From: Lepidurus packardi
Lineage: Eukaryota; Arthropoda; Branchiopoda; Notostraca; Triopsidae
Assembly (NCBI GenBank): GCA_023053545.1
Contig: JAKZAN010000005.1
Location: forward strand, 2,480,001 to 2,544,000
Direction: 5' to 3'
Length of the DNA stretch: 64,000 nt
Shown here in pieces: positions 1-64,000 of this stretch; the first letter of the stretch is position 1; every line of letters starts with the position of its first letter. The notes beneath the pieces are model-generated. The model was not told the DNA's origin and did not search any database. It saw nothing but the letters and a program-made list of their open reading frames with translations. Both the position numbers and the translations under genes were made by a program.

Positions 1-1843
1 CCAGAAGTTAATGGTCAAACTGCAAGCACGATTACTCCATTGCTCTTCCAGCGAGAACCCTGCCGATTTACTCACACGAGGTGTATCCTTGGGAAAACTA
101 CAACATTCTGTGCTTTGGAACCATGGTCCTGATTTGCTGAAGCAACCTTCGCTTAACGAAACCCACCCTGAACAGAGTCATGTTGTATCCCTTTTAGTCC
201 AAAGCAGATCTCTTACCCTCAGTGAGTCAGATACCCCGGATCCGGTCTTTCCCAACATTTTTTCTCGTTTTAGCTCATGTAGCAAAACGGTAAATGTATT
301 ATCTTGGGTTCTCCGATTTGTTCGTAACCTGAAATGTAAGGATAGACAAACTGGCCCCCTTCTACCTAAAGAACTAGAAACAGCAGAGAACTGGCTCTTT
401 CGTTTGGCTCAAGCTTCGGATTTCCCTGAAGTAGTTAAAGAATTAAAGAAGAAACGAGAGACTTCCAAGCCGAAACTATCAATTATTCGTCAACTCGGTC
501 TCTTTCTCGATGACAACTCAGTTCTTCGCTGTAAAGGCCGTATACAGAATGCCTCTTTAACATTTTCGGCGAGGCATCCGGTCTTGTTGTCTAAGAAGTC
601 ACCTTTGACTCCCCTCTTAATACACAACTACCATCGTCAATCTTTACACTCTGGTGCAAATGCCCTTTTGACGCTTATTCGTCAGCGCTTTTGGGTCCCT
701 GCTGCTCTCCCACTGATTAAGCAGATCATTCGTAAATGTATGATCTGCAAACGTCTCAATGGTTTGCCTTACAATGTGACCGAAGCCGCGCCTTTACCCT
801 ATTCCCGTGTATCTCCTGGGTTTCCATTTGAAGTCACCGGACTGGACTTTTTGGGTCCCATTTTTGCCGTAAAGTCTCCTGAGACTGTTGATGTAAAATT
901 TTATGTCTGTCTATTTACATGTGCTAAAATCCGTGCAATTCATTTGGAACTCGTTAACGACCTGAGTGCTGTCGCCTTTCTTCACGCTCTTCAGAGATTT
1001 ATTAACAGAAGAGGCTGTCCCCTTGAACTTCTTTCTGATAATGCTACGAACCTTGAAGCCGCATCCAACGTTCTTAAGAATTTGCAGGCATCCCAAGTCG
1101 TTACCTCATATCTCTCCCAAAAGAAGATCACCTGGAGACATATCCCTAAACGTGCTCCTTGGTACGGAGGCTTTTGGGAGCGACTCGTCGGATTGACAAA
1201 GTCCCTGCTGAAAAGAACCTTAGGAAGAGCGCGCATCGAAGTCCAGGACTTAGTCACCTTGCTGACAGCTATAGAAGCTCAATTAAATAATCGGCCTCTT
1301 ACCCAGAATTCTAATGATATTCAAGACGATCAACCTTTAACCCCTTCTCATTTTTTACATGGAAGAGTACTTCCTATTTTACATTGTGATTTGTCTTCCT
1401 TCGAAAAATCAGAACTGAGCGACCTCTCAAAGGCCCTTCATTGTCAACAATCCCTCCTGCAAATTTTCTGGCATCGTTGGTCCCGAGAATACCTAACGGC
1501 TCTCCGGTCTGCTCATTGCAATTTTTTATCCGGAAAACCGATAGAGATTAAAGAAGGGGATCTTGTCTTTATTCACGACGAATGAAAAAGGTTATTCTGG
1601 AAAGTCGGCCGTGTTACTAAACTCTGTATGGGTTTGGATGGAGTTGTCCGTTCCGCCATACTTCGTACTGCAAACGGTACTACGAATCGCCCTTTATCCC
1701 GTTTGTACCCCATGGAAATCACCTTAGATTGTAAATCCAACCCTGTCACTGAGGACTCCCTACCACTTCGAGCAAGATCCTCGCGCCAAGCTGCCAAGAG
1801 AGCTAATTTGCGGATCCAGCAGATTGTTTCTGAAGAACAGTAA
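1..1843 (+). pseudogene. BEL/Pao pol 3' part: end of RNase H, integrase, C-terminal domain
   Basis: Partial copy of a BEL/Pao retrotransposon polyprotein; the frame is already open at the window edge. The ENPADLLTRG stretch near base 55 is the end of the RNase H region. The integrase follows: an H2C2 zinc-binding region (HNYHRQSLHSG to CMICKRL, about 625-765), then catalytic Asp in GLDFLGP (about 840), Asp in SDNATNL (about 1035) and Glu in GGFWERLVG (about 1175). The usual BEL C-terminal domain (FWHRWSREYL) comes next. A TGA at 1583-1585 interrupts the frame after VFIHDE; the same frame continues as KRLFWKVGRV to a TAA at 1841-1843. One nonsense change is the only lesion seen, so the copy is fairly young but dead. 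Confidence 0.92.
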
Positions 1844-1868
1844 TCTGCATCTTTGGCCGGCGGGAGGA

Positions 1869-2125
1869 TGTTGTGAATTTGACTGCTTTCTTGTATCATT
1901 TGCTTTTCCCGCCCCATTTTGTACCCTCTTGCATCTTTCTGGACCAAGGGTGCAAGGGGTTGGTAGCCCTGCCGTTTTTCCTGTTCTCGCACTCTCGCCG
2001 ATTCCCATGTGACTAGCTATAGTTTGTAGCAACGTTTCCTTTTAATAAATTCTGACGATTTTACAAGACCTCTGTTTCTAGTGATTGTATCAAGTTGGAC
2101 AAGGCCCTTACCCCAAACCTCAACA
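1869..2125 (+). repeat. Probable 3' LTR of the BEL/Pao element
   Basis: A purine-rich tract (CGGGAGGA, 1861-1868) ends the internal region 25 bases after the pol stop. The next bases, TGTTGTGAATTT, have the TG start expected of an LTR. An AATAAA polyadenylation signal lies near 2043, and a matching CAACA end near 2121-2125. The 5' partner lies outside the window, so the right boundary is approximate. Confidence 0.6.
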
Positions 2126-3086
2126 CACAACGCAGGCCTCATTTTATTTCCATACTTTATAAGAAATTCACGTCAATTCCCTAAAATATACAGATTTAAG
2201 TAATTTGCTCTTAACTAATTGGCTTGTAGCGGCCTAGTGTCGGGGGCTTCGTAGGACTACTGTCGAGTCGGCCCTAAAATGCAAGAAAGGCTTTACATGC
2301 AAAGAGGGAAAAAAGTGCAAGAAAAGGCAACAATAGGCCAAACAACAGAAAGGCCTAAAGTAAAACAAGTGCACAAAGTGACGGTCAATTAATGAACATG
2401 TTCTCCCCTTTCGCATTTACAACATGCCCGTCCGTGTGCGTATTGTGAACGTTGTCCCAACGCATTGTGTGTCGAAGAATCAACATCGGTCGTCTTAAAA
2501 CATCAACCAACCAACTAGGGCAGCTTCGGCCAAAACTGCACCACTTGTTGATACTGCACGACTTTTGAAAAATTGCACCACTTGTTGACTTGGCGATGGC
2601 AAACAGGTCTGCTCAAGAGGCCTGATTTGAGGCTGGAGGTAGTGCAGGATTTTTTTTTATACTGGTACCGGCATCACTGTTGCATATGTGGCGTAATTGA
2701 GGAAGTATTGGCCATTAACGGGCGGGGTACTGGAAGCCGAAGGTGTGCTTGACATTTTTTGAACGATGGAGACGCTAAAAAATGAAAGAGTTGAGAAAAT
2801 AAAATTAGGGTAAATACGATTCAAATAAAAATGGTATTTTCTCATTATAAAATGTCACGATTTCTGGTTTGAAAAAATGTAAACAACAACAACAAAGAAT
2901 CCATTTACCTCGAAACACATACAGAAAAACAGAACAACTTATTTATTTGGCCTTTTGATAGCTCTGATACTCAAAAATGCCCTTTGATAGCTCTGATACT
3001 CTTATTCTTTACTGGCCTTGTTCACCACTATTTCGGTGCGTGAACCGTTTAAAAATAAATAAAAATAGTGCAGAGAAAGTCCCCGT

Positions 3087-3109
3087 CTTGAACGGTGACA
3101 CCGTTCAAG
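3087..3109. repeat. Near-perfect 23-bp palindrome
   Basis: CTTGAACGGT and ACCGTTCAAG are exact inverted arms of 10 bp separated by GAC. The GAACGGTT-like core also occurs near 3042 (GAACCGTT). It could be the tip of a small inverted-repeat element or a protein-binding palindrome; nothing else fixes its role. Confidence 0.6.
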
Positions 3110-3404
3110 ATTATACAATATAGAAAAAGAACTCCTAAGACACCCCTACGAATTTGAACCGCATACAGTTAGATTAATAATAAATTTTTGCAAATACTTA
3201 CTCATTGTCTGCTTTAGCCTGAATAATGTTCATTTCGGAATTCGAGCTGTTGGGTGAAGTTCAAGGTAACGCTTATATCCGCCTCTCCTTTTCACTACTC
3301 GGGGAGGCTCCATTTTTGCAAGAAAACTTTTTTTTTAAATTGAAATGCGACCGCACCTTTGCCTGTTCTACACTGAAATACGACGATTTGTTTCTTTCTG
3401 AACT

Positions 3405-3639
3405 GAAATACGGCACTTTATCTATGGAATAGTGTGTTCCAAAAACACGTTCACACTTCCATGTTCCAACGTTGTTTAAAAATTTAAAGTTTCAGTATAT
3501 TCAAAGGCGACTTTCTGCTTGTACGACGAAATACGACACTATCTATCGAAATAGTTTGTTTCAAAAACACGTTCACACTTCCAACGTTGTTTAGAACTTT
3601 AAAGTTTCAGTATATTCAAAGCCGACTTTCTGCTTGTAT
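3405..3639. repeat. Diverged tandem duplication, about 115-bp unit
   Basis: Two units, about 3405-3523 and 3528-3639. Both run from a GAAATACG(A/G)CAC start through AAAAACACGTTCACACTTCC and CAACGTTGTTTA to TTCAGTATATTCAAAG and GACTTTCTGCTTGTA, with small indels between them. A partial third start (GAAATACGACGATTTG, about 3375) precedes them. No coding capacity seen. Confidence 0.75.
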
Positions 3640-4043
3640 CAATTGATACTTTCAGCATTCAGAAAACTTGCATTTCTGCCAATGAATAGAAAGGCCATGG
3701 ATTCATTTGGGAATTAAAGGTTCCATATAATGAAAAGGGAAGGGAATGTTTTGTGCCTTGGAGCTCGGAGTAGAAACGGATTCCACTTTCCCAAAGTTTA
3801 GGTTTGGTTCGGTACAAAACGGATCGAAATAAGCAAACGGGTAAGGATTAGACCACTGAGTATACTACACCCGTTTCCCTATACCCGTTTCTTTTCCAGA
3901 GTATCACCAACTTTGGGGAAGTTTTAGGAAAGGGTCATCCCTGAAAGGTTAATGTCGTTATAGCGAGGTCACAGTTCAAGAAAGCGGATGTGTGCTGTAT
4001 CTGTATGACATCAAGCCGGAACAACCAGACGAGTCTCGGTTAA

Positions 4044-5381
4044 TTAGGAACGAAGACTTTTTTTTTTTATTTTTACAAAACAGCGTGTTTTATACAACAA
4101 TGTTTTATACAAGATGTCAAAAACACTTTTGACCGGTTTATGACGCATGGTATTCGGGTCGGATTGTAGTATAGATTGGGATTCGTCGCGAATAGAGCTG
4201 GAGTCAAATATAATATATGGAGGAGAGGTTTGGGACAGGTTCGGGACAGGTTCAGCATCTGGAGTAGGTGCGGTAATTATGGACTTGGGTAAAGGAAAAG
4301 GACCGGAATAGGTCGATGGAGGGATGTAAAACAGCGGATTAGTCGATTTCCAGCCCCCATTGTCGCCACTGTGAGTTGCTGCGAGTTTCTTCTCTTCAGA
4401 ACTGCTCTGAAAGCCCTGTGAAAATGGAAGAACACGCGTTAGAAAAACCGAAATTCGAAAAAATAATTATATAAGGAATTGAAAGGGTGTGAGGGAGGGA
4501 AGCAAGGAGCAGGAAGGGTAGACGACTGGAAAGACAAGTGATGACCTTAACCGCTGCTGACCCTTTAAAAATCCGAAGACACGGCCAGGCCTTTGACTAA
4601 TCCTGAGAAAGTATAGGAAGAAGGGTTGTCATGGGATGGGAGTCAGTCCGTCAGATGAAGGGAGAGAAAGTACCCGTACCTTGGTTTTCGAAGAGGACTC
4701 CGGTGCAGAAAGTGTGCTCCTAATATGTCCTCCTAATAAATCGTCTCGCTCCATCATTACACGGAAGTAATCTTGACGCAGGTTCTGCGAAAAGGGAAAA
4801 ACACGTGTTAGAAAAACCAGTTCGAAAAAAATAAATAATTATAAGACTTACTTTAAGGAGTTGGTCTTGCATTTCGATGTGCTGCTCCTGCTCTGAAAGC
4901 CTGGTCTTTAAGTTGGCTTTGTCCATATATAAACTAGCATTGTCTTCTCGTATCCTCTGCGTAAATGGGAAAACTAGCGTTAGAAAAATAGTTCCAACGA
5001 AATTTGAATTATAAGACTTACTTCAATGAGTTTGCATTGCATTTCGATGTGCTGCTCGTGCTCCGAAAGCCTAATCTTGAAGTTGGCTCGGTCCCTACGT
5101 AATTTAGCGTTATCTTCTCGTAACCTCTAAGAAAATGGATAAACAAGCGTTAGAAAATTCATTTCCAAAAATAAATACACAATTAAAAGACTTACTTTAA
5201 TGAGTTCTTCTTGATGTTTTTTGCGGTGTTCGTGCTCTCCAAGCATCAGCCTGCTCACCGTCATTTGTCGTTTCAGCATGCAGAACATACACGTCTTGCA
5301 GGGGTTCTCTATTGTATGAAATTCATGTCGAGCTTCGTCGCAGTCGATACGTAAATCTTCGCCTCTCTGATCGGATGCCAT
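4044..5381 (-). CDS. Unknown coiled-coil protein, five exons with tandem 105-nt exon repeats
   Basis: No known family recognised. Five exons fit GT-AG rules: 5381-5196 (ATG; 62 codons), 5126-5022, 4956-4852 and 4784-4680 (105 nt, 35 codons each, all phase 0), and 4415-4044 (ends TAA). Donors are GTAAGT or GTACGG; acceptors are TTTTCTTAG, TTTACGCAG, TTTTCGCAG and TTTTCACAG. The product is about 290 aa. Exons 2 and 3 are clear duplicates (R-L/I-R-E-D-N-A at the start, RLSE-x-EQHIEMQ in the middle). The tail of exon 1 and exon 4 look like diverged units. Charged, Leu-rich spacing suggests a coiled coil. Exon 1 has a Cys cluster (CKTCMFC); exon 5 is Pro/Ser-rich. All exons stay open and in phase, so it is probably expressed or recently was. 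It is transcribed away from the Rep fragment at 5812. Confidence 0.72.
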
Positions 5382-5430
5382 TATACACTTGGTTGCTTGC
5401 GTCGTGGATCAACTGGAAGGAAAAGATAAG

Positions 5431-5526
5431 CAAATGTAAGAATGCAAATAAATATACATAATTTAATATAGGCAATAAAGCATACTTCGCTTTCCTGCGC
5501 TGAGGACTGATATACCAAACACGAGC
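5431..5526. repeat. Direct repeat copy 1 (uninterrupted)
   Basis: About 96 bp, from CAAATGTAAGAATGC to ATACCAAACACGAGCT. A second copy starts at 6363 and is interrupted by the Gypsy element at 6453. The two copies bracket the Rep fragment about 932 bp apart. Copy 1 shows what the second copy looked like before insertion and so confirms the Gypsy target site. Confidence 0.85.
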
Positions 5527-5537
5527 TAACTTACCTT

Positions 5538-5545
5538 TTTATATA
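5538..5545 (-). promoter_or_regulatory. TATA box for the coiled-coil gene
   Basis: On the minus strand TATATAAA sits about 160 bases upstream of the ATG at 5381. Between them, a donor-like GAA|GTATGC near 5486 and an acceptor-like CTTCCAG near 5415 would allow a short 5'-UTR intron. The spacing is plausible but unproven. Confidence 0.4.
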
Positions 5546-5714
5546 CCCTAATTTCATTTCCCTGAAGAGTGGTGGGAAAGCAACCTAGCGATAATTGATT
5601 TTGTTTTATTTAGCGGTTTAAGCTTCGCCCCTTTCCTCCAAAATTCAAATTTTCCTATCCTTAAAGCATGGGAGGACAGTTGCCCGGAGGCCTAGCGCCT
5701 TTATCTATTAGCGC

Positions 5715-5756
5715 TGGTACAAGGTTACGATGATAGGTATAAAAGTTTGGTACAAG
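5715..5756 (+). repeat. Iteron-like direct repeats upstream of the Rep fragment
   Basis: TGGTACAAG occurs at 5715-5723 and again at 5748-5756, just left of the stem-loop at 5760. Short direct repeats beside the origin hairpin are the usual Rep binding sites of CRESS-DNA viruses. The assignment rests on position only. Confidence 0.5.
5738..5745 (+). promoter_or_regulatory. TATA box before the Rep fragment
   Basis: TATAAAAG, 67 bases before the ATG at 5812 and between the two iteron-like repeats. Confidence 0.45.
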
Positions 5757-5759
5757 CCT

Positions 5760-5787
5760 GGTCTGGGTATAGTAATTACCCCAGACC
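5760..5787 (+). other. Origin-like stem-loop of CRESS-DNA-virus type
   Basis: The arms GGTCTGGGTA (5760-5769) and TACCCCAGACC (5777-5787) pair with a single bulged base. The loop and its right flank read TAGTAATTAC (5770-5779), one A longer than the nonanucleotide TAGTATTAC at which Rep nicks in circovirus-like genomes. It sits 24 bases before the Rep ATG, the usual place for the origin. The inserted A and the short remaining loop suggest a decayed rather than a working origin. Confidence 0.6.
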
Positions 5788-5811
5788 TCTGTCCCAACGT
5801 ACCACTGTGCC

Positions 5812-6393
5812 ATGGCTCAATCCAGACGTTGGGTATATACTGACAACAACCCCACTGTGTCACTTCGTTATGTAGGGATGAGCTACAGGGTTTATGGCCG
5901 GGAAAAGGGTGAGTCCGGGACTTTACATCACCAAGTTTTTATTATATTTAATGAACCTAAACGATTTGTTCGAGTTAAACGAATGTTACCTGAAGCTCAT
6001 TGTGAACCTGCTAGGTGCTCTACGGAACAAGCTTCTACGTATTGTAAAAAAGATGGCGACTTCACAGAATATGGCGATTGTCCTAGCGTTGGCGGTCAAT
6101 CAACCCAAATCAAAGCCTGGGACGACGCTATGTCGGCTTTTAAAACAGGGGACTTGGATTCCATTCCCTCCGGCCGCGACGCTGCGCCGACGAGGTATTT
6201 GCAATGTATAAATAGTGGAAGCTCCACTCTGGTCCCAGGGGACGGGACCCCCAAACACCTTCTAACTCCTCAATTTTTTTATTACATGAGACAAGACGCG
6301 CATAGGCCCAAAACTCCATGTCGAGATTTAATTACCATGAATTACCTATTACATTTTATTACCAAATTTAAGAATGCAAATAAATATACATAA
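5812..6393 (+). pseudogene. rep: Endogenous CRESS-DNA-virus-like Rep, HUH nuclease domain only
   Basis: The 193-codon frame begins with an HUH endonuclease domain holding the three rolling-circle motifs: motif I VYTDNNP (residues 8-14), motif II LHHQVFIIF (38-46, the metal-binding His pair) and motif III YCKKDGDFTEYG (77-88, nicking Tyr77 and Lys80). Known Reps run to about 280-350 aa with a superfamily 3 helicase. Here the sequence after about residue 120 is not recognisable as helicase and there is no Walker A, so it is truncated or chimeric. AATAAA signals follow the end (about 6379 and 6405). Either an integrated viral relic or a domesticated nuclease; the open frame alone does not decide. 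Confidence 0.8.
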
Positions 6394-6452
6394 TTTAGTA
6401 TAGGCAATAAAGCTTATATACTTTGCTTTCTTGCTGAGGACTATATACCAAA
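6363..6452. repeat. Direct repeat copy 2, split by the Gypsy insertion
   Basis: CAAATTTAAGAATGC to ATATACCAAA, about 90% like copy 1. The remaining CACGAGCT of the unit is found at 11799-11806, on the far side of the Gypsy element. Confidence 0.85.
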
Positions 6453-6654
6453 TGTAGTGTAGCTATATTATTAAGTTAGGTCAGGGTTAACCTTTTGGAA
6501 TGTTTGCCTTGATCTTTGTTGACCCTTGTTTGGCAATTCCCTTTATGCCAAGTGACCTCGACTTGTACTATGTACTCTTGTATATATGGAGTCAATCCTT
6601 GTTAATAAAGTCAGTCGTAGTTAACCCAACATTCGGTAACTTACATTTATTACA
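6453..6654 (+). repeat. 5' LTR of Gypsy element
   Basis: Starts TGTAGTGTAGC and ends TTACATTTATTACA. Contains TATATATGG near 6581 and an AATAAA polyadenylation signal near 6604. Confidence 0.95.
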
Positions 6655-6688
6655 TTGGCGCAGTCGGTAGACCTCTCTTACGTACAGC

Positions 6689-7555
6689 ATGGCTACTAGT
6701 GAGGAGAATTCGTCGTCCTCTGGCCACAAAGTGTTCGTGAAACCTGATAGTTTTTTCGGTAACGAGCAAGATTGGTACGAGTGGAGAGAGCATTTCGAAC
6801 GTTGTGTGCGGTTCAATGATTACGATTGTGAGGTAAAGAAGGCGAAGCGGGCGGACTTGTTAGCCCTTGCACTTAAGGACAGGGCAGTGAAAGTCTACAA
6901 AAACTTGGATCAAAAAGTGAAACGCGATTCTTCGTTGGCACTTGATGAGCTAGAGAAAGTTTTTGGACATAAGAGTGCTGCAGTGTGGCAAAGACAATTT
7001 GACACTATTACCCGGAAAAAGGGTACTACGGTTGGAGAGTTTGCGGCTGAGTTAAAGCATCTCCATGTGAAAGCGTTTCCGACAATGGATGCTGCAACTA
7101 GGGAGGAAATCATTTTGAGACGATTGTTAAACTCCTTAGATGGGCAACAGGGTCGTCACATCATAAAGATGGCGAAGCCCGAGACTTTGCACGAGGCCAT
7201 CGAGGCAGTATTCCAATTCGAATCTATCATGGAGGAAGAAAAGGTGGTTGCAGCGGGTGCTGGCGCTGGTTTGGCGGTTGCAGCAGGTGTTGGCGCTAAG
7301 TTGATGAACGATTCGGGTCAAGAAGAAGTCGCTATGATTTCGACGCCTACAGACGTGAGCAAAATGACAGCTGTATCGTCTTCTTCAGAACTGGATCAAA
7401 GGATGAGGAGTCTGGAAGGAAAGGTGGAGCTTATTTTGGAAAAGTTGGTTGGCAAGACAAATGCCAGACGCTGTTACAATTGCGGCGAGGAAGGACATTT
7501 TAAGCGAAACTGTGAGAAGCTGAAGCAGAAGAATCGTTCGGGAAATGCCAATTAA
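6689..7555 (+). CDS. gag: Gypsy Gag, 288 aa
   Basis: ATG at 6689, 34 bases after the 5' LTR. It has an N-terminal capsid-like region (NEQDWYEWREHFERC), a central retrotransposon-gag core (QRQFDTITRKKGTTVGEFAAEL, LRRLLNSL) and a C-terminal zinc knuckle CYNCGEEGHFKRNC (CX2CX4HX4C). It forms the particle that packages element RNA. The frame is intact to TAA at 7553-7555. The -1 frame opens at 7516, giving a 40-base overlap with pol, the usual arrangement for -1 frameshift expression of Gag-Pol. An Ala/Gly-rich stretch (about residues 186-204) is low complexity. Confidence 0.9.
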   Translation: MATSEENSSSSGHKVFVKPDSFFGNEQDWYEWREHFERCVRFNDYDCEVKKAKRADLLALALKDRAVKVYKNLDQKVKRDSSLALDELEKVFGHKSAAVWQRQFDTITRKKGTTVGEFAAELKHLHVKAFPTMDAATREEIILRRLLNSLDGQQGRHIIKMAKPETLHEAIEAVFQFESIMEEEKVVAAGAGAGLAVAAGVGAKLMNDSGQEEVAMISTPTDVSKMTAVSSSSELDQRMRSLEGKVELILEKLVGKTNARRCYNCGEEGHFKRNCEKLKQKNRSGNAN

Positions 7556-10500
7556 CTGGAGATACGGTTCCGTCTTCAGTTGCAAGTGATAAAGGAGCCA
7601 AACGGGACGGGGAAATGGTAGCAGCGGGGATAAGTGTAGTACCTGCTTTTGTGGAAGGAAAAGTTAACGATATAACTGTACCTATGTTTGTAGACTGTGG
7701 TTCGGCCATTACACTTGTGAAACCTTGTGTATTAAGGTTGTGTAACTCTTTACCTGGTGTACAACCGGCAGATTTGCATGTGGGAACGGTAAAAAAAAAG
7801 CGACAGGCTACCGTTACAAGGTAAAGTGAAGCTTACGTTTTCGCTTTTGGGAGCAACTGTTGAACACGAAGTTTACGTGAGCTCCGAAATTTTTCATGAC
7901 GTCATTATTGGGAGGGACTTCTTAAAGAGAAACCAGATGATTGTGGATTACGAGCAGATGCAGCTTAAAAAAAAATCGGTGACCATTCCCTTAATTAGCG
8001 AATCGGAGTTTACGACGGCGGTGGTGACCGACCAACAAATCTCCATTCCGGCTTTTCATGAAATAGTTGTTGCGGTGAGAGTTCCTGAATGGAAAGGATA
8101 CTCTGGTATTTTTGAAGGCGAACAGCAGACTTGGGCAAAAAATGTCATGGTCGCCAAAACGTTGGTTACGCAATCTGAAGGGAAAATACCGGTAAGAATA
8201 CTCAACCCAACGCCTTATCCTGTTCGATTACCACCAAATGTGACATTGGGAAGGTTATCCATCTATTCCGAGGGCGTTAACGCTACGGAAGGTCGTTTGG
8301 TAAATGAATCATCTGATGAAGCGACAAAAGACTCTTCCCTACTAGAGTTATTCGAAGTCTCGGAGGGGCTGTCTCCTGACCAGAAAATGAAGTTGGAAGA
8401 GCTGTTGCAGAAGCACAAGAACGTCATTTCCCTCAACAAAAAAGACCTTGGCCGTACATCTCTGTTGCGTCACGAAATCCATACGGGATCAAATCCACCT
8501 TGGCGAGTTCACCCAAGAAGGGTTCCAGCTCATTGGAAACCACAACTAGAAGAGATGGTGAGCGACTTGCTTGACCAAAAGGTAATTACACCGTCAAATA
8601 GTCCCTGGAGTTCACCTGTGGTCATGGTGAAGAAAAAGGATGGCACTCTTCGTTTGTGTGTGGACTACAGAGGCCTGAACAATTTAACGACGAAGGACGC
8701 ATATCCCCTGCCAAGGATAGACGATACCTTAGACGCTTTGGCAGGGTCGAATTACTTTTCGACGCTTGACCTGGTAAGCGGGTATTACCAACTTGAGTTG
8801 GAGGACACTTCGAAGGAAAAAACAGCTTTTCAAACTCCCAGTGGATTATATCAATTCAATGTAATGCCATTTGGGTTATGTAAAGGCCCAAGTTCGTTTC
8901 AACGCCTTTATGGAGTTGGTTCTGAAAGGCCTTCAATGGCAAATCTGCCTTATTTACTTAGACGATGTGATTGTTTTCAGTAAGACGTTTGAGGAGCATC
9001 TTGAGAGTCTTGGTGAAGTGTTCCGAAGATTCGAAGAAGTCAATTTGAAGGTGAAGCCTTCTAAATGTAAATTGCTCTGTTCGTCAGTTCCGTTTTTGGG
9101 ACACGTCATTAGCCAAGAAGGTGTGTGTACTGATCCTCAGAAGACCTTGGCTATTGCTGAATGGCCTCGGCCGACGTCAGGGGATGAGACACACCGGTTT
9201 TTGGGATTAGCCTCCTATTATATGAGGTTTGTACCTCAATTTGCGGATATTGCAAAGCCTCTATATAGACTCACGGAGAAGAATGTGGTGTTTAACTGGA
9301 ACGAAGCCTGTGAAAACGCGTTTTGTCACTTAAAGAAAAAGCTGACTGAAACTCCGGTTTTGGCGTATCCTGATTTGTCGAAGCCCTTTATTGTCGATAC
9401 GGATGCAAGTAACATTGGTCTTGGTGCGGTCCTGAGTCAGATTGTTGATGGAGTAGAAAAGCCAATAGCTTTTGCTAGCAGGTCATTGACGAGGCCTGAG
9501 CTTAAGTATTGTGTTACAAGGAAAGAGTTATTGGCCGTAAAATTTGCTATGACGCAATTTGGCCATTACCTCTTGGGACGTTCATTTACCTTAAGAACGG
9601 ATAACAGTGCTGTGGCATGGTTGAAGACTTGCAAAAATCCAACTGGTCAGATGTTTAGATGGATTCAAGAATTGGAGAATTATCAATTTGCCATTGTACA
9701 CCGTCCGGGAAAGAAGCATGCTAACGCTGATGCTTTGTCAAGAAGACCTTGTTCTCAATGTGGGAAGCTGGAAGACGAAGAGGAGGAAGAGGATGGAGAA
9801 GTACCTTGTATTTCACCAGTGGCAGATAACTATGGGGTTGTAGCGGTGACGGAGCTTGAAGCATTCCCGGTTCTCGATCAACAAAGGGAAGACGCCAATC
9901 TCAAGGAAGTGAAACAATGGTTGAAGAATGAAGCGTGTGTGCCGTAGTCGACTGATGGCTTAAATCCCACGTTAAGAAGCTATTGGACACAGAAAGACAG
10001 GCTATGTCTTCGGAATGGTGGTCTGTTTAGAAAATGGCAAACCAAAGGTAAGCAAGATTTTTATTTACCCTTGGTGGCAGACAACCAAAAGCGGATCATT
10101 CTCGGGGCTTATCATGGTAGCCAAACGGCAGCTCATATGGGATTTCATAAAACTCTTGAGAAGCTGCGAGAACGGTTTTACTGGCCAAGAATGAGAGCTG
10201 ATGTAGCTGAGTGGTGCCGAACTTGTTTGATTTGTCAACAACGAAACCCAGTGCAGAAGACTAGAAGAGTCCCTCTTAAAAATCTGAAAGTTGAGCATCC
10301 CAATCAAATTGTGGCAATGGATATTTTAGGGCCGCTTCCTGAAACAGCACAGGGTAACCGATATATTTTGGTTGTTGGAGATCTTTTTAGCAAGTGGATC
10401 GAAGCGTTTCCTATTCGGGATTAAGAAAGGAAAACAGTGGCTAGCAAATTTTTTAATGAATACGTGTGCCGATTTGGATCGCCCATTCAGTTGCATTCCG

Positions 10501-11582
10501 ATCAAGGACGGAATTTTGAATCTAAATTGCTGGGTGAGGTGTGCCAGTTGTTGAACATCCAGAAAACTCGTACGACGCCTTATCATCCCCAGAGTGACGG
10601 ATTTGTGGAACGCGCCAACAGAACAATTTTAGCGGGGTTAAGCAAACTGTTGGAAGCGGGGGATGACACTTGGGACGAGTTGTTACCCAAAGTATTAATG
10701 GCTTAACGATCTGGAGTTCAGTCATCAACGAAGTTTTCTCCGGCTATGTTAACGTTTGGTCGGGAGTTGCGTTTGCCGGAAGATTTGATTTTTCAAGGAG
10801 CAAACATGGATGGAGTGAACAACGGTAAAGTCCTTGAGACAGATTACGCTTCAGAGTTGCAGAAGAATCTTATCAACGTGTATAAGATGGCCCAAACAAA
10901 TTTACATATTTCTTATGGACGGCAGAAAGAACAGTATGATAAGTTAGTGCACGGAAAGCGATTTTTGTTAGGAGACAAGGTGTTACTGAAAACGGTTCCT
11001 AAAAGAGGAAAGCATGTGAAATTTCACCGTCCTTGGGAAGGTCCGTATACGGTTATTAAAGTAATTAGTGAAGAAGTGTTAAGAATCAAGCATGATCAGT
11101 CAGGGCGACGGAAAGTTGTTCACTTTAATAATGTTAAGCCGTATTTGGTTCCTGAAAGTGCAACTTCTCAACAAGAGAGTACGTCTCTGCGTAAAGACAA
11201 TGAGGAAGTAGTGGATGATCTTGCTGCAGATGAAGAGGCTGCACAGAAATCAAGAGAAAGAAGCACGCAAGAAGAGCGGTTTTTGGACACAAGTGATTGG
11301 GTTATTGTGGACAGTGAAGTGGAAGAGCCGGCTGTTGATTTACCTCAAAGTGATGTGTCAGATCGGCAATCGGAAGGTCAGTTGGCTGATCAAGGAAGTG
11401 TTAGTTCGGACGAACCTGAGAGAGTAGACCAGGTGACTGGTCAAGAAACGGAAGATGCAATCGTACGTAAAAATCCAGCAGGAGAATCATTGCGTCCTGT
11501 TCGGCTGAGACAGCCTCCGGAGCGTTTCGGTTATTTCGAGCCTGGACAACCGTTAGGCATTAGGGAGGAAAGATTTTCGTAA
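7516..11582 (+). pseudogene. pol: Gypsy Pol: protease, RT, RNase H, integrase; five lesions
   Basis: Domain order protease (FVDCGSAITLV, about 7690; Cys in place of the usual Ser/Thr), RT with YLDDVIVF (about 8956), RNase H (DASNIGLGAVL; TDNSAVAWL), integrase zinc region (HMGFHKTLEKL to CRTCLICQQR), DDE core (DILGPLP; HSDQGRNF; HPQSDGFVERANR), then a GPY/F-like C-terminus (RPWEGPYTVIK). Lesions: a frameshift in an A9 run at about 7791-7800; a +1 in TTT at about 8910; in-frame TAG 9945-9947, TAA 10422-10424 and TAA 10704-10706. The two frameshifts are in homopolymers and could be assembly errors; the three stops are not explained that way. Order RT-RH-IN marks Ty3/Gypsy. Confidence 0.92.
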
Positions 11583-11592
11583 GGGAGGCGAA

Positions 11593-11794
11593 TGTAGTGT
11601 AGCTATATTATTAAGTTAGGTCAGGGTTAACCTTTTGGAATGTTTGCCTTGATCTTTGTTGACCCTTGTTTGGCAATTCCCTTTATGCCAAGTGACCTCG
11701 ACTTGTACTATGTACTCTTGTATATATGGAGTCAATCCTTGTTAATAAAGTCAGTCGTAGTTAACCCAACATTCGGTAACTTACATTTATTACA
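11593..11794 (+). repeat. 3' LTR of Gypsy element
   Basis: 202 bp, same as the 5' LTR by eye, followed directly by the CAAA target duplication. Confidence 0.95.
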
Positions 11795-11812
11795 CAAACA
11801 CGAGCTGTAGCA

Positions 11813-11959
11813 ATGCCGCGGCCAGCAGCCATGCAGCCATGGGTTTGGCGTGGTCGTGGCCGCGGCCAGCAGCCATGGGTTTGGCGTGGTCGTGGCCGTG
11901 GAGGCCGTGGAGGCCGTGGCGGCCACGGGGAGGGGGGGCAAGAGGGCGTGAATAATTAA
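11813..11959 (+). CDS. Small Arg/Gly-rich open frame of unknown nature
   Basis: 48 codons from ATG 11813 to TAA 11957. It contains two copies of QPWVWRGRGRG separated by 13 residues, then GGRGGRGGHGEGG. It starts 19 bases after the Gypsy 3' LTR and so lies in the flank that continues direct repeat copy 2. Composition is GC-rich against AT-rich surroundings. A related Trp/Arg/Gly-rich stretch lies on the opposite strand at about 24910-25060. It may be a piece of a larger RGG-type or viral basic region, or simple-sequence DNA that happens to be open. Confidence 0.3.
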   Translation: MPRPAAMQPWVWRGRGRGQQPWVWRGRGRGGRGGRGGHGEGGQEGVNN

Positions 11960-12554
11960 ATGTGATTTAAATGATCAATACAAATGTGTTTACTCAGTCA
12001 ATTTAATTGCCTGCTCCTTTCAAAGTAAATACGGAGCTTAATTAGAAGGGAATGTCGTATTGAGAACCCTTGAAGCAATTAGCGTAGTAGTAGGCTAGAA
12101 ATGATAACAAATAACTGAAAAGCATATTGTCGTCGGTCAATTTGCGAGCCTTGAAGTTATAGTGTATGGTAACCAAGTGTATAGCATGGCGTAATTGAAA
12201 GTGAATGTTATAATTCTTCAGACTTGACGAGGGTCTGACTATAATCGACTTGACCTTCGTATGGAATGTTTTTCCTGACCCTGCAGACCAGTCTGACCTT
12301 ACCTGGTCCGGGATCGACACCTGCGCTGTTAATACGTTGTCAGTCGTGGTTATGAAACACAACGAGCAATATAACGCGAGTTTACAATAACTACAGTTTA
12401 CAGTGTGATTACATTTCGACAAAGATTGTGATTTAAATAACTACATACGCCATTTAGAGAGGTACACTTATTTGTCCACTCCGTCCGTTAATATTTCATT
12501 TCTTAAAAAAAAGCTAAGTAAGTAATGTATCTATAATGTAGTTTGTTAGGAAAC
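11960..12554. other. AT-rich 5' region of the TNP2-type element
   Basis: No convincing gene. A 126-codon minus-strand frame (12422-12042) begins only at TTG and shows no domain. Terminal repeats of the transposase element that follows were looked for and not found. Confidence 0.4.
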
Positions 12555-14829
12555 ATGTCGGAACGAAAACGAAAACGGAAAGAAAACGTTAGTAGAAGAC
12601 AACTCTTAACAAGACTGGCAGCAGACTTGGACGAGTACACTTCGGGGACCATCAATAGCGACTTTCCGATATCTCAAAGTCTAAACCATGAACTGGTATC
12701 TGCTGATGTTGTAGAAATCTTGCCTCAAACGGCGCAGATATCTTTTACACCCATCGTGGAATCCGTCACACCCATCACCTCTTCCACACCCATCGTGGAA
12801 TCCGTCACACCCATCAGTGTTAACGGTGTGGATGATTTTGTTGAGTTAGAGTGTGAAGAAATTGAAAGTGACGACAACTGGAACAAGAGTGACTTTGGCG
12901 AGTTCTGTGACCAAGAAGTGTTTGGTCTATCTCAGTGTGAAGAAAGTGATAGTGAAAAGGAAGACTGCGAAACATCAGCGCAGGACCAATTACTATGCTC
13001 CAAACTTGGCACGTGGGCAGTTGAATCTGGTGTCCCTCGTACGCACATTAACAGCTTGCTAAAAACTGTGCGCGAATTTCCGAAGTTTTCATTTTTGCCG
13101 ACCGATCACAGGTCTTTGCTAAATTCTATCCGTCGGGTTGAAAGTGAAGAGCTCGCATCAGGAATATACTACAATTTCAAACTAAGGACGGGTTTGACAC
13201 GCGCCATGAAGATGCTTCCGTCTTGCGACATTCCTGATAAGCTCCTCCTGCACGTGAACGTGGACGGACTGCCAATGGCGAAAAGCTCAGGCGACTGTTT
13301 TTGGCCTATTTTAGTTAAGATTTTTAATTTACCACTTTTAAAGCCTTTCGTATGCGGGATATATTCAGGGAAATCAAAACCTGACGACTTCAATAGTTTC
13401 CTTAAACCTTTTGTTGACGAGGCATGCATATTGGAAAGGGAAGGTTTCGCTTTTGGGAATTTAAAGCTAGGCGTAATAATTCACGGTTTTATATGTGACG
13501 CTCCCGCATCTGCCTTAGTTAAGGGGGTTACGTCACACGGGGGGTATTCGTCATGCCAGAAATGCGTCACAACAGGGACGTACATTAAAGAAGATCCAGT
13601 AAATGGGAGGGTTATTCTTGACGAGCTTGACGCAGCAAATAGGACTGATGTTTCGTTTCGCGCAAAATTAGAATCAGATCCTAGCAAGCCCCATCACAAT
13701 CGCGTGGATAACGTAGTGGAGAATTTGGGTATAGACATGATTCTAGGCTTCCCGCGCGAATCGCTTCACCTACTAGATTTAGGGGTAACGAAAAGATTGC
13801 TAAGTTTTCTTACAAGAAGCGTAAAAAGCCCAGCTAATATACCAAAGATAGCAGTCAACCAAATTTCGGCACGGTTAAAAGATATGAAACCGTATGTCCC
13901 ATCAGAATTTGCAAGAAAGCCAAGAGGGTTAGATGAGTTAAAGCGATGGAAAGCGACAGAATTTATAATGTTTCGGGATTACTTAGCTGTAAGTGCGTTT
14001 AAAGATATTTTACAAGAAGACCAATACCGTCATTTTTTGACGTTCTCTGTCGGAGTTAGGTTGCTATCCCGTCATGAAACTAGCCGCATGCCAGGAACTT
14101 TTACTTTTTGTAGAAATTTATTGAAAGATTTCATTGAGAAATCCTCAACACTGTACGGTAAACATTTTATGTCGTACAATATCCACGGTCTTATTCATCT
14201 CGTTGATGATGTGGAACATTTTGGTCCCATTCCTACATGGAGTGGCTACTGGGCGGAAAATCATTTACAAGTAGTGAAACATCTGGTGAAAACCAAAACA
14301 TCAATGCTTCATCAAGTCGTTAAACGCTTGCACGAGCGCGAAAATTGTGCTGTCGAGAAAATAGTGTCAAACACCACTCCAGTACTTTCTCAAGAACATG
14401 CTAGGGGGCCCCTGTGGCCTTCAGGTAACCAAGTAAAGCAATTCCAGAAAGTAACTTGCGAACGTTTCGAGATAAGTCTAAGGGCCTATTCCCACTTAGC
14501 GCATAAGGCCTTATGCTTATGATCATGCTATGCCTCCGTGGGCCTACCTGTTGTCATTTGTGAGCCAGTGGCGGAGCCAAACTAATTACGAAGATCCGCC
14601 CAATTAGAGAGGAAGGTGAAATTTTAGTAAACAAGGGCTATTGAACCATAAACAAAGAGTGAGCTATTTTACCAGCCATGGACATGGCAATTTAATTCTC
14701 TTCTTTCGTGGGGGTTATTAATGTGGCTTACATGTTATTGTTATTACGGAGGAAAAAAGAAGAAAAAAAGCTTTGGACTAGGTCGTATTGTAGTGAAGCT
14801 AACCGACTGCAGTTTAGTGAATATAACAC

Positions 14830-15125
14830 TGTTACCTAGCTCTAGTAACATTGGGTTCGGTTCTTGTTTACTAATTTATTAACCACATACATGGGAATAT
14901 AAATGAAACTGAAACTGAAAATGAGGAACAAAACTGAAACAACACGTCTAGCAGGTCTGTTCGTCACCGCTTCTGCAGAGCAACTCCCCTTTTCCGTTTT
15001 GCAGGGGAAAAGGCTGATGGTTTCGCAATCCCCCCTTATACCTATGTGCGTAGGTATAGGGGGCCTCCGGCTAGTTTCGGTGCGGTTGTGCGGGGAAACA
15101 ACTTTTTACGGACTTGTCCGTAACA
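14830..15125 (-). repeat. 3' LTR of BEL/Pao element (minus strand)
   Basis: Plus-strand sequence runs TGTTACCTAGCTCTAG to GACTTGTCCGTAACA. It matches 21100-21395 without a visible difference. The polyprotein stop lies 30 bases away. Confidence 0.95.
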
Positions 15126-15154
15126 TCGCCGGCCCTGTTTCTTGTATAGAAACA

Positions 15155-18100
15155 CTAGTATCGCCGTACTTCACCCTCGTAGTCGGCTTCTTCCAGAAGG
15201 CATAGCTTAGCCACAGGTCGTACCAACTCACCGGTAGCGGTCTTCACACGCGCTGCGCGTACTACTCCGTCCGGCCCGGGTAGTGGCTTGATCACGCGAC
15301 CTAGCGGCCAATGTCCCCTTGGCGAATTCTTGTCGACGATGAGGACCACGTCGTCTTCTCGGATGTTACGCCTATCACGAAGCCACTTACGTCTCTCGAT
15401 AAGGGTAGGAACATATTCGCGCATCCATCTTCGCCAGAACAATTCGACAATCGCCTGGGAACAACGCCATCTCTTCCTCGAGTCTACCTCGTCTTCACAA
15501 AAAATGTCAGGCGGTATGTTTGGGTTGGGCCTGCCCAGGAGGAAGTGATTTGGCGTGAGTGGGTCTAGGTCTGCGTGGTCTAAGCTTACATGAGTCAAGG
15601 GGCGTCCATTAATTAGGGACTCGACTTCCGCCATAACTGTTGCTAAAACTTCTTCGTTCACGGTTCGCTTGTTTAGGGTATAACGCAAAGCGGACTTAGC
15701 CGAACGCACTAAACGCTCCCAAACTCCACCGAAGTGTGGCGATGAAGGGGGGGAGAAATGCCAAGTGATGCCGCGCTGAAGGGCAGTTTCGTAGATTCGG
15801 CTTTTGTTCAGGTGGGAGAGACATTCTCTGAGTTCGCGCTCGGCGGCCACGAAATTCGTGCCGTTGTCGCTGTAACATACAGCCGGGCATCCTCGCCGGC
15901 CGATGAAACGTCGTAAGGCTAAAATAAACGAGTCGGTGTCCAGACTCTGAGCAATTTCAATGTGAACCGCTCGCGTGACTAGACAAGTGAATAAACAGCC
16001 GTAACGCTTGTGTACTCTCCTGTGTATGACTACGTTGAGCGGTCCAAAAAAATCAACTCCCGTGTTCGTAAAAGGCGGCTTAAAGGCTTCCAGACGTTGT
16101 TTCGGTAATGCTGCCATAAGCGGGACTTCGGGTTGTGTTCTCAGTCGTTTGCACATCGCGCAGTGTCGAATAAGATGCTTGACTGTCTGCCTTCCCTTAA
16201 GCACCCAATAGTTTCGTTGTAACTCGGCCAGTGTCCGTTCGGTTGAGGAATGAAGCGTTCGCTCGTGACAGTCCAGAATTACCAATCGCGTTAGTGGGCT
16301 TTTCGGACACAGGAGTATCGGGTTTTTCGTGTTGGGGTCAATTTGGGCGTGGCGTATTCTGCCATCGGCCCGAATAATACCGTCGGCATCAATGTACGGT
16401 GTGAGTTTCAGTAGTCGCGAATCAGACCTAATAGGCTTTCTGGTCCTTAACGCAAGCGTTTCTACCATAAACGCGTTTCTTTGCGCTACACCTAGGCAGG
16501 TTCGCAGTGCATTACTGGCTTCAGAGACTTGTAACGGTCCAAGGATTCGTGCGCATCTGTCTGAGCGACAGTTTCGGATGAAACGTTGCACGTAGGCGAC
16601 GACACGTTTCAAACGACTCAAATTGCCGATCCTCCAGAACAAGTCGAGAAGGGGTTCCTCCAATGACGTGAGTAGACCGATCCATTTCAAGGGTACAATT
16701 TCCGGGTCGTCGTGTTCGGGAGTTTGGTCCAGCTTAAATCCCATCGGCCAATCTTCTGGGACCCTTTTCAGAAATTCCGGGCCTTCGAACCAAAGTCGCT
16801 GATTAGTCAGACTAGTGACGGAGGTGCCTCTGCTGCAGAGATCAGCTGGGTTGCTTAATCCAGGGACGTGGTTCCACTGGCCGGGTCGACTGGTTTCAAT
16901 TATCTCGCCTACGCGATTGGCTACGAAAGTTGTAAATCTACATGTGCGAGAGTTTATCCATTTGAGGACTGTGGTTGAGTCCGTCCAGAAGAATACTTCG
17001 TTCAGCTTGATTCGCAGTTCTGTCGCGATGAAGTTAGCCAGTCTAGTGGCGGTCACAGCTCCTAAGAGCTCAAGGCGTGGTATAGTGACCCGTTTTACCG
17101 GGGCTACTCTTGCCTTAGACATGACCAAGGACACTACGACTGCTCCGGCTGTGTCTGCGAATCGAAGATACGAAACGGCGCCGTACCCCGTTTCCGAGGC
17201 ATCTCCGAACGTGTGGAGCTGTACAGAACCCAAGGTCTGGCCAAAGCGTAGATATCGCGGGATGCTGAAGTCCGTCAGGTGTTCAAGTTCGGATACCCAG
17301 GTGTTCCATACATCCTGCAAGGGGGAGGGTAATTTGTCGTCCCAGTCAAGGCGTTGTCGCCATACCTCCTGCATGATGGACTTCGCCGCTAAAATTATAG
17401 GCGACAGGAAGCCAAGGGGGTCGAAGATGCTAGCTATGGTTCTTAGGACCTGTCTCTTTGTCGGGTTCGTGACTTCGCGGCTTACCGTAGTATTGAATCC
17501 AAAGGTGTCGGTTTCGGCGTTCCATAACACTCCCAATGCTCGCTCAATTGGGAGATCGTCGAGGTCAATATTCATTTTCGGATTCGCAAGTTCGTTCACT
17601 GGAAAGGACGCTACTACGGTGCGAGAGCTCGAGAGCCATTTTGTCAGCCTGAATCCTCCCTTGGAAAGCAGAGCAGTCAGTTGTTTAGAAGCCGCAATTG
17701 CTTCCTCTTCGGTATCCAGAGAGTCTAGATAATTATCAACGTAGAAGTTCCGTTGTACCTTTTCCATCAGATTTGGTTGGCTTGTTCCGAAGTCTTCCGC
17801 GGTCTTGTTAAGTACGTACATGCATATTGACGGTGACGAAACGGCGCCAAAAATCTGTACGTTCATCTGGTAGGTGTGTGGTGCGGATTTGTCCTTTGGG
17901 CTTCGCCAAAGGAAACGCAGTACATTTTTATCTTCGGATCTTACTCTGACTTGGTGGAACATCTTTTCGATATCCGAAGAAACGGCCACCATATTCTCAC
18001 GGAAGCGTATCAGCAACCCAGGGAGACTTACGAGCAAGTCAGGTCCTTGTAAAAGGCTGGCGTTCAAAGATGATCCTTCGTAGGACGCAGACGCATCAAA

Positions 18101-21037
18101 CACGACTCGGACCTTGTCTGGCTTGTTGGGGTTCACGACCCCGTGGTGTGGCAAATACCAAGTTCGGCCGGCTGGCCCGTCCAACTCCTCCCTTGAAAGC
18201 TTCCTAGCGTGGCCCAGTGAGGCATATTCGGACATTACGGCGTCGTACGTTGCGGCGTAACGTTCATTGCGTGCAAACTTACGCTCAATTGCGAAAAGGC
18301 GGCGTAACGCTGCACTTCTATTATCGGGGAGAGCGACATCCGATGATCTCCACGGTAACCCGACTTCATAGTGGCTGCCGTCGTGTCGTAGGGTAGATTC
18401 GAAAATCTGTAGTGCCTTCCTGTTGTCTGGACTGATTGGGCGCTTTGCCGTACCCACTCCGAATGATTCGATGGTCCAAAATTTTTCGAGCAGTTCATCC
18501 AGGTGGTCGTCCCTTGTAGATGGTAGGTTGAGGAGGTTGCAACTAGGTGGCGCTGTGATCCGACCTTTGGGAATCTTGCCCACTGCACACCAGCCGAAGG
18601 GAGTCTGTATCGCGATCGGAGCTGCTGCTGTTTCTCTCGATGTTCGGAGCTTCAACTGGCGATGGGCTCCCGGGACGTCCATGCCCAGAAGCACTGTTAC
18701 CTGTGTCGAATCGACGGCTGGGATGTCAATGCCGGACAGGTGCGCCCATCGGGTCTTTAATTTTGGCCAGTTAACTGATCTTCTTGAGACATTCAATTTT
18801 GGTACGGTTAGGGCATCTATTACGTCAAGGCACGTGTTCTGGTCCAGGGACTCGACCTTAACTGTAACCTTCCTGGTATTCATGATTGGGTCCTGGCCGT
18901 GGAAGGTCCCGATCCGCAGAACTTCGGTTCCGCCCTCGAGATGGAGCTTGTCAGCGATGTCCTGGCGGATCAAGGAGACTTCGCTCCCGCTGTCTAGCAA
19001 AGCGAAGGTGTCGAGGTAGGTGTTATCCGAGCGGAGTCTGACGGGTACTACTGCCAATAACACCTCAGTGTTATTCGCATTTGTTGTCACATGGTTAACA
19101 TGTCGGTTGTCGTCAGGGTCTTCGGCGTCACCTCCGGATGTAAGGCCATTTCGGTTTGCTGTATCGCTTGGACCTTTCCGGTCAAAGGCTCGTGGGGCGT
19201 CATGGAGAAGAGGGTGGTGGTAGCGCTTACAACCGCTCGTACCACACTCCTTCGTAGAAGCGCAGTCTCGGCCAATATGCCCTTTCCGCAAACAGCGAAA
19301 ACAAATGCCATTTTCCTTCGCCAATCGGATTCTTTCGGAGGGAGACAGGGACGTAAACTTCTTGCAATCCTTCGTTCGGTGCTTCTCCTTGCAGGCGAAG
19401 CAAACCCAGCTTCCTTCAGTGTCTTCGGCCGCTAATTTTGTAGCGAGGACCGTCGGGTATGGCGTCTGGTCCCTGCGTGGTTTCAATCCAGCTTTATTAG
19501 TCTTGTGACCCTCGCTCCCTTTCGGTTTATATATGTCGGTGTTGCCCTCTATCGGTCGTACTCGTGTCTCAGCCTTGACCTCGTACTGGAGCCAAGAGTC
19601 AAAGTCTAATAACGTAGGAAGTCGCGGTTCTAGACGTAGTACCTGGCGACCCCATCTGCTTCGTATACCCATGGGCAATTTACCTAACAGTTGCTCCAAT
19701 GTGACGGCCGATGATAACTCCTGCTTGTATCCGCTGAGGTGTAACGTGGTGACCGATCCGTGGAGTTTTCGCGAAAAGGTCTTTAGGGATTCAAAATCGT
19801 AATTCTTCAGATTCGGAAGGTCAATGAGGGTCTTGACATAGGAGCGAGCCACTAGGTGGGGGTGGCCGTACTGGTCTTGTAACTCCCTTAACGCTTGTCG
19901 ATACAACACAGGGCTGTGTAGCGTCTCTGCGATGCTTTCGCGGATCTTCGGCGTCAGCAATTGACGTAGAATCGCGATTCGTTGGGAGTCACAGGGCACC
20001 ACGTCGTGTACTAGTGTTTTAAAATTTCCGATGAAGAGGGGCCACTCCCTCGGGTCGCCATCAAAGGGATTCAGATCGAGCCTTGGCATGACGCCTGCAA
20101 GCCAAGGCGCGTAGGGAGGGGCTGCTTGGGAAGGCAACGCTGGTGTGGTTGGGTCGTCTGTGTCGCTAATCCACTCATCGGGCTGGGTAACGAAAGTTCG
20201 CATGTCGGCCGGCCCGTTTGCAGAGCGCGGTGGGTCGGTGTCCGGTCGGTGGTACGAGATTTTCCGAGGGAAGGGGTTCGGAGATCGTGGGAGAGCCAAG
20301 TCATTACGGTTGTCCTGCTGGGCTATTGGCGAAGCGTGTGGTGATTGTAACGATGTAATAGGGGGCGTGGCCTCCTCTGGTCTCGTACATTCAGCTTCGC
20401 CATCGGGTGGCAGCTCTTCCTCTTCAACGGCGCTCTCGTACAACGCCACTTGAAGGTTGGTGAGTTCCAGCTCGTCCGCTAGGGCGCGTTGTTGCTTCGC
20501 TGATTCTATACGAATCGATTGTTCCTCTAAATCGGCTTGCAGCTTCCGAAGCCTCGCGGCCTCCTGCAGGCGATTTTCTTCAGCCCTCGCGGCTTGTTGA
20601 AGTCGTAGTTCCGTTTCCTTCGATTTTCGTTTGGCTTCGGAAAGTAGAGTGCGAGGGGAGGAGAGTACTGTTGACCGAGACGACACAGACGAGACGCTAT
20701 TCGCCCTTGAGGCTAAATAATCATCGATGTCGGTGTAGCATCTCCGTGTAGTTTCATCTACTTCCTGGACCCAGTCGTCCGATGATGCGATGTCGGCTTC
20801 GATGTCTGTTTGCCTCATATAGTTTCGGTGGGCGTTCATACAATCCTCGAAAGCGTCGGTTAGGTGGATACGATGAACCTTCAGTGCACTTCGACTCCCT
20901 CGCTCAGCGACATGGGTGGAGATTCGGTTGATAACCCGAGTGAGGGTACGTTTGGCGTTTGTGCGCGTTTGTTTAAGTCCCCTCAGGTCGTTTGCGAACG
21001 GCACGTCTACGGTCGGGGCGAGGTCACTTGTAGCCAT
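15155..21037 (-). CDS. BEL/Pao Gag-Pol polyprotein, 1960 aa, uninterrupted
   Basis: ATG at 21037. Order: coiled-coil-rich N-terminus (KSKETELRLQQAARAEE, about 140-200), DUF1759-type Gag (PRLDLNPFDGDPREW, about 315), two zinc knuckles (CFACKEKHRTKDC, CFRCLRKGHIGRDC, about 545-590), aspartic protease (LLDSGSEVSLI, about 685), RT (FDASASYEGSSLN; YVDN at 1099-1102), RNase H (GDASETGYGAVSY, about 1278; WTDSTTVLKW), integrase (HSSTERTLAEL to CAMCKRL; GVDFFGPL; SDNGTNF; HFGGVWERLV) and the C-terminal domain (FWRRWMREYV). Length is normal for the family. One oddity: the RT catalytic box reads YVDN, not YVDD, which would remove the second metal-binding Asp. No Env frame follows. Confidence 0.95.
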   Translation of the reverse strand: MATSDLAPTVDVPFANDLRGLKQTRTNAKRTLTRVINRISTHVAERGSRSALKVHRIHLTDAFEDCMNAHRNYMRQTDIEADIASSDDWVQEVDETTRRCYTDIDDYLASRANSVSSVSSRSTVLSSPRTLLSEAKRKSKETELRLQQAARAEENRLQEAARLRKLQADLEEQSIRIESAKQQRALADELELTNLQVALYESAVEEEELPPDGEAECTRPEEATPPITSLQSPHASPIAQQDNRNDLALPRSPNPFPRKISYHRPDTDPPRSANGPADMRTFVTQPDEWISDTDDPTTPALPSQAAPPYAPWLAGVMPRLDLNPFDGDPREWPLFIGNFKTLVHDVVPCDSQRIAILRQLLTPKIRESIAETLHSPVLYRQALRELQDQYGHPHLVARSYVKTLIDLPNLKNYDFESLKTFSRKLHGSVTTLHLSGYKQELSSAVTLEQLLGKLPMGIRSRWGRQVLRLEPRLPTLLDFDSWLQYEVKAETRVRPIEGNTDIYKPKGSEGHKTNKAGLKPRRDQTPYPTVLATKLAAEDTEGSWVCFACKEKHRTKDCKKFTSLSPSERIRLAKENGICFRCLRKGHIGRDCASTKECGTSGCKRYHHPLLHDAPRAFDRKGPSDTANRNGLTSGGDAEDPDDNRHVNHVTTNANNTEVLLAVVPVRLRSDNTYLDTFALLDSGSEVSLIRQDIADKLHLEGGTEVLRIGTFHGQDPIMNTRKVTVKVESLDQNTCLDVIDALTVPKLNVSRRSVNWPKLKTRWAHLSGIDIPAVDSTQVTVLLGMDVPGAHRQLKLRTSRETAAAPIAIQTPFGWCAVGKIPKGRITAPPSCNLLNLPSTRDDHLDELLEKFWTIESFGVGTAKRPISPDNRKALQIFESTLRHDGSHYEVGLPWRSSDVALPDNRSAALRRLFAIERKFARNERYAATYDAVMSEYASLGHARKLSREELDGPAGRTWYLPHHGVVNPNKPDKVRVVFDASASYEGSSLNASLLQGPDLLVSLPGLLIRFRENMVAVSSDIEKMFHQVRVRSEDKNVLRFLWRSPKDKSAPHTYQMNVQIFGAVSSPSICMYVLNKTAEDFGTSQPNLMEKVQRNFYVDNYLDSLDTEEEAIAASKQLTALLSKGGFRLTKWLSSSRTVVASFPVNELANPKMNIDLDDLPIERALGVLWNAETDTFGFNTTVSREVTNPTKRQVLRTIASIFDPLGFLSPIILAAKSIMQEVWRQRLDWDDKLPSPLQDVWNTWVSELEHLTDFSIPRYLRFGQTLGSVQLHTFGDASETGYGAVSYLRFADTAGAVVVSLVMSKARVAPVKRVTIPRLELLGAVTATRLANFIATELRIKLNEVFFWTDSTTVLKWINSRTCRFTTFVANRVGEIIETSRPGQWNHVPGLSNPADLCSRGTSVTSLTNQRLWFEGPEFLKRVPEDWPMGFKLDQTPEHDDPEIVPLKWIGLLTSLEEPLLDLFWRIGNLSRLKRVVAYVQRFIRNCRSDRCARILGPLQVSEASNALRTCLGVAQRNAFMVETLALRTRKPIRSDSRLLKLTPYIDADGIIRADGRIRHAQIDPNTKNPILLCPKSPLTRLVILDCHERTLHSSTERTLAELQRNYWVLKGRQTVKHLIRHCAMCKRLRTQPEVPLMAALPKQRLEAFKPPFTNTGVDFFGPLNVVIHRRVHKRYGCLFTCLVTRAVHIEIAQSLDTDSFILALRRFIGRRGCPAVCYSDNGTNFVAAERELRECLSHLNKSRIYETALQRGITWHFSPPSSPHFGGVWERLVRSAKSALRYTLNKRTVNEEVLATVMAEVESLINGRPLTHVSLDHADLDPLTPNHFLLGRPNPNIPPDIFCEDEVDSRKRWRCSQAIVELFWRRWMREYVPTLIERRKWLRDRRNIREDDVVLIVDKNSPRGHWPLGRVIKPLPGPDGVVRAARVKTATGELVRPVAKLCLLEEADYEGEVRRY

Positions 21038-21076
21038 GTCAGATCAAAATCAAGTTCGTGACACTATTCAATGAGC

Positions 21077-21094
21077 TCCCGGGTTTCGGCACCA
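21077..21094 (-). other. Primer-binding site of BEL/Pao element
   Basis: On the minus strand TGGTGCCGAAACCCGGGA begins five bases inside the 5' LTR. It is complementary to a tRNA 3' end with CCA, as needed to prime minus-strand DNA. The tRNA identity was not assigned. Confidence 0.8.
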
Positions 21095-21099
21095 GTAAA

Positions 21100-21395
21100 T
21101 GTTACCTAGCTCTAGTAACATTGGGTTCGGTTCTTGTTTACTAATTTATTAACCACATACATGGGAATATAAATGAAACTGAAACTGAAAATGAGGAACA
21201 AAACTGAAACAACACGTCTAGCAGGTCTGTTCGTCACCGCTTCTGCAGAGCAACTCCCCTTTTCCGTTTTGCAGGGGAAAAGGCTGATGGTTTCGCAATC
21301 CCCCCTTATACCTATGTGCGTAGGTATAGGGGGCCTCCGGCTAGTTTCGGTGCGGTTGTGCGGGGAAACAACTTTTTACGGACTTGTCCGTAACA
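21100..21395 (-). repeat. 5' LTR of BEL/Pao element (minus strand)
   Basis: 296 bp. It contains the short inverted motif TACGGACAAGTCCGTA at its outer end and a GGGGAAAAG/CTTTTCCCC-like inverted pair in the middle. It abuts the AACAC duplication at 21396. Confidence 0.95.
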
Positions 21396-22571
21396 AACAC
21401 CTTGATACCAAACTTGAGATTGAAGGATCCAAGGATGTTTACCGTTTATTTACGAGTGAGCTCGAGCATGTTTAATGACTTGCTGAACAAAATTGGTCCT
21501 AAAATCAAGAAACCAGACACGAAATTTCGAAAGGCGATTTCCGTTGGTAATTTCTCTTTAAGATATGGATCACTAATAACTAAAATACACTATTAATTGC
21601 AAAATATATCTCAACAGGAGAGAAACTCGCGATCACGTTACGGTATCTGGATCAGGAGAGTCACAGAGGTCCCTCGCCTTTTCTTTTCGATGTGGACACA
21701 GTACTGTGTGCAAGATTCTACGTGAGGTCTCGGTTGCGATCTACAATTCTTTACTAGATGAGTACCTCCCAAGTCCTGACAGCGTAAACTGGAGATCAGT
21801 AAGCCAAAGATTTGAGAAAAGATGGAATTTCCCGAACTGCCTGCCTAGGAGCTATTGATGGGAAGCACGTAGCCTACGCGTAAGAGCACCTCCTAGGTCT
21901 GGATCCCTGTACTTCAATTATAAACATTATTTTAATATTTTAATGCTCGCTGCTTGCGATGCGGACTACTGTTTTACCATGTTGGATATCGGCGCGTTTG
22001 GAAAGGAAAGTGATGGGGGTATATTTGAGGCTTCCATGTTCCGTAAAGCCCTGCGGAAAGGAAAACTCAACATTTCGAGACCCGCTAAACTTCAAAACTC
22101 GGAATGATCTTGCCCTATGTATTTGTCGCCGATGAAGCCTTTCCTTTAGACCAATACATTCTACGGCCATACCCAGGTAGGGGTACTGGCCGATTAAGTC
22201 ATGAAGAAATAGTATACAAATACCGCATCTCGAAACCCCGAAGAACGGTTGAGAGGGCGTTTGGCATCTTGTCAGAACGTTGGAGGATACTCACAACTCT
22301 TATTCACGCAACCCCTGAACATGTACTAATATTTGTAAAGGCATGTGTGCTATTGCATTACTATATTATGAAGTCAAAGCAAGGAGCGAAAGTTGTCAAA
22401 TCTAGTGTTGTGCAGAATTATCAAAATGATGTTTATCCTGAAGAAGATGCGAACACCATGCCTGAGAACAGTCTCCTTCAAGCGGTAAATGTTCTGAATA
22501 TTTACGCAAAGTATTTTGTTAATAAAGGATGTGTCCCATGGCAAAATGATTACGTAAAGAGAACTTCTTGA

Positions 22572-22859
22572 AGAGATGATGTATAAAGTTTAAGCTCACA
22601 TATGGGACTGGTAGTACAAGTTTACTTTACTTAGAATTTTTATTTTCCGCGTCGATAAATTTCGTGCAGTACGCAATAAACAAAGAATACGTTTTCCGAG
22701 TAACGTGAGCTATAAAAAGACGTCAATATTTTAAACTAATAATGGGAACACACAGGGTTGAAAAAATAATTTTATAGGATTTTAGAACAAAGACTAAATG
22801 GATAAAATTAGAAATTGTCATGATTAAGTATACCATAGAGGTTCCATTAGTCACTCTCG
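22572..22859. other. Spacer between convergent Harbinger genes
   Basis: AT-rich, with AATAAA near 22676. No gene recognised. Confidence 0.4.
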
Positions 22860-23906
22860 GTATCACGATCTGTAAGTGCTACCCGATTCTGCAATTCTGC
22901 CTCCATCAATATTCTTTCAAAGTGCCAGAGAATCTCCTCGATTGATTAGACGGCAACCACTTTAACCTTTTTGCGTAGTGCTTCATGACGAAGTCAAGCT
23001 CATCATTTTCCTTTGCCTGGCATTGGATATGGCTGGACTGAATCGCGAAAGTTTCGCACATTGTAACTTCCAAGTCATCATTCGACTTGCACTTCTTCTT
23101 TCTTGCGCTTCATCATTCGACTTTGCGCTTCATGGTACTCATCGTGCTTCGAGAGGTGGAAGCACCAACGTTTATTCCTAATATTTTAAACTTAAGTATA
23201 ATTAATTTTCTAGACTAATCTTCTACCTTGACTACGAAGGGAAGGAAAAGTAGCATCTGAACCCTGCGTTGCAAAAGTATTATCTTTGTCGCTGTCTTCC
23301 AAAGAGACAAAGGAAGCGTTTCCTGGAGAAATACACGTCGTTCTTTTGCTTTGCACGACCTTTTCGTTTCCTTCTGCAATGTTAATTTCTTCTTCGCAGG
23401 ATTCGTTCTCGTCAGCACTCAAGGGAACGGCAACATTAGTGCTACGTTTGCTATGACATATGTAAATGTTGGTAATTTATGAAAAGCCTTTTTTACATTT
23501 TCAATACCCTCTTGATAAATGTACTCCAAATAAGGAATCAAAAAGCGGGTATAAATCCCATTTTTCTCGGGGATTGAAAGGTTTGGCAGCAGATCCGCTT
23601 CGTAAAAGCCCTGCTCTTTTACACCAACGTACGAATTTCAACCTCAACCGTTTGAACGCTGCTCCAGTTCGTCTATTCTGCAATCGTCTATTAACAAATC
23701 CATTCTTTTTGAGACTTAATATTTTTTTCAGAATAAATTTTTGTTTGCACAATTACTGAATCCAATATCAAATCATGCGCGATACTTTTCAGCGCGTTCT
23801 CTCGTACGTTCACGTCTTTGAAGCTTTTCTCCTTCGAGTTAAAAAGCACGGAGTACTTGCAATACGCGTTAATAAAAACTTCATCCGAAACATTTGGATT
23901 TGACAT
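22860..23906 (-). pseudogene. Harbinger accessory protein with MADF and BESS-like regions, broken
   Basis: ATG at 23906 opens MSNPNVSDEVFINAYCKYSV, a MADF-type DNA-binding start (hydrophobic spacing, VLFNSKEKSFKDVNVREN). The second half of the domain (LRLKFVRWCKRAG to EKWDLYPLFDSLF) is in another frame at 23752-23501, after a stop. An acidic segment (ADENESCEEEINIAEGNEK, 23422 onward) follows. Near 22930-23060 comes a BESS-like motif, FVMKHYAKRLKWLPSNQSRR, in yet another frame. Introns may account for some changes of frame. In PIF/Harbinger elements a second DNA-binding protein helps bring the transposase to the element ends; its position opposite the DDE gene fits that role. Confidence 0.65.
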
Positions 23907-24579
23907 TTCGACTCCGTTCGATTGTTTTTACACCATTAAAACACGAACACCAAATGAACGTTGCATGCTTGTTTGAGCTTCAACCGGATTTGGGGAAAGT
24001 CCATTATTTACAATAACATTTCTTGGAAAAATTGTGCTTTTTAAAAATCGGAAAAAGGTTACAGTTGTTTGCTCACAACTAGCTACACGTATTAGGTATT
24101 TGTTTACAATACCTTTCATAACTTGCTCAACCCCCTTCTTTAGCCCAACCCCTTTCTGTCGGTGAAGCTATGGAAGTTAGCTGAAACCCTTGAAAGTCCA
24201 TAGTTCACCTTTCCCTTCCTTGTGCCTCGCTTATGCAGCTGTTATGCTCTTATGCGCTAAGTGGGAATAGGCCCTAAAGGGACATAACAACGTAGTTTTT
24301 TTTAAGGACACGTCAGTTTTCTCCATTGAAAATATTTTACAGAGCCCTGATGGTAGAATTTTTATTATTGGTAGATGTTACACGTCATGTATTGATGTTT
24401 TTGATTACCCCATACCCTCACGGAATATTGATACGCTGTTAGTAAGTAGTTTGAGTGAAAGTTTGAAATGCTACCCCCTGAAATCGGTAAAGTGGAAGGG
24501 GTTCAAATTGCCTTTCTTCGGTTCCGAAGATTCATGGATTGTCTCTCCGCTTTCGTATGAATTTAATTTTTTTTTGTGA

Positions 24580-25190
24580 AAATCCGCAGTACGAAATGGA
24601 AATAATTAGCCTCTCGTGAGATGATTTCCTTCTGGAAATCATTGAGTTCACCCATTCAGAAAAATCCGAGATTGTGCTTTCAAATATAAAAATGCGTAAA
24701 TTATGCCACCGTGAAATGGTATCTTCTAAAGATACCATTGAGCTAAAGTTACTTGTATCCGGTGAAGTCAATAAGAGCTTTATGCATAAAAGTAAAGGAT
24801 AGTTTTCACGATTGTTCAAGCGTAAGAGTAATTACAAGTCAACACATAATGTAAGTACATCCTTTGTTTTATATTTTTCTTGTTTTGTAAATTAAAAAAA
24901 ATATATATTGTCTATTGGCCACGACCACAACCACGCCAGGTTTCTGCTCTCCCACGACTTTGCTGTTCAAGCCGCGGCCATTGCTGTTACGGCCCCGTAC
25001 AACCCATTGCTGTTGGCGACGGCCACGGCCGCCAGGTATCCAATAACTGCCGCATAACTGCCAAACACTCACTTATACTGTAAGTTAAACCAGATGCATG
25101 ATTAACGAAACAATTTTTAGATATAAGTTTTAGATTTTTTTTAATCTTTCGATTTTGATGTGATATTTATAATTTTAAAAGCTTTCAGGC
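24580..25190. other. Right flank of the split TNP2-type gene, with paired hairpins and a GC-rich block
   Basis: Contains the two hairpins at 24621 and 24716 (listed separately). A GC-rich block at 24915-25045 reads on the minus strand as Gly/Arg/Gln-rich sequence (GGRGRRQQQWVVRGR). No gene with a proper start is evident. Confidence 0.4.
24621..24738. repeat. Two paralogous hairpins with covarying stems
   Basis: Hairpin 1 (24621-24642): ATGATTTCC, loop TTCT, GGAAATCAT. Hairpin 2 (24716-24738): ATGGTATCTT, loop CTA, AAGATACCAT. Both sit in the same context (CGTGA before, TGAG after), so they look like tandem copies. Stem differences are matched on both arms, so pairing is kept while sequence changes. 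Confidence 0.6.
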
Positions 25191-25472
25191 ATGGGAAAAA
25201 TGACTGAAAACAATATTAAAAATGAAAATATGCAGAAGACTAGATATACAGTATTTAAAAATCGCATGTATTACTGTCGCAAAAAAATTTCTTTATATTG
25301 CACGGAAACATGTAACTTTCGAAAAAAAAATTCCATGCTATATAGTGGCCTTAATGCGCGAATCCTTGATATACTCCCTAAAGAAATTAACACAGCGAAA
25401 ATGAAGCATACGGAAAGGTACGAGAAATCAATTAATGGAGAAACGTTCCTACGAGAAATGCTCGAATCCTGA
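25191..25472 (+). CDS. Hypothetical basic protein, 93 aa
   Basis: ATG at 25191, three bases after an acceptor-like TTTCAG, to TGA at 25470. Rich in Lys, Asn and Tyr/Cys (NRMYYCRKKISLYCTETC, four Cys in the middle) with no family I can name. An AT-rich setting makes a chance frame possible. The next frame downstream (25681) has a separate promoter-like sequence. Confidence 0.25.
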   Translation: MGKMTENNIKNENMQKTRYTVFKNRMYYCRKKISLYCTETCNFRKKNSMLYSGLNARILDILPKEINTAKMKHTERYEKSINGETFLREMLES

Positions 25473-25545
25473 AGATAATCCAGAAGGAAAGGGATTCGAA
25501 AGGTTTGAATTTCACCTTTATTCGACGACTCCTCGACCCATATGG

Positions 25546-25554
25546 TATATAAAG
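25546..25554 (+). promoter_or_regulatory. TATA box
   Basis: TATATAAAG about 127 bases before the ATG at 25681. A donor-like GAG|TAAGTT near 25618 and an acceptor-like AAATATAG just before AACATG suggest a short intron in the 5' UTR. Confidence 0.4.
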
Positions 25555-25680
25555 TCGCTGACCAGCATTGTTTAGTGTACAGCAAACATCAGCGTTTCAT
25601 ACATCTCTCTCCCTGCGAGTAAGTTGTCTTTCAACAAAATAATTGTTATTACAATAAAAAAAAATCTTTAAATATAGAAC

Positions 25681-25893
25681 ATGGCCTTCCAAGTTGTGGA
25701 ACTGTTGATGGGTGGTCGCCGATTTGGACCTGTTGTCATACCCGACAACTGGGTAGTTGAAAACTCGGCCTATTATCCGAAATTCGATGAACGAAAATTG
25801 GAGCAAGCTATCGTAACCGGACTGCCGCCTCAATTTCAGTGGCCAATGTACGAGTTTTCCGCTATTTCTGCACACGGTAATGGTTACACATAA
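25681..25893 (+). CDS. Hypothetical protein exon, 70 aa
   Basis: ATG at 25681 directly after an acceptor-like site. The frame reads MAFQVVELLMGG, FGPVVIPDNWVVENSAYYP and LPPQFQWPMYEFSAIS before a stop at 25893; a possible donor (GGTAATGG) lies near 25876, so this may be a first coding exon. Composition is protein-like and, with the TATA box and UTR intron, suggests a real gene start. It is cut off from any downstream exons by the Tc1 element at 25933. Function not recognised. Confidence 0.4.
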   Translation: MAFQVVELLMGGRRFGPVVIPDNWVVENSAYYPKFDERKLEQAIVTGLPPQFQWPMYEFSAISAHGNGYT

Positions 25894-26159
25894 AATGGTT
25901 ACATATAAAATGGTCTTTAATTGTAAAATGTACAGTACTGAAATTAAGTATCGTTCCTATGGTTTTCGAAATTGACCAATCACAGCGCTTTTCCACTGTT
26001 TGGATGGGTTTTTACATTGCTTGCCTACTTCTACGCTCAGGTAGGGTTCTCAACAAGTCCCTCCTAGTCCCCAGTTAATTAAAGAGCAGGTCAGTCAATT
26101 AAATGCTCCTTAGTAGCGAAGCTAATCCCTTTTCCCTGACAAACAAAAGGTCAAAGCAA

Positions 26160-26640
26160 AGAAAATGCTTGGCGACCATCAATCCAGAAACTTTATTTTT
26201 CATCAATAGCTAGTATGACCCCCCCCCCCCCCGTTCTCCCGACACTCTTCCAATCTCCTAGGCATAGATGCTGCCAGCTTGGACCAGAAGTCAATGTTGT
26301 CTGACATCTTATCCCACACACGCTCGGCCTCCGCAAACAATTGTTCTGCATTTCGCACGTTAAAACTAATTAAATAAAAATTAAAAATGGATATCTATAT
26401 TTAAGGATGTTAGTTATACTTCATATTTTTTTCAGCTCAGCCCAAGCATTTTCGATAGGATTTAGGTCGGGTGACTTGGGGGGGTGCGGTAGGAGATTTA
26501 CGTTTTCTTCACGGAAGAAGTCTCTCACAATTCTTGCAGTGTGGATGGGAGAATTGTCTTGTTGATATGTAAATTGGTGGCCCAGCAAATCTCGCATGAT
26601 TGGAAGTTCCTGTCTCATCATATACAGGAAGATTCAGAAA
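26160..26640 (-). pseudogene. Tc1-like transposase, C-terminal fragment
   Basis: Minus-strand frame from about 26625 contains QQDNSPIHTARIVRDFF (second catalytic Asp) and PPKSPDLNPIENAWAELKK (the third acidic region of Tc1 transposases). After a short AT-rich interruption (about 26345-26425) the frame resumes with WDKMSDNIDFW and SMPRRL-like sequence, the usual Tc1 C-terminus, running into a C14 homopolymer near 26219. The N-terminal DNA-binding half is missing. Confidence 0.8.
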
Positions 26641-26808
26641 GATTCTTACCAGACTCACGAAAGAGACGAGCTTTACGCAGAAAGCTTCGCTACTAAGGAG
26701 CATTTAATTGACTGACCTGCTCTTTAATTAACTGGGGACTAGGAGGGACTTGTTGAGAACCCTACCTGAGCGTAGAAGTAGGCAAGCAATGTAAAAACCC
26801 ATCCAAAC

Positions 26809-27064
26809 TGTCGAGAATATTGGATATAGAAAATTTCCTGCGTTGTGTATTTTAACTAGATGAATCACAAGGAAAGAACTGTTATTATAGCAATGGCAAG
26901 GAACAACAATCAATATGCTCAGGCGGAACACGAACGACCCGGCAAGGCTACCAAGCCTTCGCTTCCCCTGGTCTGCCTTCTAAGCAACTTTAGGAACGTC
27001 ATACAAATCGGGTGGGAATACAAAAAAGAGGGAATAGAAGGAACGCAATTAGGAATCCGCAACA
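26809..27064 (-). repeat. Composite LTR 1
   Basis: TGTCGAGAATATTGG to GGAATCCGCAACA on the plus strand. Differs from LTRs 2 and 3 at a few positions (AAAATTTCC versus AAAATGTCC; CAAGGAAAG versus CAAGGGAAG). Confidence 0.92.
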
Positions 27065-27716
27065 TCCTCCGGCGCGGGCTGATCAGGTAATGGTGCGTGG
27101 CCGATCCACTGACGAATCTTGGCTAGTGCCCGGTCTGCGGCTTCTCGACGATTCCTGCGTAGGGGTATTGGCTCCGATGGATCGGGAAGCTGAGCGGAGG
27201 AATCCACTTCTTCAACAACGGCATGCCTTACTTCAAGAGGGTAAAGTTTCGTCACTGGACGGTTGGTAACCCCTTTAGCAGTTCTGATAGTCGCAGTACG
27301 AACGATACCGTCGTTACCCGGAATAATTTTCTCCACGCGAGCTATAGGCCAGTATAGTCGCTTGCCTTCGTTATGGATTAAGAATATGTCACCGGGTTTA
27401 ACTTGATTGGCTGGAGAAGATGGGTTACAAATATGGAATTCCCTAAGATTCTTCAGGTACTCTTCCTTCCACCTCTGCCAATAATGAGAAATAAGACGCC
27501 TTTGTAAGGCGAATCTCTTTGGGAGAGCCTTTTCCGCGAATGTAGGGTCAAGAGTGGATCGTTAAGGATGGTGGCGATTTCCATTAGTACCGTACGCAAT
27601 TCATCGAAAGAAAGCAAGGAACGTCCAAGTTGTTTCTTTAAGAGGGTTTTCGTAATACCAATCATCCTTTCCCATAGACCCCCAAACCATGGGGCCACGT
27701 AAATGTAAGTAAGTAA
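27049..27716 (-). pseudogene. BEL/Pao integrase end and C-terminal domain, unit 1
   Basis: On the minus strand the sequence starts at VAPWFGGLWERMIGITK (integrase region with the catalytic Glu) beside a (TAAG)n microsatellite, loses the LNDRPL-to-DUF5641 link through an internal deletion and a frameshift near 27550, and resumes as HYWQRWKEEYLKN and VEKIIPGNDGIVRTATI, ending in the LTR. The same lesions occur in unit 2, so they predate the duplication. Nothing upstream of the integrase survives. Confidence 0.85.
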
Positions 27717-30044
27717 GTAAGTGGCCACGACGGCGAATATATCAGTCTCGTTTCCAAAGTAGATGAAGACCAAGTGCTCAGTCCAGACGTGGGGCTAACC
27801 CCGGAGGAGGAGCAGTGCGCACTCAAGGCTGGGAGACTAACTTGGAACACCCTCCATCCCGGTGGTGGGAAGACCACCCGGGTTATACGGAGGCTAGTTG
27901 AGCTCGGCAGGGCTAATGGAAGACGAATGTTAGTGTTAGCCCCCACGAGAGTGGTCAAGGAGCAACTGCTTGCGGGCCTCAAGGACCTGGGGGCAACCGA
28001 CAGCGTAAAAAGGAAAAGTCTCGTTAGCGTCGGATGCCACGCCACATTTTTCGCTGAGGTTCTTCGCGGTAGCAACAGGTTCTTTGACCTCTACATCATG
28101 GATGAAGCCCACTACGTGGAACCCTCCTCTATAGCCCTCCGAGGTTGGATAGCAAACGAAGTTAGGGACGGGAGAACATCAGCCCTCCTTTGCACCGCCA
28201 CTCCTCCAGGAAGCAGTGAAAACTGCGAAAGCAACTACCCTATTGTGGAAACAAGGATCAGTCCTCGAGACATTTCCAAGTCCTACTTTCAAGGAAAAGA
28301 CACTGATTTCTCGGCCAGAAAGATTAGAGCCAAAGTAGGGCCCGGGAACTTGTGTGTTTTCTGCTCCTCAATTCGAAAGGTGAAGGATCTGGCTCAAGAC
28401 GCCTTGCGCGAGGGGGAGAACGCGCAGGAGCTCCATAGCGGGAACTTTGACGACACATATCAGCGCATCCTAAAGGAACCTCCCAGTTTTCTCGCAACCA
28501 CAGACATCTCTGAACTTGGAGCTAATTATGACCTCGACATAGTGGTTGACCTCCGCAGGACAATGAAACCACTCGTGAACAACCTTGATTTCCCTTCTGA
28601 GGAGGTCACAATGGAGAGTTTTCCAGCCAACCATTGCAGTGTCAACCAGCGCCGAGGAAGAATTGGAAGGCTGAAACCTGGAAAATACTTCTATCTGGAC
28701 GAGGAACCCCTAGAGTATCCGGGGGAAACAGCGATGTACGTGGAGGCCCGGATCCTGCTGGACCAGTTTGAGACTGCCATCCCAGCTCTAGCCCCAGAGG
28801 AACGCAGCGGTATGGTATTGGGAAAAAGGAAGCTGCTTCCTGAGGAGAGGAACACCTTCACCGCCCTCGTCTGCGACAGGAGTTTCCCCGTCTGGCTAGC
28901 CTACAACGTAGCACGGGAAAGAGAAGACAGCTGGCTTGTAAACTGTGGAGATTGTAAAAAAGATGATGCCAAGGAATTCGCCAAGCGAAATTCCTATCTG
29001 AGCATCACCCATGGAAGACACGCTGGGCAACCCTTCAGACCCAAGTGGATGGACCAGAGGATGTTCGAAAGGGGGAAGATGAGGCCCTTCATGCAAGCCT
29101 ACCTAAGCGGCCAGCAGGTTTATAGAACCGATTTTGGACTGGCCACCAACATCGCAGCTGCGGTGCTGGAGACGTTTGCAGTAGCAGAACTCTTCTTTAA
29201 CAAAGATTTCGGCTCTTTCTCCGACAAGCTAAAAATCCAGATCTATGGGTACGTCGGCCTGTGGGGAATAGTTGGCTGCATGGTCCTCCTAGGGTTCCTT
29301 TCCAGGGTATTTACCATGCTAACGAGGAAAGAAGAGTATGCTGCTCCCGAGAGGCATGTTCAAGGCAAGGAAAGGAATCTCGTCCAGGGGGCTTTCGCCT
29401 TCACGGTGCTTTCAACTTCGTGCTACCTTTTCTACGGGATGTATGTGGGGGTACTGGATGTGAAACACTGCATAGTGATTTGCTTCTGCAACATGGTTTT
29501 TGTCGGATGCTACGTCCACGAGGCCTCCAGCTACCGTAGTTTCCAAGACAATGCACTCTCAATCCTGTACTGGGTAACGGCCGTGATTGGCGTAACAGTG
29601 GCCATGAACGAGATGAGCCTGCTTGAAAAGACAAAACAAGACCTCTCCGGGCACAGGGAGACGGTTACGCTAGTCAGTGGCCCCCGGTGGAACGAGTGGA
29701 TGTTTGCTGATGGTGACCTAGCAGCAGCCATGAGCTCCTTGAACGCTCTCCATGCTATCGTCATGCCCTGGTGGCGGAAAAGGGCAAAGCTTAAGGCTGA
29801 GGTGAAGCTGGCGGGATCCGAGCCCAACATGGGGCCCCAAAAGGAAGTCGAAATTCCATTCCCCTGGGAAAGCATGGGAATCCCCGAGCTTTTCATTTTC
29901 GCTGCTCTCATGCGCTCCGTGTTCGTGGGCAGTTTCGCCTCTCTCATTTTGGGAGGGGCTGTAGGAGGGCTGGCTATGTATTTCACAGTCAGCCACGACG
30001 GCGCCGTCATCCTCAACAACTCACGTCGAGAATATTGGATATAG
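27717..30044 (+). pseudogene. Endogenous flavivirus-like NS3 helicase-NS4A-NS4B, unit 1, open frame
   Basis: Open from 27717 to a TAG inside LTR 2; 756 codons from the first usable start (GTG 27774). From 27774: Walker A GGGKTT (residues 30-35), DEAH (110-113), TATPPG (141-146), motif V ATTDISELG (241-249), motif VI QRRGRIGR (292-299), all intact. The NS3 protease domain is absent except perhaps its last residues. Several hydrophobic segments (about 475-600) correspond to NS4A, and NEMSLLEKTK (about 612) marks the start of NS4B, which is cut off by the LTR. Helicase-to-NS4B order is that of orthoflavivirus-like genomes. No methionine start of viral type or host promoter is seen. Antisense to the retroelement. 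Confidence 0.92.
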
Positions 30045-30279
30045 AAAATGTCCTGCGTTGTGAATTTTAACTAGATGAATCACAAGGGAAGAACTGTTAT
30101 TATAGCAATGGCAAGGAACAACAATCAATATGCTCAGGCGGAACACGAACGACCCGGCAAGGCTACCAAGCCTTCGCTTCCCCTGGTCTGCCTTCTAAGC
30201 AACTTTAGGAACGTCATACAAATCGGGTGGGAATACAAAAAAGAGGGAATAGAAGGAACGCAATTAGGAATCCGCAACA
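30025..30279 (-). repeat. Composite LTR 2
   Basis: 255 bp, lacking the terminal T because viral sequence joins directly (CTCAC|GTCGAG). It ends CCGCAACA before the second pol remnant. Confidence 0.92.
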
Positions 30280-30931
30280 TCCTCCGGCGCGGGCTGATCA
30301 GGTAATGGTGCGTGGCCGATCCACTGACGAATCTTGGCTAGTGCCCGGTCTGCGGCTTCTCGACGATTCCTGCGTAGGGGTATTGGCTCCGATGGATCGG
30401 GAAGCTGAGCGGAGGAATCCACTTCTTCAACAACGGCATGCCTTACTTCAAGAGGGTAAAGTTTCGTCACTGGACGGTTGGTAACCCCTTTAGCAGTTCT
30501 GATAGTCGCAGTACGAACGATACCGTCGTTACCCGGAATAATTTTCTCCACGCGAGCTATAGGCCAGTATAGTCGCTTGCCTTCGTTATGGATTAAGACT
30601 ATGTCACCGGGTTTAACTTGATTGGCTGGAGAAGATGGGTTACAAATATGGAATTCCCTAAGATTCTTCAGGTACTCTTCCTTCCACCTCTGCCAATAAT
30701 GAGAAATAAGACGCCTTTGTAAGGCGAATCTCTTTGGGAGAGCCTTTTCCGCGAATGTAGGGTCAAGAGTGGATCGTTAAGGATGGTGGCGATTTCCATT
30801 AGTACCGTACGCAATTCATCGAAAGAAAGCAAGGAACGTCCAAGTTGTTTCTTTAAGAGGGTTTTCGTAATACCAATCATCCTTTCCCATAGACCCCCAA
30901 ACCATGGGGCCACGTAAATGTAAGTAAGTAA
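30264..30931 (-). pseudogene. BEL/Pao integrase end and C-terminal domain, unit 2
   Basis: Same structure, same deletion and same frameshift as the copy at 27049-27716. One visible substitution lies near 30600 (ACTATG for AATATG). Confidence 0.85.
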
Positions 30932-33264
30932 GTAAGTGGCCACGACGGCGAATATATCAGTCTCGTTTCCAAAGTAGATGAAGACCAAGTGCTCAGTCCA
31001 GACGTGGGGCTAACCCCGGAGGAGGAGCAGTGCGCACTCAAGGCTGGGAGACTAACTTGGAACACCCTCCATCCCGGTGGTGGGAAGACCACCCGGGTTA
31101 TACGGAGGCTAGTTGAGCTCGGCAGGGCTAATGGAAGACGAATGTTAGTGTTAGCCCCCACGAGAGTGGTCAAGGAGCAACTGCTTGCGGGCCTCAAGGA
31201 CCTGGGGGCAACCGACAGCGTAAAAAGGAAAAGTCTCGTTAGCGTCGGATGCCACGCCACATTTTTCGCTGAGGTTCTTCGCGGTAGCAACAGGTTCTTT
31301 GACCTCTACATCATGGATGAAGCCCACTACGTGGAACCCTCCTCTATAGCCCTCCGAGGTTGGATAGCAAACGAAGTTAGGGACGGGAGAACATCAGCCC
31401 TCCTTTGCACCGCCACTCCTCCAGGAAGCAGTGAAAACTGCGAAAGCAACTACCCTATTGTGGAAACAAGGATCAGTCCTCGAGACATTTCCAAGTCCTA
31501 CTTTCAAGGAAAAGACACTGATTTCTCGGCCAGAAAGATTAGAGCCAAAGTAGGGCCCGGGAACTTGTGTGTTTTCTGCTCCTCAATTCGAAAGGTGAAG
31601 GATCTGGCTCAAGACGCCTTGCGCGAGGGGGAGAACGCGCAGGAGCTCCATAGCGGGAACTTTGACGACACATATCAGCGCATCCTAAAGGAACCTCCCA
31701 GTTTTCTCGCAACCACAGACATCTCTGAACTTGGAGCTAATTATGACCTCGACATAGTGGTTGACCTCCGCAGGACAATGAAACCACTCGTGAACAACCT
31801 TGATTTCCCTTCTGAGGAGGTCACAATGGAGAGTTTTCCAGCCAACCATTGCAGTGTCAACCAGCGCCGAGGAAGAATTGGAAGGCTGAAACCTGGAAAA
31901 TACTTCTATCTGGACGAGGAACCCCTAGAGTATCCGGGGGAAACAGCGATGTACGTGGAGGCCCGGATCCTGCTGGACCAGTTTGAGACTGCCATCCCAG
32001 CTCTAGCCCCAGAGGAACGCAGCGGTATGGTATTGGGAAAAAGGAAGCTGCTTCCTGAGGAGAGGAACACCTTCACCGCCCTCGTCTGCGACAGGAGTTT
32101 CCCCGTCTGGCTAGCCTACAACGTAGCACGGGAAAGAGAAGACAGCTGGCTTGTAAACTGTGGAGATTGTAAAAAAGATGATGCCAAGGAATTCGCCAAG
32201 CGAAATTCCTATCTGAGCATCACCCATGGAAGACACGCTGGGCAACCCTTCAGACCCAAGTGGATGGACCAGAGGATGTTCGAAAGGGGGAAGATGAGGC
32301 CCTTCATGCAAGCCTACCTAAGCGGCCAGCAGGTTTATAGAACCGATTTTGGACTGGCCACCAACATCGCAGCTGCGGTGCTGGAGACGTTTGCAGTAGC
32401 AGAACTCTTCTTTAACAAAGATTTCGGCTCTTTCTCCGACAAGCTAAAAATCCAGATCTATGGGTACGTCGGCCTGTGGGGAATAGTTGGCTGCATGGTC
32501 CTCCTAGGGTTCCTTTCCAGGGTATTTACCATGCTAACGAGGAAAGAAGAGTATGCTGCTCCCGAGAGGCATGTTCAAGGCAAGGAAAGGAATCTCGTCC
32601 AGGGGGCTTTCGCCTTCACGGTGCTTTCAACTTCGTGCTACCTTTTCTACGGGATGTATGTGGGGGTACTGGATGTGAAACACTGCATAGTGATTTGCTT
32701 CTGCATCATGGTTTTTGTCGGATGCTACGTCCACGAGGCCTCCAGCTACCGTAGTTTCCAAGACAATGCACTCTCAATCCTGTACTGGGTAACGGCCGTG
32801 ATTGGCGTAACAGTGGCCATGAACGAGATGAGCCTGCTTGAAAAGACAAAACAAGACCTCTTCGGGCACAGGGAGACGGTTACGCTAGTCAGTGGCCCCC
32901 GGTGGAACGAGTGGATGTTTGCTGATGGTGACCTAGCAGCAGCCATGAGCTCCTTGAATGCTCTCCATGCTATCGTCATGCCCTGGTGGCGGAAAAGGGT
33001 GAGGCTGAGGAAAAGGCTGAGGTGAAGCTGGCGGGATCCGAGCCCAACATGGGGCCCCTAAAGGAAGTCGAAATTCCATTCCCCTGGGAAAGCATGGGAA
33101 TCCCCGAGCTTTTCATTTTCGCTGCTCTCATCCGCTCCGTGTTCGTGGGCAGTTTCGCCTCTCTCATTTTGGGAGGGGCTGTAGGAGGGCTGGCTATGTA
33201 TTTCACAGTCAGCCACGACGGCGCCGTCATCCTCAACAACTCACGTCGAGAATATTGGATATAG
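30932..33264 (+). pseudogene. Endogenous flavivirus-like NS3 helicase-NS4A-NS4B, unit 2, one frameshift
   Basis: Same content as the copy at 27717, with all helicase motifs unchanged. Differences seen: an Asn/Ile change (about 32704), a Ser/Phe change (about 32862), a silent change near 32960, and a 5-nt length difference near 33000-33013. That indel ends the main frame at 33025; the NS4B part continues in another frame (about 32986-33264). The rate of difference is well under 1% over 2.3 kb, so the duplication is recent or the copies have exchanged sequence. Confidence 0.92.
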
Positions 33265-33499
33265 AAAATGTCCTGCGTTGTGTATTTTAACTAGATGAAT
33301 CACAAGGGAAGAACTGTTATTATAGCAATGGCAAGGAACAACAATCAATATGCTCAGGCGGAACACGAACGACCCGGCAAGGCTACCAAGCCTTCGCTTC
33401 CCCTGGTCTGCCTTCTAAGCAACTTTAGGAACGTCATACAAATCGGGTGGGAATACAAAAAAGAGGGAATAGAAGGAACGCAATTAGGAATCCGCAACA
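33245..33499 (-). repeat. Composite LTR 3
   Basis: 255 bp, ending CCGCAACA directly before the CAAAC target duplication. On the minus strand this is the 5' LTR of the array. Confidence 0.92.
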
Positions 33500-33571
33500 C
33501 AAACAGTGGAAAAGCGCTGTGATTGGTCAATTTCGAAAACCATAGGAACGATACTTAATTTCAGTACTGTA

Positions 33572-36350
33572 CCTTTAAGAGAGGGGACAAGTAGGGAAAA
33601 TGATGCAGAAGAGAGCAAACTTAGGAGTAAGATAAGGAAACCGTGGTGGGACGAAAATTGCAGTGAGCCAATAAGCAACATGCGAACGAAATACAGATTA
33701 ATGAAACGAAGCCCCAACACTGAAACCTTGACAGAATACAAGAAATCCAAAGCAAATTGTAAGAGAATTACACAGGAAAAGAAAAGATCCCACTGGAAAT
33801 CGAAGGTGGAGGGTTTAGGAAAACAAACAACAACCAAACAAATGTGGGAGCTGATAAGAAGAATGGAAGGAACAACAGCGGAAAATATAGAAAGGGTGAC
33901 GCTTAATTCAGGGGGACAGTGTATACAACAAAACGAAGAAAAAGCAGGAACTTTTGTGGAGCATTTCGCCAAGATACAAAGTGAGGAGCCGGAAACTGAG
34001 GCAAATGAAGCGGAGTTATTTCACATACAATTTGAAATAAACAACATCATAGACGATAGAAACAGCACGACTGGTTTTGATAGACCGTTCACGGAATGGG
34101 AAATAGAGGAGATTTTAAGAAAAACACCAAAAACGAGCCAAGGAAAAGACTTGGTACACTACAATTTTTTAGGGAAATTACCAAAAAATTGAAGGCAAGC
34201 ATTGAGAATACTTTTTAATCACATATTGGAGTGCGGCATGGTACCTAAAGACTGGTGCAATGCGGTAGTTGTACCTATTTTAAAAGCAGGCAAAAACCAC
34301 AATGAAGTGAAGTCATACAGGCCCATATCCCTGATATCGTGTGTTACCAAAGTGTTCGAAAGAACGCTAGTCAAAAGGCTCAACTGGATCTCTGAAAAAA
34401 GAGGGTGGTATTCTCCGGCACAGTCAGGATTCAGACGAGGTCGAAGCACGGTGGACCAACTGGTCAGGCTGAACAATGAAGCTCATCGTGTGTTTGAAAA
34501 CGGAGAGGTATTAGTTGCATTATTCATAGATCTAACCCCTGCGTATGATTCAGTCTGGGTAGACAGACTACTATACAAAGTTGGGCAAAAAGGAGTTAAG
34601 GGCAAAATTTTAGGAATTCTGAAATGTTTTTTAAGCAACAGAACGATGGAAGTGAGAGTCGGTCGAAGCATGTCCAGACAAATACAGCTATAAAGAGGAG
34701 TTCCCCAGGGGTCGGTGCTCAGTCCATGGCTATTCAACATGATGCTATCAGATTTCCTCATGGTTAATATGATATAATTTCCTCATGATTAATATCTTAC
34801 TCACGGTATACAAAAATTTTATACGGTCGAAACTAGAGTACGCAAGTTTTATATACAGACACATTAACGCTAGGAAACTAGATGTCATAGAAACAGTGCA
34901 AAACAAATCATTAAGAATAATACTGGGTGCAACGAAAACAACGCCGATCGGGGTGTTACATTGCGCCGCAGAAGTAGTTTCCATACAAAGAAGGAGAGTT
35001 TTAATTGAACAAACATATTTTAATAGAATGATAGAATGTCACAGGGACGATCCTGTAGTACAAGAGATAGTGAACAAGAATTCCCTGTCTTGGGAAAGTG
35101 TGTCCGAAACCAAAAACACAATCAAAATACCTTACGCAATGCAAGGCATTTTTTGTAAAAAAAATTTACCCCCATGGGAATTCGAAGGCCATCAGATACA
35201 AACCGCGATCCCGGAAAACAGCAAGGAAAAGTGCAATCAGCAAATAGTGCAAGAAGTTTTAATGTTTTTAGAGAAAAACTATGGAAATTTTAAAAGGGTT
35301 TTTACAGACGGATCGAAAGACAACGAGGGAAACTCGGGATGCGGTGTATACATGTTGTGATTCATGGAACCCAAAATGTTTGCCTGTATATTTAATTAAC
35401 CTTTCTGCCCCTTTTCCTTGACCCCTGATCCTTGAACCCTGACTTATTTACTCCGCCCTTCGACCCTTAGGTTTGATCCGCTTGCTATGTATGTTGTGTA
35501 TAAAAAGGAAGTGAATTGTTGGTGTAGAGTCAGTACAAAACATAACTTCTACTAAGCTGGGGTTCTATCCAACCATTTGATTCGGTAGCTAGAACAATAC
35601 ATGGAGGAAATGGGGGAGACAAGGTTATACGCACTAAACACATCATCGACAGTAACGGCAACAGAATTACACGCTTTACTAAAAGCGATGGCTTAGATTG
35701 AGGAAAAAGAGCAATGCAAGTATGTTATACCGACCGACTCAAAATCCGCAGCACATATGCTAAATAACTGGGGGAACCGGTCCTATTACGGTGTCTCATA
35801 CAAAAGATTCAAAACAGTATGAATTGGTTAAGGATAAATGGGTACACCATAAAGATTCAGTGGATACCAGCACATAAAGGGATCAGGGGAAATGAAATTG
35901 CGGATGGAGCGGCAAAGGAAGGAAGGAAGTCAGGAGAGGAAATTAAACACAAAATAACGAGCCAAGAACTGAAAACAATAACGAAAAGAAAAATTGAAAA
36001 GGATTACATAGAAGAACTAAAGGCTAGAACGGCACAGAAAATGGTTCAGAACCCGCATCAGTTCGGGACCAACAAATGGAAAAACAGTAAGAAAAGAAGG
36101 GAAGCCATCGTACTTCTAATAATAACATGCGGACATGGGAGATTCGGGTCATGGCTACACCGGTTCAATATGATAGAAGATGACACACGCCGTTATTGTG
36201 AGGAGGAAGAAAGTCCAGAGCACCTAATAATGAGATGTGGGAAGTTTACAGAAGAAAGGAAGGAACTCCGGACAAAACTAGAAAATAATAAAATAGCTTG
36301 GAGATTTGAAAATATAACGGCATTAGCGGCATTAACGGCAATAAAAGAGA
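33572..36350 (+). pseudogene. Decayed non-LTR retrotransposon (RT, RNase H), interrupted by a solo LTR
   Basis: Starts in the linker before RT (KPWWDENCSEPISNMRTKYR). RT blocks include SYRPISLISCVTKVFE, SPAQSGFRRGRSTVDQL, LFIDLTPAYDSVW and RGVPQGSVLSP. The next part, including the YADD box, is deleted (about 34765). The thumb region (RSKLEYASFIYR) and RNase H follow (VFTDGSKDNEGNSGCGVY; TELHALLKAMA; PTDSKSAAHML; IPAHKGIRGNEIADGAA), then a Cys/His end (EEEESPEHLIMRC). Presence of RNase H suggests the I/R1/LOA side of the LINE tree. Stops at about 34190, 34691 and 35696 and frame changes make it dead. The endonuclease is missing. Confidence 0.85.
35353..35596 (+). repeat. Solo LTR inside the LINE RNase H region, ATACA target duplication
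   Basis: 244 bp, TGTTGTGATTCATGG to TAGCTAGAACA, flanked by ATACA at 35348-35352 and 35597-35601. Removing it and one duplication restores continuous RNase H reading across the site. It contains a TATAAAAAG box near 35499. The TGTTGTGA start resembles the BEL/Pao LTR at 1869. Confidence 0.85.
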
Positions 36351-37186
36351 TACAGGAGATTGTCGGGGTATCCAATGGTAGCGTTTATAAACACCTGAAA
36401 TCCGCTGGCTACATTAATAGAGCGGACGTCTGCCTCCCGCACGACCTGAGCGACAGGAACCTGGTAGAGCGCGTGGACGCCTGCGATTTATTGCTACATA
36501 AAAATACGAAGCATCCTCTTTTGAGAAATCTAATCACAGGAGACGAAAAGTGGATTATGTGCAATAATGTTACAAGAAAAAGATCTTGGGGAACAAGGGA
36601 CAGTCGTCCACAAACTGTCCCTAAAGCCGGGCTCCACCCGAAGAAGGTGATGCTGTACATCTGGTGGGATTACAAAGGCGTAGTTTACTACGAGCTACTA
36701 CCATATGGTCAGACTATTAACTCGGACAAATATTGCGAGCAACTTAACAATTTGAAGGATGTCATTGCTCAAAAGCGTCCGGAATTGGCCAACAGAAGAG
36801 GCGTAACCTTCCACCACGACAATGCCCGTCCACACACATCTTTGCGGACCCGGCAAAAACTTTTAGAATTTTTCTGGGACGTTCTACCGCACCCTCTTTA
36901 CAGCCCTGACCTTGCACCTTCAGACTACCATCTTTTCCGCTCTCTTCAAAATTCCCTTAACGGAAAAAATTTCGAAAATCTGGAGGCTATCAAAATGCAC
37001 CTCAATCAGTCTTTCGCAAATAAACCCAAGATGTTTTGGGAGAAGGGGATCTTCGATCTACCAAATCGTTGGTCTAAAGTGATCGAACAAAATGGTTCAT
37101 ACATAGTTTAATAAAATTCGCTATGTGCAGAGAAATTTGCTTTCAAATTTTGGGTAATTTACTGCACGGACTTTTCGAGTGACCCA
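36350..37186 (+). pseudogene. 5'-truncated mariner transposase (DD34D), fused in frame to the LINE
   Basis: Reads on without a stop from the LINE frame that opens near 35819 and ends at TAA 37109-37111. It begins within the second helix-turn-helix (VSNGSVYKHLKSAG) and keeps all three catalytic Asp: ITGDEKWI, FHHDNARPHTS and YSPDLAPSDYHLF. The right inverted repeat (CACGGACTTTTCGAGTGACC, about 37164-37186) is followed by TA. The left end and N-terminal domain are missing. No internal stop is seen, so this is a relatively recent copy. Confidence 0.88.
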
Positions 37187-37194
37187 ATACATAC

Positions 37195-40033
37195 GTCCAA
37201 ACGTCCAAAAAGTTACACGGAGTGAATTTTTTTCCTGACGAGTTTAAAGGCGCAAAGAAGGAAGAGTGGGCTGTGTGGCGTAGACATTCTGAAAGGAATG
37301 TAAACTTTAACGGGCTTGGAAATGAGTGGCTGCCGAATTGTTATCCGTGTCAGTGAAAGAAATTGCGGAGTTGGTGTACTCGGGATTTTCGGAAGATGTG
37401 CAAAAAGACTATAAGAAGGCTTTAGATGGCCTGGAAAGAGTGCTTTAAAAAGGTAATCTGGATTTGTTCAAGAGCCGCTTTAATAATATGGTGAGAGACA
37501 AAGACACGACGGTTTGGGAATTTGTACATAAAATTAGGGAAGTGCATAGGAAAGCGTTTCCGACTCCTAAAGACGATGCCCGTGACGAGATATTGCTGTG
37601 GAAGCTGATACGAACAGTGGAAAATCTGCTTAACTTACCTGGATGACCCCATTGTTTTTAGTAAAAGTTTCGAGGAGCATTTTCAACGCTTGAATGAGAT
37701 TTTCTGTCGACTGGGAGAAGCTAACTTGAAGATTAAACCCTCGGAATGTAAGCTTCTCTGTACTTCAGTACCTTTTCTAGGGCATGTGGCAAGCAAGGAG
37801 GGAGTTCGCACGGATCCAGAGAAAACGAAGGCGATAGTAGAATGGCCCCGTCCAACAAACCGTGATGAGTTGAACAGTTTTCTCGGTTTAGCATCATATT
37901 ATCGTCGTTTTGTTAAAAGCTTTGCTGACGTCGCCAAGCCCTTGTATCGACTAACTGAAATGAATGTACCCTACGAATGGTCCGTGTTATGCGAGCAATC
38001 GTTTGTAGAGCTTAAACGTCTTCTTACTTCTGCCCCTGTATTAGCTTTTCCTGATATTTCCAAGCCTTTTATTGTCGACTCCGACGCAAGTAATGTGGGA
38101 TTAGGAGCTGTGCTATAACAAGAGATTGACGGTGTAGAGCGCCCTATAGCTTATGCGAGTCGGTGTTTGACGAGACCAGAGACTCGCTCCTGTGTGACAC
38201 GAAAAGAGCTATTGGCAGTTAAATTTGCTTTCTTGCAATTTAGCCATTATTTGCTCGGAAGACCGTTTCAGATCCGGACGGATAATAGTGCAGTAGCATG
38301 GATAAAGAACTGTAAAGAACCCACGGGACAGATTTTGCGATGGTTGAGTTTGTTCGAATCTTATCAGTTCACCGTCGAACACAGACCCGGACCAAAGCAT
38401 GGAAACTCTGATGCGCTTTCAAGAAGACCATGTTCGCAGTGCGGTAAGCATGAAGGGTCGGACAACGAAGAGGAAAGAGGAGAGCCGGACATGCTTAGTC
38501 AAGTTAGTCAAGACATGGCTAAGGGAATCCAACTGTAAGCCGAATTTAAAGGAGTTGAGCCCGACATTGCGTAGTTACTGGACGAAAAGGAAAAATGTGA
38601 AGTTTTCTAATGGCGGGCTTTATCGCAAATGGGTGCCCGCTGATGGGTGTCTATACCTAACTACCTCTGGTACCTAAAGGGAAACAAGAAGAGTTTCTGA
38701 GGAACTATCATGGCGGAAACTCTAGTGCACATATGGGTAGCACGAAGATTTTACTGAAGCTGCGTTCGCGATTTTATTGGCCAGGAATGAGAAAGGACAT
38801 TGAGAACTGGTGCAAAAGTTGTTCAACATGTATGCAACGAAATCCTCCGTCTCAAAGACCAAGGCTCCTTTGAATCCCTTGAACCCAAGATTTCCAAGTG
38901 ACATTGTTGCAATGGATATTTTGGGACCCTTGCCCGAAACAAGAGACCATAACCGTTACATTTTAATTGTCGGTGATTTGTTTACGAAGTGGTTGGAGGC
39001 ATATCCTATTAGGAACCAGGAAGCTAGCACCATTGCTAGTAAGTTGTATGGTGAATTTATCACCAGATATGGCGTTCCTCTTCAACTTCACTCCGATCAA
39101 GTGAGAAATTTTGAATCAAAAACTGTAAATGAAATTTGCCGGATACTCAAGATCAAGAAGACTCGGACAACCCCATATCACCCGGAGAGTGACGGGTTTA
39201 TTGAGCGGGCTAATAGGACAATCTTGGCTGGCCTTAGTAAGTTGATTGACGAGGGAGACGAGACATGGGATCTTGTTTTGCCCAGTGTTTTGCTTGCGTA
39301 CCGGTCCAGTGTTCAAAGTTCTTCTACATTTACCCCTGCTCGCCTACAATTAGGCAGGGAGTTGTTTTTACCGGAAGAAGTTGTGTTCGGTGGGGGAAAT
39401 TTAGGAGCGGAGCCTGTGTCCACGTCTCAGTATGCTGAATTCTTAGAGAAGACGCTACCGAAAATCTTTGAACAGGCGCGAACACGGTTAGGAGTCGCCC
39501 AACGTTATCAGAAGGTAATTTATGATAGAAGCATGTCAAAGCAGCAGATCCGCTTGGGAGACTCTGTTTGGTTATTAACTCCTGCTCCAAAGAGGGGAAG
39601 GTTTCGAAAGTTTCATCGACCTTGGTCGGGCCCGTGGATTGTGATCAAATGTATTTCTGATCAGCTTGTGCGAATTAAGAACGCATCTACAGGGACAAGA
39701 AAAGTTGTTCATGTGAACAATTTAAAGAAAGAGTTGTCTGTTACTAACGTGCCTACGGATTGTCCAGTAGAGACAGGACCCAGGCCTGTTCCAGAAAGAA
39801 GAGAAGAAGTTGTACCAAAAGTTATGTTGCATGCAGTGCCGACGGAACAGGAGGAAGAAAGAAGAGAGGAAGTTGTAGCGAGACGCAGAAGATTTCCACA
39901 GTGGCACAGTAATGCCACTTGGAACTCCGGCGGTTCATTTTGTAACTTTGACAAAAGGGAAAAACATTCCCAATATTCTCTCCATAGTTTAAAATCGTCG
40001 TACTTTTGGACCTGCAAGTCCAATATATTGTGA
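37195..40033 (+). pseudogene. Decayed second Gypsy element: gag piece, RT, RNase H, integrase
   Basis: Related to the element at 6453 but older. gag traces (EEWAVWRRHSERNVNF; DARDEILLWKLIR, 37230-37640) are joined by deletion directly to RT at YLDDPIVFSKSFEEH (37640). RT end and RNase H (SDASNVGLGAVL, stop at 38116; TDNSAVAWIKN) follow, then integrase at 38810-40033 with DILGPLPETR, HSDQVRNFES (Gly to Val after the second Asp), HPESDGFIERANR and a GPW/GPY-type end (HRPWSGPWIVIK). Frame breaks at about 38116 and 38536-38810. No LTRs were found at either side. Confidence 0.88.
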
Positions 40034-40560
40034 ACAATTTAGACTTGACGAAAGAGCAGATGGACAAAGAACTGCCGGCCATAATTGAAGCACTCGATGC
40101 GTACGCAAAAGGGGAAAGTAACGAAATGTTAGAACGCAACAAGTTCAACCAGCGAAATCAAAGGGAGGGAGAAACCTTTCAAGAATTCCTCACGGACATG
40201 AAGCATCTCATCAAAACACTAACCCGCCAACTCGGAATACGGGATGCAACTTTTGGACATCTGCAGAGACGGCATTTTGCGGGACCGAGTTCTGGAAGGG
40301 GTAGCAGAACAAAAGACAAGAGAACGTCTCCTTAACGTGAAAACCATCGACTTAAACAAGGCCATACAGGTTTGTATGATGGCTGAGTCATCGGCACAAC
40401 AGATGGAGACCCTACAGAAACAGAAAGAGTATGGAATGAACCGATTGCAGAAAGGGAGATACAAGACAAGGGGGAAACCGGACCAGGGTAGCAAGGTCAA
40501 ACCGGACCACGGCGGCAGGTCAACAAACAAAGAGAACGAATCGGCCAACCTTATCTTGCT
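40034..40560 (+). pseudogene. Gag fragment of another Gypsy lineage
   Basis: Reads NNLDLTKEQMDKELPAIIEA and NQREGETFQEFLTDMKHL; then, after a frameshift near 40240, LDICRDGILRDRVLEGV, RERLLNVKTIDLNKAIQVC and MMAESSAQQ. This is the capsid pattern of Gypsy elements related to K02A2.6-type polyproteins, distinct from the neighbours on the left. The zinc knuckle is not present. Confidence 0.7.
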
Positions 40561-41447
40561 CACATTTCGTTGGGAATTGTCCAGCTGGAAATCAGCAAGT
40601 GTATTTTACGCAAGACTATGGGAATTGCATTGGCACCGCCTTCGCGCGGTTTTCGAAAGAGAGAATACTGGTTATTGTTGAAACGAACATAAATTTAAAT
40701 GAAAAGAAAATTTGTGTAATTTTAATAACGACAATAAGTTCTTCATTGATTGACTGAAATTTGCTTTTGCTTTTGCTTAACTTAACAATATGAAATATTA
40801 ATCCATACATACTTCTTTGTTCCCAAGAGTTCAGTCATAAGCCTTTACTTAAATATAGAACTTAATCTTTCTAACCTTGACATAACTTCCTCATAATTGT
40901 CTTTCCACTTGGTGTTCTTCCGCGTTAGGTATTTCCGTTAGGTATTCAAAAAGAGTATTTTATTTCATTTAAAATTACGATAACGTCGCATATTATTAGA
41001 ACGGAGAAGCTGCAGTATAACGATGCAGATCGGGTTGCTCTTACGTTTCGTGTAGACGAAGCTAAACCATCGTATATAGACGTCTGCAAGCTGTCGTTCT
41101 TGAACGTTGTTAGTTTGGCAAAAAGTTAACGTCATATAATGTCACTTCTCAATGTAAATTAAACGTCTCACGTAGACGCCGAAATATCGTCCCGTGTGGA
41201 CGTTCACGTATCGTCCCGTGTGGACGTTCACGTATCGTCCCGTGTGGACGTTCACGTATCGTCCCGTGTGGACGTTAACGTATCGTCACCTGTCGACGTT
41301 CGTAGCGCTGGTCAATTGGATGTCGCATAAACGTTGCACAAACGTTGCTTTCGACGTCAAACGGTCAAAAAAAGCCGTCGTTTCGACCAAGATGTGCTAC
41401 TTGGGTACTCCTATATTCCTTGATTTCAAGCCCAAACGTACTTCCAG
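40561..41447. other. AT-rich upstream region of TNP2-type element 2
   Basis: No gene recognised except the minisatellite at 41186-41301. An acceptor-like TACTTCCAG ends at 41447 exactly where homology to the third exon of the relative at 59556 begins, so earlier exons of this copy may have been lost here. Confidence 0.45.
41186..41301. repeat. 24-bp minisatellite, nearly five units
   Basis: ATCGTCCCGTGTGGACGTTC plus ACGT, repeated at 41186, 41210, 41234 and 41258, with a partial diverged unit at 41282. Units 1-3 are identical; unit 4 has TTAACGT at its end. GACGTT/ACGT motifs also occur around it (about 41105-41180). It lies upstream of the transposase and may be a subterminal repeat block. 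Confidence 0.9.
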
Positions 41448-43800
41448 GTGGATAGTGCAATGGTCGAGAATGCATCAAATGAGAATATTGCAATTAACGT
41501 GGACCAGGAAGCAGACCAACACCATCAGGAAAACCGTGTCGACCTGGAAGACCGCGTTGACCAGGAAGCCTTGGAAGGCGAAGATGAAGCCGAAGAAGGC
41601 GAAGCCGAAAATGACGACTTCGAGGCTCCAATCCCGGGAGCGAGTATTTCGATGAGGGAATTACATTTCATGTTGCTTGCCTTCGTATTACGGTTTAGGC
41701 TATGCGATGTTGGCTTGGGTGTATTACTAACTTTAATTTCACTCCTCAACAACTCAATCCCTCTGAGAAGCGTGTATAAATTCAAGCAAACGTATTCTTC
41801 AGTTTTCGTTAACAACGTGAAGAAGCGCGACATTTGCCCGAAATGTGAACACATTTTTAAGGATACTGAATTGCCATCATCATGCGATAATTGTGGATAT
41901 AAACCGACAACCGCGGAAATGGATAAGGGAGCCGTTTTATTTGAAGTGCCTCTCTTACCACAGCTGACAAAGTTAATGGGAAACGTAAAACTACAGGTTC
42001 GGAAGCCAAGTGCTAATTTTATTAGTGGCATTTTTGATGGTGCTGCCTATAAATCTTTTCGGGAGAGGATCGGCACCAAGTTTAATCCAGAGAATGACGT
42101 CACTTTACAAATCAATACGGACGGCGCATCGTTTCAAGTCGTCGAAATCTTCAGTTTGGCCAGTATTTGTAAACGTTAACGAACTGCCTGCGTGTGACCG
42201 TTATAGCAATACGATTATGGTTGCCTTATGGACTGTGAAAGGTAAGCCGAACATGGAAGCCTTGTTGGAACCTTTATCAGATGAGCTGAAAGCCAGTCAA
42301 GCAGATGAGAACAAAGCTCAAGAGAAAGGTGATGGTGAGCTCAAGAGAAAAGTGTACGCATTGACCATTGTAGCCGATGCTCCAGCGAGAGCTCTACTCC
42401 GCAACTGCAAACAATTCAACGGTGAATATGGATGTGATTTTTGCTACCATCGAGGCGTCCATGATTCTAGACGACGAGTTTATCCCGCGGAGCCAGAGGT
42501 CGTTCATGACAAGCGGACCGCAGACCAACATACTATTGATTGCCAAGCAGCCGAAACTATGGGTCCGGCTTATTCCAGAGGCGTGAAAGGACCTCCCGCT
42601 CTTTTCCTTTTTCCGGAGTTGGATGTTGTGGAAGCTGTCGCCCCTGAATACATGCATGGTGTACTGCTTGGTGTAACGAAGCAACTGGTTACACAATGGA
42701 CGAATACGGAGAACAAGGCAGAAGTATTTTACCTTCGTCCTAAGCAGATAGCAGATGTTAACCAGCGGATTGCCAACATCAAACCTCCTTCGGAAGTCAC
42801 TCGCACTCCTCGAACCTTGGGCGATTTGGCTCACTGGAAAGCTTCCGAACTGAGAGCCTTCCTTTTATTTTTTTCGCTGCCAGTCCTAGCTGGCATTCTT
42901 CCCGCCAATTATGTGCAGCACTGCATGCTTTTGTTTACTGCGATGCACGTCATGCTGAGCAAACAGGTTTCTCGTTCGGAATTGGTAAAGGTTCGTGAGC
43001 TTCTGACGAAGTACGTTTGCGAATTCCAGAGTCTGTACGGGCAGAGGAACATGAGCTATAACGTCCATGGTTTGCTTCATCTCGCGGACTCGGTGAACAA
43101 CTGAGGACCCTTGTGGCAATATTCAGCCTTCACGTATGAGTCCTGGAATGGAGTAATAGGCAAGTTGTTCAATGGAACGAAAGGTGTTGGATACCAAATA
43201 TGCAAGAACTACCTAGGCTTGAAAACCGTTCGGGACATGGCAATTTCTGTCGGCACACAACGTCCTCAGTGTAACGCTTTGATCGCCAGATTATTTGACC
43301 ATCGCATGACGGGCAAGACTTTGCGTTCCGGGCCAATGACCTGCTTCGGAAACCCAAAACCTACGATGATCACCGAATCGGACCGAGCTGTTTTAAGGAA
43401 GGTTCCTCTACTTTCGAAGTTACCAGCTGAAGCTATAGTACAGTACTTTTCCCGATTCACGGCGTACAGCACACTGTGGGTTGTGAAAAAAGCCGACGGA
43501 TTGCACCAACGAGACGACAGTTGGGTGCTTCTCGAAAGCGGTGAGTGCTTTCAAATAGAGAAGTGCATCAAGACAATCTCCGATGGTTGTTTCGTTTTGG
43601 GACGGCAATTTACTTTAACCAATTTCAAATATCAAGTTCCAATAAACCTAAGCGAAAATATGCAATTCCTCCGGGTGGCGAAAACTAGAAAGACGGTAAA
43701 AGTCATCACTCTAAATGAATATGCTCGAAAATGTTTTCATGTGAATGTGTCCGGTGTTAGCTACGTAACACCTTTGCCCAATTCCGTGGAAAGGGACTAG
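41448..43800 (+). pseudogene. TNP2-type transposase 2, one frameshift and one nonsense change
   Basis: The first frame (41448-42179) has an acidic start, then a four-Cys zinc-binding region (CPKCEHIF, CDNCGYKPTT). Compared with the copy at 59556, the core frame shifts near 42131 (a shortened T run) and continues to 43104 with VWPVFVNVNELPACDRY, WTVKGKPNMEALLEPL, VVADAPARALLRNCKQF, CDFCYH and YMHGVLLGVTKQL. A TGA at 43102-43104 stands where the relative has TGG (Trp). The same frame resumes as GPLWQYSAFTYESWNG and ends ERD-stop at 43800. The family is assigned as for the gene at 12555. Dead copy. Confidence 0.75.
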
Positions 43801-43816
43801 TTTTTTTACCATTATA

Positions 43817-44087
43817 AATTTTTCTTAAATTTTATTCTTCAATCCAGTCAAACAATAGCGAAACTGTCGATTTCGATTGGCGTTTCTGCTTACAGTATAT
43901 GACTAAAATTTTTCTTGCATGTACTTCTTCTATCCAGTCAAACAGGCAAAACTGTCGATTTCAATTGGCGTTTCTGTTTATTACTAACCGGACGAAGTTT
44001 ATGACTGTTAGAAATTTTTCTTAGATTTACTTCTTCAATCCAGTCAAACAAGCGAAACTGTTGATTTCGATTGGCGTTTTGCTTATA
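43817..44087. repeat. Three tandem copies of a 75-105-bp repeat after the transposase
   Basis: Units at about 43817-43905, 43906-44010 and 44011-44087. Each contains ATTTTTCTT, CAATCCAGTCAAACA(A/G), CGAAACTGT(C/T)GATTTC and ATTGGCGTTT. Probably the subterminal repeats of TNP2-type element 2. Confidence 0.85.
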
Positions 44088-44102
44088 ACTCTATACTTCT
44101 AA

Positions 44103-44738
44103 CTCCAAGGTCGAAAATACATTCCCGTTTTACAACGCGATTGATAACGTTATTGGGAATAGGCCTGGCAATAATCCGTTGAACGTATCGGACAGCATAA
44201 TCCTTCATGAGGGTACTGCCGTGATAGATGATAGCATTACGGAAGAAGTAGTGATGCAAGAGCAAGAGTTCGAAAGTTTCAATTCTTTAGATAGTTCCAC
44301 TACACCCTCTGAAGGTAACTAGCTACTACACGATGATAGGAATAGTATGTAATTCTATTTTTTTTAGAATATGACAAACCAGGGCCGTCCTTGAAACGAA
44401 AAAAAGATAAACTTGAACGCACACTTGATTCCGTTGTTGACAGATTCTACGAGCGCGAGGAAGCGGTCTTGAAGCAAGAGAGTGAAACTCTACTATCAAT
44501 GAAAGAGATGTTTGAAAAAGGACACAAGGAAGACATTGAACTACGAATCTCACAGATGGAATTCATGAAAGAACGCACGATTCGTGAAGACGAAAGAAAA
44601 GATAAGATGATAAACCTCATGGAGAGATTTTTGGAGCCGCCACAAAAAAAAAAAGAAATGACTAATGTTGTTCCGGATGGAATCCGGAAGCAAGTCAATG
44701 TCGGAGGGATAACTCCGAAACGCACGAATTGCCTTTGA
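44103..44738 (+). pseudogene. Harbinger accessory (Myb/SANT-like) protein, C-terminal two exons
   Basis: An acidic stretch (FYNAIDNVIGNRPGNNP to SSTTPSEG) ends at a GTAACT donor near 44315. It continues after TTTTTTTTAG (44367) as YDKPGPSLKRKKDKLERTL and a long charged helix (YEREEAVLKQESETLLSMKE, MEFMKERTIREDERKDKM), ending at 44738. This acidic-then-helical tail is that of the DNA-binding partner of Harbinger transposases. The N-terminal Myb part is missing, probably cut by the neighbouring TNP2-type element. Confidence 0.6.
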
Positions 44739-45378
44739 ATAATCATTTTAATGTGCGACCCGCGACAGTTAGACCACTTTCCTGACTGCACGACGTACCC
44801 TTTGTTTTATGACAGTCCGTCGCTTGACCATCGAACTGGTATGCCTAAGCGGGGCCGGCTGCTGCCCGTTCTCGTGGAGGCTGGAACCAGAGGTCCAGCG
44901 ACGGTCCATTATGTTGTAAAACTGGGCAGAAAATTGACTCCGACGACTGACAGTTAGGCAAGGGGTACCCTTTGCATGGAACCCCTTGAGAAGATTTGTC
45001 ACCCAAAAAACCTAACTGCAGACACATGTGCGAAAGACATTTTCGGCATGGATCTAACAGACAAAGGACTTGTGACTATTTAACAGACTGTCTTTTTCGC
45101 CCAGGCAGTTACTTTTTAGTTTTTCGTGAAAGGTGCTCTCGAACTCGAACTCGAACTCGTACATCGCCTCGAAATTCGTCGAAGCATTGTGGCATAGAAA
45201 TTTAGTGTTTTGTTAGTTTTTGTGTTTGTTCGCCTGGCAATCGGGCAAATATAGAATTAGTCACAAACCACACCGATCTCGTTTCCTTCGTTAAAACTTC
45301 GTTCGTCCAATGCGTCGTTCCACGCATTTCAAATGTGATGCAATTATTTGTTGTAATTGAACATCATTGATAATACAG
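44739..45378. other. Spacer between convergent Harbinger genes
   Basis: No gene recognised. Contains a short CTCGAA hexamer run (45139-45162). Confidence 0.4.
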
Positions 45379-46303
45379 TCAACGTAAGTTTTCAAGAAGT
45401 GCATTTCTTATTAGTTCTGGGTTTGCGAAGTCGGCTACAGCCCCTGGTCCGTCTTCTTGTACCTCAACATCTTCTTCAAAAACACAATTCCAGGAATCAT
45501 CAATCGAATCACGTTGATCCTCGCAGATATTATGCAGAATACAGCACGCGTGTATGACGATGTTAATTCTGATGACTTGCGTATCGTTTCTCTTCAAAAG
45601 GCATCTCCAGCGAGATTTCAGCTTTCCAAATGCTCTTTCAACTAGCATGCGTTTGCTGCTCAGCTCTCGATTAAATCGCTCCTTTTCTGGCGTTATGGCT
45701 GTCGTTGGAAACGGTTTCATTAGCCAGTGCAGTAAAGGGTAAGCCGCGTCACCGAGAATGTAGTATGGTACTTGAACACCGGCAACATCACGAGTTTCTG
45801 GAGAGAAAAGCCTGTTCTGTTCGGCGAAGTTATAAAGGTTACTGTTGACAAGAACTTTGGCATCATGAACAGAGCCTGGCCAGCCAATATTCACATTGAT
45901 AAACTTAAGGGAGCTATCAACTACGGCTTGCATTATAACAGTGTAGCCTCCTTTACGAACACAATAATAATCTGCCGGAAATAATTTTGGGGCAAGAATA
46001 GGGATATGTGTGCCGTCTATCGCGCCGACACACTGGGGGAAGTTTCGTTCAGCAAAGTATTCAACAGTCTCTCGCAAGTCATTTCCAGTAGGTAACTTTT
46101 CGCCCAAGACTTCTCAGAATTGATTTGCAAGTATCATGAAAAATTTTAACAGCTGTAGATTTACCAATTCCAAAAATTTCTGCTAAACCTCTGAACTCGA
46201 TATTCGTCCCAAGTCGCCATAAAGTTAACGCAATTCTTTTTTCTAGAGAGACAGCTTCGCGAAAGTGTGTTGTCTTTTTTTCCAACGTTTCTTTTAACAG
46301 ATT
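45379..46303 (-). pseudogene. Harbinger DDE transposase 2, frameshifted and 5'-truncated
   Basis: The N-terminal piece (46285 down to 46080) holds FREAVSLEKRIALTLWRLG and the helix-turn-helix EIFGIGKSTAVKIFHDTC. A frameshift at about 46105 leads into NDLRETVEYFAERNFPQCVG. The DDE core is complete: GAIDGTHIPI (Asp 1), YYILGDAAYPLLHW (Asp 2) and RMLVERAFGKLKSRWRC (Glu), with HACCILHNICE near the end and a stop at 45379. Only one lesion is seen in the core. The 5' end runs into the envelope-type retroelement at about 46305. Confidence 0.88.
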
Positions 46304-46517
46304 CTTTTTTTAAGCCAGCGAAGATTTTTTTTAAGCCAGCGAAGCCCTCCAACCTGTACCGACCCCACTGATAGAAGACGTGAATACACTATCACACTGG
46401 TGGCAGCGTCTCTTCGACCCCACGTCCTCCGAAACCGAAAAAAAAACAAGCTTCCACGACTACCCGCATCAAAACCCCAAACTCCCCGAATCGTAAGTAC
46501 AACCATACAAACTAAAA

Positions 46518-47027
46518 ATGACCGCTGTAGGATCAACGTCCACAGTTCCCTTATCAATAACCCCAGAACAACTAAATGAAATCCTTTCTCCATTACTTAA
46601 CTCTACGATGATGCACACAATCCCTGATTTTACAGGAGAATCCGACGATGCATCAGTAAGACGATTTTTCCAAGATTTAGAACGCATTGGTAGAACAATA
46701 GGATGGTCCGAACCACACCTACTCAAAGTAGCCGTAATTAAATTAAAAGGAGGCGCCGGTGCCTATTACAATACTATTTCTCCCCGCCCAACAACTTACA
46801 AAGAATTCAAAACAGCTCTCTCCGAACGCTACGGTGACAGTCACCACGAATCACAAGCTATAGTCAAACTCCAGAATTGCAATCAAGAGGCAAAACAACC
46901 AGTTCGTGACTTTGCAGACAAGATTCGTTCACTCACAAGACGAGTCCACGAAAACGACAGCCCCCCAGCTGGGAACGAAATATTAGACAAAATCATGCGC
47001 CTAAATTTTAGAATGCGCAAAAGCTAA
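46518..47027 (+). pseudogene. gag: Gag, N-terminal part, copy 1
   Basis: ATG at 46518. 169 codons: TPEQLNEILSPLLNSTMM, RRFFQDLERIGRTIGW, KLKGGAGAYYNTI and VRDFADKIRSLTRRVHEND. At about 47010 homology to copy 2 (63050) stops; the frame ends 17 bases later at a deletion that joins Gag to the middle of RT. Without the deletion the protein would have continued into the RS-rich tail seen in copy 2. Confidence 0.85.
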
Positions 47028-48085
47028 TGGATAAAATTCTCGCCGCCGATAATAGGCTTGAGAACGTGTTAGTATACTTAGACGACATTATAGTTTTCTC
47101 CAAAACGTTCCCTGAACACATTGTTCAAATCCGCAAAATTTTTTCTAGACTACGAGCCGCAGGCTTAAAACTAAAAGCCAAGAAATGTAATTTTTGCAAA
47201 CCTTTAGTTAAATATCTAGGTCACATTGTCTCCGCGGAAGGAGTTCAACCTGACCCAGAAAAGATTTTAGCCGCAGAATCAGAAAAGATTTCGGGACTGC
47301 ACGTCTGTGGGTTCGATGCGGCTCATCACATCCCGACGGAGGCGTACATGCGCCACATACTGGACGACTGCCCGTACGCCAACGCTCTCATGCATTATGA
47401 GAGCGTACAAAACCTGGGACACGACCACCCGGACGTGCACCCGCCACCTAAACCAACCGCTTTTAATACGCTTCCGTACAAAAACAGCGTAATCCTTCTG
47501 GAAGGGTTCGAGCGGCAAGTACTCCCGGACCACGGACTACCAAGACCCGACCACTTCGGTCTGCCAAACGAATTGACCGTCCTCATGTTCACCCCCCAAG
47601 CTATCGGCACGGAGGTAGGTCACCAGACCAAGTTGCACACCTCGAATCAAAACAGGCGCACAGCCATCTCACTCACCCCACCCCACCCAATTCAGTACAG
47701 GAAGACCAAATTCACCTGCCCATATTGTGGAAACGATATTAATACCAGGGACACGATAGGACACCTGGAGGAATGCCGTAGCGAACACCCCGACCTCCAG
47801 GACACATTCCTACCATGCCCACACTCGAAGCTGCACCACATTCACCGGTCTGACGCCTTCGCACACGCAACATTCTTTTGTCGGTTCCGTTATGCTGGCC
47901 TCTACAGAGACAAACCTTTTGTTCCCCCGCCGGCCATATTTGTTAGCAATTTATTAGAGTACCAAACCCTCCCTTATACCGCCCCCCCACCTTGCAATCG
48001 CAACCCTAGCCCTAATACCCCCTTCAGCGAAATCGCAAAATTCATAGTCCCAGACCCAGATACGCCTAACGAAATCTGGGACTGA
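47027..48085 (+). CDS. RT fragment fused to a protein with CHHC-type zinc fingers, 352 codons
   Basis: ATG at 47027. The first 85 residues are Gypsy RT (NVLVYLDDIIVFSKTFPEH, VKYLGHIVSAEGVQPDPEK). At about residue 87 the frame passes without a stop into unrelated sequence with two CHHC fingers. The first is CGFDAAHHIPTEAYMRHILDDC (residues 98-119, quoted in part); the second is CPHSKLHHIHRSDAFAHATF ending in FFC (about residue 284-305), preceded by a Cys pair CPYCGND. This spacing is that of U11-48K/GTSF1-type fingers, RNA-binding modules. The domain probably belonged to a separate element protein between pol and env. TGA at 48083. Intact open frame, but created by deletion. Confidence 0.7.
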   Translation: MDKILAADNRLENVLVYLDDIIVFSKTFPEHIVQIRKIFSRLRAAGLKLKAKKCNFCKPLVKYLGHIVSAEGVQPDPEKILAAESEKISGLHVCGFDAAHHIPTEAYMRHILDDCPYANALMHYESVQNLGHDHPDVHPPPKPTAFNTLPYKNSVILLEGFERQVLPDHGLPRPDHFGLPNELTVLMFTPQAIGTEVGHQTKLHTSNQNRRTAISLTPPHPIQYRKTKFTCPYCGNDINTRDTIGHLEECRSEHPDLQDTFLPCPHSKLHHIHRSDAFAHATFFCRFRYAGLYRDKPFVPPPAIFVSNLLEYQTLPYTAPPPCNRNPSPNTPFSEIAKFIVPDPDTPNEIWD

Positions 48086-48898
48086 ATTTTTCTTTTTTTT
48101 TTTTCAAATACAGATGTTTCGAACACCATATTACGGCTTCTTCATCTTCTTCGTCAGCACTAGATTTTTGTCGACGACGCTAGCCATCGACATCACTATC
48201 TGCAACTGTAGCAACCCGAAAACCTTAAATTTCATCAATCTTAACAACATGCCACAGTGTAACCCTAGAGAACGCGACCTACCATCTACTACAATGAACT
48301 ACACCCTAACTAAAGATTTAGAAGCTTCAACAACCTTTAAAGGATACACCTGCGGCCAATGGCAAAGACAACTAAAAATCGACTCGTTCTTCTTCGGAGG
48401 TCACGACACCATAACGGATAAGCAACCAATGGACACCTCCACAGACGCGTGTTACCATCTGGTGCAAACGCTCACTTGCCATGGTAACAAGATGTACCGC
48501 GAAGGAAACAAACGGGGTTTTGACGAACAGCCAAAAGGAGACCCAGTCTGGATGACTACGCAAACTTACACCACCGCAAGTTGCCTCATGGAAGAAATCA
48601 CGCTTCACAAGCAATGCCCAACCTGCTCAGTTGACACCCCTTTTGGTACCACAAATGCCTCATATGATGCCGGATCCGTAACATCAAACCACATCACAGT
48701 AGTATGGAAGCCTACGGACATCGAAACAAAAACGAATACCTGTACCAACGTCACAATTGCCCTCGGCATCGCCCTTTACTACTCTGCAACTACAAGCAAA
48801 TACGGCAGGGTACAGGATAATAACAATCAACTTGAATTTTTTGTAGAAAAGACCCCTGTCTTAAACTGCGGAAAGTCCGGCGTACTACAAGTCGTTGG

Positions 48899-51800
48899 CA
48901 GGGCCGGATCATAATGGAGGCTAAGTAGGCTGCAGCCTAGGGGCCCGTGGTGTGGGGGGGCCCGTCAAAAAAGTACTCTTTCTCAGCAACACACATTCAT
49001 TAACACTACAACACATCAATTCTCTCTCCAGCCTATCACGTCTGGCGCGCTTCTCAGGCCTTCTCATACAGACACACCCACAAACAGACATTGTCAAACT
49101 TAGCGTCACACCCACAGGAGCCAGGAGGGCATGGATATGCTTGCAATTTGACATAGGCAATGGACCAATGAAAATTCACTGTCAGTGTGGGCTATTCACT
49201 GTGTATTGTGTACGCTAGATACAGCGTAAACTTGAATAGAACACCACAGCCCAGAGGCACTGCTCACGAGTCACCACTGCATTCGGCTTTTCTGCATACT
49301 GTTGTATACCTGCAGGTATGTATTGTATATTTGTATGCCATCTGTACTTGACATGCTTCGAAAGCAATTGTCTTGCATGAAACATATTTCGTGTACACCT
49401 GCAGGCTGCAGAATCATGTCTGGTTCATATCATCACAAATCGGGTGCAGAGAAAAGGCGCGTACAACAAGAGGAAAAGGAGCGTCTCGACAAGGTGTTGG
49501 CCAAAATCCCAAAGATAACAACCTTCCTGCCACGAAATGAACCTGCTAAAAGTGTTAATGTTACTGAACCTTCTGAACCAGCAGATGAAGAAGCAGTTGA
49601 AGGAAGCGAAGACAATATCAAAGCAGAAACTCCAGTCTCAAGTGCTATACCAGAAACTGGTGAGTGTTGTGATTCTCATTCACGTCAATCACATAGTGAA
49701 ATGGGAGGCATAAAGATGACTGTAACCGATTTGGCACAATGGCCTGAGACTGTTTCCACGGAAATGCGATTGTATTGGGTGGAACGAGGTGGCGAAGAAT
49801 GTCAGCATTCCGATGATGGATTTGAAGTCTCTAAAAGCGTGGATGGGGATCGGCAGGCTCGATATTGTTCCAAAAGTTTGTTCACGTTTACGCATCCGCT
49901 CACTCATATGCAGATAAATAGATCTTGGCTTTGCTATTCCCCCACGACTGGAAAGGTATTGTTTCCCATGCAAATTATTCTCGGAACAAAATTCCTTCGC
50001 GAAGGGTGGATATAATGATTGGAAAAATGCCTCTGCACGCTTGACAAGCCACGAAAGAAGTACTACGCATATTGGAGCAATTGGAAAGATTAATTACCTC
50101 AGACAAACGGAGGCTCGTGTCTATACAGGCTTGGAGCAACAATATGAAACAGAGTGTGCATACTGGCGAGCAATCCTTGAACGCATCGTAGAGGTGATAA
50201 CATTTCTTTGTGAAAGGGGCTTGGCCTTTAGAGGTGAAGATGAACTTCTAGGTTCTGAAACAAACGGAAACTTCATTGGGATACTGGAGTTGATTTCCAA
50301 ATTCGATCCATTTTTAGCTGGTCATATTGAGAAGAGTAAAACGTTGCAAGGCAAAGGTGAAGGTCGAGGATACGTGTCATATTTGTCCTCCACTGTTTGT
50401 AATGAATTCATTGACATAATGGGAAAGCAAGTGTTGGACAAAATTGTAGCTGAAATTAAAAGTGCAAAGTATTACTCCATTTCTCTCGATTCAACTCCTG
50501 ATGCAAGCAACGTCGATCGCTGCAGTTAATTTTCGTTATATTCCTCCGAATGCAACCATTCCTGTTGAACGCTTTGCGAAATTCATAGGCATGGAAAATC
50601 ATACTACCAAAGAATTAACTAACAACCTGCTTAATTTTTTGTGTGAGATGGACATTGAGATTGCCAACTGTCGAGGACAATGCTATGACAATGCCTCTAA
50701 TATGGCAGGTAAATATCACGGCGTACAAGCATTGATACGTGAAAAGAATCCACAGGCTCATCACATACCATGTTTTGGCCATTCCCTGAATCTCGTTGGA
50801 ACCGAAGCAGTCAGAAATATTCCCGCAGCGACAGCATTTTTCGATTTTCTGCAGAACCTCTATAACTTCTTCAGCGCATCCACTAGAAGGTGGTCTGTCA
50901 TGAGAGAATTTCTTGAGAACAATCCAGTCGTCAAAAGTCTCAGCAAAACACGTTGGTCTGCTCAGGCAGAAGCAACAAAAGCAATCACGCGTAGCTACAG
51001 TGAAGTAAGACAAACGTTGGACGCCATTCAGAAGTCTGATCAAGAAAAACCCGAAACGAAGCGTGAAGCCGCCGGACTGTTGACGAAAATGAAGCAGCTT
51101 GAATATGGGATTTTGACAGACCTGTGGGGGACCGCTTTGGAGCGTATCAATGAGACAAGCATATCTCTGCAAAGCGAAAGTATGCATTTGAATAAAGCTG
51201 TACAGTTGTTGGCATCTTTGAAGTCATACATCGAAACGCTCAGAAACCAATTCGAAGACATGGAGAAGAATGGGAAACAGAAGTCTGGCAATCTACACTA
51301 CACGGAAGAGACGTCAAGGAAGCGATCGCGCAGTGCAAGGATGAAGGCATATGAGGGTCCAGCTGAAGAGACAAGTCTTTCAGCACGGGACAATTTCAGG
51401 ACGAAAGTTTTTCTTCCCATTGTGGATCAGCTAGCCGCAGCTTTGGAACGGCGCCTGGGAGCATACACAACAGTTTGCAGTCTCTTCGGCTTTCTCCATT
51501 GTCTCCACACGCTCTCTCCGAAAGACATACGCGAATCGGCGACAACACTTGTCCGAGCTTATCCAGGTAGGATTAATTCTATAGTATAGTTCTGTCATTA
51601 TTGTACTATTGTACATTATTCCAGTTTTTTAGAACTTAATATGTTTGTATTTTACAGGAGATTTGGAAGAATCCCTTCCTGAGGAATTCGTTCATTTTAC
51701 CGAATTTGTGAAGACATCCCCAACGACTGACAACGGACAATCTCAAGAAAGCTACGAAATAATACTCTATCAGATTTCATCGCAGCCTGGCGTCCGCGAG

Positions 51801-52203
51801 ACATTTCCAAACGTCAACACTGTATTGCGAATTTACCTTTCAATGTTCGTCACTAATTGCCAAGGCGAACGCTCCTTCTCTACACTGAACCGTGTAAAAA
51901 GTGTTATTCGCACCACTATGACTGATTGTAGGCTTAATTCTCTCAGTTTATTGTGCATTGAGAGTGAGGTCATGCGCTCTCTGGACTTTAAAGAGATTAT
52001 TGCTGACTTTGCAAGAAAAAAAGCACGAAAAGTATCCGTTTAACTCGCACACTAACTCTTGTCGGATATCAATACATTCTGCATTTCCGCTCTATTTCTC
52101 AAATACTCTGTCTGCATTTTTAATTTAAGGAAGTCAAAAAAGTGGGGGGGGGGGCCCGCGGATACGTCAGCCTAGGGGCCCGTAAAGGCTTAATCCGGCC
52201 CTG
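48899..52203 (+). mobile_element. hAT DNA transposon, 8-bp target duplication GTCGTTGG
   Basis: 3305 bp with ends CAGGGCCGGAT and ATCCGGCCCTG-type complement, extended by shared AGCCTAGGGGCCCG subterminal sequence and G-runs. GTCGTTGG is duplicated exactly at 48891-48898 and 52204-52211. Both the 8-bp target and the CAGGG ends are typical of hAT. Confidence 0.95.
49416..52043 (+). pseudogene. hAT transposase (zf-TTF, DUF4371, dimerisation domain), two frameshifts and one intron
   Basis: ATG at 49416. A TTF-type zinc finger region runs through YCSKSLFTF, RSWLCYSPTTGKVLF; an extra G near 49996-50010 shifts the frame. DUF4371 follows (ASARLTSHERSTTH, YYSISLDSTPDASN, catalytic Asp), with a second frameshift near 50520. 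Then NCRGQCYDNASNMAGKYHGV (second Asp), CFGHSLNLV and TRWSAQ. Intron 51567-51657 (GTAGGA to TTTACAG) leads into the C-terminal hAT dimerisation region (NVNTVLRIYLSMFVTNCQGE; ERSFSTLNRVKSVIRTTM), stop at 52043. Dead by the two frameshifts; otherwise well kept. Confidence 0.88.
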
Positions 52204-53034
52204 GTCGTTGGAATGCCGAAGCATTATATCCAGCTCTACCCCATCAGTACTATCCCCAGCCCAAAACCACAGACGGAACGGAATATTTCAGCCACCGAAG
52301 GACTAACAGGACATCTCCAGTACATTCAAGATTCAGCAGTTTTCCTCGAAAATCAATTGGCAAGGGAAATAGAAATTAATAACTGCATTTCCACACAAAT
52401 TAGAGCAGCCCTGGTACCCTTAATCGCGCAGTTTAGTGGAATCCTCGCAGCACAGCTGCTCAGCTTTAATGATTGCGAAAGAATTCTGCCGTTCGGAGGG
52501 ACCGCGCTGCTCCAGAAATGCACTAAGGAAATACGCAACTTCACAACGGAAATCACCTCTTGTGGACCACAACCACGAACCGGAAACTATACAATTGGAA
52601 AAGATGGATTTACACTTTACCCCTTCAATGGCGCGGCGTACCGATACAACGGAACCGAATGGACTCCAGCCAATGCAACTAAGCTACCAGCATCCTATCA
52701 ACTTATCCGCAGTTTCAATTTATCACTAGATGCCACACTTTTCAACCTCCTAGCAAACATCAACCCGGCTTACCACAAAGAACAACAGGAGAACATCAAC
52801 ATCCTTATGGACCTAATGCAGACGGTTGACGGATCAGCAACCCACACGATAAGCGACTTAGTGTTTGATTTAAAGGCGAAAAACAATTTTCAAGGGATGT
52901 TCCAATGGACGAACTACCTCAAAAACGGGTTAATTATAGGTACAGCAGCCATTGCTGGCCTCGTCGTGTTATCAATCCTTGTGAAACGTACACCTTGCCT
53001 ATCGTCTTGTGAAACGTACACCTTGCCTATGTAA

Positions 53035-54249
53035 AATGCATTCGTGTATATTGGAATGTCTTCCCCCCTTCCCTTTTGTCCTAACCTTCTCCCTGTATCT
53101 CCACTTTCTGTATTATCTTTCCCACTTCAAACGGGCTGACCTTGCCGAAGTATTCCCCTTCTACTCCCACATTTTCGTAATAACAGGCCTTATCTCTTGA
53201 CCCTGTTGTAGGTTGCCTTCCGCCTCGCCTTCCGTTGCGTGGCTCGATGTAGAAAAAAGTTCCGCCCTTGTTGATGTTCTCTTTTTCCCTAATACTGCAC
53301 TCTCTGACTCAGCTTGAGGCCTTTCTCCTCCACTCGCTTTATCTTCCCCTTCCTTCTGCTTCTTTTTGGGGGGTCTTCCTCTGCCTCTCTTTCCTTTAAT
53401 CTCTTTTCCTTCTCTTTTCCTTTCTCTTTTCCTTCCATGAATCCTTTCTCGTCGTCTAACCTCTCCCCTCGTTTACCTTCCAACTTCTTTTTCGTAAAAT
53501 CCACAAAAGCGTCATCCCTCACTTCCATGTCAACTTCCACGTCACCCCCGACTGCCCCCTCCATACCCCTTCTTTATTTTACAGCAAAAACCAACATAGT
53601 ACTTCGAATTCACGAGAACAACAAATAAATTAGACAAAACACCACAAAGAAAAAACGAATTGAACCACCACAGTCTCCCCTGGCCGAAGCCACGGGCCTT
53701 AAATTACTTCTGTCCACACTAGTTTTATGAAAACTGAATCTACGGCCAATTGTCTTATGTAAGTAAACTAAAGCACACGAAAAAAACACTGTCACAACTT
53801 AAAGGTTGTTGAAAAACGCGACTGAAGAACTTTGCACTCTCCACTCGACGTCTGTACCTGTTGGATGCTAACCCGTGACTGGTCGATTTCGATATACTTG
53901 CCAAATCGGGAACTATTATCATTTTTTGTCGTCTTGGCATTCCCAATCGCCTGCCAAAGATAACCCATTTACAAGCTTACTGGGCTCCCCAATTCATTTT
54001 TCCTCTCCTTTTTGCCCCTTTTTCAAAGGAAAAATGAAATAGATTTACCTCCATAATGGGATTCGAAGCCAAAAATGACTTCTCCTCTTACATGTCCGTG
54101 GGCGAACCTCCGGCAGTGGCAAAATAGCGAATGATGAGGAAACTCCTGGGGATTTGCAGAGGGGGCGTGTTTTTGCAACTGGCGCCAAGTCAAACAAGGG
54201 AAAGACAATTTAATTACGAGTTCCTGAATTTCTGAAGAATTTTTTTTTT
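53035..54249. other. No gene; long pyrimidine-rich tract
   Basis: 53040-53560 is strongly C/T-rich on the plus strand (CCTCTTTTCCTTCTCTTTTC near 53397) and yields Lys/Glu-rich frames on the minus strand by composition alone. It follows Env and could include a degraded LTR, but no match to the LTR-like region at 62.4-62.9 kb was found. The rest is unremarkable. Confidence 0.45.
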
Positions 54250-55465
54250 CCGTTAAAATTAAGTTACCTAATCCTAGTTTAAAAGGTTTTTAGGTTTAAA
54301 TATTCCTAGTTTAAAAGGTTTAAAAGGAATTAGTTAAAATTTTTAAGCCCGGCTTAACTCGTGCCAGCCGCCGCGGTTATACGATGGGGTTAAATAAAAT
54401 TGTTTGGTGGAATTGAGTAGAATTTATTTTTAAATAATTTTTTGATTAAATATTGGAGGGTGAAATCTTTAAATATATATTGTAATGATTATAAAAAATT
54501 GTATATCTTTTGAAATAAAGCTTTTACACTAGGATTAGATACCTAGTGGGTAGTAATGGGTAGTAATGATATTTTTAAACCTAAAGAATTTGGCGGTACT
54601 CTTACTAGAGGAACCTGCTCTTGTATCGATATTCCACGATTAAATTGACATATTTTTGTTTTCAGTTTGTATACCGCCGTTGTCAGATTATTTTAAAAAA
54701 ATATTATCTAGTTAGCTTATTGCTGTGACATCAGGTCAAGGTGCAGCCGATAAATATGGTGGTAGTGGGTTACAATAAAGTTAAATTATTACGGATTGAC
54801 GGTTATATAATTTTATTAAGGTGGATTTATTAGTAAATTAAAAATAAAATGTTTCTATGAAATAAGCTCTGAAGTGTGTACTGTCACGGTTCGCCTTTTT
54901 CAAGTGCTCTATTTCCTTCCCGTTCCCAAACCGAACTCCCCTCTTGTACATTCCTTCCCCTTTTTATATCACTTGGCGGTCTTTCTTCAGCGAATATCCC
55001 TCTTCAAACGTTGGTCCTTCATTGACCCTTGCCCTTCGCCAAGAATCCGCCACCCACTCCCAAAATGTGCAAATTAAGCAAGGCCAACGTGTTTTATCCC
55101 CTTCGATAGCCTCGGTTTGTCGCCCTCTCCGCAATCACCTTGCCATACCCCCTCGAGTCCCCAAGGACGACGCTTCGAAGAAAGCAGCCAAGGAGCCTGG
55201 GGAGCAACAAGGTTCAACACGGGTACGGAACGCCACAGTACACATCGCCCGTCGCTCTCTCCTCTAAGGAGAGATAAGTCGTAACATAGTAGATGTACTG
55301 GAAAGTGCCTCTAGATAGTCAGACAGTAGCTAAATAGTTGAGTAATTCATCTACACTGAATTAATTTCTGTGCCCTTCAGAATAGTTTGAAAATATAATT
55401 ATTGCTTATTATAATAAGAAAAATAATTTTAATACTTTTTGATTAAGTAATTAGTAATGAAAGGT
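54250..55465 (+). pseudogene. rrnS: NUMT: mitochondrial 12S rRNA, tRNA-Val region and possible 16S start, split by a solo LTR
   Basis: Conserved 12S rRNA elements in sense orientation: GTGCCAGCCGCCGCGGTTAT (54361), AGGATTAGATACCTAGT (about 54531), AAGAATTTGGCGGTA (about 54583), AAGGTGCAGC (about 54738), then after the insertion ACATCGCCCGTCGCTCTC (55241) and AAGTCGTAACATAGTAG (about 55277). The order continues with a possible tRNA-Val (anticodon region TCTACAC, about 55350) and AT-rich sequence in the place of the 16S 5' end. Orientation and gene order are the usual arthropod rrnS-trnV-rrnL. The solo LTR inside it shows it is nuclear and not assembled organelle DNA. Confidence 0.85.
54882..55237 (+). 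repeat. Solo LTR within the NUMT, GTAC target duplication
   Basis: 356 bp, TGTCACGGTTCGCC to GGAACGCCACA, flanked by GTAC at 54878-54881 and 55238-55241. Removing it rejoins the 12S motif GTGTAC with ACATCGCCCG. TG...CA ends and a 4-bp target fit a Gypsy-type LTR; the family is not represented elsewhere in the window. Confidence 0.88.
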
Positions 55466-56075
55466 TGAGTTGGCGGAGTCTGGGGTCTGGGGAACAACAA
55501 CAATTCAACCCAAGAGTTCTTTGAGATACCTGGGTTTGACCTACGACTCCCAACTACTTTGGACTAAGCACATAGCCATTCTTGCAGCTCAAAGCAACCA
55601 GATTTTGCTAAGGATTCAAAAACTAACGAGAGTTAGGAAGTCCCTCCACTGCTCCCAAGTAAGGAATCTTTTCCAGGCGACAATCACTTCAAAACTACGT
55701 TACGGATATCCGGCATGGTGCAATGCCTCTTCATCTAAGTTACGTCCAATCATCCAAATATTCAGACGAGGACTATTAACTATAACAGGTGCCCTGCACA
55801 CGACACCAACAATAGCCTTGGAGGTCGAGACTGGTCTTCGACCCCTTACCCTACTCTTAGATGCTGCACTCCTACGATATTATGCATCCAGGCATTGGTG
55901 CAATTGGCCAACACCACAGGATATTGCAAGACACAAAACCTACACCTCTTGTACCGAAAGAGCGAGAGCCCTGGCCCTGGTCGCTTGGAATAATCCACCC
56001 ACATGCCTAGCAGAAGCCCGGAAATGGATCGAAGAATCGATGATGGAGGCGTGGAAGAACCGGTGGATAGCATGA
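55466..56075 (+). pseudogene. 5'-truncated LINE: C-terminal part of RT protein
   Basis: Frame to TGA/TAG near 56073: SLRYLGLTYDSQLLWTKHI, RNLFQATITSKLRYGYPAWC, LRPLTLLLDAALLRYYASR. This is the region after the YADD box in Jockey/I/R1-type LINEs, here lacking the polymerase core, endonuclease and RNase H. It abuts the NUMT at about 55466. The following 250 bases look like its 3' tail. Confidence 0.8.
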
Positions 56076-56341
56076 TTGTTTGCGTTCCCAGTGCTAAGTA
56101 GGGAGTTATCTCACTAGATGTTAGGCTATATATGAATATAAACTAGAGCTCTAAAGTGCTCATTCGTGAACGTTTTATCCAAAAGTGTACCTAAAACTCT
56201 ACAGAATTGTAAACAAGGAACAAATAAAATAATTGATCTTTGCTGCATAAGAAGTAAAAAATCTAATCCATGTATAGCTTTACTTCAATATAGAAATTCT
56301 CGTTTTGGAGTGAATTGTTAACATCGTAGTTAACGTGATCC

Positions 56342-57083
56342 TTGGTTTTGCACTACTGCTGCTGCCGCTTTTGTGTGGGCGGAGACTGCAGTCATCACGT
56401 TGCCCGTTCAAGCTGTTCCAACAGTACTATAATAGAACAGATTAACGTCGCCTTCGGCAATGCAGCGGGAACGTCGAGAGTTATACAAGAACCTACAAGC
56501 TGCAGCTACGTTCACGTTTGTTGTGACGATAACGAGTCTGCTTTTAAGTTTCGACTACACCAAATTGACAATGACCCAGAAACTGAAGATCCAGATCGTC
56601 AACGCCTTGAAATGTACCTTCACAATGATGGAAAGGAAGAAGCCAAGGGTGGAATGGACAATACTATGAAATACAGCTGGCGGTTCAAACTGGAGGTTGT
56701 AGAAGTTTCGAATAAGTTCTATCACATTTTCCAACTCAAGACTCAAGATTCACCTCCGATCATGACGCTAACTTTAACAGAAAGCCAACAGTTCCATGCT
56801 CGCTTACGAGTTGGCAGCGAATCATTTGGGGAACAGATAAATATCAAAGTCACCGTCAAAGTTGTGATCGAATCGGAGTCTAATGGCGGTCAAGTGACGA
56901 TAACGGCCACTAGCGACAGTTGAGACACTTGGGGGCCTTTTACCAAACAGCGTACCATGTTCGATTCCAGCTGGGGAGAATTTATTCGACCAAAATGGCG
57001 ATTATATAGAGACAAGACTGGAACACCAACAGCTACCCGAACCCATATGCAACTATTCAAGGATTTCAAAATCTACAGATACT
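56342..57083 (+). pseudogene. Polysaccharide-lyase-like (heparinase-type fold) secreted protein, broken
   Basis: In one frame: ESAFKFRLHQIDNDPETEDPD with RQRLEMY, then YSWRFKLEVVEVSNKFYHIF, QLKTQDSPPIMTLTL, followed by a stop at 56921-56923. In the same frame after the stop, FIRPKWRLYRDKTGT and LFKDFKIYRY, the expected C-terminal motifs. The block order (D..RQR-E, YSW-F, F-HIFQLK, P-ltLT, RPKW-YR, FKDFKIY) is that of concanavalin-like polysaccharide lyases and hypothetical secreted proteins common in fungi and bacteria. A hydrophobic signal-like stretch (FALLLLPLLC) occurs in another frame at about 56346, suggesting a frameshift. No true start is seen in frame. The function is inferred from fold resemblance only. 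Confidence 0.5.
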
Positions 57084-57160
57084 AATGAAGCTAAATTTTT
57101 CCATTTGACAAATCTTATGGAGCTTTTCCCAGTCTAATTGTAGAAAATAAATATCTGAAG

Positions 57161-57204
57161 CAGGCCCGTACCCAGGATTTTTTTTCGGGGGGGGGGGGGG
57201 GGGT
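57161..57204. repeat. hAT-like terminus with a G homopolymer
   Basis: CAGGCCCGTACCCAGGATTT and a T run, then CGGGGG with about 20 G. CAGG...GTA-CCAGGATTTT followed by G-runs is the look of many hAT ends. No matching opposite end was found, so this is a fragment. Confidence 0.45.
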
Positions 57205-58228
57205 TTAACCCGAGAACTTGAAATCCTATTTTTTTCGTATACCATCTTAACCTATCAAGTTTTCCATATAGAATGTAGAGAGTTAGACGATAACTATATA
57301 CACATAAAGTTAATTTTCACATACAAACTAGCGAGAGTTTTTTTGTCGCCGTTTAGCCTGCCACTGTGACGTTGGTTCATGTTACACCTTACGGAGGTAA
57401 TATCCGGTTGGTTTCATCGTATTTAACCCGTGTCGCAGAGGTGTTTCCCACAGCCACCACTAGGATGAGTCGACGTCAGCGGCAATAAATTTAAATAAAA
57501 TTAACTTGCTAATGAGTGTAACATTTATAAACATGAAGTGCACTATTTTGCAAAAACATAATATTAATATAAACATATAAATTTAAATAATAGTATAAAT
57601 TGTCATAAACAAAATAAAAATGCAGAAAATTATGAAAGTAGTTTAATAACGATAACTAAGCAATGTTACCAATATATATATTGGTCGACCAATAATTGGT
57701 TTCCTCCTTGTAAAAAAAATTGGTGGAATTTCCATGGCTGTCCTTGGTCCAGTTCCATGGCCAGGACATAGGTTATTTTGCCTAAAAACCCATGGCCTTC
57801 CATGGATTTGTCCGTGGATTGCTATGGACTTTTCCATGTCTGTCCATGCCCCTGGCCATGGCTGTCTATATACTTGTCCATGGGCAGTGCCATGTCCTTT
57901 GTGATGGACAACACCTTGGATTCCAATGGAACTTCCCCTGGCAATCCATGCTTTTTCCAATGGTGGAATTACATATATATCGACAGCAGTTCACATTTTG
58001 TATTTATTTCAAAATTTCACATAAGTTCATGCGTCTACAAGTTTTATACAAATCTGATAAACACTAAAAGGTATTCTGCACTTACATTTACAATTCTACA
58101 GTACACAATCGAAATGTCGATGCGCATTCTTATAATTATATCTATGCCATCAAAATGTCACGGGATGATGTGATATGTTCGCCCTATTAATTAGAGTTAT
58201 TGCAACAATAAAGATTATCATCAGTTAG
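57205..58228. other. AT-rich DNA with a CCATGG-rich block at about 57720-57960
   Basis: Within 57720-57960, TCCATGG or close variants occur about ten times at irregular spacing, and the block is bordered by TTGGTGGAATTTCC on the left and CCAATGGTGGAATTAC on the right. It reads open on both strands by composition; no domain recognised. Confidence 0.45.
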
Positions 58229-58591
58229 TTACTCCATTAATTCGTGGGCGCCGCGTCGAATTTCATTACGCCGTTTATGTCCAAAGTAACTGTTAAAGCG
58301 ATTTTCTCTACGGGCCACTCTTATACTTTGGCAAAGCGTACTCCGAAACTTTTTATGACTTTTGAATTTTGAATTTTGAATTTTCTTGTCCATGTGAATC
58401 CATTGCTGACTATGGGTGGACTGTGATTGAGCCGTATCATATACATCTCCTTTTATAGTTGTTCTGTACCTGACATCATAAAGGCCGACGTACTCAGAAC
58501 GTAAGCCGTATTTCAAAGCGTATTCTATAAAGGTCACAAAAAGGATGGAGAGAACCTCCAAAAATCTTCGGAAAAAATCCATCGAGGGCAT
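58229..58591 (-). CDS. Hypothetical protein, 120 codons
   Basis: ATG at 58591, TAA-type stop at 58229. N-terminal part hydrophobic/aromatic (DFFRRFLEVLSILFVTFIEY), C-terminal part basic (KSHKKFRSTLCQ, ARRENRF, GHKRRNEIRR). No family recognised; no neighbouring exon or promoter evident. Could be a chance frame in AT-rich DNA. Confidence 0.25.
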   Translation of the reverse strand: MPSMDFFRRFLEVLSILFVTFIEYALKYGLRSEYVGLYDVRYRTTIKGDVYDTAQSQSTHSQQWIHMDKKIQNSKFKSHKKFRSTLCQSIRVARRENRFNSYFGHKRRNEIRRGAHELME

Positions 58592-58690
58592 AATATGTGC
58601 CGAAAACCATCTGGTTTGCCGGAAAAATCTGCTAGTGCGGCTGGGTCTTAAGGTGGCCTAAGTGAGCCGCCAGGTCAAAGTGAGCCTAAA

Positions 58691-58755
58691 TGGCGTTTTC
58701 TTTTGGGAACCCTGGTGCAAAAGTTTTTGCACCAGGACTCCCAAAGGAAAACACC
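58691..58755. repeat. Imperfect palindrome with arms of about 32 bp
   Basis: Left arm about 58691-58722 and right arm 58723-58755 pair through TGGTGCAAAA / TTTTGCACCA and TTTTCTTTTGGGA / TCCCAAAGGAAAA with few mismatches and almost no loop. The motif AGTGAGCCGCCAGGT(A/C)AAA occurs on each side (58655 and 58758). It lies about 200 bases before TNP2-type gene 3, so it may be part of that element's end or a small foldback element. Confidence 0.7.
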
Positions 58756-58949
58756 AGAAGTGAGCCGCCAGGTAAAAAGGCTTGCCGGGGTATAAGGTTA
58801 CTTTTGACTATATTTACACCGCACCAAAAACTACTCTTTAGACAAAACTTTGGAAGTGTATAGAGTACAGACACGTTTTTTTTTACCACTCAAGAAAAAG
58901 TTAGAGTTTCGTGTTTAGTGTTGTGTATACTATATTATTTTTTGCAAAA

Positions 58950-61932
58950 ATGCCACCTGTACGAAAGGGAAGACCGAAAGAGTATATGCTTTACCGTAAG
59001 CCTGGATCATATGTCCCAATTCCGAAGCGCACGTTAAATTACAAAAGGAATCCAAGTAAGAATTATTTGCAAGAATTATCAATATAGACATTTATGTTGT
59101 TACAATGTGAATGAAAACAAAGCAGTTTATAGGCTATCACAAAATCACCCACACCTGCAATTCTGTACCATTTAACCAATCAAGTTGACTTTCTCTATAG
59201 TCAACTTCTCAGCATGTTTTGCTAATTCCATAGATTCATCTCAGTATTGCAGTGCGTTGGTTTTTATAGCTTTCTATAACTTTGTGTGTATGCTTGTCCT
59301 TATATACATTTATATTGCATTCTTGTCTTTATGTACAGACTCGTCGCGGAAGCGGAGAGTACCGGAAAACACTGCCATCATCAGCAGTGCATGCAGCCAC
59401 CAAGTAAAGGATTGTTTTAGATTTCTTTTACCACTTTTAATTTTCGTTTACCCTCGCGTAATTGTTCAGTGTATACCTTGGGTTATTTCGGGTTGCTGTG
59501 AGTTCTGTAAATTCTTCCGATTCCTTAACTTATTTGTTCCCCAACGTACTTTCAGGTTGACAATGCAAACGTCGTCGATACGATGATGCTGTCCACGGAA
59601 GATAATAATCATGAAATTGCAGCAGTGAACGTGGACCATGTGGACCAGGAAGTGTTGGAAGCAAACGAAAGCATTCAGGAAAACGACGGCCAAAGCATCG
59701 AAGGTGGCAAGAAGTTCGGAAATGTAATCGCGGGAGCGAAAGTTTCGGAAACGGAATCCGATTTCATGTTGCTGGCCCATGTATTGCGGTTTACTACCAA
59801 GGATGCTGAATTGAAGTCAATCTTGAATATCCTGTCAGCGAACAACATCGCGTACCCTCGGCGGAGCGTTTATCAATTCAAGAAAACTTATTCATCTGTG
59901 TTCGACAATAACGTGGACAAGATCGACCTTTGTCCAAAGTGCGGTTATATTTTTAAGCCTGCATTGGACAAAAACAATGGGGAGACGTATTGCGTCAGTT
60001 GTGGCCACACCCCGACAACCATGGAAATGAATAAAGAACCGGCACAATTATTTAAAGTTCCTCTCGAACCGCAGTTGCGGCAGTTACTGGAAAAAAACAC
60101 ACATACCGACCTTGTCGACAATTAATGGTGATTTTATTCATGTCATTTTTGATGGCACTGCCTACAAACCTTTTAAGACGGAGACGAAACCAGGTGATGA
60201 AACGGTCCAACATTTAGAACCTAACCTGACTTTACAAGTTAATACCGATGGCGCATCTTTTTTTAAATCGTCAAAAACTTCAGTTTGGCCAGTCTTCGTA
60301 AGCGTAAACGAATTGCCTCTGTCTGATCGTTATATCAATACCATGATGGTCGCTTTATGGATTGGGAAAGGAAAGCCAAACATGCACGCCTTGTTGGAAC
60401 CTTTGGCATTAGAACTGAAATCCATTAATCAAGAAAAAAAACTTCCAGGCGTCAAACAAGTGTACGCAGTGAACGTGGTAGCCGATGCTCCGGCGAGAGC
60501 TTTGATCAGGAACTGCAAGCAATTTAACGGTCATTTTGGATGTGACTTCTGTTATCATCCAGGTGAGATGGATTCTGGCCGTCGAGTTTATCCCGTGCAG
60601 CCTGAGACCGTTCATGAACACCGGACCGCAGCTGAACATACAAGTGAATGCATACAAGCCCAGGATATGGATGAAGCTGTGAGAGGCGTGAAGGGTGCAA
60701 GTGTCCTTGAGCTTTTTGATAAAATGGATGTTGTTGAGGCTGTCGTGTCCGAATACATGCATGGTGTACTGCTTGGAGTAGTGAAGCAATGGCTTCTAAT
60801 TTTGACAAACACGGGTAACAAGGATGAACCGTTTTACCTTCGGCCTGCTCAAATAGCAGAAATTAACGGAAAGATTTCAACCATCAAACCACCTTCCGAA
60901 ATAACTCGTGCTCCTCGACCCTTGAGTGATTTAGCTCACTGGAAAGCTTCAGAACTGAGAGCCTTCCTGTTATTTTATTCGCTGCCAGTCCTAGCTGGCG
61001 TTCTTCCCGCCCAATTCTTGCAACACTGGTTGCTTCTGTTTACTGCTCTACACGTGATGCTGAGCAGCAAAATTTCGCGTACAGACTTGGCTAGGGTACG
61101 TGAACTTCTTTCGTTGTACGTAGCCGACTTCCAGAGACTGTACGGGCGCAAGAACATGAGCTACAACGTTCATGGTTTACTTCACCTCGCCGACTCGGTG
61201 AACAAGTGGGGACCCTTGTTTCATTACTCAGCCTTTACTTTCGAGTCCTGGAATGGAGTATTGGGCAACTTATTCAATGGAACAAAAGGTGTTGCACAAC
61301 AAATCTGCAGGAATTACCTTGGATTAAAAACCGTTCGGGATATGACTCTTTCTTCTGGTACGCTACGTCCTCACGTTACTACCTTCACGAGTGAATTATT
61401 TGGCCATCGAATAACGGGCAAGATTTCACGTTCCGGACAAATGACCTGCTTCGGAAACCCGCAACCTACGATGCTCGACGAATGTGACCGAGCTGCTTTA
61501 AGCGCTGTTGATGTACTTCGGAATTTGCCGGCTGAAACTGTGGTGCAATACTTTTCCAGATTCACGGCGTACAGCAGCCTGTGGACTGTCAAGAAAGCCG
61601 ACGGTAGGCACCGCAATGACGACAGTTGGGTGTTTCTTGAAAGCAACGAGTGTTTTCAAATCGAAAAATGCATCAAGATGCTCTCCAATGATGACGGTCA
61701 AGTTCTCGTGCCCGAAGGATCTTTCGTTTTAGGAAGGAAAGTTACTTTAACTCCATTCAAATATCAAGTTTCAGAGGTCAGTCCAACGATGCGATTCCTC
61801 TTCCGTGTGGCGAGACTTGCTAAAAAGGTACAAGTCATCAATCTTAACGAAGGTGCTCGAAAATGCTGTCTTGTGAGCGTGTCCGGTGTTAGGTACATAA
61901 CACCTTTGCCTAATCCCATAGAGAGGGACTAA
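58950..61932 (+). pseudogene. TNP2-type transposase 3 with three recognisable exons, one homopolymer frameshift
   Basis: Exon 1 58950-59055 (MPPVRKGRPKEYMLYRKPGS..., donor GTAAGA), exon 2 59339-59403 (SSRKRRVPENTAII, donor GTAAAG), exon 3 from 59556 after CTTTCAG; phases agree. Exon 3 has a four-Cys zinc-binding region (CPKCGYIF, CVSCGHTPTT). After an A7 run near 60092 the frame shifts once, and from 60112 runs uninterrupted to TAA 61932: VWPVFVSVNELPLSDRY, VVADAPARALIRNCKQF, CDFCYHPG, YMHGVLLGVVKQWL, KNMSYNVHGLLHLADSV. The single break is in a homopolymer and could be a sequencing error, in which case this would be an intact transposase gene of about 830 aa. A close relative lies at 41448. 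Confidence 0.78.
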
Positions 61933-62443
61933 TGGATATAGATGGATATCAGCACAGATAATGGATATCAGCACAGAGTGACCTGAGACCATCAGCACAG
62001 AGTGACCTGAGACCAGCACCCTGTAGTGTAAGGAAAAGGACCGCTTGACCAGAAAGATGGCTTAATTACACCATTTCCCAGTCTTCAGGGAAATGAGATT
62101 CAGGTATAAAATGTGTTTGTAGCTCGGTCAACTCTGAGACAAGAGTGACCTGAGATCAGCACAGATTGACCTGGAGAGGAGACAATTTTGGACAGGAGAA
62201 AAATTTTGAAACCTTATGAAAAAATAGGAAAATTGAGAATTGGGTATATTTCCAAATTCAAATGTATATTTTTTGTATATTTTTTAATGAAGGTACGAAT
62301 TAAATTGGCCGAAAATTTGTTGTGAAATCACCCACCGAAATACCGAACTTGTGTATATCAGAACTTGTGTATAGCGGGGCCTGAAACGTATTCAAAAGCT
62401 CGATGGATGACTCAACTAGTAGGCGGTATAGGCTCGAGGACGG
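61933..62443. other. Spacer with short repeats
   Basis: Contains repeats of ATCAGCACAGAGTGACCTGA (61976-62011, with a third diverged copy near 62154) just after the transposase. Otherwise AT-rich, no gene recognised. Confidence 0.45.
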
Positions 62444-62929
62444 TTGGCTCAAGTAATATTCAAGCAAATGACCCAACATGTTGCTAACAAGATCCCTGAA
62501 CAAGATCTGCTAACAAGATCCTCCTCAATCAACTACCGTGATGGGAAGAAGAAGAAGCAAAACAGCGACGCAAGAAGAAGCAAAACAGCGATGCCAACCC
62601 AAGGACACAACCCAAGCCTAAGACCACTTGAGGCCACGGAGGATAGACGAAACCGAGGTCACAACCCAAGCCTAATAAACCAATTGAGGCCACGGAAGGT
62701 AGAAACAACCGAAGCGCACCTCGATACCGATGTCCAATTGGCCTATAAATACGGACCCACCAGACGACAACGGGACTCAGTTCACCCCCCTTCTCAGTCC
62801 CCGTAACATCAGTTCCCCTCCCTGCTCCTTGCCAAGGATACCCGTCCGCCGAGCAATTCCCCCCTAAGCCAGCGAAGCCCTCCAACCTGTACCGACCCCA
62901 CTGATAGCAGACGTGAATACACTATCACA
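62444..62929 (+). repeat. Probable 5' LTR / leader of envelope-type Gypsy copy 2
   Basis: The right edge is fixed by CACTATCACA directly before the primer-binding site at 62931. The left edge is uncertain. It contains two 24-bp tandem copies (AGAAGAAGCAAAACAGCG, about 62546 and 62570) and two 55-bp-spaced copies of CACAACCCAAGCCTAA (62605 and 62660) with GAGGCCACGGA. A CCTATAAATAC TATA box follows at 62743 and a likely start region CGGGACTCAGTTC (about 62769). This is a promoter with upstream direct repeats. Confidence 0.6.
62743..62753 (+). promoter_or_regulatory. TATA box of the LTR promoter
   Basis: CCTATAAATAC, downstream of the paired repeats and about 190 bases before the primer-binding site. 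Confidence 0.55.
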
Positions 62930-62930
62930 C

Positions 62931-62943
62931 TGGTGGCAGCGTC
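62931..62943 (+). other. Primer-binding site, copy 2
   Basis: TGGTGGCAGCGTC begins two bases after the LTR end. Same as 46398 in copy 1. Confidence 0.7.
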
Positions 62944-63049
62944 TCTTCGACCCCACGTCCTCCGAAACCGAAAAAAACAAGCTTCCACGACTACCCGCAT
63001 CAAAACCCCCAAACTCCCCGAATCGTAAGTACAACCATACAAACTAAAA

Positions 63050-64000
63050 ATGACCGCTGTAGGATCAACGTCCACAGTTCCCTTATCAATAACCCCAGAA
63101 CAACTAAATGAAATCCTATCTCCATTACTTAACTCTACGATGATGCACACAATCCCTGATTTTACAGGAGAATCCGACGATGCATCAGTAAGACGATTTT
63201 TCCAAGATTTAGAACGCATTGGTAGAACAATAGGATGGTCCGAACCACACCTACTCAAAGTAGCCGTAATTAAATTAAAAGGAGGCGCCGGTGCCTATTA
63301 CAATACTATTTCTCCCCGCCCAACAACTTACAAATAATTCAAAACAGCTCTCTCCGAACGCTACGGTGACAGTCACCACGAATCACAAGCTATAGTCAAA
63401 CTCCAGAATTGCAATCAAGAGGCAAAACAACCAGTTCGTGACTTTGCAGACAAGATTCGTTCACTCACAAGACGAGTCCACGAAAACGACAGCCCCCCAG
63501 CTGGGAACGAAATATTAGACAAAATCATGCGCCTAAATTTTATCAGAGGACTGCTTCCTTATTTAAAACGCTACGTTCTAAGCGCCAATCCAACGAACCT
63601 TCGCGAAGCTACAGAAGTTGCAGCTCGAGAAGAAGCTAACGAAGCAGCAGTTCCCCACAGTGTTAGTCTTCAGAATGAAATCGAAAAGCTTACAGCAGTT
63701 GTTGCTGCGCTTACTACTAACGAACCTTCGTTCAGTCGCAGGAGCAGAAGCACTACCCCGAATAGACCTCCCAACTCGTACTCTTACGATCGAAACAGCT
63801 CGGGATATAGATCCGCGAACCCATATAGATCCCAAAATTCATACAATCCCTCAAACCCGTATCGCTACACATCTCGCAGCGGCGATAGACAAGTCCGTTT
63901 CTCGGACCAGTTCTCACGAAATACGAACAGATTCCAGTTCCCAGGCAGGAACAACTTCAACCCTAGAAACCCCACCTTCCAACCACGCCCTAACTTTCAA
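63050..64000 (+). pseudogene. gag: Gag of envelope-type Gypsy copy 2, one in-frame stop, runs off the window
   Basis: ATG 63050. Near-identical to 46518-47010 but with TAA at 63335-63337 where copy 1 has GAA. The frame then continues to the window edge: FIRGLLPYLKRYVLSA, REATEVAAREEANEAA, and a Ser/Arg/Tyr/Asn-rich tail (RRSRSTTPNRPPNSYSYD, FSDQFSRNTNRFQFPG). No zinc knuckle is reached before 64000. This copy retains the part of Gag deleted in copy 1. Confidence 0.85.

Follow-up and report, generated by a model that had tools for sequence, protein, structure and literature searches.

Flavivirus sequence between the LTRs of a BEL/Pao element in Lepidurus packardi and its probable capture during reverse transcription

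Anatomy of the chimera and its insertion site

The window is the whole 64,000-nt stretch of Lepidurus packardi DNA analysed (C4:2480001-2544000), and searches covered the 344 contigs (108.6 Mb) of the genome. A nuclear COI copy in this genome was arthropod-like, its best named hits being Penaeus monodon (90%) and Chrysomya (87%). Three BEL/Pao LTRs and two 3.2-kb units occupied positions 26809-33499, in the order LTR, unit 1, LTR, unit 2, LTR, with LTR-to-LTR spacings of 3215 and 3220 bp (Table 1). The three LTRs had been claimed in an earlier, sequence-only reading of the window, and alignment bore this out: pairwise differences were 3, 2 and 1 of 255 positions, the first base being skipped in the comparison because it differs at the junction. 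The two units differed in 18 of 3220 alignment columns, made up of 13 substitutions and one 5-bp indel. Each unit combined the end of a BEL/Pao integrase with 2.3 kb of NS3-NS4B sequence from a flavivirus. Since the element is encoded on the minus strand and the viral sequence on the plus strand, the virus was antisense to the element. Read in element orientation, the order was LTR, virus (antisense), integrase end and LTR; the viral sequence was located between two LTRs of one element, and the outer LTR ends of the array were TG..CA.

Table 1. Features of the array and its insertion site (positions within the window)
Position	Strand	Feature	Evidence
25926..26808	.	DNA transposon with long terminal inverted repeats, into which the array inserted; right repeat split by the array	inverted repeats
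26804..26808	.	left target-site duplication CAAAC	directly outside left LTR
26809..27064	-	left LTR (3' LTR of the element); outer TG, inner CA	~98% to LTRs of full-length BEL/Pao copies
27065..27695	-	BEL/Pao pol 3' end (integrase end with DUF5641), without 113 nt at ~27557	PF18701, E 3.3e-22
27693..27729	.	junction zone: GGCCACG, 23-nt filler TAAATG(TAAG)4T, GGCCACG	GGC common to BEL and viral relatives
27723..30024	+	unit 1 flavivirus sequence, NS3 helicase to NS4B-like, open to the LTR	775-aa open frame; Flavi_DEAD
30025..30279	-	middle LTR; virus-side terminal base C, not the LTR's own T	LTR alignment
30280..30910	-	unit 2 BEL/Pao integrase end	unit alignment and match to genome copies
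30938..33244	+	unit 2 flavivirus sequence; frame broken, local 5-bp insertion, then 3 stops	frames, unit alignment
33245..33499	-	right LTR (5' LTR of the element); outer end CA	LTR alignment
33500..33504	.	right target-site duplication CAAAC	directly outside right LTR
33500..33576	.	rest of the transposon's right inverted repeat	resumes after the array

The composition of the units had been described as a reversed integrase end joined to NS3-NS4B. The integrase end was recovered on the minus strand by Pfam profiles, as DUF5641, and NS3 was certain (Flavi_DEAD, E 1.1e-33; Flav_NS3-hel_C, E 6.9e-07), whereas NS4A and NS4B, at E 0.041 and 0.07, fell below the Pfam cut-offs and owe their names chiefly to their position. 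NS3 was 33-36% identical to six named flaviviruses across 85-92% of the query, in a search whose length range excluded full polyproteins. The viral frame of unit 1 was open across 775 codons, and that of unit 2 was broken by the 5-bp insertion. The two junctions listed earlier, CTCAC/GTCGAG and the TAAG microsatellite, were present in each unit. The integrase piece consisted of blocks of 491 and 138 nt that were 99-100% identical to five genome copies. The 113 nt between these blocks were present in all five other copies found and missing in the chimera. Reading this gap as a spliced intron was rejected, since GT-AG ends were absent on both strands when inspected by eye, and we read it as a deletion or template jump.

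The array interrupted a DNA transposon whose inverted repeats pair 25989-26123 with 26683-26817 (98% identity) and 25926-26002 with 33500-33576 (99%). The transposon repeat had 45 matches in the genome, and four of these loci were fetched, two of them probably being both arms of one element. When the flanks were joined with CAAAC counted once, there were 0 mismatches in 90 positions against the transposon's own left arm and all four fetched loci. The array was inserted precisely: 5 bp of the target were duplicated and none were lost. A CAAAC duplication around the array had been proposed, together with a check for empty sites; run on transposon copies in the same genome, this check ruled out a coincidental match of the flanks, because the uninterrupted site carried a single CAAAC in the left arm and in each of the four loci.

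Parent elements, lost parts and viral relatives

The array LTR had 16 matches in the genome, and four near-full-length elements among them were read (L024, L025, L026 and L027). Both LTRs were present in L024, L025 and L026, whose LTR pairs differed at 1, 3 and 0 positions respectively, and the 3' LTR of L027 was truncated. All three two-ended parents were flanked by target duplications of 5 bp, the same length as around the array: ATAGG (L024), ACGTT (L025) and AAAAG (L026). The gag-pol frames of L026 and L027 were open (1789 and 1779 aa) and scored over the cut-off for PF05380 (Pao peptidase), PF00078 (RT) and PF18701 (DUF5641), and those of L024 and L025 were interrupted. A full-length parental BEL/Pao element, which the sequence-only reading had proposed looking for, was thereby found in the same genome, with an open gag-pol frame in two copies. 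The internal regions of the parents were mutually 99.1-99.6% identical. The 491-nt integrase block of unit 2 was identical to that of two of the four parents, L024 and L027, and the block of unit 1 differed from these at one position. By homology, the element part of the chimera is assignable to a BEL/Pao LTR retrotransposon.

Directly after the LTR, all four parents carried TTGGTGCCGTGACCAGG, a primer-binding site (PBS) by its form, starting TGGTGCCGTGACC. The first 13 nt of this PBS were missing from the array on both strands, and the array shared no 14-mer with the first 500 internal bases of L024 or with its gag-pol as far as the integrase fragment, as had been claimed for gag and most of pol. 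The chimera has kept the 3' end of its parent, with PF18701 as the only remaining pol domain, and has lost the leader, PBS, gag and most of pol.

In element orientation, the LTR-virus join read CTCGAC/GTGAG compared with CTCGACA/TTGG in the parent, leaving the LTR one base short at its inner end. The LTR has TGTCGAG and the viral relative on contig C2 has CCGTCG at this join, with GTCG common to both, and the base before GTCG in the chimera is the viral one. The putative 4-nt overlap takes the viral sequence at the 3' join from a relative of 75% identity with an apparent 3-nt indel there. At the virus-integrase join, 3 bases (GGC) were shared. The chance of a random join sharing at least 4 bases is 0.016, and of sharing at least 3 bases 0.05. 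Derivation of the TAAG filler as a copy of a BEL segment with TAAGTAAGTGG was rejected, as equally good matches were obtained with 19 of 64 control segments and with 18 of 500 shuffles; a BEL origin of the filler would be a weak proposal.

Four further viral stretches were located in the genome: one on C2, two on C5 at 9.60 and 9.69 Mb, and an NS5 stretch on C5 at 11.32 Mb. The virus of the window was 75-90% identical in nucleotides to three of the other loci. Between C5a and the window, 249 codons gave a dS of 0.56 and a dN of 0.018; between C2 and the window, 620 residues were identical over 716 codons, and synonymous sites were saturated. Given these mostly synonymous differences, the C2 and C5 loci appear not to be copies of the window's unit but to stem from diverged viruses that entered separately. 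A search for further copies of the LTR-virus combination, suggested earlier and run genome-wide, returned the two together only in the window, and none of the 16 LTR and 5 virus matches joined them elsewhere. Multiplication of the chimera as a family of its own was rejected on this ground and on the absence of the PBS. At the C5 NS5 locus, viral homology began 8 bases past an 810-bp block of which C2 carries two copies, 8 kb apart. This locus was not counted as a third LTR chimera because the block extends further in its C2 copies and no LTR end could be defined at the join.

Joins at the primer-binding-site boundary

In LTR elements, synthesis primed at the polypurine tract proceeds through the LTR as far as the PBS, and the strand so made then anneals to the PBS at the end of the first strand. 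If the first strand strayed onto viral RNA and never acquired a PBS, the LTR strand would have nothing to anneal to. The expected product would keep the 3' part of the element and both LTRs, lose the 5' part, and carry virus at or just beyond the inner end of the LTR. The anatomy of the chimera agrees with this product, and a join at the LTR/PBS boundary points to one step, the second-strand transfer. We therefore propose the following course, in an order that we infer. A BEL/Pao element would have been reverse-transcribed in the germ line of a flavivirus-infected arthropod, with the enzyme switching between the retroelement and the viral template. The product would have kept the 3' end of the element (integrase end, polypurine end and LTR), and the PBS would never have been copied, depriving second-strand transfer of the homology it normally uses. 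The LTR strand would then have been joined by its end to viral sequence, one base short of the LTR end, within the four shared bases GTCG, and the two-LTR product would have been inserted into the transposon by the element's integrase, producing the CAAAC duplication. Finally, the unit would have doubled by unequal recombination between LTRs.

Capture during reverse transcription with misplaced second-strand transfer, followed by integrase-mediated insertion and later doubling through LTR recombination, is in our judgement the likely origin of the array. Template-switch capture before integration by LTR-element machinery had been advanced in the sequence-only reading, and it gained support from the parents, the exact empty site, and the restriction of LTR and virus together to this locus. 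Counting against the account is the antisense orientation of the virus, which would require that the template was a minus strand or that the switch took place while the plus strand was being made. Either minus-strand viral RNA could have been copied first, or the LTR strand could have switched to genomic viral RNA and back.

An improbable alternative is that an ordinary BEL/Pao element inserted first and its interior was later replaced by viral cDNA during double-strand-break repair. The same LTRs and CAAAC duplication would be expected from such a history, and short shared bases at the joins are typical of end joining too. However, the break would by chance have to fall within 1 nt of the LTR/PBS boundary, and a random break in the 5281-nt interior lands that close to the inner end of the LTR with a chance of ~0.0006. 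The insert on C2, where a different element carries a primer-tRNA extension at this boundary, also argues against break repair.

The viral insert on C2 contained NS3 and NS5 and adjoined gypsy sequence; its start resembles by eye what we take to be the end of NS1. To the left of the virus lay the last 208 bp of a gypsy LTR followed by the PBS TGGTGCATCGACCGGGAA. After the PBS, the neighbouring gypsy copy continued with AGGTGGTTTG, whereas the C2 chimera had 34 nt that are exactly antisense to tRNA-Gly(GCC), then ~12 Cs, then virus. The tRNA-Gly is likely the primer of the gypsy element. The CCA complement at this site proves nothing alone, since every normal PBS includes it; what counts as evidence is the 34 nt that follow. 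Over the 49 nt starting at the tRNA's encoded 3' end, 17 of 18 other genome matches were identical and the eighteenth was 92% identical, and five inspected matches were tRNA-Gly(GCC) genes lacking TGG at that end. No other join of an LTR end to a tRNA was present among the genome matches listed. On the right, the virus ran into the gypsy 3' region and LTR at GGAGGAGGG. At the outer ends of the two LTR pieces, 83 nt were identical, a stretch that may represent the R region. The viral sequence was split by a hAT element with the 8-bp duplication CAAGGGCC.

On the simplest reading of the left border, plus-strand synthesis may have continued through the primer tRNA before the strand was joined to viral sequence. 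Alternatively, the tRNA stretch may come from a tRNA gene that recombined at the DNA level through the 18-nt PBS. Under the tRNA-primer reading, the C2 join would most simply reflect the same step failing as in the window, in an unrelated element. The C2 insert lacked TG..CA outer ends and no clear target duplication was observed around it, so that it parallels the window in its join only, not in its insertion. Taking both loci together, we tentatively suggest, with slightly more hesitation than conviction, that at least two unrelated LTR retroelements in this lineage (BEL/Pao on C4 and gypsy on C2) captured flavivirus RNA through the same PBS-loss failure, in which the LTR end, with or without read-through primer tRNA, was joined to viral DNA in place of its usual partner. 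This would leave a predictable fossil in the order LTR, virus, 3' part of the element, LTR, without the 5' part of the element. If true, this would be a recognisable entry route for non-retroviral RNA viruses, in which the BEL/Pao case was inserted by integrase and its LTR would transcribe antisense viral RNA. With a primer-tRNA extension beside virus in the unrelated C2 element, failed transfer becomes a testable rule for the borders of endogenous viral elements (EVEs), whose marks would be LTR ends, lost PBSs and tRNA extensions.

The chimera had been described as a tandem array. Two units were confirmed in the assembly; probably a single simple element was integrated and the tandem arose later by LTR recombination. 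A later doubling is favoured because the chimera lacks a PBS, which makes another round of copying not easy, and because sites with the same PBS are regularly spaced elsewhere. A 15-nt complement of the parental PBS had 120 genome matches, compared with 0 for a reversed-pattern control. On C1, runs of 5 (10577669-10601179) and 6 (10652550-10681938) such sites advanced in steps of 5874-5879 nt, and such a 5.87-5.88-kb spacing of the 15-nt motif would be expected of head-to-tail arrays in which neighbours share LTRs. The LTRs of these C1 copies had no match to the array's LTR in the genome search. The tandem might otherwise be a false duplication, in which the assembler joined two alleles of one chimera head to tail. 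The array and its copy number rest on the assembly, and the divergence of the units (0.4% in substitutions over ~3.2 kb, plus the indel) is in the range of ordinary heterozygosity. We nevertheless consider a false duplication quite unlikely, given that the repeat stops at LTR boundaries and includes no flank, and given the head-to-tail-like spacing of same-PBS elements elsewhere.

Known captures and a possible antisense output

The usual grounds for deducing how RNA viruses without a reverse transcriptase enter germ lines are stretches of viral DNA close to retrotransposons; in the present case a single genome provided the parent element, the uninterrupted target site and readable joins. It had been stated that reported cases mostly show virus adjoining an element rather than enclosed in LTRs, and this needs qualification, since enclosed precedents have been described, both in BEL/Pao: eBxnv-1 (PMC5177903) and AeBunya1 (PMC5497376). 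In eBxnv-1, a nodavirus RdRp is carried by a Bel/Pao (Tas-related) element of Bursaphelenchus xylophilus, so that, as in our array, RNA-virus sequence lies between BEL/Pao LTRs, and its authors speculate on copy-choice recombination by RT (PMC5177903). As described there, that element is degenerate, retains its PBS and polypurine tract, has truncated 132-nt LTRs, and occurs as a single copy with no clear further copies (PMC5177903). The array, in contrast, has near-intact parents, a PBS lost at the join, an exact 5-bp duplication with its empty site, antisense virus and two tandem units. AeBunya1 similarly is a viral insert within a full-length Pao-Bel element of Aedes aegypti (PMC5497376), but going by its name the insert is from a bunyavirus.

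The Anakin elements, mosquito Pao elements with a chuvirus glycoprotein, likewise hold an RNA-virus gene within LTRs; according to their description they are multiplying and potentially functional and carry an envelope-like gene, whereas the array is a defective insert at one site (PMC7642597). Virus-LTR hybrid DNA in Aag2 cells, including that of the flavivirus CFAV, resembles the array in combining viral RNA with an LTR element and is attributed to copy choice, but it was reported as episomal reads in an infected cell line rather than as an inherited two-LTR insertion (PMC6797480). The eBxnv-1 report cites Geuking et al. 2009 for experimental capture of non-retroviral RNA by a retroelement in mammals, and Tanne & Sela 2005 for the one earlier natural example, in a plant (PMC5177903). 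RNA-virus capture within BEL/Pao elements is already known, and the new part here is the base-level joins. Our literature search, which covered few subscription journals and mostly titles and abstract openings, returned no report of flavivirus sequence enclosed by two LTRs and flanked by a target duplication, and none of an EVE extended by primer tRNA.

The antisense orientation makes the array a concrete candidate for LTR-driven antiviral RNA. The LTR promoter would transcribe the element strand and feed a small-RNA pathway, and antisense piRNAs are known from Aedes EVEs (PMC6797480). The frame of unit 2 is broken, and the changes are too few to test selection; such a role is rather unlikely. 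It would be an addition to the capture origin of the array and not an alternative to it.

Viral inserts on contigs C2 and C5

At the C2 locus, a gypsy LTR was joined to a second flavivirus insert, and the primer-binding site (PBS) there extended into antisense tRNA-Gly(GCC). The NS5 region of this viral insert was interrupted by a hAT element with an 8-bp duplication (CAAGGGCC). A hAT element adjoined both the C2 viral insert and one C5 viral insert; the two copies were 100% identical across 3520 bp and are therefore very recent.

A viral block occurred twice on C5, in inverted orientation and separated by about 90 kb; the two copies were nearly identical, agreeing at 99.6% over 3 kb. Each carried a shortened NS3 sequence followed by envelope-glycoprotein sequence, and the sequence of the block indicates a rearranged insert. 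A separate NS5 insert on C5, with an RdRp match containing one stop, lay downstream of a frame carrying a Baculo_F envelope domain and began 8 bases past the end of an 810-bp block, two copies of which were found 8 kb apart on C2.

Coordinates of the features (G000, Lepidurus packardi genome; C, contig; L, locus or piece)
Feature	Loci	Position
C2 flavivirus-gypsy insert	L041/L011/L042	G000:C2:1337225-1349405
hAT copy, C2	L042	522-4041
hAT copy, C5	L045	1282-4801
C5 viral block	L012/L044	G000:C5:9.69 Mb
C5 viral block, other copy	L013/L046	G000:C5:9.60 Mb
C5 NS5 insert	L061/L034/L035	G000:C5:11313904-11318670
BEL-type PBS runs		G000:C1:10.57-10.71 Mb
Putative non-LTR reverse transcriptase frames		window 33545-35360, + strand
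Target transposon interior		window 26219-26233 and 26440-26480

Other features of the window and the assembly

Runs of 5 and 6 BEL-type PBS motifs were located on C1, and their spacing of 5.87-5.88 kb is compatible with large head-to-tail LTR-element arrays. Within the window, frames putatively resembling non-LTR reverse transcriptase were recognized by eye. The interior of the DNA transposon split by the chimera array contained a run of Cs and a putative Tc1/mariner-like transposase remnant, the latter recognized by eye. COX1 matches on contigs C52, C214, and C43, possibly bacterial contigs within the assembly, had no internal stops under the standard code. The other 38 COX1 match rows differed, and those listed with stops had mostly TGA.
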